Source: Gammaproteobacteria bacterium | Lineage (GTDB): Bacteria > Pseudomonadota > Gammaproteobacteria > Steroidobacterales > Steroidobacteraceae | NCBI GenBank assembly: GCA_013289615.1 | Contig: JABCZO010000002.1 | Coordinates: 101,309-165,308, forward strand | DNA length: 64,000 nt | Direction: 5' to 3' | Shown: piece after piece, positions 1-64,000 of the stretch | Layout: every line of letters begins with the position of its first letter | How positions within the stretch are numbered: the first letter of the stretch is position 1 | Position numbers and translations under genes: made by a program | The notes under the pieces: generated by a model | What the model saw: the letters and a program-made list of their open reading frames with translations, nothing else | Database searches by the model: none | What the model was told of the DNA's origin: nothing

Positions 1-418
1 CCCGAGCGATAAAGGCACGCCTTGTGATACAGTCCCAGATCGCGAGCGCGAACATGCCATGTAACTTCGGCAACATCGCCTCGCCCTCGGCCGCAAACAG
101 GGCCAGGATGACCTCCGTGTCGGAGGTCGTGCGAAACACGACGCCCCGAGCCTCGAGGTCACGCCGCAATGCGCGGAAGTTATAGACTTCGCCATTAAAG
201 GCGATTACGAACCGGCCGCAGCTCGACTGCATCGGCTGGGCGGCCCGGGGATCGAGATCCAGGATGGCGAGGCGCCGATGCCCGAGGACCACGCCCTCCC
301 CATGCCAAGTGCCTTCGTCGTCGGGACCGCGACGGCGCATACGCTCCATAGCGCACCGCAGCGCAGTACTGTCCAGCACTATCTTGCCTTTCCCAAATGC
401 CGCAATGAAGCCGCACAC
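1..418 (-). CDS. asnB: Asparagine synthetase (glutamine-hydrolysing), N-terminal part, runs off the window start
   Basis: Minus-strand reading from a GTG at 418-416 gives (M)CGFIAAFGKG...RRGPDDEGTWHGEGVVLGHRRLAILDLDPRAAQPM...FNGEVYNFRALRRDLEARG, the class II glutamine amidotransferase domain with nucleophile Cys2. It is missing from the ORF track because the start is GTG and it is cut by the window edge. Confidence 0.85.
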   Translation of the reverse strand, partial: MCGFIAAFGKGKIVLDSTALRCAMERMRRRGPDDEGTWHGEGVVLGHRRLAILDLDPRAAQPMQSSCGRFVIAFNGEVYNFRALRRDLEARGVVFRTTSDTEVILALFAAEGEAMLPKLHGMFALAIWDCITRRAFIAR

Positions 419-457
419 TAGCGTCTTTACACCCTTTTCAGAAGTCGGTGTCAATAA

Positions 458-700
458 TCATCCAATTTTCCCCACCCGTTGCCAGCCCGGTGTTGGCCCG
501 ACTGGGCCGGCGAGCAGCAGACGGCTCGTCGCAGGAAATGCGTCGGGCAATTGCACATAAGCCTCCAGTAATGGGCCGAAGTCGTCGAGTCGACTAATGC
601 AGAGAATCCGGCGTCGGCCGGCCAATCGAGGCTCCACGCCAGGCGCGAACCATCGTGCGTTCACTCCGGATAGCGCGCAAGGCATGTCGACCTTGCGGTG
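458..700 (-). pseudogene. Fragment of a GT4-type glycosyltransferase
   Basis: Short reading ...GVNARWFAPGVEPRLAGRRRILCISRLDDFGPLLEAYVQLPDAFPATSRLLLAGPVG resembles the GT4 inter-domain region. No full-length frame is present. Confidence 0.4.
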
Positions 701-1129
701 ATGGTTCAGTTACGCGCGTAGTCGGGCATCCAGTGGTTCTCGACCCGCATGGCATCCACCCCCCTCCCCGAAAGCCGCGATCATCCAGACGGTCGGTGAC
801 ATAAGTCATGACCTCGCGCCACCAACGGTTAAAACCTCGGGGCTTGGCATCCCTCATCCGGAACTCGATCCGCACCCCAGTTGCGAGCTGCAATCGACCT
901 GTTTTCCCAAGCCAATGACTGTGTTGGCCAAGGCCACGGGATCCCGTACATTGCAGGCCCCATGGTATATTCGATCTTTACTGGCTGACCCGCCGATCCG
1001 GCCGCAAGCGGTTCGCCTTGAAGACTTATCGAGGGAGAATTCTAGCTTGCGCAGCAGGCATTCATACGACAGCGACATGGAACCTGAGAATGTGCATCGT
1101 CTGGATTGCTCCCAAGTGCCGAATACTGT

Positions 1130-1737
1130 CGTACCGAACGCGCTCGATTGGCCCGAGCCAGTAACGTTCCTAATCCCAAAGGAGATCAAGCGATCGGAGA
1201 CCGCTACTGTTCTTATCCCGCATACGCAGAAAGAAGGGCTTGGATATTCTACTGCGGGTGTGAAACGAAGTCCGTCCCGAAGACCGGCAATTGGTGATTG
1301 TCGGCAGCGGCGCGGAACAATATAGCAGTCACCTGAAGAGATATTGCGCGGATCGTCGCGCTCAAAACGTCGAGATTCACGCGCATGTCAATGATGCAGA
1401 GCGTGAGGTGCTGTTCCAGCGTGCCGCAGTGTTTGTATTGCCGACATACATTGAGAATTTTGGCAATGCCGTGACGGAGGCGCTGATCCGCGGTGTTTCG
1501 GTGATTGCGACCACGGGCACGCCGTGGACTGTCGTATTAGAGCAGGAATTCGGTTGGAATATTGAGCGCAAGCTACGTCAATTGAAGCAAGCATTGATCG
1601 AGCTATCTACTGCAAAGCGTGCCAGACTTCTGGATATGGGCCTTCGAGGTCAGAAATATGCCAGAGATGCCCTATTGATCGACGCGGTCGGCCCGCGATC
1701 GCTTGAAATGCATAAGCGCACTTTGCGGTACCGATGA
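1130..1737 (+). pseudogene. GT4 glycosyltransferase C-terminal half with an in-frame TGA
   Basis: Frame reads ...RPLLFLSRIRRKKGLDILLRV*NEVRPEDRQLVIVGSGAEQYSSHLKRYC...VFVLPTYIENFGNAVTEALIRGVSVIATTGTPW. TGA is at 1261-1263. The N-terminal half is not intact. Confidence 0.7.
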
Positions 1738-2774
1738 GTCGCCGTATCGGCATTCTGAGGACTGGGTCCCTGGGCGATCATCTGATCGCCTTGCCACTCT
1801 ACCGTCAACTTAGAGCAGCGCACGCTGCTGACGCGCTGGTTCTGGTATGCAACATTCAAGGGCAACGCATCCAGAAGCTGGCGGGACCTGCGAGCATACT
1901 TCCGGGGTCCCTGTTTGACGAATTTCACTTCTATCCAGTGGGTTCTGATTGGCAGTCGATAAAGGACAAGTACCGGCTGTTTCGAAGCCTGAACCTGGAC
2001 GCGCTGTACTACCTCATGCCTCCGCGCAACGCTGCGCAGCTTTGGCGTGACCGCCTGTTTTTCTGGTTGGCCAGAGTCCCCGTCATCGGTTTGCGTACCG
2101 GTGCGACGGCACAGAACGTCAGGTTATTGCCGAATTCGAAGTTGTATGAACATGAGGCGGATCGCCTAGCTCGAGGTGTCCCACTATTGACGCATACCCT
2201 CCGGAAGGAACCGCAGGATCTGTCCATTGAGCTTAGCGATGCCGAGCGCGCCGAAGCTCGCGAATTGCTTGGCGGCACCTCGGACTGCATGCTGGTGGTC
2301 AGTATCGGGACCAAAGTGGAAGTCAACGACTGGGGCATCGAAAAATGGTCGCAACTCGTAAGCCAATTGGCCGAACTCCGCAACATAGACCGCCTGGTGT
2401 TGATTGGGGCCTCGGATGAACACGCTGACTCGGAAAAGCTGATGCAGAAATGGCCGCGGCAGTCGTACAATTTCTGCGGCCGTCTGCCGCCGCGTCTGAG
2501 CGCGGCGGTGCTAGCGGACGCTAAGCTATTCGTTGGCCATAATAGCGGTCCGATGCATATGGCTGCGGCAGTAAACGTGCCGATCGTGGCTATTTCTTCT
2601 TCGCGCGACCTGCCCGGAGTATGGTTTCCGCTCAACCAAAACAAGCGGGTTCACTATACCGTCATTGAGTGTATGGGCTGCGGCAAACTGAAATGCGAGG
2701 ACCGGAAGAAAGAATGCATCCGCCGCATTTCGGTCGCAGACGTCTATGCATCATGCGTCGCCGCGTTGACTTAA
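1734..2774 (+). CDS. GT9 / ADP-heptose:LPS heptosyltransferase-like glycosyltransferase
   Basis: 346 aa; MSRRIGILRTGSLGDHLIALPLYRQLR N-terminus and VGHNSGPMHMAAAVNVPIVAI motif. Confidence 0.8.
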   Translation: MSRRIGILRTGSLGDHLIALPLYRQLRAAHAADALVLVCNIQGQRIQKLAGPASILPGSLFDEFHFYPVGSDWQSIKDKYRLFRSLNLDALYYLMPPRNAAQLWRDRLFFWLARVPVIGLRTGATAQNVRLLPNSKLYEHEADRLARGVPLLTHTLRKEPQDLSIELSDAERAEARELLGGTSDCMLVVSIGTKVEVNDWGIEKWSQLVSQLAELRNIDRLVLIGASDEHADSEKLMQKWPRQSYNFCGRLPPRLSAAVLADAKLFVGHNSGPMHMAAAVNVPIVAISSSRDLPGVWFPLNQNKRVHYTVIECMGCGKLKCEDRKKECIRRISVADVYASCVAALT

Positions 2775-3332
2775 TGCAGACGGGCCACTTGTTGGGGGGA
2801 GCACGACGGTGCAGTTCTGATCCAGCGGGACACGGCGGCCAAAGTGGCCAAAGTACACTTGGCCAATGACATATTTAATGACAAGCCACGTCACCAGCGC
2901 AATGCGCCGGTGTAGTGCGCGGCGTCAGCCGAAATTGGCCGTGGGGCACTTGGCGCGTAAGAAATGTTCCCTGATCGCTGGCGAAGTAACTGCAGCACAA
3001 ACTCTCTTGGCGACTGGCCCTATTCTCCATTCTCTCGGTATGAAAATGTCTATGCCCGTCCCAAGATCAGTTTTTTTGTAGACCAAACTAGAAACGGATG
3101 TTTGATCATCGTAAATCTGATGCTGACCTCCTACTCATGTCGCTTCTCACGGACACACTATAAGTTCACGGCCAAATGCGGACCGACCGTCGCAAGAATT
3201 CAAGACTTGATTCAGAACCTCTGAACCCAGCCCTGTGCGGCCAGGACCCATACCCGACGCACCCTAACGCACCGCAGTTCGTTCTTTGCATGCGCACTCT
3301 CTTTGATAACCTGCTGGCTGCGATCTCGGTAA

Positions 3333-4568
3333 TCATCGGAATTTGTTGGCGGAGCGTTGAACACAATAGGTTGCAGCTTCCAACAACCCCTGAACGCTCC
3401 GCTCCATGTCCAGTTCCTCAAAAATAGCGATCGATCGGCGACCCATATATGTCAAATGTTCCGGATTATCCCCCAATTCCTTGAGCGCTCTTGCCATCGC
3501 CGGCGTGTCGCCCACGGAGAAAACAATCGCATTTTCCCCCTGGCGGGCAATATCCGTAGGTCCGACCGCGCCTACTTGGCTGCTCACGACCAATGGAAGG
3601 CCAAGACACGCAGCCTCAGACATCACGAGCGGGTGTGGATCTCTCGATGAGGGATGCGCAAGCACATCGCAGGCTGCGTAGATCTCGCTTAACCGGTCGA
3701 CATTTACAAAGCCTAGAAACGTTACAGGGAGGTCTTCCGCTTCGGCGCGCATTTTCAATGCTGCCAGATCTGCACCGTCGCCTGCAACAACAAAGCGGAT
3801 CCGATTGGCCGGATCCGACGACTTGAGCAGCGCCGCAGCGTCGAGAATATCCCCCGTACGTTTTCGTTCGTTCACTTTGCCGACGGTGAGGACTACCAAA
3901 TCTGTATCAGCGACTCCCCATGCCGGGCGGATTGTATTGCGCAGGTGCTGGCGACGCGCACGGACTTTCCGGTACAACTCCTCGTCTATCGTGAAGGGCG
4001 ACCTGAACATTCGTTCTCGAGAAACGCCGTAATGGGCGTAGTAATCCTCATTACAGTCGCCCACCGTGACAAATGCGGAGAACTTCTTAAGCATCCGCGG
4101 CACAATCAATGCCTTGACGGCACGTTTCATAAGCACACGACGCGCTCGTAGCTCGCTGTCCGAAATCATGATCGCAGGCGTATGCGTCTTGACGCACCAT
4201 CTGAGCGCCATCCGCGCTGTACGATGGGCATATCCGTATATGAGCACGACCTCCGGATCCAGGGTCTTCAACTCGGTCCTGATACTTGGGTTGAACACGG
4301 ACCACGCACTCGTATGGGTAATAGCGTCAGCCTCTGGTAGGAATTTGTGCTGATAACCCGAGAGCAAGTCCATGCTCCACTCAATGTCAGTATTCATGTC
4401 GCGATCAAAGTAGCGCTGCAAGCCTATCTTTGATGCATAGAGCACAGTGACCGACAATCCCTCTACTTTCGAAAGCGCTCTGTAGAATGGAACGAAGTGC
4501 TGGATCGGATGCGATACAACTACGGCCATCTGGATGGGCCTGTTGTCACATTCGCGGTCGCGCTTCAC
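3333..4568 (-). CDS. GT4 family glycosyltransferase
   Basis: 411 aa; VVLTVGKVNERKRTGDILDAAALL...FVVAGDGADLAALK...VTFLGFVNVDRLSEIYAACDVLAHPSSRDPHPLVMSEAACLGLPLVVS. Confidence 0.85.
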   Translation of the reverse strand: MKRDRECDNRPIQMAVVVSHPIQHFVPFYRALSKVEGLSVTVLYASKIGLQRYFDRDMNTDIEWSMDLLSGYQHKFLPEADAITHTSAWSVFNPSIRTELKTLDPEVVLIYGYAHRTARMALRWCVKTHTPAIMISDSELRARRVLMKRAVKALIVPRMLKKFSAFVTVGDCNEDYYAHYGVSRERMFRSPFTIDEELYRKVRARRQHLRNTIRPAWGVADTDLVVLTVGKVNERKRTGDILDAAALLKSSDPANRIRFVVAGDGADLAALKMRAEAEDLPVTFLGFVNVDRLSEIYAACDVLAHPSSRDPHPLVMSEAACLGLPLVVSSQVGAVGPTDIARQGENAIVFSVGDTPAMARALKELGDNPEHLTYMGRRSIAIFEELDMERSVQGLLEAATYCVQRSANKFR

Positions 4569-4704
4569 TAGCAGGTTACTGAAAAGGCTGTGTTTTGAAG
4601 ATTTTGTGCATGATTGAAGAACGATCGCTTCGTCGCCTTAGTAACGCTCTGGCGTTGGTATCGTTTCGACCATTGAGTATTCTTGGAGTTTGCAAATGGA
4701 CTAC

Positions 4705-5424
4705 TCATGGCTTTAACAAGACGAATAGAAGGTCGGGCGTAAGGACAGGGTGACCGCCGCCCATCAGTACTTTCGTGATCACGGGATACGCCACAGCGCG
4801 TGTCGTGGACACCAGCATTCGTCTTAGGAAAGAGGCTGCCCCACCACCGTGCAGCGGCAGCACCGGGGAACGAACAGATGCTACCGTAAATCCTGTCCAT
4901 CCGGCCAGCTGCCGAATGGCGGAGGAACCGAGCACAGTTCTATGCGTCAAGTCCCCGTGCTGGACCGCTCGCGCGAACGGACTATCCCCCGAAGGAACGC
5001 GCCCGACAACGCGGCCACCTTTACGCAGACATTCACGACAGTCCTCCAGCGTCTGTCGCAGAACTCCGGCCTCGAGGTGCTCGAACACATCGAACGCGAC
5101 CACCAGGTCCGCTGAAGTGCTGCCTGCCACCCTCGTCAGTGGCTGACCTGAAAGAGCTACATCAAACCCAGCGTCGCGCCCTGTCTGCACTAGGTCTGGT
5201 ATGGCCTCAACGCCCAGGTAGCGAGCGCCCGCCGCGCTTGCCCACGCGGCAAACGCACCGTTACCAAACCCCAGCTCAATAACCCTCACATTCGCTAACG
5301 ATGGAAATCCACAGCGTCCGAGTTCCTTGGCGAAGTAAACCGCGGACTCCGCATTACACTTGCCAAAATCCTCGGATGCCCACCCCTTCCAGTCTCGATA
5401 AGCCTCGTAACCCCCATCGGTCAT
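4705..5424 (-). CDS. Class I SAM-dependent methyltransferase
   Basis: 239 aa; VRVIELGFGNGAFAAWASAAGARYLGVEAIPDLV and VVAFDVFEHLE motifs. Confidence 0.8.
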   Translation of the reverse strand: MTDGGYEAYRDWKGWASEDFGKCNAESAVYFAKELGRCGFPSLANVRVIELGFGNGAFAAWASAAGARYLGVEAIPDLVQTGRDAGFDVALSGQPLTRVAGSTSADLVVAFDVFEHLEAGVLRQTLEDCRECLRKGGRVVGRVPSGDSPFARAVQHGDLTHRTVLGSSAIRQLAGWTGFTVASVRSPVLPLHGGGAASFLRRMLVSTTRAVAYPVITKVLMGGGHPVLTPDLLFVLLKP

Positions 5425-6524
5425 CGAGTAAGCCTTGCATTTCGGGCCTGCCGAACATGGTCGAGCACTTGTAGGGCACGAGATGGAATCGAGTAGTCTG
5501 GCACTGCGCGTGCATGGGCAGCCGCGGCAAAGGCGCGCCGCTCAGATTCCCGCGGTAGGTAGTGCATCACCAAGGACGCCAGCTCCTCGGAGTCGTTCCA
5601 CATGGGGACCTCGCTGGCCTCGTCGTACACAATACGAGCGAAAGATGTCCGCTTGTGGAGGAAGAAACAGTGTGCCGCGGCCAGCTCATAGGTGCGCGTC
5701 GAGTCCTCATCGCCCGGCTGACGCTGGTTGGCAATCACGACACGTGTATGGACTGGCGCTATGGCGATCTTTCCATCTCGCAAGAACTTCGTGTAGCTCC
5801 TGCCGTGCATAGGACCAAGAAACTCCCAGTCTTCGGGAAAATTAGTTTTTCGGGTCGTCCATCCTGGGCCGGCGACCCTAACCTTTAAGCGAACGTTCGA
5901 CGTTGCTCGCGCAAAGCCTCGGAGAAGCTGATCATATTCCTCCCTCCAATTCGCCGCTACGACTACGTCGAACGGCTGTTCACGCGGCGGCTCATCCCAT
6001 AGATGTACGGCTGGATCGTAGCCATGCGGAACGCAGACGCACCGATTGGTGTAACCATATGTCTTACACCATGCATCTGGATGATATGGCTTGGTCGAGA
6101 TAACCAAGTCATACGATCCCATCGCCATGCGAAGCGCATCGCCGTAAGCATTCGGCGAATGGTCAGGAAATACGTTGACCGTAAACACACCTCTCGTCTT
6201 TGCCTTCTGGATGAAATCGTTGCTGACGCCGGTGCCCTTGTAGACAATCAACACGTCTGGCTCGAGGCTTTCCAATTTGCTTTGGACCGCGATCTCCAAC
6301 TCTTTGCGATGGAATGACCTAAGTGCACGATTGATCGCTCGCAGCTGGATACTGCGATGCTTCGGAAGGTAATGATCCTCGCATACATCGTCAATCTCAA
6401 CGCCTTCGCATCGCGACAGCGCTTCTCGCATCGATCGGGCAGAAGAGCCGTTCCAACTCTCGCCAACGAACAAAATGCTTACTTCGTGACCCGCACGCTT
6501 CATACTTTGCCTATTGGACGCCAC
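5421..6524 (-). CDS. CgeB-like glycosyltransferase family protein
   Basis: 367 aa; VSILFVGESWNGSSARSMREAL...VFPDHSPNAYGDALRMAMGSYDLVISTKPYHPD...RQPGDEDSTRTYELAAAHCFFLHKRT. Overlaps the downstream methyltransferase by 4 bp. Confidence 0.7.
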   Translation of the reverse strand: MASNRQSMKRAGHEVSILFVGESWNGSSARSMREALSRCEGVEIDDVCEDHYLPKHRSIQLRAINRALRSFHRKELEIAVQSKLESLEPDVLIVYKGTGVSNDFIQKAKTRGVFTVNVFPDHSPNAYGDALRMAMGSYDLVISTKPYHPDAWCKTYGYTNRCVCVPHGYDPAVHLWDEPPREQPFDVVVAANWREEYDQLLRGFARATSNVRLKVRVAGPGWTTRKTNFPEDWEFLGPMHGRSYTKFLRDGKIAIAPVHTRVVIANQRQPGDEDSTRTYELAAAHCFFLHKRTSFARIVYDEASEVPMWNDSEELASLVMHYLPRESERRAFAAAAHARAVPDYSIPSRALQVLDHVRQARNARLTR

Positions 6525-6689
6525 GGTTGATCATTGGAAATGGGGAGCAGCGCACTCGCTCCGCACTACGGAACCAAGGTGCGCCGGGCGTGGTGGACGC
6601 AGCTCGGCGGTATTTGACTGCAGTAAACCTGGAAAAATTTGCCGTAAGTACGCTTACGCCGGCGTTGAGAATAGGCAACCTATCCATGG

Positions 6690-8234
6690 TTATTGGATAC
6701 TTGCAAGGAGCCTCGTAGCGATAGCTAAGGCCGTTAACGTGCAGTTAGCGTGACTCGAGGACGGAAGGACCGCCGCCCCTGCCACCCAAACATTACTCGT
6801 GCCCCAGACCCGGCAGTCGCTGGTGACGACGCCCGTGCCAGGCGATGCCGACATTCGAATGCCGCCGCATTGGTGGTATGTATCACCTAAGCTATCTATG
6901 AAAGCCACGTCCCGCCTTTGAAGGGCAGGATCAATACTCAGCTCGGCAAGTCCACGGCTTCTCAGATACGCATCCGACTCAGCGGCGAGTTGATATATCG
7001 CATCGATTTCTCTTCCATCACACCTCCAATCGACAGCGACAGGGACCAGACCATCCATCGCGCGATCCGCATCTTGCAATCGGATCCTGGAGCTTGCGAT
7101 GGGAATCTGCTCCGCCTGCACATTGAACATAACGCTGCGGTCAAACAGCGCGAAAATCCTCCGATTTCGCACGTACCGTGAAACGATTGGGAGCAGTGAA
7201 CGGCCAACAGCGAAAACGTCGTTTATACGAGATGTGGCTGACGAAAATGCCAAGCCTGACCGAAGTCCGCGAATCGTTCTCTTAATGTTCCCAACGTTCT
7301 CCGAGACGCTTGAATCAAAGGCGAAGATACCGCAAGCCCCGCTTGGCAATGACTGCCGAAGTGCGCGTGATAGCGTCAATTTGGGCTGCAGTTTAATGCC
7401 ATTGACCCAGCCATTTTCAAAATAGTCTCTGAAGCGCTTTTCATCCAGGATTGACACCTTTGCGATCTTGCCACCCAAATGATCCTGAAAGTAGAGTCCG
7501 ATATTGTCGTTAGAGGCCCAAGGAACCCTGCCATCCCTCTGTGTTGAGAGGAAAAACCGACTGGTGGCGACGGTTCCGGAAGCAAAGACGAATCTTTTTG
7601 ATCTTATCCTTAGGTTCCGGCCGCTGGCTGATTTGCAGTGAAGAAATCGAGCGTTCTCTCCGTCGAATTCACAACCATTGGCAGTAAGATTTACTATGAT
7701 ACGGATTGACGGGTCCGATTGAATTAAGCTTTTGTATAGGGTGGCAAAATTTGGCTGATGGAGCCAGTAAGTGAAAAAGCGCTCGACTGATCCGGGCGCC
7801 TCAGTTTCGCCACCGAACTTCTGTCGATAGAAAGCCATTGACGCCGGGCTTCCGATGGCGAGGCGCTGGTATACGACTCGATAGTGCTTTTGCAACTCCT
7901 CGTATGAGAGCGGCCAAACTGCACCGGGTGGCTCAAGGTCTGCGTGGCTGAATTCAGCAAGTTGTCCGCCCCAAAGCGAACTTGTCCCGCCAAGACCTGC
8001 GGCTCGGCCAAGATGCACGCCCTCATGCGGCTTTCCGACGCTCGTCGATGTAAAGGAATTCAGAGAGGTACTTGCAACTCTCGGGCCAGCCTCTACAAGG
8101 ATTATGTTGGAGGCCTTTTTGGCCTCCGCTAATGCGGCTGCCAAATAAAGGCCGACGGTTCCGGCGCCGATGATGACGAGTTCCGATGATAAGTCACCGG
8201 GCACGTCCTCCGTAAGATTAGCGTCAAGCAGCAT
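6690..8234 (-). CDS. GMC-type FAD-dependent oxidoreductase
   Basis: 514 aa; LVIIGAGTVGLYLAAALAEA (FAD-binding) and C-terminal YHQCGGIRMSASPGTGVVTSDCRVWGTSNVWVAGAAVLPSSSHANCTLTALAIATRLL. Confidence 0.85.
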   Translation of the reverse strand: MLLDANLTEDVPGDLSSELVIIGAGTVGLYLAAALAEAKKASNIILVEAGPRVASTSLNSFTSTSVGKPHEGVHLGRAAGLGGTSSLWGGQLAEFSHADLEPPGAVWPLSYEELQKHYRVVYQRLAIGSPASMAFYRQKFGGETEAPGSVERFFTYWLHQPNFATLYKSLIQSDPSIRIIVNLTANGCEFDGENARFLHCKSASGRNLRIRSKRFVFASGTVATSRFFLSTQRDGRVPWASNDNIGLYFQDHLGGKIAKVSILDEKRFRDYFENGWVNGIKLQPKLTLSRALRQSLPSGACGIFAFDSSVSENVGNIKRTIRGLRSGLAFSSATSRINDVFAVGRSLLPIVSRYVRNRRIFALFDRSVMFNVQAEQIPIASSRIRLQDADRAMDGLVPVAVDWRCDGREIDAIYQLAAESDAYLRSRGLAELSIDPALQRRDVAFIDSLGDTYHQCGGIRMSASPGTGVVTSDCRVWGTSNVWVAGAAVLPSSSHANCTLTALAIATRLLASIQ

Positions 8235-8366
8235 GCTTATTTGGGCCTGAATATGTCGGCCTTTGAGAGAGGCAAGACCAGCGGTCTCGCCATCATCGCC
8301 GTCAATTTCCCAGAAGCGTTAGTGTAGCATTTCGTGGCCGCGGGATAGGAATTAGAGGTGCGGTCC

Positions 8367-9212
8367 TCATACCACTCCGCGGCACATCTCCGATATCTGA
8401 TGTATTTGGTGCTTAGAGCTGGCAGAGAAGATAACAGCCGAGGCAGGATGCCTCTCCAACGCTCGCGCGATCAAATTTCCCGCGCTCACGTGTATATTGT
8501 CTTTAATGTGACTCTGCAGTCCAAACCGTACCACCCCATGGTAGATTCGAATCTTGTCATGGCTGGGAAAGGTCGGAGAGTCGCGCGAAAACCTGCACTG
8601 TACCACCGTACCAAACGAGATAGGGTCGTTCGGCAATGCGCCGAACGCAAGGCCAAAGGCTTTGATGACTCCATCGTTCCGAAGTGAGAGAAAGACGTCA
8701 CGGAGTTCATCCGTAATCTCAATAGCTTCGGGCTCATGTAGCAGATACAAGTCGATTGCCGTGCGGCGCAAGCGACGCAGACTCTCCTCCACCTCGCGTA
8801 ATACTTCGTCCCGATGAATTTGCCGTTTGACGATCGGCGCACTTGTCAGGACTGGCTTCGCCGCAAGTCGAAGTAGTCTGGACTTGACGGCCGGTACGTG
8901 GGCAAGAAGTGGACGTATAGTGCCTCGGTATAGTGGACCAAACGCTCTTTTTGCAGCGGAGTTTGGTCTCGTGTAGCGAGGTATTCCTATTTTTGTCGCT
9001 ATCGTAATGTCGCGGACATCGCCAATAACCTCTCCGAGGACGCTCTCCGAACCATAGGCTGGTGCCGTGTCGAAGTGCCTAATGCCGCAGCTAATGGCAG
9101 CTTAAATGAGCGCCGCTGCTTGTCGTAGCTCTCTGCCACCGAAAATGCGGGCACAGCCAAATCCCAATCGCGATATGGCTACGGACGAATTGGGAATAAG
9201 TAACTTATCCAT
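8367..9212 (-). pseudogene. Aldo/keto reductase interrupted by one in-frame stop
   Basis: Reading from ATG 9212-9210: MDKLLIPNSSVAISRLGFGCARIFGGRELRQAAALI*AAISCGIRHFDTAPAYGSESVLGEVI...LRRTAIDLYLLHEPEAIEI. TAA is at 9104-9102; the frame is otherwise continuous to 8367. Confidence 0.75.
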
Positions 9213-9213
9213 A

Positions 9214-9720
9214 CTATTGGAGGTGCGGAAGGAGCCTTGTAGCGATAGCTAAGGTCGTCAATTTCGCAGACGCGTTAGGGTAGCATTTCGTCGTCGCACC
9301 ACGATAGCAATTATAGCTGCCTGCGGGGAAGATTAATGAGGCTCGACCTGTATGAAAAGCGCTGTCAACTGTATCCGTCCGAACGTTGGCCGCGTATACC
9401 TCGCTTAACTGGTCGACATTTACAAAGCCCAGAAATGTTACAGGGAGATCTTCTGCCTCGGCGCGCATCTTGATTGCCGCCAGATCTGTACCGTCGCCTG
9501 CAACAATAAAGCGGATCCGATTGGCCGGATCCAACGACTTGAGCAGCGCAGCACCGTCGAGAATATCCCCCGTACGTTTTCGTTCGCTCACTTTGCCGAC
9601 GGTGAGAACTACCAAATCTGTATCAGCGACTCCCAATGCCGGGCGGATTGTATTGCGCAGGTGCTGGCGACGCCCACGGACTTGCCGGTACAACTCCTCG
9701 TCTACATATGACAGCTGCAA
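9214..9720 (-). pseudogene. Chimeric scar: internal GT4 fragment fused to the 3' end of a GMC oxidoreductase-like frame
   Basis: ORF reads YRQVRGRRQHLRNTIRPALGVADTDLVVLTVGKVSERKRTGDILDG... (matches the GT4 at 3333-4568), then ...ASAKLTTLAIATRLLPHLQ (matches the C-terminus of 6690-8234). Confidence 0.75.
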
Positions 9721-9780
9721 ACAGACGGGGCATTTTTATCCACAATATACAAATAGACCAGGTAGAAACCGGCGGCGCGG

Positions 9781-11319
9781 TCAACGTCTTGCGAATAATC
9801 GAAATAGCCCCAAGAGCACTAGCACGATGATGACGGGTCCCGCAACGTCGACGAGCCACATGCCGTCCGAACGCAAGCCCGCACTAATTCCCATGAAGGC
9901 GAGGGGGTACATCACAACCGCGCGCCTTGCTACGACCGAACGCGCGATAGCCGAGTAGGCTCGGAGGGAAAGACCGTAAGTGACGGAGGCCAGCAGGACG
10001 CCGAACCACCCCAGGATGTAGTACCCGTCGACGAACACTCCGACGCCGACCGAACTACCGCGAAACCCTGTGACCTTCTCGTACAGATCCTCGCCGGCAT
10101 TACTCATGATCGGCTTGCCAGGAAATACCAACCTTGGGACGAAGATCCACATGGCGCGACCCAGATCGCCGCTGCCGCGCCCCTGATCATGCAAGTCCAC
10201 GGCGGCCTGCTGAGACGACAGGTAATTCAGGCGCGACCACCACGATCCGGCGATCTCTTGCTGTCTGTGATGGGATTCGCCGCCGGTGAAGTAAGTGACG
10301 GCAATGTCGAAGCGCTGCGTGAGGGTGGCGGGCGCAGGTTGACCTCTTCCTCGATAGACCAACTCGTTCCTGCCGAAGTCGATCATAGGGCCGATCAGCG
10401 CGTAAATCACGAAACCCACCAATACAGTGAATAATAGATTGCGCAGCTGCCGCCGGCGAAAATAGTTCCCAAGCCCAGCCGCGATGATGACAATGAGAAC
10501 TTCGGTCTTGTTGAACATCAGGAGTCCGGTTGTCACTTCGGTCAGGAGCAGTAGCTTGGCTAGCACGCCGATCCACCGTGGGCCGACATCCTTGTAGATC
10601 CAGCCGACGAGTATTGCGATCACAAGCAATCTCGCCAACTCATGGATTGCCCCGGCCGGAACGCTCTCCGTCAGACTCAGTTCGAACGGCACCACGAACA
10701 GATACTTCGCTACCATGCCGATGAGGAGGAACACGACGAAGACTCGCACCGGAGACACTCTTGCCCATCGCCGCGCCGCCGCATCCGCCACATTGGCCAA
10801 AGACGGAAATCTAGAGAAACAATACGCAAGTCCCGTCAATCCAATACCGATGAAATTGAGTCCCATCAGCCACATGGACTGCGTTGCATTGACCCAATAC
10901 CAGGATCTCGAGAAGTCGGCGGCCTCCGCCGGGCCGATGACGAACAGCAACGGTCCGAAGGCGTAATACACCGCGCAGGAAATCGCAAGAAATAGTCCAC
11001 TCTCGTACAGGATTCCGGCCGGCTCTGCCGCTAGGGTGCGGTAGACAAGATACCCGAGCATCGTCAGACTGACGATGCAAAACGGCGCGAGCCACCACCA
11101 TGCACTCGGAGCGACGAAAGATGCGAATTCGAGCGCAAAGAGTCCGAGAAAGAGATGGGCACCAAAAACCGCTACACCCAATCGCCGGAAGCATGGCCGA
11201 AGCAATTGCGCCCTTGGCCACCAGCCTCGCTGACGGACAGCAACGCCCGTGCGCTGTCCAACTTTTCGGCGCGACTCGATCGTTGCAGCATTGGCTGCTT
11301 CGTTCGGGCGATCAATCAA
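9781..11319 (-). CDS. Wzy-like oligosaccharide repeat-unit polymerase, polytopic membrane protein (copy 1, intact)
   Basis: 512 aa with many hydrophobic segments, in polysaccharide context; full frame ends ...FMGISAGLRSDGMWLVDVAGPVIIVLVLLGLFRLFARR. Confidence 0.65.
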   Translation of the reverse strand: MIDRPNEAANAATIESRRKVGQRTGVAVRQRGWWPRAQLLRPCFRRLGVAVFGAHLFLGLFALEFASFVAPSAWWWLAPFCIVSLTMLGYLVYRTLAAEPAGILYESGLFLAISCAVYYAFGPLLFVIGPAEAADFSRSWYWVNATQSMWLMGLNFIGIGLTGLAYCFSRFPSLANVADAAARRWARVSPVRVFVVFLLIGMVAKYLFVVPFELSLTESVPAGAIHELARLLVIAILVGWIYKDVGPRWIGVLAKLLLLTEVTTGLLMFNKTEVLIVIIAAGLGNYFRRRQLRNLLFTVLVGFVIYALIGPMIDFGRNELVYRGRGQPAPATLTQRFDIAVTYFTGGESHHRQQEIAGSWWSRLNYLSSQQAAVDLHDQGRGSGDLGRAMWIFVPRLVFPGKPIMSNAGEDLYEKVTGFRGSSVGVGVFVDGYYILGWFGVLLASVTYGLSLRAYSAIARSVVARRAVVMYPLAFMGISAGLRSDGMWLVDVAGPVIIVLVLLGLFRLFARR

Positions 11320-11404
11320 GCTCTTACGACCTCGGCAAGCGACGAAATGCGTCTCACGGCCCAGACTGGGACAGCTGAGTCGGTGTAATGAAGCTCCCCT
11401 TTTA
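9791..11404. repeat. Direct repeat copy 1 (about 1.6 kb) of the wzy-like region; partner at 22536-24147
   Basis: Line-by-line similarity from gcgaataatcg(a/g)gaatagccccaag to gtaatgaagctcccctttta. Offset drifts from 12745 to 12743 bp. Confidence 0.9.
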
Positions 11405-11466
11405 TCTTATTGCTCCCACACCGCCAATACACCACCCCGTGAAGCCACCAGTCACCCGCGCGGGCA

Positions 11467-11587
11467 TCCTCCCCAATTCTTGTCGATCGAGGATGCGAGG
11501 AGCAAAATCGAGGCGTGGCGGATCGATTACAACCTCCATCGCCCGCACAGCTCACTGTGTCACCTGACGTCCACGGAGTATCTGTAA
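11467..11587 (+). mobile_element. IS3-family OrfB (integrase) C-terminal remnant
   Basis: FLSIEDARSKIEAWRIDYNLHRPHSSLCHLTSTEYL*, the typical IS3 transposase tail. Confidence 0.8.
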
Positions 11588-11699
11588 CGGTCAGGACATG
11601 AGGACCACGAAGGCGCGATTTTCCAGCTCTAGATCGGACAAAAGCGGGACCAAGAACAAACCCAGGACTTTACGAGCTTATCCCCGGCACTAAATCTGG

Positions 11700-12485
11700 G
11701 TGCAGGTCATAATGGCAAAACGCTTCACACGTCCGTCCGCGCATTTCCTCTTTCGACTAAGTAACTTAGTGGAGCGCACTTCAGCGCATGCACAAGGGAA
11801 AGGCTACGGCACCTCAACCATTAAACAGGAAGTGAACCTTGTCCACAGAGTATTGGGGAGACGTCCTCGGCTTGCAATTGATATTGGCGGAAATATCGGC
11901 GATTACACGGCAGAACTTTTGACAAAGACTCCAGACCTCGAAATACACATGTTTGAACCGTCCTCTACAAATATTGATAAGCTAAAAACGCGCTTTTCCG
12001 CCGACAACAATGTAACGCTCGTACCATATGCCGTTTCAAATTCAGTTGGGTCCGCAACTCTGTTTTCCGACAAACCTGGATCTGGATTAGGTAGTCTGAT
12101 TAAGAGAAAACTTGACCACTTCGGTATTGAATTTGACTTTTCAGAAACTGTAACCACTCTACGATTTGAGGAATATTGGAATGAGCAACTTCATCGGCGG
12201 AATATCGATATTGTGAAGATGGATATTGAAGGCCACGAGCTCGCCGCTTTGCAGGGATTTGGGGAGGCTATTCGAGCAACCAGTGTTCTTCAGTTTGAGT
12301 TCGGCGGTTGCAACATAGACACAAGAACGTTCTTTCAAGACTTCTGGTATTTTTTCGATGACAATGGCTTCGAAATATACCGAATAACTCCCCTGGGTCT
12401 AGAGAGCATTGAACGCTATCGGGAAAGCGACGAATTCTTCGCAACTACTAACTTTATTGGGGCCAATCGGCAGCCAATATCATGA
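11700..12485 (+). CDS. FkbM family methyltransferase
   Basis: 261 aa; LAIDIGGNIGDYTAELLTKTPDLEIHMFEPSSTNIDKLK...IDIVKMDIEGHELAALQGFGEAI. Visibly more AT-rich than its neighbours. Confidence 0.85.
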   Translation: MQVIMAKRFTRPSAHFLFRLSNLVERTSAHAQGKGYGTSTIKQEVNLVHRVLGRRPRLAIDIGGNIGDYTAELLTKTPDLEIHMFEPSSTNIDKLKTRFSADNNVTLVPYAVSNSVGSATLFSDKPGSGLGSLIKRKLDHFGIEFDFSETVTTLRFEEYWNEQLHRRNIDIVKMDIEGHELAALQGFGEAIRATSVLQFEFGGCNIDTRTFFQDFWYFFDDNGFEIYRITPLGLESIERYRESDEFFATTNFIGANRQPIS

Positions 12486-12526
12486 CTTGCTCCTGGCTGA
12501 ATCTCGATCGCTTCGTAACCGTCCGC

Positions 12527-12808
12527 TCAGGGCCGTCTTGACTTGCGTCTTGGTGCCGGCTTGAACCCACCTGGCGGATTGACCTCGTCGACCGTGATGC
12601 TGCTTTCCGCCGCCGTCTCGATGGCGCGGTCCAGTCGACCCAAGAGCTCGAGTAGGTTCTCCCCGTCACGTTGAGCGAGCATCGCGTAACACAGGTGAGA
12701 GTCTGCAGCCGCAGCAACGCACCCGACGTCGGCACCGATGTCACCGATAGTGATGCTGCCGTGGTTTGCGATGAGCCACTCGATGTTAGAGAACGTCGAG
12801 GAAGTCAG
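12527..12808 (-). CDS. Small IS66-associated accessory ORF downstream of tnpC
   Basis: Frame ...[85 protein letters not shown] lies inside the element. Start codon unclear. Confidence 0.5.
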
Positions 12809-14358
12809 GCCGCCAGCCTTGTGGTCGCCGGGGAGGCGAGGTGTACGTTCCACGGAAGCAACTCCTCGATGCGATTGATCGGATGTTCGGCGATCTGCCC
12901 GATTACCTGACGCAGGTAGGCTTCCGGATCGAGCGCGTTGAGCTTCGCCGTCCCAATGAGCGTGTAAATCGCCGCGGCCCGCTCTCCGCCGTCGTCGGAG
13001 CCGGCGAAGAGCCAGTTCTTGCGCCCCAAGGCGACGGCACGCAGCGAGCGCTCGGCAGCGTTGTTGTCGGCCTCGAGTCGGCCGTCGTCGCGGTAGCGCG
13101 TCAGCGCGACCCAGTTCGAGAGCGCGTAGCGGATCGCCTTGGCAAGTTCGCTCTTCTTCGCCAGCGTGGTGGCTGTCGTGTGCAGCCACTCGTGCAGGGA
13201 CTCAAGCTGCGGTCCCGCGCGCGCCTGGCGCACCACGCGTCGCTCATCGGGCAGTCGACCGCGGACATCGTCTTCGATCTCGTAGAGCCGTCCGATCCGC
13301 TCGAGCGCTTCCAGAGCGATCGGCGAGGCGAGCGAGACGTGGATGTCGTAGAACTTGCGGCGCACGTGCGCCCAGCAGGCCGCCTCCTGGATTTTCTCGC
13401 CGTAGAGACGGTCAAAGCCGGCATAAGCATCCGCTTGCAGCACGCCGGTGAAGCTCGCCAAGTGCGCCCGAGGGCGCTCTCCCTTGCGATCCGGGCTATA
13501 GCGGAAGAACACCGCCGGTGCATCCTGGCTTCCCGCCGGCCGGTCATCGCGTACGTACGTCCACAGCCGCCCCTGCTTGGTGGTGCCACGGCCCGGACAC
13601 AGCACCGGCACCGGAGTGTCATCGCCGTGGATCTTATGGGCCCCGAGGACGTAGCGGCCGATCGCGTTCACCAGAGGCTCGAGGAGCGCACTGGCACCGC
13701 CCACCCAGTCGGCAAGGGTCGATCGGTCCAGATCTATCCCCTCGCGGGCAAAGATCTGGCTCTGGCGATACAGCGGCAAGTGATCGGAATACTTCGACAC
13801 CAGCACGTGCGCGAGCAGTCCAGGACCGGCAAGGCCCCGCTCGATCGGCCGGCTCGGTGCGCCAGGCTGCACGATCTTCTGACAAGCGCTGCAGGAGAGC
13901 TTCGGCCGCACATGGCGGATCACCTTGAAGCGCGCCGGCACGTACTCGAGTATCTCGGAGACATCCTCCCCGAGCGCTCGCAGCTCCCCGCCACAGGCGG
14001 GGCACGCACACGGGTTCTCGTGCACGATCTGCTCCCGGGGCAGCTGCTCGGGCAGCGGCCGGCGCACCGGCTTCTCGGCGGGCGGCTTCGGCGCCGGTCG
14101 CACCTGGGCGGGCTTGGCGGCAAGGCTCGCCTCCAAGTCCTCGATCGACAGCTGCATCTGAACGAGCTCGCGATCGAGCTGCTCGGAGGAACGGCCGTAC
14201 TTGATGCGCTTCAAGTAGGCGATCTGGAAGCGCAGCTTCTCGAGCTCGAGGTTCTTGAAAAGCAGGAGCGCTTCGGCGGCTTCGAGCTGGGCGCTGCGTT
14301 CGAGGATGATGCCCCTGAGGGCTTCGACATCGTTCGGAAGATCTGCCGCTTCAGGCAT
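12805..14358 (-). CDS. tnpC: IS66 family transposase TnpC
   Basis: 517 aa; [120 protein letters not shown]. Confidence 0.95.
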
Positions 14359-14420
14359 GCGCCATTATATCAAGCTCAGCTGTATCTAGCGAGAGCTAAA
14401 GCCTATGAAATAAGGCCTTT

Positions 14421-14768
14421 CTACACCGCGACGTGCGGATCGTACGTGCGCTCGACGCGCCTCCAATCGATCCCTTCCAGAAGCATTGACAGTTGCGCGG
14501 CACTCAGCTCGACGGTACCGTGCGTGGCTTGCGGCCACACGAAGCGACCGCGCTCGAGCCGCTTCGCGAACAAACAAAATCCATCTCCCGACCACCATAG
14601 GATCTTCACTCGGTCCCCTGCGCGGCCGCGAAAGACGAAGAGCTGCCCGCCGAATGGATCTTCGGCAAGGTGCGTCTGCACGAGCGCGGCGAGTCCATCG
14701 AAGCCCTTGCGCATGTCCGTCGCCCCGGCAGCGAGCCACACGTTCACGCCCGCAGGCAGCGCGATCAT
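14421..14768 (-). CDS. tnpB: IS66 accessory protein TnpB
   Basis: 115 aa; VNVWLAAGATDMRKGFDGLAALVQTHLAEDPFGGQLFVFRGRAGDRVKILWWSGDGFCLFAKRLERGRF. Confidence 0.95.
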   Translation of the reverse strand: MIALPAGVNVWLAAGATDMRKGFDGLAALVQTHLAEDPFGGQLFVFRGRAGDRVKILWWSGDGFCLFAKRLERGRFVWPQATHGTVELSAAQLSMLLEGIDWRRVERTYDPHVAV

Positions 14769-15172
14769 CGTCGCGCCAGGCTCTTGAACACTCGCTCGAG
14801 CGCGTTAGCATCGACGCAACCATGAACGCGAACCCGCACCCCGCCGGGAAACTCGACCTCGATGCTGCCGGCCGCTTCCGTGCGGCTCGAGGGCAACTTC
14901 GCAGTCGGCACAACGGTAGGACTCTCCACTCTCACCGGCACCAATGCGGAACTCCCGGCGCTCTCGGCACGCAGCAGCCCTCGCTGGGCCAAGCGCCGCC
15001 AGCCAAACACCACGTTGTGGTTAATCCCGTGTGCGCGGGCCACATCGGCGATCGATGCGCCGGGCCGTCGCGTCTCTTCGAGAATGCTCAGCTTCTCCGC
15101 GACCAAGTACCGTCGCCGCGGCCCGGTTCGCCGACCGAGCTTGTCCGTCTTGGTATCAACGGAGGTATCCAC
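14765..15172 (-). CDS. tnpA: IS66 TnpA-like HTH protein
   Basis: MDTSVDTKTDKLGRRTGPRRRYLVAEKLSILEETRRPGASIADVARAHGINHNVVFGWRRLAQ. GTG start at 15172 preferred (AGGAG just upstream). The track start at 15199 lies next to an inverted repeat. Confidence 0.85.
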   Translation of the reverse strand: MDTSVDTKTDKLGRRTGPRRRYLVAEKLSILEETRRPGASIADVARAHGINHNVVFGWRRLAQRGLLRAESAGSSALVPVRVESPTVVPTAKLPSSRTEAAGSIEVEFPGGVRVRVHGCVDANALERVFKSLARR

Positions 15173-15479
15173 GTAACTCCTACGCGGACACCTAGCCACG
15201 TGTCCGCCTATCTGCTACGTGACATCATGTACATGTCCGCCACTTGCGGCTACGCGGCCAAGACCGGACGGTTACATCGCTTCATTCGGTCCTCCTCCTC
15301 CTCCATAGGGTTGGTGGGACGGTAATCGACCGCTATTTTCTAGTTTATGTCAGTCCAGATTCGTGGGAGAAAACCACCAGTACAGACGCTAGGGCGCTAG
15401 CGCTCAGGCAGAAAGCTTCGCAAGGCTATGAGATGGATTCACGAGCATACGTGACATCACAGTGCAATCAATGTGGCCA

Positions 15480-16718
15480 TCATTTCTGATCGAATGAAAT
15501 GGCGCCCAGCGTCCGGAACACGCGTGTCCATCGTGCCACGTATGTGTGATCCCTCAAACATCGTTCACGCGCCGCGTGGCGAATGTCAGCCGCGACCTGC
15601 TGATTGTCCAACGTCGCTTGGATGACTTGCGCGCAGTCTTCGATATCCCTGTAAGTCAGGATTTCCCTACCAACGTCGAACACAAGCGACAGCTCAGGAT
15701 TGTGCTGAGTAAGGTAAAGAGCCCCGGTCATGGGCACTTCGAAATCCCGTCCCTTGAGGCATAACAGATTTTTCGAGAAACCTATTCCGCCAAAACCCAG
15801 GTTAATGCGACTCCTGCCATAGATGCCGTTCATATCCTCGTTGCTGATCGCACCATTCGCCCACCCCTTACCGAAACAGATGACATTGATACCGTGGCGG
15901 CGCAGTCCTTCCACAAGCTTGGGGCGCCAACCGTAGCAGGCACCGACGAACGAAACATCATACTTGAATGGAATGTCGAGCGGCCTGCACCAATCCGGGT
16001 CAGCCGCCTCGGGATGAAACATGCTCAGACCCCCGTGTACGAAGTACTTAAGCATCCCATTGGGATCACTGGTCAGATTCAGGTCAACTGCATGCGCGAT
16101 CGAGGCCGTGCTGGCGTATCGACCCCCCCGCATGGGGCCCGGCCAGCGGATTTTGTCGTCGAAGCAGAAATTCGTGATGATCGCCCCGTGAGTTGCCATC
16201 TCAAGCAGCGTTTCCGGTGCAACCGTGTAGCCGGAGACATAAGCGACCACGACGTCGATTGGGCGCTGGCGATTCGCCGAATGGAACGCCTGCAGCAATT
16301 CCCGGTTCATGACGTCGCGCTTCCGCAACCAATCTGACGCAAAGTTATCGAAACCGTGTGACCTCCATTCATACATGGAAACCTGGCCGAATGGGGCCAA
16401 AGCCTTCGGAAGTACGGCCTCCCAGTTGTAAAGTGGAAACGTCAGAAATATGTGTAGACCGCCCAATGGTTTGGGCCAATGCAAGCGCGCCTGCCTGTCG
16501 GCAACTCGGCTCGTCAACGCCGCTTGAAGATGCGGTCCTTCTGGAACGATCGTGCCTCGTGGTCTCGCGTATGCCGAGTAGCGCTGGCGCGTCGTAGCCG
16601 CATCGCGCTCGACCATCCACGCTTTCAATCTGGCGTTCGCAGCGACTGCCAGCGGAATCCTCTTCAACTTTGCGCTCAGAGCCCTCATTGGGCTGCTATT
16701 TCCAGCCTTGATAACCAA
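15480..16718 (-). CDS. CgeB-like glycosyltransferase family protein
   Basis: 412 aa; HIFLTFPLYNWEAVLPKALAPFGQVSMYEWRSHGF...DVSFVGACYGWRPKLVEGLRRHGINVICFGKGWANGAIS...RINLGFGGIG...KGRDFEVPMTGALYLTQHNPEL. Confidence 0.75.
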   Translation of the reverse strand: MVIKAGNSSPMRALSAKLKRIPLAVAANARLKAWMVERDAATTRQRYSAYARPRGTIVPEGPHLQAALTSRVADRQARLHWPKPLGGLHIFLTFPLYNWEAVLPKALAPFGQVSMYEWRSHGFDNFASDWLRKRDVMNRELLQAFHSANRQRPIDVVVAYVSGYTVAPETLLEMATHGAIITNFCFDDKIRWPGPMRGGRYASTASIAHAVDLNLTSDPNGMLKYFVHGGLSMFHPEAADPDWCRPLDIPFKYDVSFVGACYGWRPKLVEGLRRHGINVICFGKGWANGAISNEDMNGIYGRSRINLGFGGIGFSKNLLCLKGRDFEVPMTGALYLTQHNPELSLVFDVGREILTYRDIEDCAQVIQATLDNQQVAADIRHAARERCLRDHTYVARWTRVFRTLGAISFDQK

Positions 16719-17457
16719 AAAGCGAAGATGATTCTTTCACAAATACTAGATCCGATTGAATCAGATCGAGATCTGACGCGCGTTGCACATAGGAGCACAG
16801 ATCGTAAATTCGAAAACCCCTTTCGGCGACATACGCGATGATCTCATGCGCAAGTGCGCCCTCCTTATAGAGTCTGCGAAACGATACCTCCAAGATAAGC
16901 ATCTCGGTGGCTTCGAGACATCGGGTGGCGCCCCTTAATACCTCAAGCTCATAGCCCTGCACGTCGGCCTTCAACAAAACTGGAGCAACGCATTTCTGGG
17001 ATTCCCATATGAAGTCTGCGGTCGTGACCTCTACTGTCCTTCGGGCGCCTGGAAAGTCTTCGCTATACAAGAAACTAGATTGATCGCCGTGTTCGTACAA
17101 TTCGAGTGTGCCCGCCTGCGCTCCAGTCGCTCCGCACCAAGCTGTGATGCGCTTGTCACTGCTAGCCATTGCCAATAATGCATCGCGGTTGCCCTCCAGG
17201 GGATCCACCAGAACATATCTTGCTTCCCCATAAATGCTCCGGCACTCGCGTGTCCATATCCCGTTAGAAGCGCCGATGTCGAAGATCAGCTCCGGCGAAA
17301 AGCCGCGCGCTTTTGCTCTCTGCAACGTGTCGCGCATGCCTCGAGGCCCCCAGTTCACATTCACAACTCGAGTCCCGAGCCGTCTTGCGACCGCATTGAT
17401 CAGCGATTTGCCGTGGTCATGCCACTTCAACCTGCGTCTCCGGTCGACCGCATACAT
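16696..17457 (-). CDS. FkbM family methyltransferase
   Basis: 253 aa; LIFDIGASNGIWTRECRSIYGEARYVLVDPLEGN...CVAPVLLKADVQGYELEVLRGATRCLEATEMLILEVSF. Confidence 0.85.
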   Translation of the reverse strand: MYAVDRRRRLKWHDHGKSLINAVARRLGTRVVNVNWGPRGMRDTLQRAKARGFSPELIFDIGASNGIWTRECRSIYGEARYVLVDPLEGNRDALLAMASSDKRITAWCGATGAQAGTLELYEHGDQSSFLYSEDFPGARRTVEVTTADFIWESQKCVAPVLLKADVQGYELEVLRGATRCLEATEMLILEVSFRRLYKEGALAHEIIAYVAERGFRIYDLCSYVQRASDLDLIQSDLVFVKESSSLFGYQGWK

Positions 17458-17834
17458 TGAAACGGGGGCTTGAGCCTAATGCAATGCTTGCTGACTTTGC
17501 CGAGGATTCTCGCAGTCTCGCGCGAGGGGTTGAAGATCCGATTCGACTCTGGGATCTCGAAGTGACTGGGCCGGGTGGATCGTGGATGTCGGCGTAGCAG
17601 CGCGCCGGCAGCATTCGGATCTCAATGTCGTGATCGCAGCTGCGCACGGTTACCTCGCTGCAGGGTGCCGCTGGTTTGGCTGCGTAATAGGATCGATCCA
17701 CCTGCACCCGGCCGCTGTCATCCACGGTGCGCGTCTCCTGCCTGTCAGTCTCAGCCTCGTAAGGTCCGTTCTTTGAGCTTGGTCCCGTAGTAGGTCGCCT
17801 CAAAGCAGGAAATTCGCAGCTTCCTTGTCCTCAG

Positions 17835-18255
17835 TTCCTGATCGTTTCAGATACTCCCTGGGTGTCAGTTGACCCAGCGAGCTGTGTGGTCGATGCAAGT
17901 TATAATCGACCCGCTCATTCGTCGCGTAGCTCCAGTTAAACAATTCGATGAAGCCGTTCTCCTTAGGTTTCCCGGGTCGGTGAGATCGATCATTATACCG
18001 TGCCGGAATGCCAAGTCATCAAGGGCTCGTGAGGTGATCGGTCCCATGATCGACCGTGATTGTCCTGGGCTTTTCGTGCTTGGCGAACGCTCTGGCCAGT
18101 GCGGCGGCCATTGCGTTACCCGACATGCTTTGGGCCGTCTCCAGGATGGGACTCCAGCGACTCCATTGATCGAAGACGGTGAGCACCCGGAAGGTTCTAC
18201 CATCCATCAATGCATCATGGACCAATGGGATCGTCCGCTCGGCGTAACCTGACAA
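17835..18255 (-). mobile_element. Degenerate IS3-family OrfB remnant (minus strand, frameshifted)
   Basis: Minus frames give IPLVHDALMDGRTFRVLTVFDQWSRWSPILETAQSMSGNAMAAALARAFAKHEKPRTITVDHGT, then after a frame change NERVDYNLHRPHSSLGQLTPREYLKRSGTEDKEAANFLL. Confidence 0.8.
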
Positions 18256-18695
18256 TCGTCGATGATTTCACCAAGGCGGTCGTCGACGTTGTCGTCGACC
18301 GCGGGATCTCCGGTCAGTATGTCACCCGGGTACTCGATGCGGCAGCGCACTTTTGCGAGCTGCCGAAAATCATCCGGACCCATTAGGGTCCGGAGTTCAC
18401 CGGCAATACCATGGACACCTGGGCGTATCAGCGTTGAATTGAGCTGCGATTGATAGAGGCGGGCAAGCCGACTCAAAACGCATACGTCGAGAGCTTCAAC
18501 GGCAAGTTCCGAGACGAGTGCTTGAACGAGCACTGCCTCCGTACACTCGCCGAGGCTCGCACCGCCGGCGCCGCCTGCCGCGCGGATTACAACCAGGGTC
18601 GCCGCAAGCGCGCTCGAATATCGGACCCCGCAGAGTTCGCAGCTGCTTGGCGCTCCCGGCATGCCGGGAGCGCCAAGCAGATGGCACAGAGTTGA
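18256..18695 (+). mobile_element. Degenerate IS3-family OrfB remnant (plus strand, two in-frame stops)
   Basis: FTKAVVDVVVDRGISGQYVTRVLDAAAHFCELPKIIRTH*GPEFTGNTMDTWAYQR*IELRLIEAGKPTQNAYVESFNGKFRDECLNEHCLRTLAEARTAGAACRADYN. Confidence 0.85.
18643..18680. repeat. Perfect 38-bp palindrome
   Basis: CTGCTTGGCGCTCCCGGCATGCCGGGAGCGCCAAGCAG equals its own reverse complement. Confidence 0.97.
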
Positions 18696-18786
18696 GGTAA
18701 CGTCACAATTTGGGAGTTTACGAGCTTATCTTCGGCAATAAACTTCTGGGCGACTCTCAAAGGAGGCCCGGGATATACTTGATTCG

Positions 18787-20448
18787 ATGAAACTGTCTGA
18801 CCGACGTGTTCTCTCGATGGCGGCTCAGGCGACCGCGAATATTTTAGCCGCGGATCGTTTTTTTGTCGTCGCGTTGGTGATTCTTGTCACGTGGGCCGTA
18901 ATTTTTATTTACCGCACGGTTTTCTGGTTTGATGGGGTCCCCTACTTCTCTCTCTTCGACGATGAGATGCTCTCGATGCGTTATGCCCTCCATCTGGTCG
19001 AGGGCCAAGGGCTCGTGTGGAACGCGGGCGAGCCTGTCGAGGGTTATACCAATCCTTTATGGACGGTTTACATGGCAGGCACAATAGCCCTCTTTGGCAA
19101 GCATATTGCGCCATTGGCCATACAGATTACGGGGATGGGCCTGATGATGGCGACCATTGCGATGGCCGCTTCCGCAGCGCGCGAAGCATGGCTCGTGGAT
19201 GGGCGAAGCAAGATATCGCCACGCACGCTGTCTTTTGGCGCTGCCCTCATGCTTATGGCGACTTTCTATCCGCTACAGTATTGGTCGCTTACGGGCATGG
19301 AAGTTTCCTTGCTCTCCGCGCTGGCCGCCGGTGCGGCGTTGGTGCTGGTGCGGATCGAGACGGGACGCCTGGCGGGGGTACGGGGCTTGGTACTCATGCT
19401 TGCGGCAGTTCCCGTCGCGTATTTCGCGCGACCGGACGGATTTATAGTGCTCATGCCCTTGCTCGCCGTTTGCGCCGTCCATGCCTTGCGGCAGGCGCCG
19501 CAACGGGCGATTGTCGTCGGGATTGCGGGGAGTGTGGCGATTGTCGCGATGGTCTGGGCCCATTTTGCATGGCGTCTGCATTTCTATGGAGTTTTATTGC
19601 CCAACACCTATACGCTGAAAATGGACGGCTACAGCTGGAGCCTGCGCCTATCGAACGGGCTGGGTTTTCTTGCGCGCTTTTTCGCCTATTATGGCGTCGC
19701 CATTTTCGTTGCCGCATTGTTGTTCTCGCTGTTCGCGCAGCGTCGCCTGATGGGAGCGGCGTTCCTCGCTTCTTTCGCCCTGTCCGTCGTCTATCAGATA
19801 TACGTGGGTGGCGATCCATGGGTCTATTGGCGGCAACTGGTACCTGGATTGGTGCTGCTTTATACCGGGCTGGCGATCAATCTCGCGGAAGCGTTGGCGC
19901 GTTTGCCTGATGGTCGGAGGTCCGTTCCATTCATTCAGTCTCTTTGCGGCGTGTTCGTTCTTTGCGCCGTCACGAATGCGACTTTCGTTAAGCAGATCGT
20001 GGGTTATACTTGGGTGTATCAGGCGGACGCGGCCAAGACCAATATTGCCACGGCGCTTGCTTTGCGCGAGGTGCTACAGCCCACTGCGACGATCATGTCG
20101 TTCTGGGCGGGAACGCTCCCTTATTATTGGGAGGGCAAGGCGATCGATCCTTTAGGCAAGGCCGATAGCCGAATATCTCGGCTTCCGATTGATCTTTCCG
20201 TGGCCTGGGGTGGTATGAAAGGCGTGCCCGGCCATGCCAAGCACGATTTCAATTTCTCGATTGTCGAGGCGAAGCCTGAATATGTTCAGACCGCGTGGAA
20301 TCCCGATCAATTAGTAGGGCCTCTCACCGGTCGATACGTCGCGGCACGCTACAAAGGTCTATCACTGTGCCTCCGCAAGGAGTCGCCGCTGGTACGATGG
20401 CAGCTAGTCGAAATAACAGGCGCGTGCATCGCTGGTCGAACCTCTTAA
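18787..20448 (+). CDS. Polytopic membrane glycosyltransferase-like protein (GT-C type)
   Basis: 553 aa; FDDEMLSMRYALHLVEGQGLVWNAGEPVEGYTNPLWTVYMAGTIALFG plus many hydrophobic segments. Confidence 0.65.
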   Translation: MKLSDRRVLSMAAQATANILAADRFFVVALVILVTWAVIFIYRTVFWFDGVPYFSLFDDEMLSMRYALHLVEGQGLVWNAGEPVEGYTNPLWTVYMAGTIALFGKHIAPLAIQITGMGLMMATIAMAASAAREAWLVDGRSKISPRTLSFGAALMLMATFYPLQYWSLTGMEVSLLSALAAGAALVLVRIETGRLAGVRGLVLMLAAVPVAYFARPDGFIVLMPLLAVCAVHALRQAPQRAIVVGIAGSVAIVAMVWAHFAWRLHFYGVLLPNTYTLKMDGYSWSLRLSNGLGFLARFFAYYGVAIFVAALLFSLFAQRRLMGAAFLASFALSVVYQIYVGGDPWVYWRQLVPGLVLLYTGLAINLAEALARLPDGRRSVPFIQSLCGVFVLCAVTNATFVKQIVGYTWVYQADAAKTNIATALALREVLQPTATIMSFWAGTLPYYWEGKAIDPLGKADSRISRLPIDLSVAWGGMKGVPGHAKHDFNFSIVEAKPEYVQTAWNPDQLVGPLTGRYVAARYKGLSLCLRKESPLVRWQLVEITGACIAGRTS

Positions 20449-20735
20449 GATCATCTCGGCCCAATCAACGATTGGAGTCTATCGTCCGCGATCGTTTTAT
20501 TTCATGGAAACACTTCAAGCATTCTTGAGAAGATGAACCGATGGCCTTGACGGTAATCGCTCGATCTTCCTTCAATTGCCTACATATTCAGCAAGCATCG
20601 GGAAGCCGACTTCGATATAGGTGAGACGGTGTATGCTCCGGAGGCCGGAATCTACACCAAGGAAGGAGACAGTCATTTCTCGCCATGACTCGTAATCTCC
20701 TGCCACCCTCATCCTATGCGCACTGGTCATGCCAC

Positions 20736-22028
20736 TTAAATTTGCGCCTCCGGTGGACCGCTTACGCCTCGCCGCCTCAGGGCGTGGAGTAGAACCCCTG
20801 TCGTCGCCATACTCTGAAATACAAAGCTGGCACAGGTTGCTTGCGCTGCCCCAACTATTCCATTGCGCCGGATCAGGACGATGCTAAAGGCAATATTAGC
20901 GACTGCGCCCAACACTATGGGAAGGAGCAGCCGCGCAGAATAGCCTACTGACAAAAGGCGATTTTCGAGTACCTGGGTTACGCCAAAGACCGCGTATCCG
21001 AACGACACCCAAAGCATAATATCAACGGCGCCGGCTCTATAACCTGGCGCGAGGAGCAAACGGGCGACGAGCGTGCCGGCGACGTAAATGACGGCCACGC
21101 CCGCTGTACTCAGTGAGACGCTGCAGAGTATCCAGCTGGCAAAAATGCGGCGGGCCTGGCGATTGTCCTGCCGATTCTCCGCATCGAAAAGTATCGGGCG
21201 AAAGAGATCGCACAGCGCCGAGCTTACCAAGTTCAGACCACGGCTCGCGATAGAAAAAGGTGCAACGTAGCGGCCGGTTGCGTCCGCGCCCAGAAAGAAG
21301 GCCAGCGTGTAGCGATCGCCGAGATTTGCGAGCCAACTTAAGGCCGACATTGGGGCGAAGGGCATTCCATAAGACCACGCCTTGGAGAGGAACCCAGTAT
21401 TGGCTGCCGAATGTGCCCCGAAGACGGTGCGCGCGCTTTTCTCTCCCATAAGAATGACGACCAGAAGCAACACGATGGCAAGCGTCTGTCCTAACAAGAA
21501 CGATTCCACTCTGGGCGCGAGACGCAGTGCAATTAGTGTCACGACCAATAGTAGTAGGGCTTCGATGACTTGAATCCGCGCGTATGCAGCCTGGCGGCGC
21601 TCTGCCTGAATTCGGCACAGAAATACGTTTCGTAGCACCATCGCAAATAGCCACGCGATCCCACTCGCCACTAAAGACGGGGTGTATACGACCTTCCCCA
21701 TCATCCGCGCAACGGCCCATGAGAAGACGATCAGCCCTGCAAGGACTGCTGTTGCGCGCAGCGCCCAGATCATTGCTTCGCGCGTAAACTCATCGCCGGC
21801 TCGCCGAGCCTCCGCTTCGGAGTAGTAGCGCAACTGCGCCGCCGTAAAACCGGCGACAAACACCTGTAGACCCAGCGCTAGAGCGCTTAATATAAGATTC
21901 GATTCGCCAAAGACATCCGGCGGCGCCAGATTCGTATATAGGCGCAACGCGGTGATCCCGAGCGACGCGACTGCCACTTGACCGACGACTATTAGGGCTC
22001 CAGTGCGAACGAGATGTCGCGCGTTCAT
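20736..22028 (-). CDS. Wzx-like polysaccharide/oligosaccharide flippase
   Basis: From MNARHLVRTGALIVVGQVAVASLGITALRLYTNLAPPDVFGESNLILSALALGLQVFVAGFTAAQLRYYSEAEARRAGDEF; many hydrophobic segments. Start preferred at 22028 over the longer 22193. Confidence 0.75.
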   Translation of the reverse strand: MNARHLVRTGALIVVGQVAVASLGITALRLYTNLAPPDVFGESNLILSALALGLQVFVAGFTAAQLRYYSEAEARRAGDEFTREAMIWALRATAVLAGLIVFSWAVARMMGKVVYTPSLVASGIAWLFAMVLRNVFLCRIQAERRQAAYARIQVIEALLLLVVTLIALRLAPRVESFLLGQTLAIVLLLVVILMGEKSARTVFGAHSAANTGFLSKAWSYGMPFAPMSALSWLANLGDRYTLAFFLGADATGRYVAPFSIASRGLNLVSSALCDLFRPILFDAENRQDNRQARRIFASWILCSVSLSTAGVAVIYVAGTLVARLLLAPGYRAGAVDIMLWVSFGYAVFGVTQVLENRLLSVGYSARLLLPIVLGAVANIAFSIVLIRRNGIVGAAQATCASFVFQSMATTGVLLHALRRRGVSGPPEAQI

Positions 22029-22223
22029 ATACAGCTGTAACCGACCAGCAGGACCATCGGCACAAACCAACCGCGCCACGCGCGTTGGGTGCGTGGAGGA
22101 TGTTCTGTCTGCAACTGCATAGCTGAGCGCGCTGCTGGAGCAACGCGCGCTTGAGAGTCCAGCGGTGCAGAAGCGGGGGCACACGCCGTACAACTACACG
22201 CATAGGCTGTCATGCACCCTAAC

Positions 22224-22535
22224 TCATGACGTTCGGATGCATCCATGATGGCTCTGTGCGCAGGTTCCGCGCCGGCACTGCAGACTCACTTGCCCCCAGT
22301 CCCGAGCCACTCCGCCCGGAACCCAACCGAAAGCTGTCAAGACTGCCCATACACCGAGACTTGCCACACAAGCAGCGTGCCACACAAGCAGCGTGACCCC
22401 ATATAGCAAAGCCACACGCGCGAAAATGGGAGCGACCACCGCGCCAATGACCACAAATCCGACGGTGGTCACACCAAGAGCGCCGGCAATGACCCAGATG
22501 CCGGACGTGGAAGCCCGCAGCGCGGTTATGGTGTT
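22224..22535 (-). pseudogene. Possible C-terminal remnant of a membrane polysaccharide-biosynthesis protein
   Basis: Minus frame NTITALRASTSGIWVIAGALGVTTVGFVVIGAVVAPIFARVALLYGVTLLVWHAACVASLGVWAVLTAFGWVPGG; hydrophobic, no N-terminal half. Confidence 0.4.
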
Positions 22536-24107
22536 GCGAATAATCGGAATAGCCCCAAGAACACCAGCACATAGACTACGGCTCCCGCATTGCTGCTGAG
22601 CCACCAGCCGTCCGAACCCAACCCCGCAGAGATTCCCATGAAGACAAGGGGGTACATCACAACCGCACGTTTTGCTATCACCGAACGCGCGATAGCCGAG
22701 TACGCTCGGAGGCAAAGACCGTAATGATGGAAGCCAGCAGGACGCCGAACCACCCAAGGATGTAGTACCCGTCGACGAACACTCCAATGCCGGTCGAGCT
22801 ACCGCGAGACCCTGCGATCTTTTCGTAAAGGTCTACGCCGGCAACCGTCATCTCCGGTTTGCTCGGAAACAGCAGCCTTGAGACGAAGATCCACATGACG
22901 CGACCCAGATCGTCGCTGCCACGCCCCTGATCATGCAACTCTACGGCGGCCTGCTGAGACGACAGGTAATTGAGGCGCGACCACCACGATCCGGCGATCT
23001 CTTGCTGTCTGTGATGGGATTCGCCGCCGGTGAAGTAAGTGACGGCAATGTCAAAGCGCTGCGAGAGGGTGGCGGCCACAGGCTGACCTCTTCCGCGATA
23101 GGCCAATTCGTTCCTGCCGAAGTTGACGATGGGGCCGATCAGCATATAGATCAAGAAACCCACCAATGCAGTAAATAAAAGATTGCGAAGCCGCCGCTGG
23201 CGAAAATAGTTCCCAAGCCCAGCCGCCATCATGACGATGAGAACTGCGGGCTTATTGAACATCAGGAATCCGGTTGTCACTTCGGTCAGGAGCAGTAGCT
23301 TGGCCAAGGCGCCGATCCACCGTGGGCCGATATCCTTGTACATCCAGCCGACCAGTACCGCTAGCACCAGCAATTGCGTCAACTGGCGGGCTACCGCCGA
23401 CGGAACGTTCTTCGTCAGACGCAGTTCGAACGGCACGACGACCAGATACTTCGCGACAAGGCCGATGAGAACGAACACGACGAGCACTCGCACCGGAGAC
23501 ATTCTTGCCCATCGCCGCGCCGCCGTATACGCCACTTTGGCCAAGGACGGAAATCTAGCGAAACAAAACGCAAATCCCGTCAACCCGATACCGATGAAAT
23601 TGAGTCCCATCAGCCACATCGACTGCGTTGCATCGACCCAATACCAGGATTTCGAAAGATCGGCGGCCTCCGCCGGCCCGATCACGAACAGCAACGGTCC
23701 GAAGGCGTAATACACGGCGCCGGAAATCGCAAGAAACAGCCCACTCTCGTACAGGATTCGGGTCGGCTCTGCCGCCAGGGCACGATAGACGAGATACCCG
23801 AGCATCGTCAGGCTGACGATGCAAAATGGCACGAGCCACCACCATGCACTCGGTTCGACGAAAGATGCGAATTCGAGTGCAAGGAGTCCGAGAAAGAGAT
23901 GGACACGAAAACCGCTATGCCCAATCGCCGGAAGCATGGCCGACGCAATTGCGCCCTGCGCCACCAGCCTCGCTGACGGAAAGCAACGCCCGGGCGCTGT
24001 CCAATTATTCGGCGCGACTTGATCATTGCAGCATTGGCTGCTTGGTTCGGCCAATCAATCAAGCTCTTACGGTCTCGGCAAGCAACGACATGCGTCTCAC
24101 GGCCCAT
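22526..24107 (-). pseudogene. Wzy-like polymerase copy 2, frameshifted at both ends
   Basis: Homologue of 9781-11319 split over ORFs 23808-24107, 22678-24054 and 22526-22753. One-base losses near 22719-22729 (gtaatgatgg vs gtaagtgacgg) and near 23900-23915 (gacacgaaaacc vs ggcaccaaaaacc). Confidence 0.85.
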
Positions 24108-24147
24108 ACTAGGACAGCTGAGTCGATGTAATGAAGCTCCCCTTTTA
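22536..24147. repeat. Direct repeat copy 2 (about 1.6 kb) of the wzy-like region; partner at 9791-11404
   Basis: See partner; similarity ends at ...atgaagctcccctttta in both. Confidence 0.9.
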
Positions 24148-24921
24148 CGGACTGCGCTTGACCACCCCGATCAGTTCGCCGCCTAGGACCGCCTCCGTCG
24201 GCGCCGTACCGTATCGCATTATTCCTCCACGTCTGGCTTTAGTTCCTCGTTGCCCCGCTTTGACCCCTTGTATTCAGCCGTCTTCCTTTTCAGGAAGCGC
24301 GTTCGGCGAGCACGAGCACCGCAGACTCCATCGGCGAACAAGGTAGCCGCAAGACATTGGGTACGCGTTGCAAAGGTGCGACACTCCCGAACATCTGCCA
24401 CCTGGACTCACGTAGAATCCGTGACAGATTGTACAAACCATTGAACAATATCTATATATTATATGCACACTTCATCGATTGCGCATTGGCGCGCCATCCT
24501 GCAGAAGACCTTGCATATTCCTGGGTCTGTTTTTTGTACCGTCGGCACCACCTTATGCGAAGTGCCATGTGCAAGCACCCGAGCCGACGCTCGTTCGGGG
24601 TCGCTCGCACTCGAGTCATCGTTCAGCATCGAAGCCCTTGCTGACAGCAATATTTCTCAGAGTTGGACGAGTGTGAAACGTCGCAGCAGATATGGAAATC
24701 CCAGAACAACCTGGCGCGCTCCAGGCAGTTCGACCCAAGACAACCCCGGAGTCGACGATGCTGGCGCGACATAACGTACAATCTTCCCCGTCCATCTCTA
24801 CAAGATGCGGCCGTGGCTGCGCTGGGAAGCAGGGCTCGACATCGATGCCCGGATATAGCACCGTCGCCAGCTATACTTGTCACCAGAGCATAGCCTGGAT
24901 CGCGGCTAGGATCAGATTCTG

Positions 24922-25491
24922 ATGTCGTGGCTCCCGGGGCTTCTTCTCAGACAGGGGCGTGCGCTATGGGGCTGGCCGACCCTCGTGCTTCTCCTTTGGC
25001 TGGCCACCGCCGCGCTCGCTCAGCCCACGGACAACGATTACAGGCTCGGCCCGGGCGACCGGATCATCATTAAAGTCTTTGGCGAAGAAGATCTCAGCAT
25101 GGATGTTCGGCTCAACGACACCGGGCGGCTCAACTATCCCTTTCTCGGTGAGCTGGTGGTACAAGGCCTCACCGTCACCGAACTGGAACAGCTCATTACC
25201 CGCGGGCTGAAGGGTTCCTATCTGCGCGACCCCACAGTCACGGTGTTGATCGGCGAGTATCGGCCATTCTTCGTGAACGGCGAAGTGCAAAGGCCGGGCG
25301 GCTTTCCCTACCAACCGAAATTGACGGTCGAGCAGGCCATCGCACTTGGCGGTGGGTTCACGCAACGGGGGTCGCACAGCAAGATCGACGTGATTCGCGC
25401 CAGCGACCCGCAACACAAGCCGGTGCGGGTTGGCCTCGCCGATCCGGTGTTTCCCGGTGACATTATTACCGTGAAGCAGAGCATCTTCTAA
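24922..25491 (+). CDS. Polysaccharide export protein (Wza-like, Poly_export/SLBB)
   Basis: 189 aa; signal-like N-terminus, DYRLGPGDRIIIKVFGEEDLSMDVRLNDTGRLNYPFLGELVVQGLTVTELEQLI, FFVNGEVQRPGGFPYQPKLTVEQAIALGGG. Confidence 0.9.
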   Translation: MSWLPGLLLRQGRALWGWPTLVLLLWLATAALAQPTDNDYRLGPGDRIIIKVFGEEDLSMDVRLNDTGRLNYPFLGELVVQGLTVTELEQLITRGLKGSYLRDPTVTVLIGEYRPFFVNGEVQRPGGFPYQPKLTVEQAIALGGGFTQRGSHSKIDVIRASDPQHKPVRVGLADPVFPGDIITVKQSIF

Positions 25492-25500
25492 TCGGGTGCC

Positions 25501-27711
25501 GTGATGAACCGGGGCAATTTGATGATGCCGGAGGATGACGATTGGGAAACCGGCGACGCGATCGATTTGCGCCATTACTGGAACATCATCAACCGGCGCA
25601 AGTGGTCGATCATAGGCCTCGCCGTGGCCGTGGGCCTGTTGACCACACTGGTCGTGTTTGACATGACACCGATCTACCGTGCTTCCGCTACGCTACTGAT
25701 CGAATCGCAGGCAGCCAACGTCGTCTCCGTCCAGGAAGTCTACGGCCTCGATACAAGCAGCGAGGATTATTATCTTGCGACCCAAAGTGTGGTCATGGGC
25801 GGGCGGCCGATAGCCGAGGCGGTCGTGGATGGCCTAGGGTTGGTCGAGCAACCTGAATTCAGGCCACAGCAGGAGCAGAAGCGGCCGCTCATCGACCTCG
25901 ACTGGCGGTCCTGGTTGCCCTTTGGAATGCAGAAACAAGCGAGCCCGTCGCCGGAGAACGAACGCGAGCGTGCAGTCGACGCTTACCTCGGCAAATTACA
26001 CATCGAGCCTGTGCGCAACACGCAGCTGGTGCGCGTCCAGTTCGATTCGACCGATCCGAATCTCGCCGCGAGGATCGCGGATGCGCACGCCAAGGCCTAT
26101 ATAGAGAGCACGTTCAATAGGCGCGCCGACGCCACCAAGTCCGCCGCCGAATGGCTGGCGACACGGGTTGACAGCCTGCGCAAGGACTTGCAGGCCTCGG
26201 AAGCCAACCTGCAGGCGTATCGGGAACAGGAGCAGATCGTCGACGTGAGCGGGGTCAAGGCATTGCCTGCGGCGGAGATCAGCAACCTTTCTTCCCGGCT
26301 GCTGGAAGTGCGACAAGCGCTTGCCGCGGCGCAGATTGCCTACCTGCAGGTAGCGCCGGCGGCCGGACAAGAGGGGGACCTGCTGGGGGTTCCGGCTTTG
26401 CTTGCGGACGAAGGCATGCGTCGTGCTCGCGACACCCAAGAAAAGGCGCAAGAGGCGGTGGCGGAGCTGGAGAAGCGCTACGGGCCGTCCAGTCCTAAGA
26501 TGATCGCTGCCCAAAGCGAGCTCGCCCAGGCTACCAAGAATCTCAACAACCAGGCCCAGAACGTCGTTGAAGGCATCAGGAAGCGCTACGAGGCGGCGAA
26601 GTCCGAGGAGAGCGCGATCGAAGCGGCGCTCAATCGCGCCGGCCAGCAGTATCAGAAAATCGGCCGCAAGGAGTCGAAGCTCGAGACCCTGCAGCGGGAC
26701 GTGGACACGAATCGCCAACTTTACGATCTCTTTTTCAAACGCCTGAGCGAAACTTCGGCCACTGGCGATCTCTCGAGCGCGCGAGCGAGTATCGTCGCGC
26801 CCGCCGTAGTACCCCGCGCGCCCGTCAAGCCCAACAAACGATTGATCGTGTCAATCGCCATGCTGCTGACGCTGCTGTTCGGTGTCGGCGTGGCCTTCCT
26901 GCTCGCTTCGCTCGACAACACCGTTAAGAGCTCCAGCGATATCGAAGAGAAACTCAAGCGTCCCCTGCTCGGCATGGTGCCGCTGCTTAAGGGGCCGGCG
27001 CTGCGTGCGGTCAGCACGATTGCCAACGGCAACGAGACCCGAGAAACCGATCCACGTTTCGCGGAGGCCATGCGCACGATCCGGACGGCGATCTCACTCG
27101 ACAATCTCGACAAACCGCACAAGGTCATCCTGGTCACCTCCGCGGTCGGAAGTGAAGGCAAGTCCGTCGCTGCGCTGAACCTCGCAGTCGCCTTTGCCAA
27201 TGGAGAGAAGACCTTGCTGATCGATGCCGATATGCGGCGACCCTCGATCGGCAAGATGCTCGGGCTGGCGCGGGATGCGCCGGGCCTGTCCGAGCTGCTG
27301 GCCGATAGTGCGCGGCTCGCCGAATGCGTGATCGGCACCGGTGTCAAGGATCTGGACGTGATTTCTACGGGGTTCGTCCCCCCCGATCCGCTGCAGCTCC
27401 TGTCGTCGTCCCGCATGGCCAGTGCGCTCAAGGTGCTGGCCCATAGCTATTCGCGCATCGTTGTCGACTGCGCGCCCATATTGCCGGTGAGCGATGCGGC
27501 AGTGCTGTCAAAGCACGCCGACTGTGTGCTCTATGTCGTAAAGTCGGACGCGACCACGGTAGCGCAAATCCGTAACGGGCTCGGCCTGCTAGAACGGGTC
27601 AATGCGCCGATCATGGGCATCGTGCTGACCCAGTTTGATGTCCGCAAGGCGGATAAGTACAGTGACTATGGATATGGCGGCTCTTACGAGGCCTATGCTT
27701 CAAAGTCATAG
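25501..27711 (+). CDS. Wzc-like polysaccharide co-polymerase / tyrosine autokinase
   Basis: 736 aa; Wzz N-terminal domain, coiled coil, Walker A-like ILVTSAVGSEGKSVAALNLAVAFA, TLLIDADMRRP, Tyr-containing C-terminus KYSDYGYGGSYEAYASKS. Confidence 0.92.
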   Translation: MMNRGNLMMPEDDDWETGDAIDLRHYWNIINRRKWSIIGLAVAVGLLTTLVVFDMTPIYRASATLLIESQAANVVSVQEVYGLDTSSEDYYLATQSVVMGGRPIAEAVVDGLGLVEQPEFRPQQEQKRPLIDLDWRSWLPFGMQKQASPSPENERERAVDAYLGKLHIEPVRNTQLVRVQFDSTDPNLAARIADAHAKAYIESTFNRRADATKSAAEWLATRVDSLRKDLQASEANLQAYREQEQIVDVSGVKALPAAEISNLSSRLLEVRQALAAAQIAYLQVAPAAGQEGDLLGVPALLADEGMRRARDTQEKAQEAVAELEKRYGPSSPKMIAAQSELAQATKNLNNQAQNVVEGIRKRYEAAKSEESAIEAALNRAGQQYQKIGRKESKLETLQRDVDTNRQLYDLFFKRLSETSATGDLSSARASIVAPAVVPRAPVKPNKRLIVSIAMLLTLLFGVGVAFLLASLDNTVKSSSDIEEKLKRPLLGMVPLLKGPALRAVSTIANGNETRETDPRFAEAMRTIRTAISLDNLDKPHKVILVTSAVGSEGKSVAALNLAVAFANGEKTLLIDADMRRPSIGKMLGLARDAPGLSELLADSARLAECVIGTGVKDLDVISTGFVPPDPLQLLSSSRMASALKVLAHSYSRIVVDCAPILPVSDAAVLSKHADCVLYVVKSDATTVAQIRNGLGLLERVNAPIMGIVLTQFDVRKADKYSDYGYGGSYEAYASKS

Positions 27712-27740
27712 GCGGCCCGATTAGAGGGGTGCTCCCGGAC

Positions 27741-28475
27741 ATGATCGACCTGCACTGTCATTTTCTGCCTGGCATCGACGACGGTGCGCAGAACCTGGCC
27801 GACGGGCTCGCTTTGGCGCAGGCCGCGGTGGCCGATGGCATTACCTATTCCGTGATGACCCCGCACATCCTCCCGGGCCGCTACGAGAACACGCGCAGCA
27901 GCATCGAGCAGGTTTTCAAGGACTTTCGGCTAGCGCTGCGCAAGGCCCGCATACCCCTGCATATCGGCATGGCGGCCGAAGTGCGACTGTCGCCCGACAT
28001 CGTCGCGCTGTTGAGCCAGGACGAGGTGCCGTTCCTGGGCGAACTGAACGGCTACAAGATCATGTTGCTGGAGTTTCCGCACACGCACATTACTCCCGGA
28101 GCCGATAAGCTCATCGAGTGGCTGCTGAAGCACAAGGTCAGGCCGCTCATTGCGCACCCGGAGCGCAACCAGGACGTGATCCGGGATCTGTCGAAGATCG
28201 AGCCCTTCGTCGAGATGGGTTGCTTCCTGCAGATTACCGCGGGTGCCCTGGTGGGGCATTTTGGCCGGGGGCCACAACAGCGTGCGCTTGAGTTGCTCGA
28301 ATTCGATGTTTTCAAGGTGCTCGCGTCCGACGCCCACAATCTCACCGGCCGGCGCCCGGCGCTCAGGGAGGGCATGGAGGCCGCGGCCAGGGTGCTCGGC
28401 GAGCAATCAGCGCACGACCTCGTCAACCAGAACCCGCGGATGATCCTTCGGGGTGCGGTGGCCGCCGTTGCCTGA
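27741..28475 (+). CDS. CpsB/CapC/YwqE-like PHP tyrosine-protein phosphatase
   Basis: MIDLHCHFLPGIDDGAQNLADGLALAQAAVADGITYSVMTPHILPGRYEN...PLIAHPERN...VLASDAHNLTGRRP. Track start is 27729. Confidence 0.88.
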   Translation: MIDLHCHFLPGIDDGAQNLADGLALAQAAVADGITYSVMTPHILPGRYENTRSSIEQVFKDFRLALRKARIPLHIGMAAEVRLSPDIVALLSQDEVPFLGELNGYKIMLLEFPHTHITPGADKLIEWLLKHKVRPLIAHPERNQDVIRDLSKIEPFVEMGCFLQITAGALVGHFGRGPQQRALELLEFDVFKVLASDAHNLTGRRPALREGMEAAARVLGEQSAHDLVNQNPRMILRGAVAAVA

Positions 28476-29172
28476 TAAGGCCCCCTCGGCGCTCGTTCGG
28501 GCGTCTATTGGCGCATTGTTACTGCTGCTCGGCTACGCCCTCATCATCGCCGCACGCACGGGGCTGGCCGACTTCTATGCGGCGCCCGCCAAGTCCTATC
28601 TGCAGGCGAAGCGCCACGCCGGCGAGGTGCTGACCCGGGACGAGTGGCAGGCCGTCTACGGCAGCCTGACCCGGGCGTTGACACTGGCGCCCGGTGATCC
28701 GGAGAACTTAAGCGAGCTGGGCCGCCTATATCGCATCCTGCTCGAGGCAGATGATCTCGATGCGGGTGCGATATCGCGTTACGGCGGCGCAGCCGCCGGA
28801 TACTACCAAGCGGCCCTTGGCCAGCGCCCGACCTGGCCTTGGGATTGGGGCAACCTTGCCCTGGTGAAATATCAGCAATATCAGGATACCAGCGGTGTTT
28901 ACCAGGACGCACTGGTACGCGCCGTCGAATTTGGCCCGCGCGAATCCGCATCGCAGGACCTGGTCGCAGAGCTAGGCAGCCACAGCTGGTCGGCCCTGAA
29001 TCCGGCCGCTGCGCTGGCGGTCCTGACCGCCGCCGACCGGGCGCTCGAGCGCGATGCCCACTCGTTTCCAGGGATGTCCGATGCGAAGGAACGATGGCGG
29101 CCGCTATGCACCCACGCCGGCAATTCCGTCCCCTATTTGAAGCGTCGCTGTGAGAAGCTCGGCTTGACATAA
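28453..29172 (+). CDS. Polysaccharide-cluster protein with TPR-like region (VpsP-like guess)
   Basis: 239 aa; one N-terminal hydrophobic segment, then LTRALTLAPGDPENLSELGRLYRILLEADD...; overlaps the upstream PHP phosphatase gene. Confidence 0.55.
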   Translation: MRWPPLPDKAPSALVRASIGALLLLLGYALIIAARTGLADFYAAPAKSYLQAKRHAGEVLTRDEWQAVYGSLTRALTLAPGDPENLSELGRLYRILLEADDLDAGAISRYGGAAAGYYQAALGQRPTWPWDWGNLALVKYQQYQDTSGVYQDALVRAVEFGPRESASQDLVAELGSHSWSALNPAAALAVLTAADRALERDAHSFPGMSDAKERWRPLCTHAGNSVPYLKRRCEKLGLT

Positions 29173-29200
29173 CACCGGAAATGCCGCGCTGCGAGTGGCG

Positions 29201-29229
29201 TTGACAGTACTGGACACCGCGAGCATAGT
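29201..29229 (+). promoter_or_regulatory. Candidate sigma70 promoter upstream of the Cys-Asp repeat gene
   Basis: TTGACA (29201-29206), 17-bp spacer, CATAGT (29224-29229). Confidence 0.5.
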
Positions 29230-29269
29230 CGCGCAGTCATAAAACCGGCTTGGGCTTGAGGAGATTGCC

Positions 29270-29596
29270 GTGAAACTCAGACTGATCCTTATTGGGATGG
29301 CCGCCGGTTTACTCCTTCCCTTGGCCGCTGCGAATGCCGGGGCAGTATTCGATCCGGGCCTGAGTCAAGCTGGCGCGAGTACCGATCTCGGACGTGGCGC
29401 AGCGCCTATCGCGGAGAATTTTTGGCGCTCAACGGACGACAACTGCGATAAGGACGACAAGTGCGACCACGACCGTAAGTGCGACAAGAGCCCGAGCAAA
29501 GATAAAGATCACGACTGCGACCACGATAAGGGCCATAAGTGCGACAAGGATGACCAGAACGGCAAGTGCGACAAGGACGATCAGAAGAAGGATTAA
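29270..29596 (+). CDS. Small secreted Cys-Asp/Lys repeat protein
   Basis: 108 aa; signal peptide MKLRLILIGMAAGLLLPLAAANAG, then DDNCDKDDKCDHDRKCDKSPSKDKDHDCDHDKGHKCDKDDQNGKCDKDDQKKD. ATG preceded by GAGGAG. Confidence 0.8.
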   Translation: MKLRLILIGMAAGLLLPLAAANAGAVFDPGLSQAGASTDLGRGAAPIAENFWRSTDDNCDKDDKCDHDRKCDKSPSKDKDHDCDHDKGHKCDKDDQNGKCDKDDQKKD

Positions 29597-29634
29597 GTAG
29601 GTCGGCTGACCTTATCGCCGCGGAATAAGAACAG

Positions 29635-29671
29635 ACGGCGTACGTTCCAGGACGTGCGCCGTTTTCTTTTT
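29635..29671 (+). terminator. Rho-independent terminator
   Basis: ACGGCGTACG - TTCCAGGA - CGTGCGCCGT followed by TTTCTTTTT. Confidence 0.85.
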
Positions 29672-29685
29672 GGGAATCGCAGCTG

Positions 29686-31092
29686 ATGGCGTCACGCGCT
29701 CCCGCCGATCGCTTCCTCTTTTATGCCTTCCTGGGATTATTGCTGTGGGTGCCGCTGCCGTTCGGCAGCAACGTCACCTGGGCCAGCTCGCTGATGCAAA
29801 CCTGGGTATTCCTGATCGCGATCTTGTGGCTCGTGCAGTACTACCGGGGCAAGGTGTCGCTCAACCAACCGTTCGTCCGTGCGTGGCCCGTGACCGCGTG
29901 CCTGCTGGCCACTCTGCTGTGGGTAGTCGTGCAATCGCTGCCCTTGCCAGCCGGCGTCCTCGGGTTGCTCTCGCCGCGGGCCCTGGATATCCATAGCACC
30001 ACGCACAGCTACCCGAGCCTATCGCTCGATGTCTACGCCACCCGCCAGGCAGCACTGCAGACACTGGCCTACCTGCTCTTCTTCTGCCTGACGTTACTGC
30101 TCGTCAACAATGAGCGGCGCATCAAGCGGCTGGCGCTAGCGATCATTCTGGGCGGCCTGTTCCAGGCCGCCTACGGCTCGCTGACGATGCTCTCCGGGGG
30201 CGGGGTTGCCACCGGCACGTTCATCAACCGCAATCACCTGGCGGGTTACCTGGAAATATCCCTCGCGGCCGGCATCGGCCTGATGCTCGCTGAGTTGTCG
30301 AGTACCCCTGCGGCCGGCTGGCGGGACAGTGCGCGCCGCCTGTTGCGCACGCTGCTCGCCAACAAGGCGCGCGTGAGGCTCGCGCTCGTCGTCATGGTCA
30401 TCGGCCTCGTGCTCACGCGCTCGCGTGGAGGCAACGTCGCGTTCGCCGCCAGCCTGAGCGCTGCGGGTGGCTTCTACCTGCTGGTGGTGCGCAAGCTCTC
30501 AGGCGGCACGATCGCCTTCTTCGCCAGTCTGCTGGTCATCGATCTGCTAGTCGTCGGCAACTTCTTCGGCATCGAGAAAGTCGCGGAGCGCTTCCAGCAG
30601 ACCTCTGTCGACAGCGTGCAGCGTGTGGATACGGACCGCGACGCCCTGGCGATGCTGCGGGACTTCCCGTTGACGGGCACCGGAGCGGGAAGCTTCTATG
30701 CCGTCTACCCCATGTACACCAGCGCCGTCGATGTCACTGGCTTTACGCGCGATGCAGAGGACGATTACCTGCAGTTCGCCTGCGAGTTCGGCCTGTTTTT
30801 CGCGGCGGTGCTGGGCACCGCCGTGCTGGCGTCGCTCTGGACGGCGATCCGCGCCCAGCTCAAGCGCCGCGACCCGCTGCTGCAGGGCATGGGCTTTGCG
30901 GCCACGATGGCCATCGTGGCGCTGCTGATTCATTCGGCGGTCGACTTCAATCTGCAGATACCGGCGAATGCCGCGCTGTTCGTCGTCATGCTGGCCCTCG
31001 GATGGGTCTGCCGGTACTGGGATCCACTGGCCTTTGCCCGGGCAGGCCGAGACCGCGCTGCCCCGGTTAGCGGTCGACACCGCCCGCCCTAA
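29686..31092 (+). CDS. O-antigen ligase / polymerase-like membrane protein (Wzy_C-type)
   Basis: 468 aa; ATGTFINRNHLAGYLEISLAAGIGLML, GTGAGSFYAVYPMYTS, AEDDYLQFACEFGLF. Confidence 0.85.
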   Translation: MASRAPADRFLFYAFLGLLLWVPLPFGSNVTWASSLMQTWVFLIAILWLVQYYRGKVSLNQPFVRAWPVTACLLATLLWVVVQSLPLPAGVLGLLSPRALDIHSTTHSYPSLSLDVYATRQAALQTLAYLLFFCLTLLLVNNERRIKRLALAIILGGLFQAAYGSLTMLSGGGVATGTFINRNHLAGYLEISLAAGIGLMLAELSSTPAAGWRDSARRLLRTLLANKARVRLALVVMVIGLVLTRSRGGNVAFAASLSAAGGFYLLVVRKLSGGTIAFFASLLVIDLLVVGNFFGIEKVAERFQQTSVDSVQRVDTDRDALAMLRDFPLTGTGAGSFYAVYPMYTSAVDVTGFTRDAEDDYLQFACEFGLFFAAVLGTAVLASLWTAIRAQLKRRDPLLQGMGFAATMAIVALLIHSAVDFNLQIPANAALFVVMLALGWVCRYWDPLAFARAGRDRAAPVSGRHRPP

Positions 31093-31314
31093 GGGCCTTT
31101 TCGTCGTTGACCGCAAGCCCCTGATCGGTATATTTGGAAGGCATCTGGTGCCGCGGGCACCTTAGGGTTGCTTGACCCTGGCTCTCGGCATCTGGGTGCC
31201 GGACCTGCCACCGGAATCGCACAGTTCTTGCAGCAATGCCCTGGGTGCCCGCCGCCCAGCGGTGTCGGATCGACTCGCCCTCGCCGGGCGGCGGCGGGAG
31301 ACAGGGCCACTACG

Positions 31315-35784
<4,470 letters not shown>

Positions 35785-35835
35785 TGGCCATCATGTTTCA
35801 GCAAAAGGCGGCACCGTTGCTCCATCGAATCACTG

Positions 35836-35900
35836 AAGAGAGATCAGGACATGAGCGTTTTTTTTGTAATCAAAAAAAAGCTCATGTCCTGATCTCTCTT
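35836..35900. repeat. Long near-perfect inverted repeat (hairpin) between gltB and gltD
   Basis: AAGAGAGATCAGGACATGAGC (35836-35856), g, TTTTTTTT, gtaatc, AAAAAAAA, GCTCATGTCCTGATCTCTCTT (35880-35900): 21-bp perfect arms plus a T8/A8 pairing with one bulged G. Confidence 0.95.
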
Positions 35901-35936
35901 GAGCGGCTTAATGCAGCAGCGATGCTCATTAGCTGA

Positions 35937-37355
<1,419 letters not shown>

Positions 37356-37380
37356 CCGGGCGTGGCGTGGGCGCGCGGCT

Positions 37381-38085
37381 TTAGCGCAGCACGCGGCTGG
37401 CGGCGCCGACGATCGGACCCTGATCGCGCTGCTGCACCAGCACCACTGCGGTGGTGGCATCGGCCGCCATGGCCGACAACGGCACGCTGAAGGTCCTGCC
37501 TTCGCCCTGCCAGCTGCCGAGCGTGCGCAGCGATCGTACGATATTGAAGTCGTGCAGCTCGCGCCCGGCGTTCTCGCCGCGAGTGACCTTGGAGGTCGCT
37601 TCCGGCAGGTAGCCGAGCAGCAGCACATCACACACGGCCGGCTGTTGCTGCGCGCCCAGCGTCACGATCAGGCTGTCATTGCGCACCGCGACATCGAGCG
37701 GCACGCCGGGCTTGTCGCCGGTGCCGCTGCCAATGCCATCGCCGCCACCGACCACATCGCGCTGGCCATCGATCACGAGCTGCGGGGTATAGACGCTGGG
37801 CAGGTGCAGCGTGTGCGCGTACTGGCGTTGCCGTGTCACTGCTTCCGCCAGCCCGAAGCGATCGCGCCAGCCCAGCTCGTCCCAGTAGTCCACGTGGAAC
37901 GCCAGCGCAATGATGCCGTCCTGTTTGGCGAGCCGGCCGATCTGCGCCTCCGCCGGAGGGCAGGAGCTGCAGCCTTCAGAGGTGTAGAGCTCGACCACGG
38001 TGGGGCGTGATTGCGCATCGACGATGCCCGCCGACAGCAGCAGTGCGAGGCCCCAGAAGACACTCAAGCGGGCAGCGTTGACCAT
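37381..38085 (-). CDS. DUF1223 family secreted thioredoxin-like protein
   Basis: 234 aa; signal peptide, VVELYTSEGCSSCPPAEAQIGRLAKQDGIIALAFHVDYWDELGWRDRFG. Confidence 0.88.
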   Translation of the reverse strand: MVNAARLSVFWGLALLLSAGIVDAQSRPTVVELYTSEGCSSCPPAEAQIGRLAKQDGIIALAFHVDYWDELGWRDRFGLAEAVTRQRQYAHTLHLPSVYTPQLVIDGQRDVVGGGDGIGSGTGDKPGVPLDVAVRNDSLIVTLGAQQQPAVCDVLLLGYLPEATSKVTRGENAGRELHDFNIVRSLRTLGSWQGEGRTFSVPLSAMAADATTAVVLVQQRDQGPIVGAASRVLR

Positions 38086-38172
38086 GACGAGTCCCAGCGA
38101 TGTGGCGACGGATGCCTATGCTTGTTCGCTGCCGGTACGCGCAAGGTTACATGCCGGCCCGAGGCAGCAGGG

Positions 38173-39156
38173 CTACTTGAATACCGGCAGCGCAGCCATG
38201 TCCGCGGCCGGCACGGCTTCCACCGGAAATCCGGCCTTGGTCCAGGCGCGCAGGCCGCCCCTGATGACCGCGATGCGCGCCCCTTTTCCTTCCAGCGTCT
38301 GGTGCAGCTCCCGCGCTACACGCGCGCTGGTCGCCTGACGGGCACAGGTGCAGTACAGATAGACCGCCCGGTCGCCGGGGAGCTGCGCGTTGGACTGATG
38401 CAGCGAATGCGGGTCCAGTCGCCGGGAACCCTGGATGCGCATCGCATTGGCGTCGAAGTAGCCGTGGCTGCGCACGTCGTAGATCTCGGCGCCGGATTGC
38501 ACGGCACGCGCCGCCTCGGCCGGATCCGCCAGCGTGACCCGCGGCAGTCCGCGTTCCCGGATCCGTTCCCGGATCCAAACCCACAGCTGAAAAACCACAT
38601 AGGCGGCAATCAGGGCAATCACCACCCAGCCCAGCACCCGTCCTGCCGCCTGGTAGCCGCGCGTGACAGCGCCCAGCGCGTCACTGAAGAGGAAACCGAC
38701 GCCAAAATAGGCTCCGATATAAAGCGCCGCACCGGCCAGATTCAGGGGCAGGAACTGGGCGAGAGGCATATTCATGCTTCCGGCCAGTGGCGGCGCCATG
38801 GTGTTTATTCCGGGAATAAACTTCGCAATCACCAGCAGCTGTCGGCCGCGGCGATAAAAGGAATCGGCCGATCGCAGGATGCATGACTCGGGATTGAGTG
38901 ACATGCGGCACAGCGCGCCGAGCAGCCACCAGCCGGTGTAGCGGCCGATCAGGAACAGCAGCGTGTCGCCCGCGAGCATCGCCACTAGCGCTGCGCCCAG
39001 CGCGTACGGCAGTTGCAGCAGACCGTGGGCAGTGGCGGCGCCGGCGATCAGCAGCACCAGCGCTGCTGGTACCGGCAATCCGATCGCCTCCAGGAACACC
39101 GCGCCGATCAGAATGGCGTAGCCGTGTTGCGCGATGGAGTTGGTCCAGGATGGCAT
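38173..39156 (-). CDS. DedA family membrane protein fused to a C-terminal rhodanese domain
   Basis: 327 aa; DedA-like GDTLLFLIGRYTGWWLL...FIPGINTMAPPLAGSMNMPLAQFLPLN, then EIYDVRSHGYFDANAMRIQGSRRLDPHSL...YLYCTCARQATSARVARELHQ. Confidence 0.85.
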   Translation of the reverse strand: MPSWTNSIAQHGYAILIGAVFLEAIGLPVPAALVLLIAGAATAHGLLQLPYALGAALVAMLAGDTLLFLIGRYTGWWLLGALCRMSLNPESCILRSADSFYRRGRQLLVIAKFIPGINTMAPPLAGSMNMPLAQFLPLNLAGAALYIGAYFGVGFLFSDALGAVTRGYQAAGRVLGWVVIALIAAYVVFQLWVWIRERIRERGLPRVTLADPAEAARAVQSGAEIYDVRSHGYFDANAMRIQGSRRLDPHSLHQSNAQLPGDRAVYLYCTCARQATSARVARELHQTLEGKGARIAVIRGGLRAWTKAGFPVEAVPAADMAALPVFK

Positions 39157-39170
39157 AGCGGCAGCGCTAC

Positions 39171-40199
39171 CTAATCGCGCGACCCGGCTCCGACTGCGAC
39201 CCAGGCCAGATCGGCGTTCGACACCGACTCGAGCTTGAACCCCTTGGCGGCGGCAGTCATGCGCGTGAGCGCCTGACCGATCGGCATCGCCGGGGCGGTC
39301 TCGCCGCGCTTTTGGATCTTGAAGCGCACCGGGTTGATGCGTGCGACCACGTAGTTACGCAGGTACGGCGACTTGAAACCGCGCGCCTGAAGTCCGGCGA
39401 TGATCTTCTTCACCTCGGTATCGATCGCCTGCAGGCGCGCCGCGTAGCCTTCGCGCTCGCGCAGACCTGCCGGCAGCGCCCGGGTGCTGAACCGGTCCAC
39501 CTTCCTGAGCAGCGGGCTGTAGGCGCCGCCGGCAAAGCGCGGCAGTTTCTCGTAGATGATGCCGAGCGTGAGCAGTTCGGCCGACTCGAACTGGTCGGCA
39601 AATTGCGTCTCCTTCGCGCCCGGCTGCTTGCGCGCCAGGCTTCTAGCCATGCGGATCACTTCCAGGCTGCGATCCTTGAGGTTGTGCGCCTTTTCGGTAT
39701 TGAGCGCCAGAATCCGATACGCGAGCGTTTCATCGGGCGAGATCAGTACCGAGACCTGCTTCAAACCCAGCATCTTGGCTGCCGCCAGTCGGTGTCGTCC
39801 GTTAGGGGTCCAGAAGTTGTCAGCGTCGCCCAGCACCACGATCAGCGGGTCGAGGAAGGCTCCGGCCTCGTCGATTTTTTCCGACAGGCGCTTGGTATGC
39901 GTCGGCGACAGATCGCGCTGGAACGGCGTCGGCTGTATCGCGCGAAACGGCAGCGTCGCCAGCACCAGTGCCCGCCCGCCGAGCGGATCCCGGTAGGTGC
40001 CGATGGCAACGCCGCCCGCCTGACGGATGCGCGACATGAGTGGCCGGATCTCCTCGTGGTCGGCAGCCAGCGCGATCTCGGCGGCCTCAAGGCCCCGCGC
40101 CCGCGCCGACGGCTTGAGCTTTCGGCCTGCGCTCACTCGCCGGGCCGACGGGTTCCTGGGCGATTTGGATTTGCGGCGGGTCGCGGTGCGGGTTGCCAT
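39171..40199 (-). CDS. ParB N-terminal (ParB/Srx) domain protein
   Basis: 342 aa; QRDLSPTHTKRLSEKIDEAGAFLDPLIVVLGDADNFWTPNGRHRLAAAKMLGLKQVSVLI; Lys/Arg/Ser-rich N-terminus. Confidence 0.75.
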   Translation of the reverse strand: MATRTATRRKSKSPRNPSARRVSAGRKLKPSARARGLEAAEIALAADHEEIRPLMSRIRQAGGVAIGTYRDPLGGRALVLATLPFRAIQPTPFQRDLSPTHTKRLSEKIDEAGAFLDPLIVVLGDADNFWTPNGRHRLAAAKMLGLKQVSVLISPDETLAYRILALNTEKAHNLKDRSLEVIRMARSLARKQPGAKETQFADQFESAELLTLGIIYEKLPRFAGGAYSPLLRKVDRFSTRALPAGLREREGYAARLQAIDTEVKKIIAGLQARGFKSPYLRNYVVARINPVRFKIQKRGETAPAMPIGQALTRMTAAAKGFKLESVSNADLAWVAVGAGSRD

Positions 40200-40298
40200 A
40201 CGGGAATGCCGAGCGTCGGAGGGCCATTAGTGTCGCGCCGCGAGGCTCCTAACGCCAGTTCAGGGCACGCTTTGCCATCGATCGCTGGTTCATGTAGG

Positions 40299-40369
40299 TT
40301 GACAATGATTACCTTAAGCTTGACAATACTACTTCATCGAGTTGTCAATTTCAAGCCTAAGATTGACAA
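40299..40369. promoter_or_regulatory. Four phased TTGACAA/TTGTCAA sites in a divergent intergenic region
   Basis: TTGACAA at 40299 and 40320, inverted TTGTCAA at 40342, TTGACAA at 40363. Spacings 21, 22 and 21 bp. Confidence 0.85.
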
Positions 40370-40390
40370 AGTCCCCAGGGCTGATTGCAT

Positions 40391-41425
40391 ATGACCCGAA
40401 TACGCGCCAGAGGCGAGGACGTCCGCAAATACATCCTGGAGCACCTTGAAAGTCACCCGCACGACGTCAGCAAGTTGACCTCAGAGCATTTCGGGATCAC
40501 CAGGCAAGCCGTCAATAAGCATCTCCAGAGACTAACGACAGAGCACGCGATCGTGCAGGCGGGTAAGACCCGCAATAGGACTTATAAGTTAGTTAGCCGC
40601 TCGAAGTGGGATAAGCGTTATGAACTGACGCCGCAATCTCTTGCAGAGGATGTCGTGTGGAGAGATGACATCAGTAAAGTCATCGGGGAAATGCCGGACA
40701 ATGTCCTTGCAATTTGGCATTACGGATTTACTGAAATGTTCAACAACGCGTTGGACCATTCTTCGGGAACCTCGATTTACCTTGAAATAGCCAGAAATGC
40801 CGTGAGCACGCAGATGATAGTTCAAGATAACGGTGTGGGAATCTTTAACAAGATCCAAACGGCATTGGGCCTTCTGGACCAACGTCATGCAATCCTTGAA
40901 TTAGCGAAAGGAAAGCTGACAACTGATCCAGCGCGGCACACGGGCGAGGGAATCTTCTTTTCTTCGAGAATGTTTGATGAGTTTGACATTCTTTCTGGCG
41001 GCGTCTTTTTCTCACATAAATTTGAAGAAACGGACGATTGGACATTGGAGCGCGATAGATTCAGTAGCGGTACGCTCGTGTGGATGAAACTGAATAATCA
41101 CGCTTCCAGAACGACAGCAAAAATATTCGATCAATACACATCTGGCGATGAATATGGGTTCACAAAGACGGTCGTCCCGGTCAACCTCGCAAGATATGGG
41201 AACGAAAATCTGATATCGCGCTCGCAGGCAAAACGACTGTTAGCGCGAGTGGAGCTTTTCAAGAAAGTCTTATTCGATTTCAAGGATGTTCCGACCATCG
41301 GACTTGCATTTGCCGATGAGATATTTCGGGTGTTTGCTAAAAGTCATCCCGAGATAGAGCTTCATCCCATTCATGCCAATTCAGAAGTCAAAAGGATGAT
41401 CGACCGGGCACAGTATTCACACTGA
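40391..41425 (+). CDS. wHTH + GHKL ATPase + C-terminal STAS-like (DUF4325) protein
   Basis: N-terminal LTSEHFGITRQAVNKHLQRLTTEHAIVQAG; ATPase boxes WHYGFTEMFNNALDHS, VQDNGVGI, HTGEGIFFSSRMFDEF; C-terminal TVVPVNLARYGNENLISRSQAKRLLARVELFKKVLFDFKDVPTIGLAFADEIFRVF. Track start 40385 is TTG; ATG at 40391. Confidence 0.8.
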   Translation: MTRIRARGEDVRKYILEHLESHPHDVSKLTSEHFGITRQAVNKHLQRLTTEHAIVQAGKTRNRTYKLVSRSKWDKRYELTPQSLAEDVVWRDDISKVIGEMPDNVLAIWHYGFTEMFNNALDHSSGTSIYLEIARNAVSTQMIVQDNGVGIFNKIQTALGLLDQRHAILELAKGKLTTDPARHTGEGIFFSSRMFDEFDILSGGVFFSHKFEETDDWTLERDRFSSGTLVWMKLNNHASRTTAKIFDQYTSGDEYGFTKTVVPVNLARYGNENLISRSQAKRLLARVELFKKVLFDFKDVPTIGLAFADEIFRVFAKSHPEIELHPIHANSEVKRMIDRAQYSH

Positions 41426-41435
41426 GACACTAAGT

Positions 41436-41699
41436 TCAGGCCAGCGCCCACCAGAGCAGCCCGGCGGCGGCGGCCGGTACGCCGAAGATCGCCAGAAATA
41501 TCGGGAACTCCTCCGCCACGGAATAGCCGGCTTGACTCACGCCCAACCACATGTTCACGCCCGCCCCGATCAGCCAGAGCGGGATAAACAGCTTCGCACC
41601 GCTGAGCGCGCCCGGCACGCCGCTGCCAAACGCATGACCGAGCAGCAGGCAGCTCAGCAGCAGCGAAAACCCACCACCCAATACGATTGCCGTGTGCAT
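41436..41699 (-). CDS. Small membrane protein
   Basis: 87 aa, about three hydrophobic segments. Confidence 0.65.
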   Translation of the reverse strand: MHTAIVLGGGFSLLLSCLLLGHAFGSGVPGALSGAKLFIPLWLIGAGVNMWLGVSQAGYSVAEEFPIFLAIFGVPAAAAGLLWWALA

Positions 41700-41726
41700 G
41701 ATTTGTCTCCGATAGTTGCCGACGCT

Positions 41727-42194
41727 TCAGGCCTGGGCGCGCAATGGCGCCACCCAGAGCCGATAGCCGCTCTTCTCCTTGAACCCCAGCCGCGCATAGA
41801 AGCCCTGAGACTGCGTGTTGCCGTCGGCCACCTGCATCTGCAGCCAGCCGCAGCGCCGGCCCGCCAGCTCGGCGCGCGCCGTCGCCAGCAGCGCCTGGCC
41901 GATGCCGTGCCGACGGTGCTCAGGGGTGACAAACAGCTCATCGATCTCCGCCATCAGGCCGCCGTGCTCGAAGCTGTATACCAACGTGCACAGCAGGTAG
42001 CCGACCGCGGCACCCATCCGGGCGGCCAGCCAGCCGCGTCCATAGGCGGGGGTCGACAGAAATTCATGCAGCTGTCGGCGCAGCCGCGCGGGTTCATAGC
42101 CGGCAATGCCGTCGTGGCGCCAGTACGCTTCGATGAGCGGCAGCACCTGCCCGCTGTCCGAGGCGGCCAATGCACGGATTTCGACGCCACTCAT
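41727..42194 (-). CDS. GNAT family N-acetyltransferase
   Basis: 155 aa; IDELFVTPEHRRHGIGQALLATARAELAGRRCGWLQMQVADGNTQSQGFYARLGFKE. Confidence 0.9.
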   Translation of the reverse strand: MSGVEIRALAASDSGQVLPLIEAYWRHDGIAGYEPARLRRQLHEFLSTPAYGRGWLAARMGAAVGYLLCTLVYSFEHGGLMAEIDELFVTPEHRRHGIGQALLATARAELAGRRCGWLQMQVADGNTQSQGFYARLGFKEKSGYRLWVAPLRAQA

Positions 42195-42484
42195 CCTGTA
42201 CCCCCTTGCCCGGCTGCGCCGGACGCCGCGGCCCGCTGGCCGCTCAATAGCGGCCCACTAGCGCGACTACCTGGCGAGCAGGCTCGGCCAGCTGCGGGCA
42301 GTGCCGAGTGTCTCACCTGAGAGCCTGGGCTACACTGCGGAACGCAGATTAATTCGCGCCATGGGCTGCAATACTCTCGAACGCCATGCCCTCCACTAGG
42401 CGCGCCAGGGCATCACCAAGGACCGTTTTGGCCTGCGAGGTGCAGAATGTCCGGTGCCATCACGCAATCGCATTACCGGAGCGC

Positions 42485-43159
<675 letters not shown>

Positions 43160-43252
43160 GTCCGCAGTCCTTAAGAGCAGTGCTTGCCGCCTGATTGCGT
43201 CACCATCGAGTTATCCGGCAACTTCATTCAGGCACGCAAGCTAGAGCGTTAT

Positions 43253-44626
43253 TCACGCAGGCCTTCTGTCTAAATGGAGAAAGGGGAATTTCTGCGCTGC
43301 GCCGATACCATGTTTCGATTGCCGCTCAGTACTTCGTGATGCACTGGGTAGGGTAAAAGAGAACGTACTTCCAACGCCGAGCGTACTTTCCACCCAGATC
43401 ATGCCACCGTGAGCTTCCACGATACCTTTCGCAATAAAAAGTCCCAGGCCGGTACCCTCACGGATGCCGCGGTGTCTCGTCCAATAATGCTCGAAGACGT
43501 GGGTGAGCTCACTGTCTGGGATACCGCGGCCGGTATCAGAGACCGAGAAGCACACCGCATCTTCCATGCGCCTTGCGGCTATGCAAATTCCGCCCCCTTC
43601 TTTGCTAAACTTAATCGCGTTTCCAACCAGATTGGCGAACACCTGCAGAACGCGCTCGCGGTCACATTGAACGGTCGATAGCTGATCTTCGAGCTGCACT
43701 TTCAGTTGCAGCGACCGGGCGCCAATTTGCGGCCTAAGTGTCTTTGAGGCCTCATCCAGGAGGGCCGCAACGTCCTCGGTCTTTGGCTCGACGGTGAAGT
43801 GCCCTGTTTCGATCATGGTCGCGTCAAGCAGGCTGTTGATAAGCCAGTCCATCCGCACCGCCGAACGTTCGATAACCTCCGCCTGTATGCGTTCAGCCGG
43901 AGAATTATCGGTCTGCGTTGCCCGGGAGAGCAGCACGGCGCTCATGCGAATCGTCGACAGGTAGTTGCGCAAATCATGCGACACCACTTCGATCATGTTG
44001 TCTCGGGCACGTATTGCCGTCTGCGCGGCTCGATACAACCTGGCCCGCTCGATCGCGAGACTCGCATGGCGAGCAATGTCCTGCGCCAGTGCAATATCCT
44101 CGTCGGTGTACCCCCGGCCCGACTCCGCCATCGATAAGCGCAGCACGCCGACAACCTGACCTCGAAGAATCAGCGGCGCAAAAATAGTGGATGCAGCGCC
44201 GATTTTTCTAAGAATCTCGTTGTATTCGGCATCGGGCATTCCGCGCGTCGGAAACTCGGGAGTCAGATCGCGACGCTGAGGTCGCGCTGTTTCAATGGCA
44301 GCGCGCATCCCTTCCGGAAGGCGCTCGGGCGGTATCATCCCCAGAAATCGGTCAAGCAACTCTTGTTTGTGTTGCTCTGGATGATAGGCGACGAATTTTC
44401 TGACGGTATAGTCTTCCTCGATAAGGTCGATCGCGCTCAAATCCGCGACCGCCGGAACCACGACGTGCGCGATGGCGCTGAGGGTAGTTTCATAGTCGAT
44501 CGACTCAGCCAGGAGCAGGCTCGCCTTCGTCAGGAACTCCAGACGGGTATGCGCGTGAGCTTCGGCCCCGCGACGGCCTGCAATCTCCTTGGCGCGGGGT
44601 GCGCGATCAGCAAGCACTGTCGTCAC
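43253..44626 (-). CDS. GAF-domain sensor histidine kinase
   Basis: 457 aa; GAF-like region, VSHDLRNYLSTIRMSAVLL (H-box), NLVGNAIKFS, VSDTGRGIP, GTGLGLFIAKGIVEAHGG. Confidence 0.92.
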   Translation of the reverse strand: MTTVLADRAPRAKEIAGRRGAEAHAHTRLEFLTKASLLLAESIDYETTLSAIAHVVVPAVADLSAIDLIEEDYTVRKFVAYHPEQHKQELLDRFLGMIPPERLPEGMRAAIETARPQRRDLTPEFPTRGMPDAEYNEILRKIGAASTIFAPLILRGQVVGVLRLSMAESGRGYTDEDIALAQDIARHASLAIERARLYRAAQTAIRARDNMIEVVSHDLRNYLSTIRMSAVLLSRATQTDNSPAERIQAEVIERSAVRMDWLINSLLDATMIETGHFTVEPKTEDVAALLDEASKTLRPQIGARSLQLKVQLEDQLSTVQCDRERVLQVFANLVGNAIKFSKEGGGICIAARRMEDAVCFSVSDTGRGIPDSELTHVFEHYWTRHRGIREGTGLGLFIAKGIVEAHGGMIWVESTLGVGSTFSFTLPSASRSTERQSKHGIGAAQKFPFLHLDRRPA

Positions 44627-44915
44627 CGTCCGACGCTTCTGCCAAACTGATTCGCACTTCGTCGGCCGGCAGCAGCCGCCAGGCTATCTGTGAAGAACAG
44701 TTGGCGACGGGCATCATGAATATCCCGATCGGGCAATTACCGTATTGTAGGCCGATGGATGTCTAGAGCCAGCTAATCTGTTCGCTACAGTACATTCGAC
44801 TTTGACCTGCGCAGGAACACCTGCAGGGGTTGGTTTGCAGTTAAGCGAGATCGGTGACGCTTTAGGTCTAAAATCAAGTGCTTGTGAACCTTACCGGTCG
44901 CGCCCTCACCCCAGT

Positions 44916-45698
44916 ATGACGCCAGGCACTTCCACGACGACCACGCCGATCCCGCCCGTCGAGGCTCGCCGCGGCCTGGCAAAGGACGTGGTGCATGTCT
45001 GGCGAATTCCGGTCGATGCAGCGACCGCAGAAGCTTGCGATGCTGCTCAGCTGCTGAGCGCAACGGAACAGGCTCGGGCGGCCCGCTTCACCCAGGCCGA
45101 GGATCGGTGCCGGTTCCAGACTGCCCGCGCCGCCACGCGCTGCATCCTGGGCAGGTATCTTGGGCTGCCGCCGGCGCAAGTGGGCATCGAACCGGATCAG
45201 CTCGGCAAGCCGCAGCTCGATGCCGCTACGGTAGCCGTCGATCGACGGGTGCATTTCAATGTCAGCCATTCCGGCAATTGGATTCTCGCCGCGTTTGCGC
45301 GTTCGTTTCCTGTCGGGATCGACGTGGAGCCGCTCAGGGCCAATGGGGTGAGCGAGGATCTGATCGCATATGTCATGTCCGATCGCGAAAGACGGAACCT
45401 GCAAGGGCTGCCGAAGCAAAGGCAGATCGCCGCGTTCTTCCACTGCTGGACCTCGAAGGAGGCCTGGCTTAAAGGTCTCGGCGTCGGACTCACGGTGCCG
45501 CTGAAAGCGATCGAAGTGTCGATCGATCCGGATCAGCCGGCGCAACTGCTCACGGCGCCGCCCGAGCTTTGCCCGGGCGACTGGCGTTTGAGCTCGCTCG
45601 GGTTTTCCGCGCCCTATGCAGCTACCCTGGCGGTCGCGGCGACATCGGCGGCGCTTGTGGACATCAGCGTCGACAGCTGGCGGAATATCAATCAATGA
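44916..45698 (+). CDS. 4'-phosphopantetheinyl transferase superfamily protein
   Basis: VHFNVSHSGNWILAAFARSFPVGIDVEPLR...FFHCWTSKEAWLKGLGVGL. Start moved from 44802. Confidence 0.9.
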   Translation: MTPGTSTTTTPIPPVEARRGLAKDVVHVWRIPVDAATAEACDAAQLLSATEQARAARFTQAEDRCRFQTARAATRCILGRYLGLPPAQVGIEPDQLGKPQLDAATVAVDRRVHFNVSHSGNWILAAFARSFPVGIDVEPLRANGVSEDLIAYVMSDRERRNLQGLPKQRQIAAFFHCWTSKEAWLKGLGVGLTVPLKAIEVSIDPDQPAQLLTAPPELCPGDWRLSSLGFSAPYAATLAVAATSAALVDISVDSWRNINQ

Positions 45699-45725
45699 TC
45701 CCCGCAAGGATTCCTGCAGCGCCGA

Positions 45726-46940
45726 ATGCAAGAGCCGGCGTTTAAGCGCGCAACTGACCAGGTCGTGGCAGGCGCCGACGCGACTGTCTTTAGCGTCATT
45801 CTGGCCGTCAGCTTCTGCCACCTGCTCAACGACATGATGCAGTCGTTGCTGCCGGCGATCTATCCGGATCTGAAGGCCGATTTGGGCCTCAACTTTGGCC
45901 AGGTCGGTATCATTACACTGGTCTACCAGATGACGGCCTCGATCCTGCAGCCGCTGGTCGGCCTGTATGCCGATCGCCGCCCGACGCCACTCGCATTGCC
46001 GGGCGGCACACTGTTTTCACTCTCCGGCCTGGTGGTGCTCTCGATTGCACACAGCTATGTGATCCTGCTGGTGGGAGCGTCGCTGCTCGGCGTCGGCTCT
46101 TCGGTGTTTCACCCGGAATCCTCGCGGGTCGCGCGCATGGCCGCCGGCGGACGATTCGGTCTGGCACAGTCGCTGTTCCAGGTTGGAGGCACCACCGGAC
46201 AGGCGCTCGGTCCCCTGGCCGCGGCGCTGGTGGTGGTGCGCTGGGGGCAATCGAGCGTGGCGTTTTTCGCGCTGCTGTTGCTGCTGTCCACCGCTATCCT
46301 GTGGAAGGTCGGCCGCTGGTACAAGCACCACGGGCTGGCGCGGCTCGATCGTGGCGTCAGCCGCAAAGCGGCCCACGCCCGGCTGCCGCGCTCGGCTGTG
46401 ATACGCGGCATCGCCGTGCTGCTGGCGCTGCTTTTTTCCAAGTACGTCTACCTGTCCAGCCTGACCAGTTATTACACCTTTTATCTGATCGAGCACTTCG
46501 CGCTCTCGGTGCAGGCCGCGCAGGTGCACCTGTTCGTTTTCCTCACCGCCATCGCGCTCGGTACGCTGCTCGGCGGTGCAATCGGCGATCGCTTCGGGCG
46601 CAAGCGCGTGATCTGGATATCGATCCTGGGCGCACTGCCGTTCACGCTGCTGCTGCCGTTTGCGAGCCTGTTCTGGACCGGGCCGCTGACTGTCGCCATC
46701 GGCCTGATCCTGGCCTCGGCATTTCCGGCCATCCTCGTGTACGCGCAGGAGCTGGTGCCAGGCAAGGTCGGCATGATCTCCGGGCTTTTTTTCGGCCTGG
46801 CGTTCGGTGCCGGCGGCATCGGCGCCGCCTGGCTCGGTGCGCTTGCGGATAGCACCAGCCTCGAGTACGTCTACCGGCTGTGCGCCTTTCTGCCGCTCAT
46901 CGGCCTGCTGGCCGCGCTGCTGCCGGACACCGAGCACTGA
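45726..46940 (+). CDS. MFS transporter, fosmidomycin-resistance (Fsr)-like
   Basis: 404 aa; HLLNDMMQSLLPAIYPDLKADLGLNFGQVGIITLVYQMTASILQPLVGLYADRRPTP...GVGSSVFHPESSRVARMAAGGRFGLAQSLFQVGG. Confidence 0.88.
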   Translation: MQEPAFKRATDQVVAGADATVFSVILAVSFCHLLNDMMQSLLPAIYPDLKADLGLNFGQVGIITLVYQMTASILQPLVGLYADRRPTPLALPGGTLFSLSGLVVLSIAHSYVILLVGASLLGVGSSVFHPESSRVARMAAGGRFGLAQSLFQVGGTTGQALGPLAAALVVVRWGQSSVAFFALLLLLSTAILWKVGRWYKHHGLARLDRGVSRKAAHARLPRSAVIRGIAVLLALLFSKYVYLSSLTSYYTFYLIEHFALSVQAAQVHLFVFLTAIALGTLLGGAIGDRFGRKRVIWISILGALPFTLLLPFASLFWTGPLTVAIGLILASAFPAILVYAQELVPGKVGMISGLFFGLAFGAGGIGAAWLGALADSTSLEYVYRLCAFLPLIGLLAALLPDTEH

Positions 46941-46973
46941 TGCTCGGCAGCGCGCGAGCGGGCGCGGCAGGTG

Positions 46974-47417
46974 TTACGGCGCCGCGCGCGCGAGCACCGG
47001 GGTCGGCGGCGCCGCCATCGGCAGGCGAATCGTCATGTTCGGCTGATAGCCGGACGGGCCAAACTCATGGCGGCCGATGTTCCAGGTCGCACGCCGGCCA
47101 AACTCCACCCGCACGTCCGTGTAGTGCCTGACCTGCAGATCCACAATTTCGCGCTGGCGTGCCAGCTCACCCGGAAGCACGCCAGGCATCGGTGCGATCG
47201 GGGTGGAGGAGGTGGCCAGCTGCTCGAGGCGCAGGCCGTAAACCCGGGTGGTGCCGCGGGCACCGAGCGGTTGCTTTATATAGAGCATCATCTGCGGACC
47301 GTGAGCGCCCGGCACCGCGCTGATGGCATCGGCGGCGGGGCACACCAGGGCCCAACCCGTCAGGCCGCTGAACAGCAGCAGCTGCTGGAAGACCCGTGAT
47401 GTCGAAGGATCCGTCAC
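46974..47417 (-). CDS. Hypothetical exported protein
   Basis: 147 aa with a signal-like N-terminus; no family recognised. Confidence 0.5.
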   Translation of the reverse strand: MTDPSTSRVFQQLLLFSGLTGWALVCPAADAISAVPGAHGPQMMLYIKQPLGARGTTRVYGLRLEQLATSSTPIAPMPGVLPGELARQREIVDLQVRHYTDVRVEFGRRATWNIGRHEFGPSGYQPNMTIRLPMAAPPTPVLARAAP

Positions 47418-47568
47418 CGCACCTCCTGGTTCGAGGACGCGCGATCAGTATGCCCGGGTAGCACCAGGCGCAAGCCCGAAGTCACCATAAATGCCCGCAA
47501 CTGGTGCCGCGGCCGGTGGGAATTCCGGTTATGGTTAAGCGCTCGCCCGCGGCAGATAACTTAATATC

Positions 47569-48483
47569 GTGAACGAGACAGGCAACGTGATTCAGCGGCT
47601 CGATGTCGAGGCAACTCTGCCCGCCCCCAGCGGCTGGCAGGCGCGACTGGAGCTGCAATTTCAGGCGGCCGGGACGCGTACGCATCTGGCGCATCGGCGC
47701 CATCGCGGGCCACTGCTGATCCAGCGAGTGTTCCATCCCGAGGCGCCTGCGCTCGCCGGAGCGCTGGTAGCAGAACCGTGCCACGCCTACGTGCTGCACC
47801 CGCCCGGTGGCGTGGTCAGCGGCGATGAGCTGCAGCTCGAGGTCGACGTGCAGCCGGGGGCCCATGCGCTGCTGACCACGCCCGCCGCCGGCAAGTTCTA
47901 TCGCCGTGGCCAGCACGCGGACGGGGAGCCGCGCGTCGCCCGTCTGATCCAGACACTGCGCGTGCAGGGCGGGGTACTCGAATGGCTGCCGCAGGAAAAC
48001 ATCTTCTATCCCGACACCGCGGTGCAGCTGCGCACGATCGTGCAGCTGCAAGCCCACGCCCGCTTCATCGGCTGGGAAATGGGCTGCCTCGGCCTGCCGG
48101 CGAGTCAGGCATCGCTGGGGGACGGCGCGCTGCGCCAGTCATTCGAACTCTGGCACGGCGACTCGCCGCTGCTGCTCGAGCGAGTGAACATCGGGCACGC
48201 GTGTCTGGCGTCACGCTGGGGCCTCGCCGGGCACGTTGCGCTCGGCACCTGGCTGGCATTTCCGGCCAGCGTGCGGCAGCTGACGCTGGCGCGCGCGGGG
48301 GCAGCGGCAGTGAATTGCGCCGACACGATGCTTGCCTGTACGCTCGTGGACGGCGTGCTGAGCTGTCGTGGCTTCGCTGCACGCGCGGACCGACTGAAAC
48401 AAGCATTTATCGACTTGTGGTGCGCATTGCGGCCCGAACTGCTCGGGCGCCCGGCAATCGCGCCGCGCATCTGGGCGACGTGA
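47569..48483 (+). CDS. ureD: Urease accessory protein UreD
   Basis: 304 aa; [14 protein letters not shown]...[42 protein letters not shown]. Confidence 0.92.
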
Positions 48484-48514
48484 CGAACATTCAAGCCTGA
48501 ACACGGCATCTGAC

Positions 48515-48817
48515 ATGGAACTATCACCGCGCGAAAAGGACAAGCTGCTGCTGTTCACGGCCGCGCTGCTGGCTGAACGGCGCAAGGCCCGCGGACTGCA
48601 GCTCAACTATCCCGAGGCCATCGCCTATGTTTCCGCCGCGATCCTCGAAGGCGCCCGCGACGGCCGTTCGGTGGCCGAACTGATGAGCTACGGCGCCACG
48701 CTGCTGCGTCGCGCCGACGTGATGGAAGGCGTCGCGGAGATGATCAGCGAAGTGCAGGTCGAAGCGACATTCCCCGACGGCACCAAGCTGGTGACCGTGC
48801 ACCATCCGATCACCTGA
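48515..48817 (+). CDS. ureA: Urease gamma subunit
   Basis: [57 protein letters not shown]. Confidence 0.97.
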
Positions 48818-48827
48818 AGGTGGCGTC

Positions 48828-49132
48828 ATGATTCCAGGGGAAGTCGTCGCACTGGATGGTGAGCTGCTGATCAATGCCGGCCGCGACACGCGCCGTATCA
48901 CGGTTGCCAACAGCGGCGATCGGCCGATCCAGGTCGGGTCGCACTATCACTTCTATGAAACCAACGGCGCACTGCAATTCGAGCGCGAGCGCGCTCGCGG
49001 CTACCGGCTCAACATCGCAGCTGGCACGGCGATCCGCTTCGAGCCCGGCCAGCAGCGCGATGTCGAGCTGGTGGCGCTGGCCGGCGATCGCATCGTGATC
49101 GGGTTCCAGGGCAAGATCATGGGCGTGCTGTC

Positions 49133-49136
<4 letters not shown>
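48828..49136 (+). CDS. ureB: Urease beta subunit
   Basis: [53 protein letters not shown]. Confidence 0.97.
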
Positions 49137-50836
<1,700 letters not shown>

Positions 50837-50850
50837 CTGCGAGCGCTGCC

Positions 50851-51318
50851 ATGCTGACGATCTCGGAGCGCTTGCCGCAGCCACGGGCCGCGGATGCGCA
50901 CCTGGTGCTGCCGTTCGAGCTGCGATGCCGCAGCCGTTTTCGCGCACGACTGGTCGGCGGAGAGGAAGTCGGTGTGATTCTGGCACGCGGGCAGGTCCTG
51001 CGCGGCGGCGATCAGCTGCTGGCGCCCGATGGGCGCGTGATCGAAATCGACGCCGCATTGGAGCAGGTATCGACGCTACGTAGCACCGACCCTCAATGGC
51101 TCACCCGCGCCGCCTATCACCTGGGTAACCGGCACGTCGCACTGCAGATCGGAGCGGGCTGGCTGCGCTACCGCCATGACCACGTGCTCGACCAGATGCT
51201 GCAGGGCCTGGGTCTTGCGGTCACGGTCGAGCAGGCGTCGTTTGAACCGGAAGCCGGCGCCTACCCTGGCGGCGGGCAGGGCGGCCACAGCCACGCCGAG
51301 CACGGCTCATCCGCATAA
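50851..51318 (+). CDS. ureE: Urease accessory protein UreE
   Basis: 155 aa; LRGGDQLLAPDGRVIEIDAALEQV, HLGNRHVALQI, RYRHDHVLDQMLQGLGL; short His-containing tail. Confidence 0.92.
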   Translation: MLTISERLPQPRAADAHLVLPFELRCRSRFRARLVGGEEVGVILARGQVLRGGDQLLAPDGRVIEIDAALEQVSTLRSTDPQWLTRAAYHLGNRHVALQIGAGWLRYRHDHVLDQMLQGLGLAVTVEQASFEPEAGAYPGGGQGGHSHAEHGSSA

Positions 51319-51387
51319 TCACGGCCACTTAGGGAGTAAGCTTGCGCGGCGGGTTGTCACGCCGGACTGTGTAGTGGGAGAGTCGTT

Positions 51388-52425
51388 ATGCCTCAGATGA
51401 TCGACGTACGAAGCGATACCGTCACCCAACCGACCCCGGCCATGCTCGAGGCGATGCTGCAGGCGCAAGTGGGTGATGATGTCTTCGGCGAGGACCAGAC
51501 GGTCAATGAACTTCAGAGCAAAGCCGCCGATCTGTTCGCTAAAGAGGCCGCATTGTTCTGTCCGACCGGCACGATGTCCAACCAGATCGGCATCAGGGTG
51601 CATACGCAACCCGGGGACGAGGTGATCTGCGATGAGCTGGCGCACATTTACCTATATGAGGGCGGCGGCATCGCCGCCAATTCGGGGGCGTCGGTGCGGC
51701 TGCTCAAGGGTGACAACGGGCGCTTCACCGCCGAGCAGGTGCGCGAGAATATCAATCGGCGCGACGATTCTCACCTGCCGTGGACACGTGTCGTGGCCAT
51801 CGAAAACACCGTCAACAGGGGCGGCGGATGCTGCTGGGATCTGCGCGAGATCGAGCACATTCGAGTCGTCTGCAGGGAACACGCCATTGCGATGCACCTG
51901 GATGGCGCGCGGCTCTTTAATGCGCTCGTGGCGCGCAACGAGACGCCGCGCGACTATGGCCATCTGTTTGAATCGATCTCGATCTGCCTGTCCAAGGGGC
52001 TGGGCGCTCCGGCGGGGTCGCTGCTGCTCGGATCGCGGGCGCTGATCGACAAGGCGCACCGGCATCGCAAGCTCCTGGGCGGCGGCATGCGCCAGGCGGG
52101 ATACCTGGCCGCAGCGGGGCTGTACGCGCTCGAGCACAACGTCAAGCGCCTGCGTGACGATCATCGAAAAGCCAAGGTGCTGGAAGGGCAACTGCGCTCG
52201 CTGCCGTACGTGTCGACGGTATTGCCTGTGGAAACGAACATCGTCATTTTCACGCTGGACGAGCGGCTGGCGACCGACAGCTTTCTGCAGCAGTTGCAAC
52301 ACCAGCAGGTGCGGGCGCTGAGCATGGGCCGCCAGACCATCCGCTTCGTGTTCCACCTGGACGTCAGTGACGCTCAACTGGAAGCGTTGCTCGCGGCGCT
52401 GCGTGGCATCCGGCTAGCCGCGTGA
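51388..52425 (+). CDS. ltaE: Low-specificity L-threonine aldolase
   Basis: 345 aa; MIDVRSDTVTQPTPAMLEAMLQAQVGDDVFGEDQTVNELQ...AMHLDGARLFNA...SICLSKGLGAPAGSLLLGS. Confidence 0.95.
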   Translation: MPQMIDVRSDTVTQPTPAMLEAMLQAQVGDDVFGEDQTVNELQSKAADLFAKEAALFCPTGTMSNQIGIRVHTQPGDEVICDELAHIYLYEGGGIAANSGASVRLLKGDNGRFTAEQVRENINRRDDSHLPWTRVVAIENTVNRGGGCCWDLREIEHIRVVCREHAIAMHLDGARLFNALVARNETPRDYGHLFESISICLSKGLGAPAGSLLLGSRALIDKAHRHRKLLGGGMRQAGYLAAAGLYALEHNVKRLRDDHRKAKVLEGQLRSLPYVSTVLPVETNIVIFTLDERLATDSFLQQLQHQQVRALSMGRQTIRFVFHLDVSDAQLEALLAALRGIRLAA

Positions 52426-52506
52426 GTCGCACTCAGCGGCAGCAGCGCTCAGCTTAACTAGCACTCACCTTAAAGAGACCGCCCGGGGCCGCGCTGCGGC
52501 AGACGC

Positions 52507-53199
52507 ATGAATGACATCGGCGCATCCGATCACGACCCGCACGCGCTGCTGCGGCTGTGTCATCTGGTCAGTCCGGCGCTGCCGGTGGGCGCTTACGCGT
52601 ATTCGCAAGGCCTCGAGTACGCCGTGCATGCCGGCTGGGTGCACGACGAGGCGACCACGCTCGACTGGCTGCAGGGACTGTCGTGCAACGCCATCGGTAC
52701 GCTGGATCTGCCGATACTGCTGCGCCTGCATCGCGCCTGGAGCGCGCCCGATCTGCCCGCCGTACGGCAGTGGACCGCGCAACTGATAGCGGCGCGCGAG
52801 ACCTCGGAGCTGCGCGCCGAGGAGCTGCACCTGGGCCGGGCACTTGCGCGAGTGCTGGTGGAACTGGAGATCGGGGAGGCCGGCGAGTGGCAGCAGGCCG
52901 CGCCGGCGTTTGCCACCCTGTTCAGCCTGGCGGCAGTGCGTTGGCGCATCGAGGCGGCAGACGCGCTGCGCGGCTACCTGTGGGCCTGGAGCGAGAACCA
53001 GGTGCTGGCCGCGCTCAAGCTGGTGCCGCTCGGGCAATCATGCGGTCAGCGCCTGCTGCACCGGCTCACCGCCGCGATGCCGGGGATCGTCGAGCGTGCA
53101 CAGACGCTCGCCGATGAGGCGATCGGTGTTGGCACGCTGTCGCAGGCATTCGCGAGCGCACTGCATGAATCGCAATACTCGCGCCTGTTTCGCTCCTAG
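52507..53199 (+). CDS. ureF: Urease accessory protein UreF
   Basis: 230 aa; LVSPALPVGAYAYSQGLEYAVHAGWVHDEATTLDWLQ...LPLGQSCGQRLLHRL. Confidence 0.93.
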   Translation: MNDIGASDHDPHALLRLCHLVSPALPVGAYAYSQGLEYAVHAGWVHDEATTLDWLQGLSCNAIGTLDLPILLRLHRAWSAPDLPAVRQWTAQLIAARETSELRAEELHLGRALARVLVELEIGEAGEWQQAAPAFATLFSLAAVRWRIEAADALRGYLWAWSENQVLAALKLVPLGQSCGQRLLHRLTAAMPGIVERAQTLADEAIGVGTLSQAFASALHESQYSRLFRS

Positions 53200-53300
53200 T
53201 AGGCCACTGCCGGGCGGCCGCGGCCTTATTCGTCAAGCCGCCGCCCGTTCTGCTACCTTTGGCACGGGGTAAGGGCCTGACGACTCAGGGAGATAAAAAA

Positions 53301-54149
53301 ATGTATGTTCAGCCTACCGCACCGCGCACCATCGGCGGCGTCATCGACGATGCCATCAAGCTGTACCGCGCCTCGTTCCGCACCTGCTGGCCGATCGCAC
53401 TGATCGCATCCGTGGTGAGCGCCGCGACGGTACTGTACATAGTCAGCCGCTTTCCGGCGATAGCCACGGTGCGCGACCCGGCGCAATTGTGGCGGCTGGT
53501 CCAGGCGCCGTCGATCTGGGGCTGGTACCTGATCCTCAGCATCGCATCGCTGGTGCTGCTCGGCGCGATCATTGCCTGCCAGAACGCCCTGGCGGTGGGG
53601 GAAACTCCGCTGACGGTCGGCCAGTCTCTGGCGGCCGCGTTTGCCCGTCTGCACCGGCAACTGCTCGCAATCCTGTTGGGAGTGCTGTACGTCGGCCTGG
53701 TCGCCGTCATCATGCTGATGCCGCTGCCCGCAGCGCTCAAATTCCTCGGTGCGGTGGCTTGGCTGATCTATGGCATCTATCTGTGGGGCAGACTGCAGCT
53801 GTGGGTGGTGGCGTTGTTTGCCGAACCGGCCGGTACATTGCGCGCGATGAAAGTCAGTTGGGATCTGGTCGGGGGACATTGGTGGCGCGCCGCGACCATC
53901 CTGACGGTCGGGATCATCATCGTGCTGGTCATTACCATGATCTTTGGTTTCCTGGGCGGATTGGTGTTCTTCATGTTCCGGCTCGATCCGATGTCGCTGA
54001 TCATCGGCAATCAGCTGATCGGCGCGGCTGAACGGGTGTTCGTGACATCGATGATCCCGGCCCTGATGGTAGCCATGTACTACGACTTCAAGCTACGTCG
54101 TGAAGGTGGCGATCTGGCAGCCCGGACGAAGTCCCTGCAGACTGCGTGA
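53301..54149 (+). CDS. Polytopic membrane protein
   Basis: MYVQPTAPRTIGGVIDDAIKLYRASFRTCWPIALIASVVSAATVL...; multiple hydrophobic segments. Confidence 0.75.
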   Translation: MYVQPTAPRTIGGVIDDAIKLYRASFRTCWPIALIASVVSAATVLYIVSRFPAIATVRDPAQLWRLVQAPSIWGWYLILSIASLVLLGAIIACQNALAVGETPLTVGQSLAAAFARLHRQLLAILLGVLYVGLVAVIMLMPLPAALKFLGAVAWLIYGIYLWGRLQLWVVALFAEPAGTLRAMKVSWDLVGGHWWRAATILTVGIIIVLVITMIFGFLGGLVFFMFRLDPMSLIIGNQLIGAAERVFVTSMIPALMVAMYYDFKLRREGGDLAARTKSLQTA

Positions 54150-54152
54150 CCC

Positions 54153-55124
54153 GTGCGGGCGCTGCTGCCGCCACTATCACTGGCCGCATGCGCGCTGTTT
54201 GCCGGAGCGCTGTCGGCCGCACCGCTATCGACCCTCCAAATCCTGGACGATTGCCTGGCCAGACTCACGTCCGAGGCTGCGCCTGCCACGAAAGCGCCGA
54301 GCGGCATCGGCGAGCTGCGGCTCATCTGTCCCGATCTCGAACACGCCATCGTCGATTCGGATCTGCGCGACCAGCTGCCTGAGAACTGGCAGGAGCGGCT
54401 CAATCGTCGTGCGATCGCCGATCTTAGCTGGCAGCTGCACCGCTACCAGTCCAGAACCCTGAGCAGCGTTCCGCGCGTGCCGACGCTATACCAGGTCGCC
54501 CACACCCTGAATCAACCGCAGCCCCGGCATACCTGGTGGCAGGACTTCAAGGACTGGCTGCGCCAGTTGCTGCTTGCGCGCAGCGGGGCCGCTCCCTCGT
54601 TGCTGAATCGCTGGTGGTCGCAGCTCTCGCCAGCGCCGCTCGTGATGCGTTCGGTCCTCTATGGACTGTTGGGCGCGATTATCGTGATGGCGCTGTGGAT
54701 CGTCAGGCGCGAGCTGCAGGCCGCGCGTGCCGGCGCTGGGGCTGCGAGGCGCAGAGTGCAGCGCTCCTCGCCGCTGCCGTCGGCGAGCGGGGCGAGGGCG
54801 GCGGGTGTTGCCGAGATCGATCGGGCAGCACTGCGCGAGCGGCCGGCGTTGCTGCTGCGACTGCTGGTTGAGGCGCTGTTGCAATCGGGCCGGCTCGCGA
54901 GCGAGCGCAGCCTCACCCACCGGGAGCTCGGCGTGCGCAGCACGTTCGACGATCCGGAGCAGCAACTGAGATTCGTACGCCTCTCGCTGCTGGCGGAGCG
55001 ACTGCTGTATGGGGCGGGCGTCGCGGCGCTGAGCGCGCCAGCGCAGCCGCAGATCGATCAGACAGTGACGGATGGTCGGCAACTGTATGCACAGTTACTC
55101 ACCGGTCGGGCTGAGGCGCGATGA
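54153..55124 (+). CDS. DUF4129 domain-containing protein
   Basis: 323 aa; membrane segment, then LLLRLLVEALLQSGRLASERSLTHRELGVRSTFDDPEQQLRFVRLSLLAERLLYG. Confidence 0.75.
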   Translation: MRALLPPLSLAACALFAGALSAAPLSTLQILDDCLARLTSEAAPATKAPSGIGELRLICPDLEHAIVDSDLRDQLPENWQERLNRRAIADLSWQLHRYQSRTLSSVPRVPTLYQVAHTLNQPQPRHTWWQDFKDWLRQLLLARSGAAPSLLNRWWSQLSPAPLVMRSVLYGLLGAIIVMALWIVRRELQAARAGAGAARRRVQRSSPLPSASGARAAGVAEIDRAALRERPALLLRLLVEALLQSGRLASERSLTHRELGVRSTFDDPEQQLRFVRLSLLAERLLYGAGVAALSAPAQPQIDQTVTDGRQLYAQLLTGRAEAR

Positions 55125-56389
55125 AGCCGCGGGTGGTGACACTGGCGCTGGCGCTGGCTGCATTTGCCCTGTTTTATGCCTTGCTGTTTCCGAAGCCGCT
55201 GTCGATCATCGAACCGGCCTCGCTGCCGCTCAGTACCGACAGCGGCGAGGACGGGATGCTGGCCGCCTGGCGCTGGCTGCAGGCCGAGGCCATCCCGGTG
55301 CTCAGTCTGCGTAACCGCTACGATCATCTGAGCTCCACGGCCGTCGGGGGCACAGGTGCCGGCAACGTACTCATCACGCTGATGCCGCACCGGCTGGCGG
55401 TGCGCGCGGCGGAATGGCAGCCGCTGGCCCGCTGGATCGAACAGGGCAATACGCTGCTGGTGATGGCCGCGATGGATGACACACCGCGCTGGACGCTGGG
55501 CTCGGAGTCGAGCTTTGTGCTGGAGCTGCAGCGTGCGACCCACATGAGTTTCATCGTCAAGACCGACCAGAACGCCAAGCCGTCGGAGACGCAGCAGCTC
55601 GAGGACAGCCTGAACGCACTGCTCGGACCGGCCGTCATTCCCATCATTCCTCGTGGCGCGCATGCACTGCTGTCGGAGGTGCGTAACCTGCGGGCGGTAT
55701 CGGACCTGCCGGCCTCGCGCTGGCGTGCCGAGCCGGTCGATGGATCCCTTGCGCTCGCGCTGGCGCAGCGCGCGGACAATTTCGATCCGCTACTGTGGCT
55801 GATGCGTCAGGGAGAGGGCCAGGTGATCGTCTTTGCGGTGGCAAGCCCGTTCGCCAATCGCGAGATAGCGCTGTCGAACAATGCCCGATTGCTGTCGAAC
55901 ATCATCGGCTGGTCGCGTGCCCCGCAAGGCAAGGTGCTGTTCGACGATGCGCATCAGGGGCTGGTCGATTTCTATGACCCGAAGGTGTTCTTCCATGACC
56001 CGCGGCTGCATCGAACACTGGCGTGGAGCGTGCTGCTGTGGCTCGCCTTCGTGCTGGGGCCACTGCGGCTGGCCAGCGCCTACAGCCCGTGGCAGCCGGT
56101 GGACGAGTCGGCATTGATTGACGCCAGTGGCCGATTTTTCTCGGTCGCGGTTGCGCCGCACGAGGCAGCCCGGCGATTGTTCGAGAATTTCTTCAATGAA
56201 CTGCGGCACCGGCTGGCACTGCCCGAGAACGGCGAGCCGCTGTGGGGCTGGCTCGAGACCCAGGCCGGCTTCTCGAGCCGTGAACGCACGCTGTTGCAGA
56301 GTATGTATGCGCGCGTGTGTGCCGGTGAACGCGTCGATCTGACACGATTGCATAACCTGTTGTGCGAACTTCGAGGGAAACTGGCATGA
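55121..56389 (+). CDS. DUF4350 domain-containing protein
   Basis: 422 aa; LSTDSGEDGMLAAWRWLQAEAIPVLSLRNRYDHL...NTLLVMAAMDDTPRW; lies between the DUF4129 and MoxR genes. Confidence 0.75.
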   Translation: MKPRVVTLALALAAFALFYALLFPKPLSIIEPASLPLSTDSGEDGMLAAWRWLQAEAIPVLSLRNRYDHLSSTAVGGTGAGNVLITLMPHRLAVRAAEWQPLARWIEQGNTLLVMAAMDDTPRWTLGSESSFVLELQRATHMSFIVKTDQNAKPSETQQLEDSLNALLGPAVIPIIPRGAHALLSEVRNLRAVSDLPASRWRAEPVDGSLALALAQRADNFDPLLWLMRQGEGQVIVFAVASPFANREIALSNNARLLSNIIGWSRAPQGKVLFDDAHQGLVDFYDPKVFFHDPRLHRTLAWSVLLWLAFVLGPLRLASAYSPWQPVDESALIDASGRFFSVAVAPHEAARRLFENFFNELRHRLALPENGEPLWGWLETQAGFSSRERTLLQSMYARVCAGERVDLTRLHNLLCELRGKLA

Positions 56390-57342
56390 GTACCGCATTG
56401 GAGGATCTCGAGCAGACCCTGCAGCGCGCGCTCGGTGGCACCGTGATCGGGATGGAAGGCGTGATCCATGCCCTCACGATGGCGATCGTCGCGCGCGGAC
56501 ACGTGCTGATTCAGGGCGCCCCCGGCCTCGGCAAGACACTGCTCAGCAAGAGCCTGGCCGCCGCGCTGGGTGGCAGCTTCAAGCGCATCCAGGGCACGGC
56601 CGACCTGATGCCCTCCGACATCATCGGGGTGCACGTATTCGATACCTCACGCAACGAATTCGTCTTCCGCCCCGGTCCGTTATTCGCCGACGTGCTGCTG
56701 TTCGACGAGATCAATCGCGCCGGACCGAAAACGCAGTCCGCGCTGCTGGAGGCGATGGAAGAAAGACAGGTGTCGGTGGACCGCAGGAATTATCGGCTGC
56801 CGGCCGGATTCCTGGTGATCGCGACCCAGAATCCACGCGACTTCGAGGGCACCTATCCGCTGCCCGAATCGCAACTCGATCGCTTCATGCTGCGCATCGA
56901 CCTGTCCTATCCGGCGCGCGAGCACGAGCTGGCGGTGCTGGAGCGCTACGGCGCGGTAGGCGTCGGCAGCACGCCGCCGGCCGCCGCGACGAGCGCCGCG
57001 CTGGTCACCCCCGAATTGCTGGCGGCGGCCCGGGCCGGTGCCGATGCGGTTCACGTGGCGCCCGCGCTGAGCGGTTACATTCTGGATATCGCCAAGGCCT
57101 CACGCGAGCACACGCAGCTGACCCTGGGCCTGTCCACCCGCGGTGCGCTGGCGCTGCTGCGCGCCGCGCGCGTGGCGGCCGGACTGCGGGGGGCGGAATT
57201 TGTCAGCCCTGACGACGTGAAGGTCGCCATGCCGCTGGTGATACCGCACCGGCTGGTGCTCGCCAGCGAGGCGCTGCTGGAAGGCACCACCGAGCTGGCG
57301 GTGCTGCAGCGCCTGATCGATCAGGTTCCGGTACCGCGCTGA
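56386..57342 (+). CDS. MoxR family AAA+ ATPase
   Basis: HVLIQGAPGLGKTLLSKSLAAALGGSFKRIQGTADLMPSDIIG...LLFDEINRAGPKTQSALLEAMEERQVSVD...VIATQNPRDFEGTYPLPESQLDRFM. Confidence 0.95.
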   Translation: MSTALEDLEQTLQRALGGTVIGMEGVIHALTMAIVARGHVLIQGAPGLGKTLLSKSLAAALGGSFKRIQGTADLMPSDIIGVHVFDTSRNEFVFRPGPLFADVLLFDEINRAGPKTQSALLEAMEERQVSVDRRNYRLPAGFLVIATQNPRDFEGTYPLPESQLDRFMLRIDLSYPAREHELAVLERYGAVGVGSTPPAAATSAALVTPELLAAARAGADAVHVAPALSGYILDIAKASREHTQLTLGLSTRGALALLRAARVAAGLRGAEFVSPDDVKVAMPLVIPHRLVLASEALLEGTTELAVLQRLIDQVPVPR

Positions 57343-57354
57343 AGCGCCGCGGTC

Positions 57355-58653
57355 ATGGGATTGCGGCAAAACGCATTGGTGCTGCTGCTGCTGACCGCGC
57401 TGGTCGCGATCGCCGGCGACTGGAGCGGGCAGCCGGATCTGGCTCGCTACTGGTGCCTGCCGGGCGGTATGTTGCTGCTCGGGCTGGCCTACGAGGCCTT
57501 CATGGTCAACCGCGCGGCCGCAAGGCTTGAGCTGGGTCTGCCACGGCGCTGGTTTCTAGGACGTGCGACCCCGGTGGTGTTTGCGATCACGCATCGGCTG
57601 CAACGCGTGCTGAGTGTTGAGCTGGCGCCCGCAGCGCCCCCCGAAGTAGCACTCGATCGCAGCGTAGCCCACGTGTCGGTGCCCGCGCTCGCCGCCGGAC
57701 GCTGGCATCTGATGGCCACCGCCCGTCGCCTCGGACGCTATCAATGGCCGGCATGCAGCACCCGCGTCGGCGGCGTGCTCGGGCTCGCCTGGTGGAACCG
57801 CCGGCTTGCCAGCGGCGGGCAGATGCAGGTGGTGCCGGATATCCTGCGCGACGCCGAGCGCGCCAGCGGCGAGCTGGCGCGCGGCGCCCAGCCTATGCTG
57901 CGCGCCGGTTCCGGCAGCGAGGTACTGCAGCTGCGTGAGTACCAGCCCGGGGATGCGCCGCGTGCGATCGACTGGAAGGCGAGCGCGCGGCTGCGGCGAC
58001 TGATCAGCCGCGATTTCTCCGAAGACCAGCACCTGGAGATCGTCGTGGCACTGGATGCGGGTCGGGCCAGTGGGCTGGCCGCCGCCGATACCGATCGGCT
58101 GGCGTTGTATGCCAACGTGGCAGCACGGCTGGCGCAGCGCGCGACGCTGCTCGATGATCGGGTGGGACTGCTGATCTATGCCGAGCGGCCGCTGGCGGCG
58201 CTCGCGCCTGGCCATGGTATCGCCGCACTGTCGAGGCTGCGCGCCTGCCTGGCCGAGGTTAGCGTGCAGCCGGGGGATTCCAACCCCGCGCTCGCGGCCA
58301 TCCGTATTCGCTCGCTGGTGCGTCAGCGTAGCCTGATCATCCTGCTCACCGATCTTGACGATGCGTCCTCGACCGGGCAATTGCGCAGCGCCGCGCGGTT
58401 GCTGTTGCCGAAACACCTGCCGTTCATTGCCGGGGTCGCCAGCGAGCGCGTTGCGGCCATGGCGCGCGCGCCGGCCCGCGACGAGCTGCAGGCGTATCGC
58501 TCGCTGGCCGCGCAGGAGTACTGCCATACGCTCTCGCGCAACGTCGCCTCGCTGCGCGCACTGGGCGCGGCGGCGGTATCGGCCGCGCCGCGCGAGCTCG
58601 ATCGGGCCGTGCTTTCCGCCTACCTGAGTTTTCGGCAGCGCCGCCGGGTGTGA
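57355..58653 (+). CDS. DUF58 domain-containing protein (VWA-like)
   Basis: 432 aa; SEVLQLREYQPGDAPRAIDWKASARLRRLISRDFSEDQHLEIVVALDAGRAS. Confidence 0.9.
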   Translation: MGLRQNALVLLLLTALVAIAGDWSGQPDLARYWCLPGGMLLLGLAYEAFMVNRAAARLELGLPRRWFLGRATPVVFAITHRLQRVLSVELAPAAPPEVALDRSVAHVSVPALAAGRWHLMATARRLGRYQWPACSTRVGGVLGLAWWNRRLASGGQMQVVPDILRDAERASGELARGAQPMLRAGSGSEVLQLREYQPGDAPRAIDWKASARLRRLISRDFSEDQHLEIVVALDAGRASGLAAADTDRLALYANVAARLAQRATLLDDRVGLLIYAERPLAALAPGHGIAALSRLRACLAEVSVQPGDSNPALAAIRIRSLVRQRSLIILLTDLDDASSTGQLRSAARLLLPKHLPFIAGVASERVAAMARAPARDELQAYRSLAAQEYCHTLSRNVASLRALGAAAVSAAPRELDRAVLSAYLSFRQRRRV

Positions 58654-58690
58654 GCGCGGGACTGGCGCTGCCGCGGGGGTACAATGCGCT

Positions 58691-60181
58691 ATGGAACCGT
58701 TGCGACACACCATCGGCAAACCGCAGCTGGAAAATGCAGCATCGCCGGGCGCGCCGCTATTGCTGTCGCCCGACACCACCGTGCGCTGCCCGGCGTGCAC
58801 GCATGAATTCAGCCTGGAGCAGGGCTTCGCCCGCAAGGCCCTCGAGCACCTCGAACAGCACAGCCGCGGTGCGCTGGCGGCGATGGAAAGCCAGGTCAAG
58901 CAGGAGGTGGAACGGCGCTCGGCCGCCACGGCGGCGCAGCGCCAGGACGCCGCGCAGCAGCAGATCGCGCAGCTCGAGCAGCTGATCAGCCAGCAGTCGG
59001 CATCGCACGCCCGGGCACTGGGCGAGGTGCGCTCGCTGGCGGAGCGGGACCTGGCGCCGCAGTTGCAGGCACTGCGTGCGGAGCTGTCGCAGCGCGACCA
59101 GCGGCTCAAGGCGTTCGGCGAACGCGAAGTGGCGCTCGCGGCCCGTGAGCGGCAGCTTGAACACAGCGTCGCCACAGCAGCCAGGCTCAGGGCGGATGAA
59201 CTGCTGGCGGCCGATCGCCAGGCCTATGAGCAGCGGCTGGCCGATCTGACCGGGCAGCTGGGCGCCTCGCAGCAGCTGGAACTGGAGCTGCGGCACGCGA
59301 AGTCGGCGCTCGAGGATCGCGCCGGGCAGCTCGAGCTGGAAGTTGCGCGCCGCGTTGACAAGGGGCGCTCGGAGCTCGAGGCCAGGATCCGCGTACAGGA
59401 GAAGGAGCGTTCCGACCTGGAAAAGGCGGAGCTGCAGAAGAAACTCGAGGACGTCAACGCCAAGCTGCTCGAAGCGCAGCAGAAGGGCAGCCAGGGCTCA
59501 CAGCAACTGCAGGGCGAAGTGCTGGAACTTGCGCTCGAGGAGCAGCTGCGCCAGGCGTTCCCGGTGGACACGTTCGAGGAAGTGCGCAAGGGCGCGCGTG
59601 GCGCCGACGTGGTACAGCGGGTGACCACCCGCACGCTGCAGGTGGCCGGCACCATTCTGTGGGAGGCGAAGCGCGCCCGGGAGTGGGGGCGCGACTGGCC
59701 CGCCAAGCTCAAGCAGGACATGCGTGCTGCGGGCGCCGACATCGGCATCCTGGTCACAATCACGTTGCCGGCGGCGCTGCCGGCGGCGCACCTGTTCGGC
59801 CTGCACGAGGATGTCTGGGTGAGCAGCTGGGGCGCGGCGATTCCGCTGGCTGTGGCGTTGCGCGAGCGCATTCTGGAAGTGCACAAGCAGCGCGCGATAT
59901 CGGCCGGCAAGGGCGAGAAGATGGAAGCGCTGTACGACTACCTGACCTCGCCGCAGTTCGCGCAGAAACTCAGGGCGGTCTACGGCACCTTCCGGGCGAT
60001 GCAGGAGGATCTGCAGAAGGAGCGCAACGCCGCCGAGCAGCGCCTGGCACGGCGCGAGAAGCAGATTGCTACCGGCATGAAGGAACTGCTCGGTTTTGCC
60101 GGCGATGTGCAGGGCCTGGCGCAGCAGGAACTGCCACAGCTGGAGATGGAGCCGGGGGCGGACAGCCCCAGCCCGCAATAG
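58691..60181 (+). CDS. DUF2130 domain-containing coiled-coil protein
   Basis: 496 aa; LEEQLRQAFPVDTFEEVRKGARGADVVQRV...GTILWEAKRAREWGRDWPAKLKQDMRAAGADIGILVT. Confidence 0.88.
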   Translation: MEPLRHTIGKPQLENAASPGAPLLLSPDTTVRCPACTHEFSLEQGFARKALEHLEQHSRGALAAMESQVKQEVERRSAATAAQRQDAAQQQIAQLEQLISQQSASHARALGEVRSLAERDLAPQLQALRAELSQRDQRLKAFGEREVALAARERQLEHSVATAARLRADELLAADRQAYEQRLADLTGQLGASQQLELELRHAKSALEDRAGQLELEVARRVDKGRSELEARIRVQEKERSDLEKAELQKKLEDVNAKLLEAQQKGSQGSQQLQGEVLELALEEQLRQAFPVDTFEEVRKGARGADVVQRVTTRTLQVAGTILWEAKRAREWGRDWPAKLKQDMRAAGADIGILVTITLPAALPAAHLFGLHEDVWVSSWGAAIPLAVALRERILEVHKQRAISAGKGEKMEALYDYLTSPQFAQKLRAVYGTFRAMQEDLQKERNAAEQRLARREKQIATGMKELLGFAGDVQGLAQQELPQLEMEPGADSPSPQ

Positions 60182-60182
60182 C

Positions 60183-61163
60183 TCAGCCCAGCTGCGGCCT
60201 GGAACGGCGCCTGAACAGCCGTCCGCTCAGGAACAGCAGCATCAACCCCCAGTAGCCAAAGCCGATGATCGCGCGCGTCGCCAGCGACAGCGTCGCACTC
60301 GGGGAGATGAAGCCTTCGATCAATCCGCAGCCGATCAGCAGCAGCGCGCAAGCCAACAGCACGCGCGCCACGCGGCTCGCCTCGCGCTGAAAGGACTCGC
60401 GCCGTGTCGGCGCGCTCGGCCGTATCAGCGATTCACCCAGGGCGGTACCGGCCGCGCCGGCAATGCACATCACCGACAACTCCACCGGGCCGTGCGCCAG
60501 CACGAATTTCAACAGCTCGCCGTCGATGCCGAACTGGTGCGTGAAGGCGAACATCGCACCGAGCATCAGACCGTTGATCGCGGTGATGTAGAAGGCGCCC
60601 AGACCGAAGAAGATGCCGGCACAGAACGCGAACAGGCTGACGACGATGTTGTTCGATAGTATGCGCACCGAGACGATCGAGGCCGGCGCGACGTTGAGCA
60701 TGCTCTCGGTCCACAGCCGCCCGTGCTCGACGCCGTCGATCATCTTGTCGCTCGCAACCAGCGTGATCAGGTCCGGATAGGTCGAGATCAGCCACCAGCC
60801 GGCGCCGGCGCTGGCAAACAGCAGCAGCGCCAGCCACAGGATGGTCGGTCGCAGCGACCCGACAATCGCCGGGATGTCATCGCGCAACAGCCGCAGCAGC
60901 GTCGAGGCGGTGTTGCGAGCCGAGCGGTCGATGCTCGCGTGCGCACCCACATACAGTGCCTCGAGCGCGGCGGTGGCGCGGCTGCCGGGCAACAGACGAC
61001 GCGCGGTGGCCAGATCGCGCGCCAGTGCGCGGTAGCGTTCGATGTAGCGTTGCGCCGCCTCGACGTCCAGCCGACGCGCGCCTGAGGGCGACTGTGCCAG
61101 CCATTCGCCCCATATGCCGGAGCGCGATTTCATCCAGGCGCTGGCCTCGGTGTCGGCGTTCAT
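60183..61163 (-). CDS. SpoIIM (stage II sporulation protein M)-family membrane protein
   Basis: 326 aa; SNNIVVSLFAFCAGIFFGLGAFYITAINGLMLGAMFAFTHQFGIDGELLKFVLAHGPVELSVMCIAGAAGTALGESLI. Confidence 0.85.
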   Translation of the reverse strand: MNADTEASAWMKSRSGIWGEWLAQSPSGARRLDVEAAQRYIERYRALARDLATARRLLPGSRATAALEALYVGAHASIDRSARNTASTLLRLLRDDIPAIVGSLRPTILWLALLLFASAGAGWWLISTYPDLITLVASDKMIDGVEHGRLWTESMLNVAPASIVSVRILSNNIVVSLFAFCAGIFFGLGAFYITAINGLMLGAMFAFTHQFGIDGELLKFVLAHGPVELSVMCIAGAAGTALGESLIRPSAPTRRESFQREASRVARVLLACALLLIGCGLIEGFISPSATLSLATRAIIGFGYWGLMLLFLSGRLFRRRSRPQLG

Positions 61164-61912
61164 GCGTGATCGGTGCGGCCGGTCTCGAGCCGCTGACGCA
61201 GGCGTTGCAACAGTTGGGCATCGCTCAGGGTAGCGAGCTGCGCGGCTGACGACGCGGTATCGGCGCGCGCCAGGATCGCTCGCGCCAGCTCATCGCGCTT
61301 GCCGGTGTCGAGCGATGCCCAGCGCTCGAGCAGATCGTGAATCAGTTCCACCAGCGCTGGCGGCAGGCCACTGTGCGCGACCATCGAGCCGAGCTGCGCG
61401 AGCGTCGTCGCGGCGGCGTCAGAGTCCACTACCAGCAGCGTTCCGGCTGCCAGATCCCCGATGCGTACCCGCTGTTCGGTGATGAAACAGCTCGCAAGCC
61501 CAACCACGTAGAAGAAGGGCAGTGAGTCCACCAGCCGGAAGATGTTACGGATCAGAAGCGCAGCCAGGCCGGGCGTGCCGCCGTTACGCGTCACCAGGCG
61601 CACTCCGGCCCTGCGCTTACCGGGGGTGCGACCGCGCATCAGCACTTCGAGCACCGGGTGATACAGCAGGTAGATGCCGATTGCCGGAACCAGCGCCACG
61701 ATGACCAGCAGCCTGGAAGTGGCAGCCGGCGGCGACAGCGCCACACCGATTATCCTGAGCACCAGCCAGGCGCCACAGAACCAGGCCAACGCCAGCAGCA
61801 GCCGAATATGCCAGTCGATCACGAAGGCGTAGCTGCGACTGCCGGCCCCGGCGATGTCGAGTGCAACATCGACGCCGGTCAATCCGGAGATCCGCAGTTG
61901 CTCGCGATCCAC
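61160..61912 (-). CDS. RDD family membrane protein
   Basis: 250 aa; LYHPVLEVLMRGRTPGKRRAGVRLVTRNGGTPGLAALLIRNIFRLVDSLPFFYVVGL. Confidence 0.9.
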   Translation of the reverse strand: MDREQLRISGLTGVDVALDIAGAGSRSYAFVIDWHIRLLLALAWFCGAWLVLRIIGVALSPPAATSRLLVIVALVPAIGIYLLYHPVLEVLMRGRTPGKRRAGVRLVTRNGGTPGLAALLIRNIFRLVDSLPFFYVVGLASCFITEQRVRIGDLAAGTLLVVDSDAAATTLAQLGSMVAHSGLPPALVELIHDLLERWASLDTGKRDELARAILARADTASSAAQLATLSDAQLLQRLRQRLETGRTDHA

Positions 61913-61936
61913 GCTGCTGTTTCTTGCGGGCGACCG

Positions 61937-62536
61937 CTATGGCTTCAGATTGTCGCGATGAAAACTTGCCAGCAGCTGGCCGCGGCCGATCACGTGGCCA
62001 TGCATGGCCTTGCGAAGATCGCGCTCGCTCGCCGCGCCCGGCAGCTCCGGCTTCGAGTCGAGCGCATACAGCGTGAACACGTATCGATGCGTCGTGGTCA
62101 CGGGAGGACAGGGCCCGGCATAGCCGATGGCATGGTTGCCGTTGTTTGCCTGGCGCGTGCCGTCCGGTAGTTGCTGCTGCGCCGGGATTGCCTCGGGCAG
62201 TTCGCGCGCTGTCGCTGGAAGCGCGTACAGCACCCAGTGCACGAACGGGTGATGCCGGATAAAACCAACCGGGGAGTCCGGGTCGGTCATGATCAGCGCA
62301 TAACTCTGCGTGCCGGTGGGCGGCGCGGTCCACGACAGTGCGGGCGAAATGCCATCGCCGTCACAGTTGTACTTTTTCGGGATGGTGCCGTCGGCGAGAC
62401 TGGAACTGCTCAGCGTAATGATCGCCGCGGAGCCCTGCTCATCGACAGAGGGCGTACAGGCAATCGGTGCCACGATCGCCAGCACGGCGACACCCAGCCG
62501 CTGCAATGCGCTCAAGAGACTGCGAGTGGTAAGCAC
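61937..62536 (-). CDS. YbhB/YbcL (PEBP-like) family protein
   Basis: 199 aa; IPKKYNCDGDGISPALSWTAPPTGTQSYALIMTDPDSPVGFIRHHPFVHWVLYALP. Confidence 0.92.
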   Translation of the reverse strand: MLTTRSLLSALQRLGVAVLAIVAPIACTPSVDEQGSAAIITLSSSSLADGTIPKKYNCDGDGISPALSWTAPPTGTQSYALIMTDPDSPVGFIRHHPFVHWVLYALPATARELPEAIPAQQQLPDGTRQANNGNHAIGYAGPCPPVTTTHRYVFTLYALDSKPELPGAASERDLRKAMHGHVIGRGQLLASFHRDNLKP

Positions 62537-62784
62537 GCTGCGATCATCTCAGATGAACCGGCGTTTGGGCAGCCACGCGTTGCAGAAGATGAGGGGACTC
62601 TCCGTACGCGCGTGTATCCGTCGACCCCATCGTCGGGCGTGGCTTATCAGTCGACTGTGAGATCGGCCGAGATGCTGCGCCCTGATGGGGTAGGGCGACC
62701 ACGTAATTCGGCGCTCGAGCAGAAACGTCGTACTCAGCGGCCACAGGGTTACTACGCAAATGACCACAGCCAATGACTCAATGC

Positions 62785-62856
62785 CCTAAAACGGTGATTT
62801 TAGGCGGCTCTTTATCGATTAAAGTTTGCGTATTCTATCGATATGTAATAGAATAC
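62785..62856. promoter_or_regulatory. Cluster of three inverted repeats upstream of the abiEi-like gene
   Basis: CCTAAAA-cggtga-TTTTAGG (62785-62804); CTTTA-tcgat-TAAAG (62810-62824); GTATTCTA-tcgatatgtaa-TAGAATAC (62830-62856). Confidence 0.8.
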
Positions 62857-62882
62857 ACGAATCTTTAATACATACACCAGGC

Positions 62883-63743
62883 ATGCCTAAACCTGCTTTT
62901 GACGCTGCGCCGGAGCATGGAGACTTGCGGTCCGATGAGGCCTTGAGCCGAATTCAGGCCCGTTCGCGCTATTACTTCAGGCTATCCGAATTCGCTAACT
63001 TGACCGGGCGCGCGCAGAGCACTGCCGCGGCCTATCTGGCAGTGAATCGACTGTCGAAACGAGGCCGGGTGGTTTCGGCAACTCGCCGCCCTGCCGGGTA
63101 CCTCATCGTGCCACCCGAGCACCAGAGCTTTGGCGCACCTCCCGTCACCTGGTGGATCGACGACTGTTTGCGGCCCATTGAGCCCCACTATTACGTGGCC
63201 TTACTCTCCGCAGCCAAGCATTGGGGTTCCGCTCACTACGCGCGGCAGGACGTTCAAGTCATGCTGTCCCGACCTCATCCACCGCTTTCCCCTGGGCGGC
63301 TCAAGGTGACATTCACCGCCAAAACGAATATTGAGGCTACCCCGATCATAGTTGTTAAGTCAGGCGTGGCGCCGTGGCGTGTCAGTTCGAGAGCCGCCAC
63401 GCTACTGGATTTGATACGGCATCAGTCGGACGTAGGGGGTATCGAGGCCATTGCCCGCATTGCTAAGGATTTCGCGGGCGACCTTACGCGCGAAGATCTA
63501 TTGGCATCGCTGGATGCGCTCGATCAAGCTCCAGCGGCCCAACGCTTAGGATACATCTTCGATCAATTGAAAATAACGACCTGTGCCAAGCACGTTGCGG
63601 CTTGGCTTGACGCTCGATCTGATTTCAAAACACCACAACCGTTGGAGCTCGGCACCACACTCTCGAAGCGCTTGGAATTAGATCTGCGCTGGAGAATTCG
63701 ATATGACCAGAACCGGTTGTCAATCCTCGAAGAGCTCAAATGA
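62883..63743 (+). CDS. abiEi: AbiEi-type antitoxin (type IV toxin-antitoxin)
   Basis: 286 aa; N-terminal wHTH-like YYFRLSEFANLTGRAQSTAAAYLAVNRLSKRGRVVSATRRPAGYLIVPPEH, then WWIDDCLRPIEPHYYVALLSAAKHWGSAHYARQDVQVM...ATLLDLIRH. Overlaps the next ATG (atga). Confidence 0.85.
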   Translation: MPKPAFDAAPEHGDLRSDEALSRIQARSRYYFRLSEFANLTGRAQSTAAAYLAVNRLSKRGRVVSATRRPAGYLIVPPEHQSFGAPPVTWWIDDCLRPIEPHYYVALLSAAKHWGSAHYARQDVQVMLSRPHPPLSPGRLKVTFTAKTNIEATPIIVVKSGVAPWRVSSRAATLLDLIRHQSDVGGIEAIARIAKDFAGDLTREDLLASLDALDQAPAAQRLGYIFDQLKITTCAKHVAAWLDARSDFKTPQPLELGTTLSKRLELDLRWRIRYDQNRLSILEELK

Positions 63744-63877
63744 TTTCGGCACAAGAAATCGCCGACTGGCGTGAAGTGGCGCCCTGGAATTCTGACGGCA
63801 TGGTCGAGCAGGACTTTCTCCTATGCAAGGCGGTGGCAGCGATCTTTGAGGACAAGTTTCTCGCCGGTCAAGTGTAA
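63740..63877 (+). pseudogene. abiEii: AbiEii-type nucleotidyltransferase toxin, N-terminal 45 codons only
   Basis: MISAQEIADWREVAPWNSDGMVEQDFLLCKAVAAIFEDKFLAGQV* starts at ATG 63740, overlapping abiEi. The stop falls inside GTAAGCG... Confidence 0.75.
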
Positions 63878-64000
63878 GCGTCATCCCAAGGCCGTCTGGT
63901 GTGCCGATCAAGAGCGCCGAAGGATAGTGTCCACCTATTTGGGAAGTGGACACTATGCCAGAGAAGGCTGCGGAGCTGGTTGAGGGGCTAATCCTTAAGC
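63874..64000 (+). mobile_element. Probable left end of a second, different IS66-family element (runs off the window)
   Basis: GTAAGCGTCATCCCAAGGCCG resembles the terminal repeat of the resident IS66 (GTAACCGTCCGCTCAGGGCCG). A TAGTGTCCAC/GTGGACACTA inverted repeat (63925-63955) and an ATG-initiated frame (MPEKAAELVEGLILK...) follow. Confidence 0.65.

Follow-up and report, generated by a model that had tools for sequence, protein, structure and literature searches.

CapK and CapS form a two-protein switch that responds to DNA damage. Single-stranded DNA activates CapK (HTH-STAS-GHKL), whose phosphorylation substrate is CapS (STAS-wHTH), a repressor of both its own promoter and an immune operon located downstream; this autorepression is known experimentally (PMC13373217, EMBO J 2026). 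In most cases the operon behind the two genes is a known or predicted immune one. A module of GHKL and STAS proteins is also found in VapK-VapS-VapC, a three-gene toxin-antitoxin operon in which VapS has the phospho-serine and no winged helix-turn-helix (wHTH) (PMC13373217). In Rv1364c of Mycobacterium tuberculosis, kinase and STAS domains are part of one polypeptide, together with PAS and phosphatase domains and without wHTH; the protein acts on SigF, and its STAS domain is phosphorylated (PMC9138534). In the open-access full-text literature, we found no description of the architecture or of the repeat array reported below, and nothing on the function of DUF4325.

The window, i.e. the whole stretch of 64,000 nucleotides that was analysed, contains a gene (hereafter the target gene, Table 1) whose product has the same three kinds of domain as CapK/CapS. 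Unlike CapK and CapS, which are encoded by two adjacent genes, it is a single gene with the order wHTH-GHKL-STAS, its STAS-like domain lacks the phospho-serine of CapS, and no immune operon follows it. Multiple helically phased sites are predicted as binding sites here also, but where CapK/CapS has TTAA palindromes the putative operator consists of 2 to 5 direct repeats about 22 bp apart. Repression of its own promoter, demonstrated for CapK/CapS, is proposed for the target. The target has a GHKL and STAS module in common with VapK-VapS-VapC, with no toxin gene alongside, whereas its wHTH has no counterpart in VapS or in Rv1364c. The ATPase domain has its best structural match among the SpoIIAB/RsbW anti-sigma kinases, and it keeps the Glu and Asn of their N box, but it is fused to a DNA-binding domain, and neither a sigma factor nor an antagonist is encoded nearby. 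By this comparison, the target looks like a rearranged, single-chain version of CapK/CapS in which the wHTH itself would be the repressor. The preliminary description of this DNA had stated that kinase and STAS domains are normally split over separate proteins, to which Rv1364c is a known exception (PMC9138534), and that it knew of no defined function for the architecture; CapK/CapS now provides a characterised relative (PMC13373217).

Table 1. Features of the target gene and its upstream region (positions in the window).
Feature	Position	Strand	Details and basis
Target gene	40391..41425	+	ATG 40391, stop 41425; 344 aa, wHTH-GHKL-STAS-like; sequence, Pfam, AlphaFold2 model
Winged helix-turn-helix, residues 1-78	40391..40624	+	recognition region R38-Q39-A40...H44; model and conservation
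GHKL ATPase domain, residues 86-235	40646..41095	+	model; Foldseek to SpoIIAB
N box, E115...N119...H123	40733..40759	+	73/75, 75/75 and 75/75 members
G1 box, D146-x-G148-x-G150	40826..40840	+	74/75, 75/75 and 75/75 members
G2 box, G185-E-G187	40943..40951	+	G185 and G187 both 75/75
DUF4325 STAS-like domain, residues 252-344	41144..41422	+	phospho-serine position lost (L305/A306); Pfam, alignment, model
Iteron 1, GTTGACAAT	40298..40306	+	sequence; conserved before homologues
Iteron 2, CTTGACAAT	40319..40327	+	21 bp past iteron 1
Iteron 3, GTTGTCAAT	40341..40349	+	22 bp past iteron 2; variant shared with several homologues
Iteron 4, ATTGACAAA	40362..40370	+	21 bp past iteron 3; sequence
Sigma-70-like promoter, TTGACA (iteron 1)-17 bp-GACAAT (iteron 2)	40299..40327	+	consensus scan 10/12; function inferred

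Full-length homologues of the target protein, up to 77% identical, were found in many genomes. The DUF4325 profile (PF14213) scored 51.6 bits at residues 279-334, for a cutoff of 23, and was above its curated cutoff in five divergent members too; matches to the HATPase and HTH profiles were sub-threshold in the target protein and above cutoff in other members of the family. The wHTH was strongly conserved across the family. A structure prediction, as the preliminary description had advised, was made with AlphaFold2 from an alignment of 37 family members, and recovered the three folds with a mean pLDDT of 84 (wHTH 2-78, GHKL 86-235, STAS-like ∼252-344). SpoIIAB was the best full-length Foldseek match of this model (E 6e-6). 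When modelled separately, the C-terminal domain adopted a beta-alpha-beta-alpha-beta-alpha arrangement, and its top structural matches were all STAS domains (prestin, RsbS, stressosome, SulP; probability 0.99-1.00), so that it has a STAS fold, although with modest E-values (only 0.015-0.07); its profile match to VapS (PDB 9z7o) was weak, with E about 1. Pfam, AlphaFold2, Foldseek and the separate C-terminal model therefore agree that wHTH, GHKL and DUF4325 STAS-like domains are joined in one chain, as had been proposed. The protein is likely a transcription factor with an intact predicted ATP site.

The N, G1 and G2 boxes noticed in the preliminary description are built of residues almost invariant among 75 members, and with the Glu and Asn of the N box they give the protein the marks of an anti-sigma-type GHKL domain. 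Because this Glu and Asn and the glycines of G1 and G2 are so well kept (n = 75), the domain very likely binds ATP and may be catalytic. The phospho-serine position of the STAS-like domain was placed by a weak alignment to VapS, and neither of the two candidates is a conserved Ser or Thr: among the 75 members, position 305 is Q, L, P, I, H or N, and position 306 is A in 57, G in 16 and S in 2. The conserved Ser or Thr that starts the second helix in SpoIIAA, CapS and VapS is thus missing, and classical phospho-switching of the STAS-like domain appears unlikely. Of the earlier proposal of an ATP- or phosphorylation-gated transcription factor, the likely factor and its ATP site stand, while gating at the usual STAS serine does not.

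Four iterons with a period of 21/22/21 bp (40298-40370) lie just 5′ of the target gene. This array, which the preliminary description did not mention, is the main addition of the present work, and its existence and conservation upstream of the gene are very well supported. At least two sites were present within 140 bp upstream in 39 of 42 clade loci, but in only one of 2545 flanking control windows. Of the sites, 114 ran in the gene's own direction and 2 in the opposite one, with up to five copies per locus. They were spaced by 21 bp (26 cases), 22 bp (32), 43-44 bp (7) or 11-12 bp (6), the latter mainly in cyanobacteria and also in a Desulfobulbaceae locus, L040. The core C was retained in 110/110 sites, and conservation reached upstream into AAG. 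Information content was up to 2 bits at core positions and near zero in the spacers, which means that the array is not conserved by mere shared ancestry of the region. In the own genome, the only array match was at the promoter of the target gene, and exact doublets were exclusive to the gene's promoter in this genome and in 12 of 16 carrier genomes (13/17 altogether). Among 38 relatives devoid of the gene, two had one match each, neither of them array-like. A search made stricter by requiring AAGG ahead of both sites gave zero matches in seven genomes, the own genome included, because its own array is imperfect.

In divergent members, prophage copies included, the period of about 22 bp was kept and the word was often different: GCTTTACAATTA (also given as TTTACAATT) in L096, GGTTTACAA in L146, AGTAGCAAGT in L155, CTTGACG in L129 and AGTTATAAC in L045. 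A phased repeat was present in 36 of 41 divergent members and absent from about 5, compared to 12 of 41 in shuffled sequence; a phased 8-mer of some kind often arises in shuffled sequence too, which makes any single divergent case weak. The iteron array is probably the gene's own control switch. A simple rule linking the recognition helix to the letters of the repeat is not proposed, as relatives with similar helices, compared by eye, use both TTGAC and TTTAC. In L040, arrays flank the gene on both sides (5873-5920 and 6938-6985); the second one overlaps the end of the coding sequence, and may have been left by a tandem duplication.

Scanning GTDB contigs yielded 44 relatives. Most share 53-77% identity, and they belong to Proteobacteria, Acidobacteria and Cyanobacteria, with a few relatives that are more distant. 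The gene was sparse: it was present in 6 of 398 other genomes sampled from its own phylum, in 15 of 395 other genomes from the phylum of G006, and in 1 of 39 other near relatives, with one copy per genome in every carrier that the genome searches found. IMG/VR contigs gave 12, then 28 matches, partly from identical contigs and mostly to more distant members; in plasmid and GenBank phage records, tblastn with two different members as queries gave zero matches. Genes for a tail sheath, a tail fibre or an integrase adjoin the prophage copies: in L105 the gene sits amid tail and head genes but on the other strand, in L112 and L113 it is near tail fibre and baseplate genes, and in L106 and L114 it is next to integrases. 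In the window, its GC content is 48%, for surroundings at 60-70%. Judging from this distribution and composition, the target gene is accessory, mobile and horizontally transferred. The closest relative, G020, was compared as an empty site, but the right flank was not syntenic, so the exact ends of the insertion are not definable.

We conclude from the neighbourhoods that the gene travels without a partner. The survey of homologue neighbourhoods that the preliminary description had suggested, done by comparing all neighbours in the retrieved loci with one another, revealed zero recurrent neighbours besides small groups in few loci; neither a STAS nor a sigma gene recurred beside family members, and neighbour orientation was near random. 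As had been reported, no sigma factor gene adjoins the target gene itself. A PADLOC scan of the target gave zero specific matches to known defence families, and at most 2 of 120 neighbours, which are mostly unrelated, matched any PADLOC model. In L038, a 996-aa ORF (3746-6733) directly follows the homologue; the methylase and SNF2-helicase matches in the neighbour scan probably stem from neighbours in L038 and L032. The ParB-like neighbour (39171-40199, minus strand) matches ParB_N weakly, has a long C-terminal portion and is conserved in the genus. It had been put forward as a possible partner, and was rejected: it is native to the genus, with matches in 19 of 40 genomes, the own one included, most at 64-84% identity, and its carriers almost always lack the target gene.

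The reading that we favour, with a probability of roughly 0.6, is that of a horizontally mobile autorepressor gene whose product binds the array in front of it, is gated by ATP or a ligand, and is a rearranged one-chain relative of CapK/CapS. The adjacency of gene and array and the changing words suggest that the wHTH binds the array. Protomers would bind via their wHTH to direct repeats about two helical turns apart. Since adjacent repeats form a sigma-70-like promoter (TTGACA-N17-GACAAT), the bound protein would cover it and block RNA polymerase. The GHKL domain would bind ATP, and gating of the protein by ATP is plausible. A signal altering the GHKL/STAS-like module would release the array and produce a burst of protein; by analogy with CapK, this signal is perhaps single-stranded DNA, other DNA damage or phage stress. 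Because a gene controlling only itself has no obvious benefit, some output is missing from this model: the protein may itself be the effector, or act on dispersed targets. As a more tentative and doubtful extension, the family may form a class of single-gene switches borne by phages or islands, whose one protein would combine the roles of sensor ATPase, repressor and effector, with its own operator array co-diversifying with the DNA-binding domain. If true, such a gene would amount to a stress or anti-phage device complete in itself, functional in whatever genome receives it.

Under the autorepressor reading, one mobile gene would unite what a known DNA-damage switch divides between two proteins, and would bring along a testable putative operator. 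The conserved array pinpoints the DNA for binding tests, and the many variants would supply naturally occurring repressors with their matching operators. If phage or DNA damage is sensed, the protein would be a minimal, portable regulator.

Alternatively, the protein may work as a partner-switch kinase, its GHKL domain phosphorylating a STAS protein or other substrate elsewhere, or another Ser/Thr of its own, and its wHTH only addressing its own promoter. The SpoIIAB-like fold and the conserved catalytic Glu (73/75) and Asn (75/75) are in line with this, as are the precedents of CapK, a kinase of the same type, and VapK, proposed as one (PMC13373217); S276, S278, T177 and T178 are moreover near invariant (n = 75). 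The loss of the usual phospho-serine from its own STAS-like domain and the lack of a recurring STAS or sigma gene alongside argue against it, and we regard a kinase as rather unlikely. Less probable still is a regulator of a dispersed regulon, with the array merely its strongest site. The strongly conserved wHTH would suit such a role, and single 9-mer sites are indistinguishable from chance genome-wide, but the exclusivity of exact doublets in 13/17 genomes speaks against it, and a common regulon is not expected of an accessory gene jumping between phyla.

The repeats themselves could be read otherwise. Their TTGACA and GACAAT hexamers with a 17-bp spacer resemble tandem overlapping sigma-70 promoters rather than operators, yet the core C is invariant at a place where the −10 box prefers T, conservation extends upstream into AAG, spacings of 11-12 bp occur in cyanobacteria and L040, and loci have up to five copies, with other words in relatives; such an origin is very improbable. 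We give equally little credit to the repeats being sites at which a minimal mobile element recombines or replicates. The gene does move widely, and L040 has its second similar array at the 3′ end of the gene, but this downstream array was seen at one locus only, the protein has no nuclease or recombinase domain, and the position of the array suits a promoter.

Tandem 23-bp units, TTGACAACAGGGTATAAACACCC, were observed in G016 at C3:301290-301365 and C25:53361-53436, unrelated to the target gene. Finally, a similar small divergent upstream gene, insertion-sequence HTH-like, was present in L010, L014, L020 and L024, of which L010, L020 and L024 are Acidobacteriota records.
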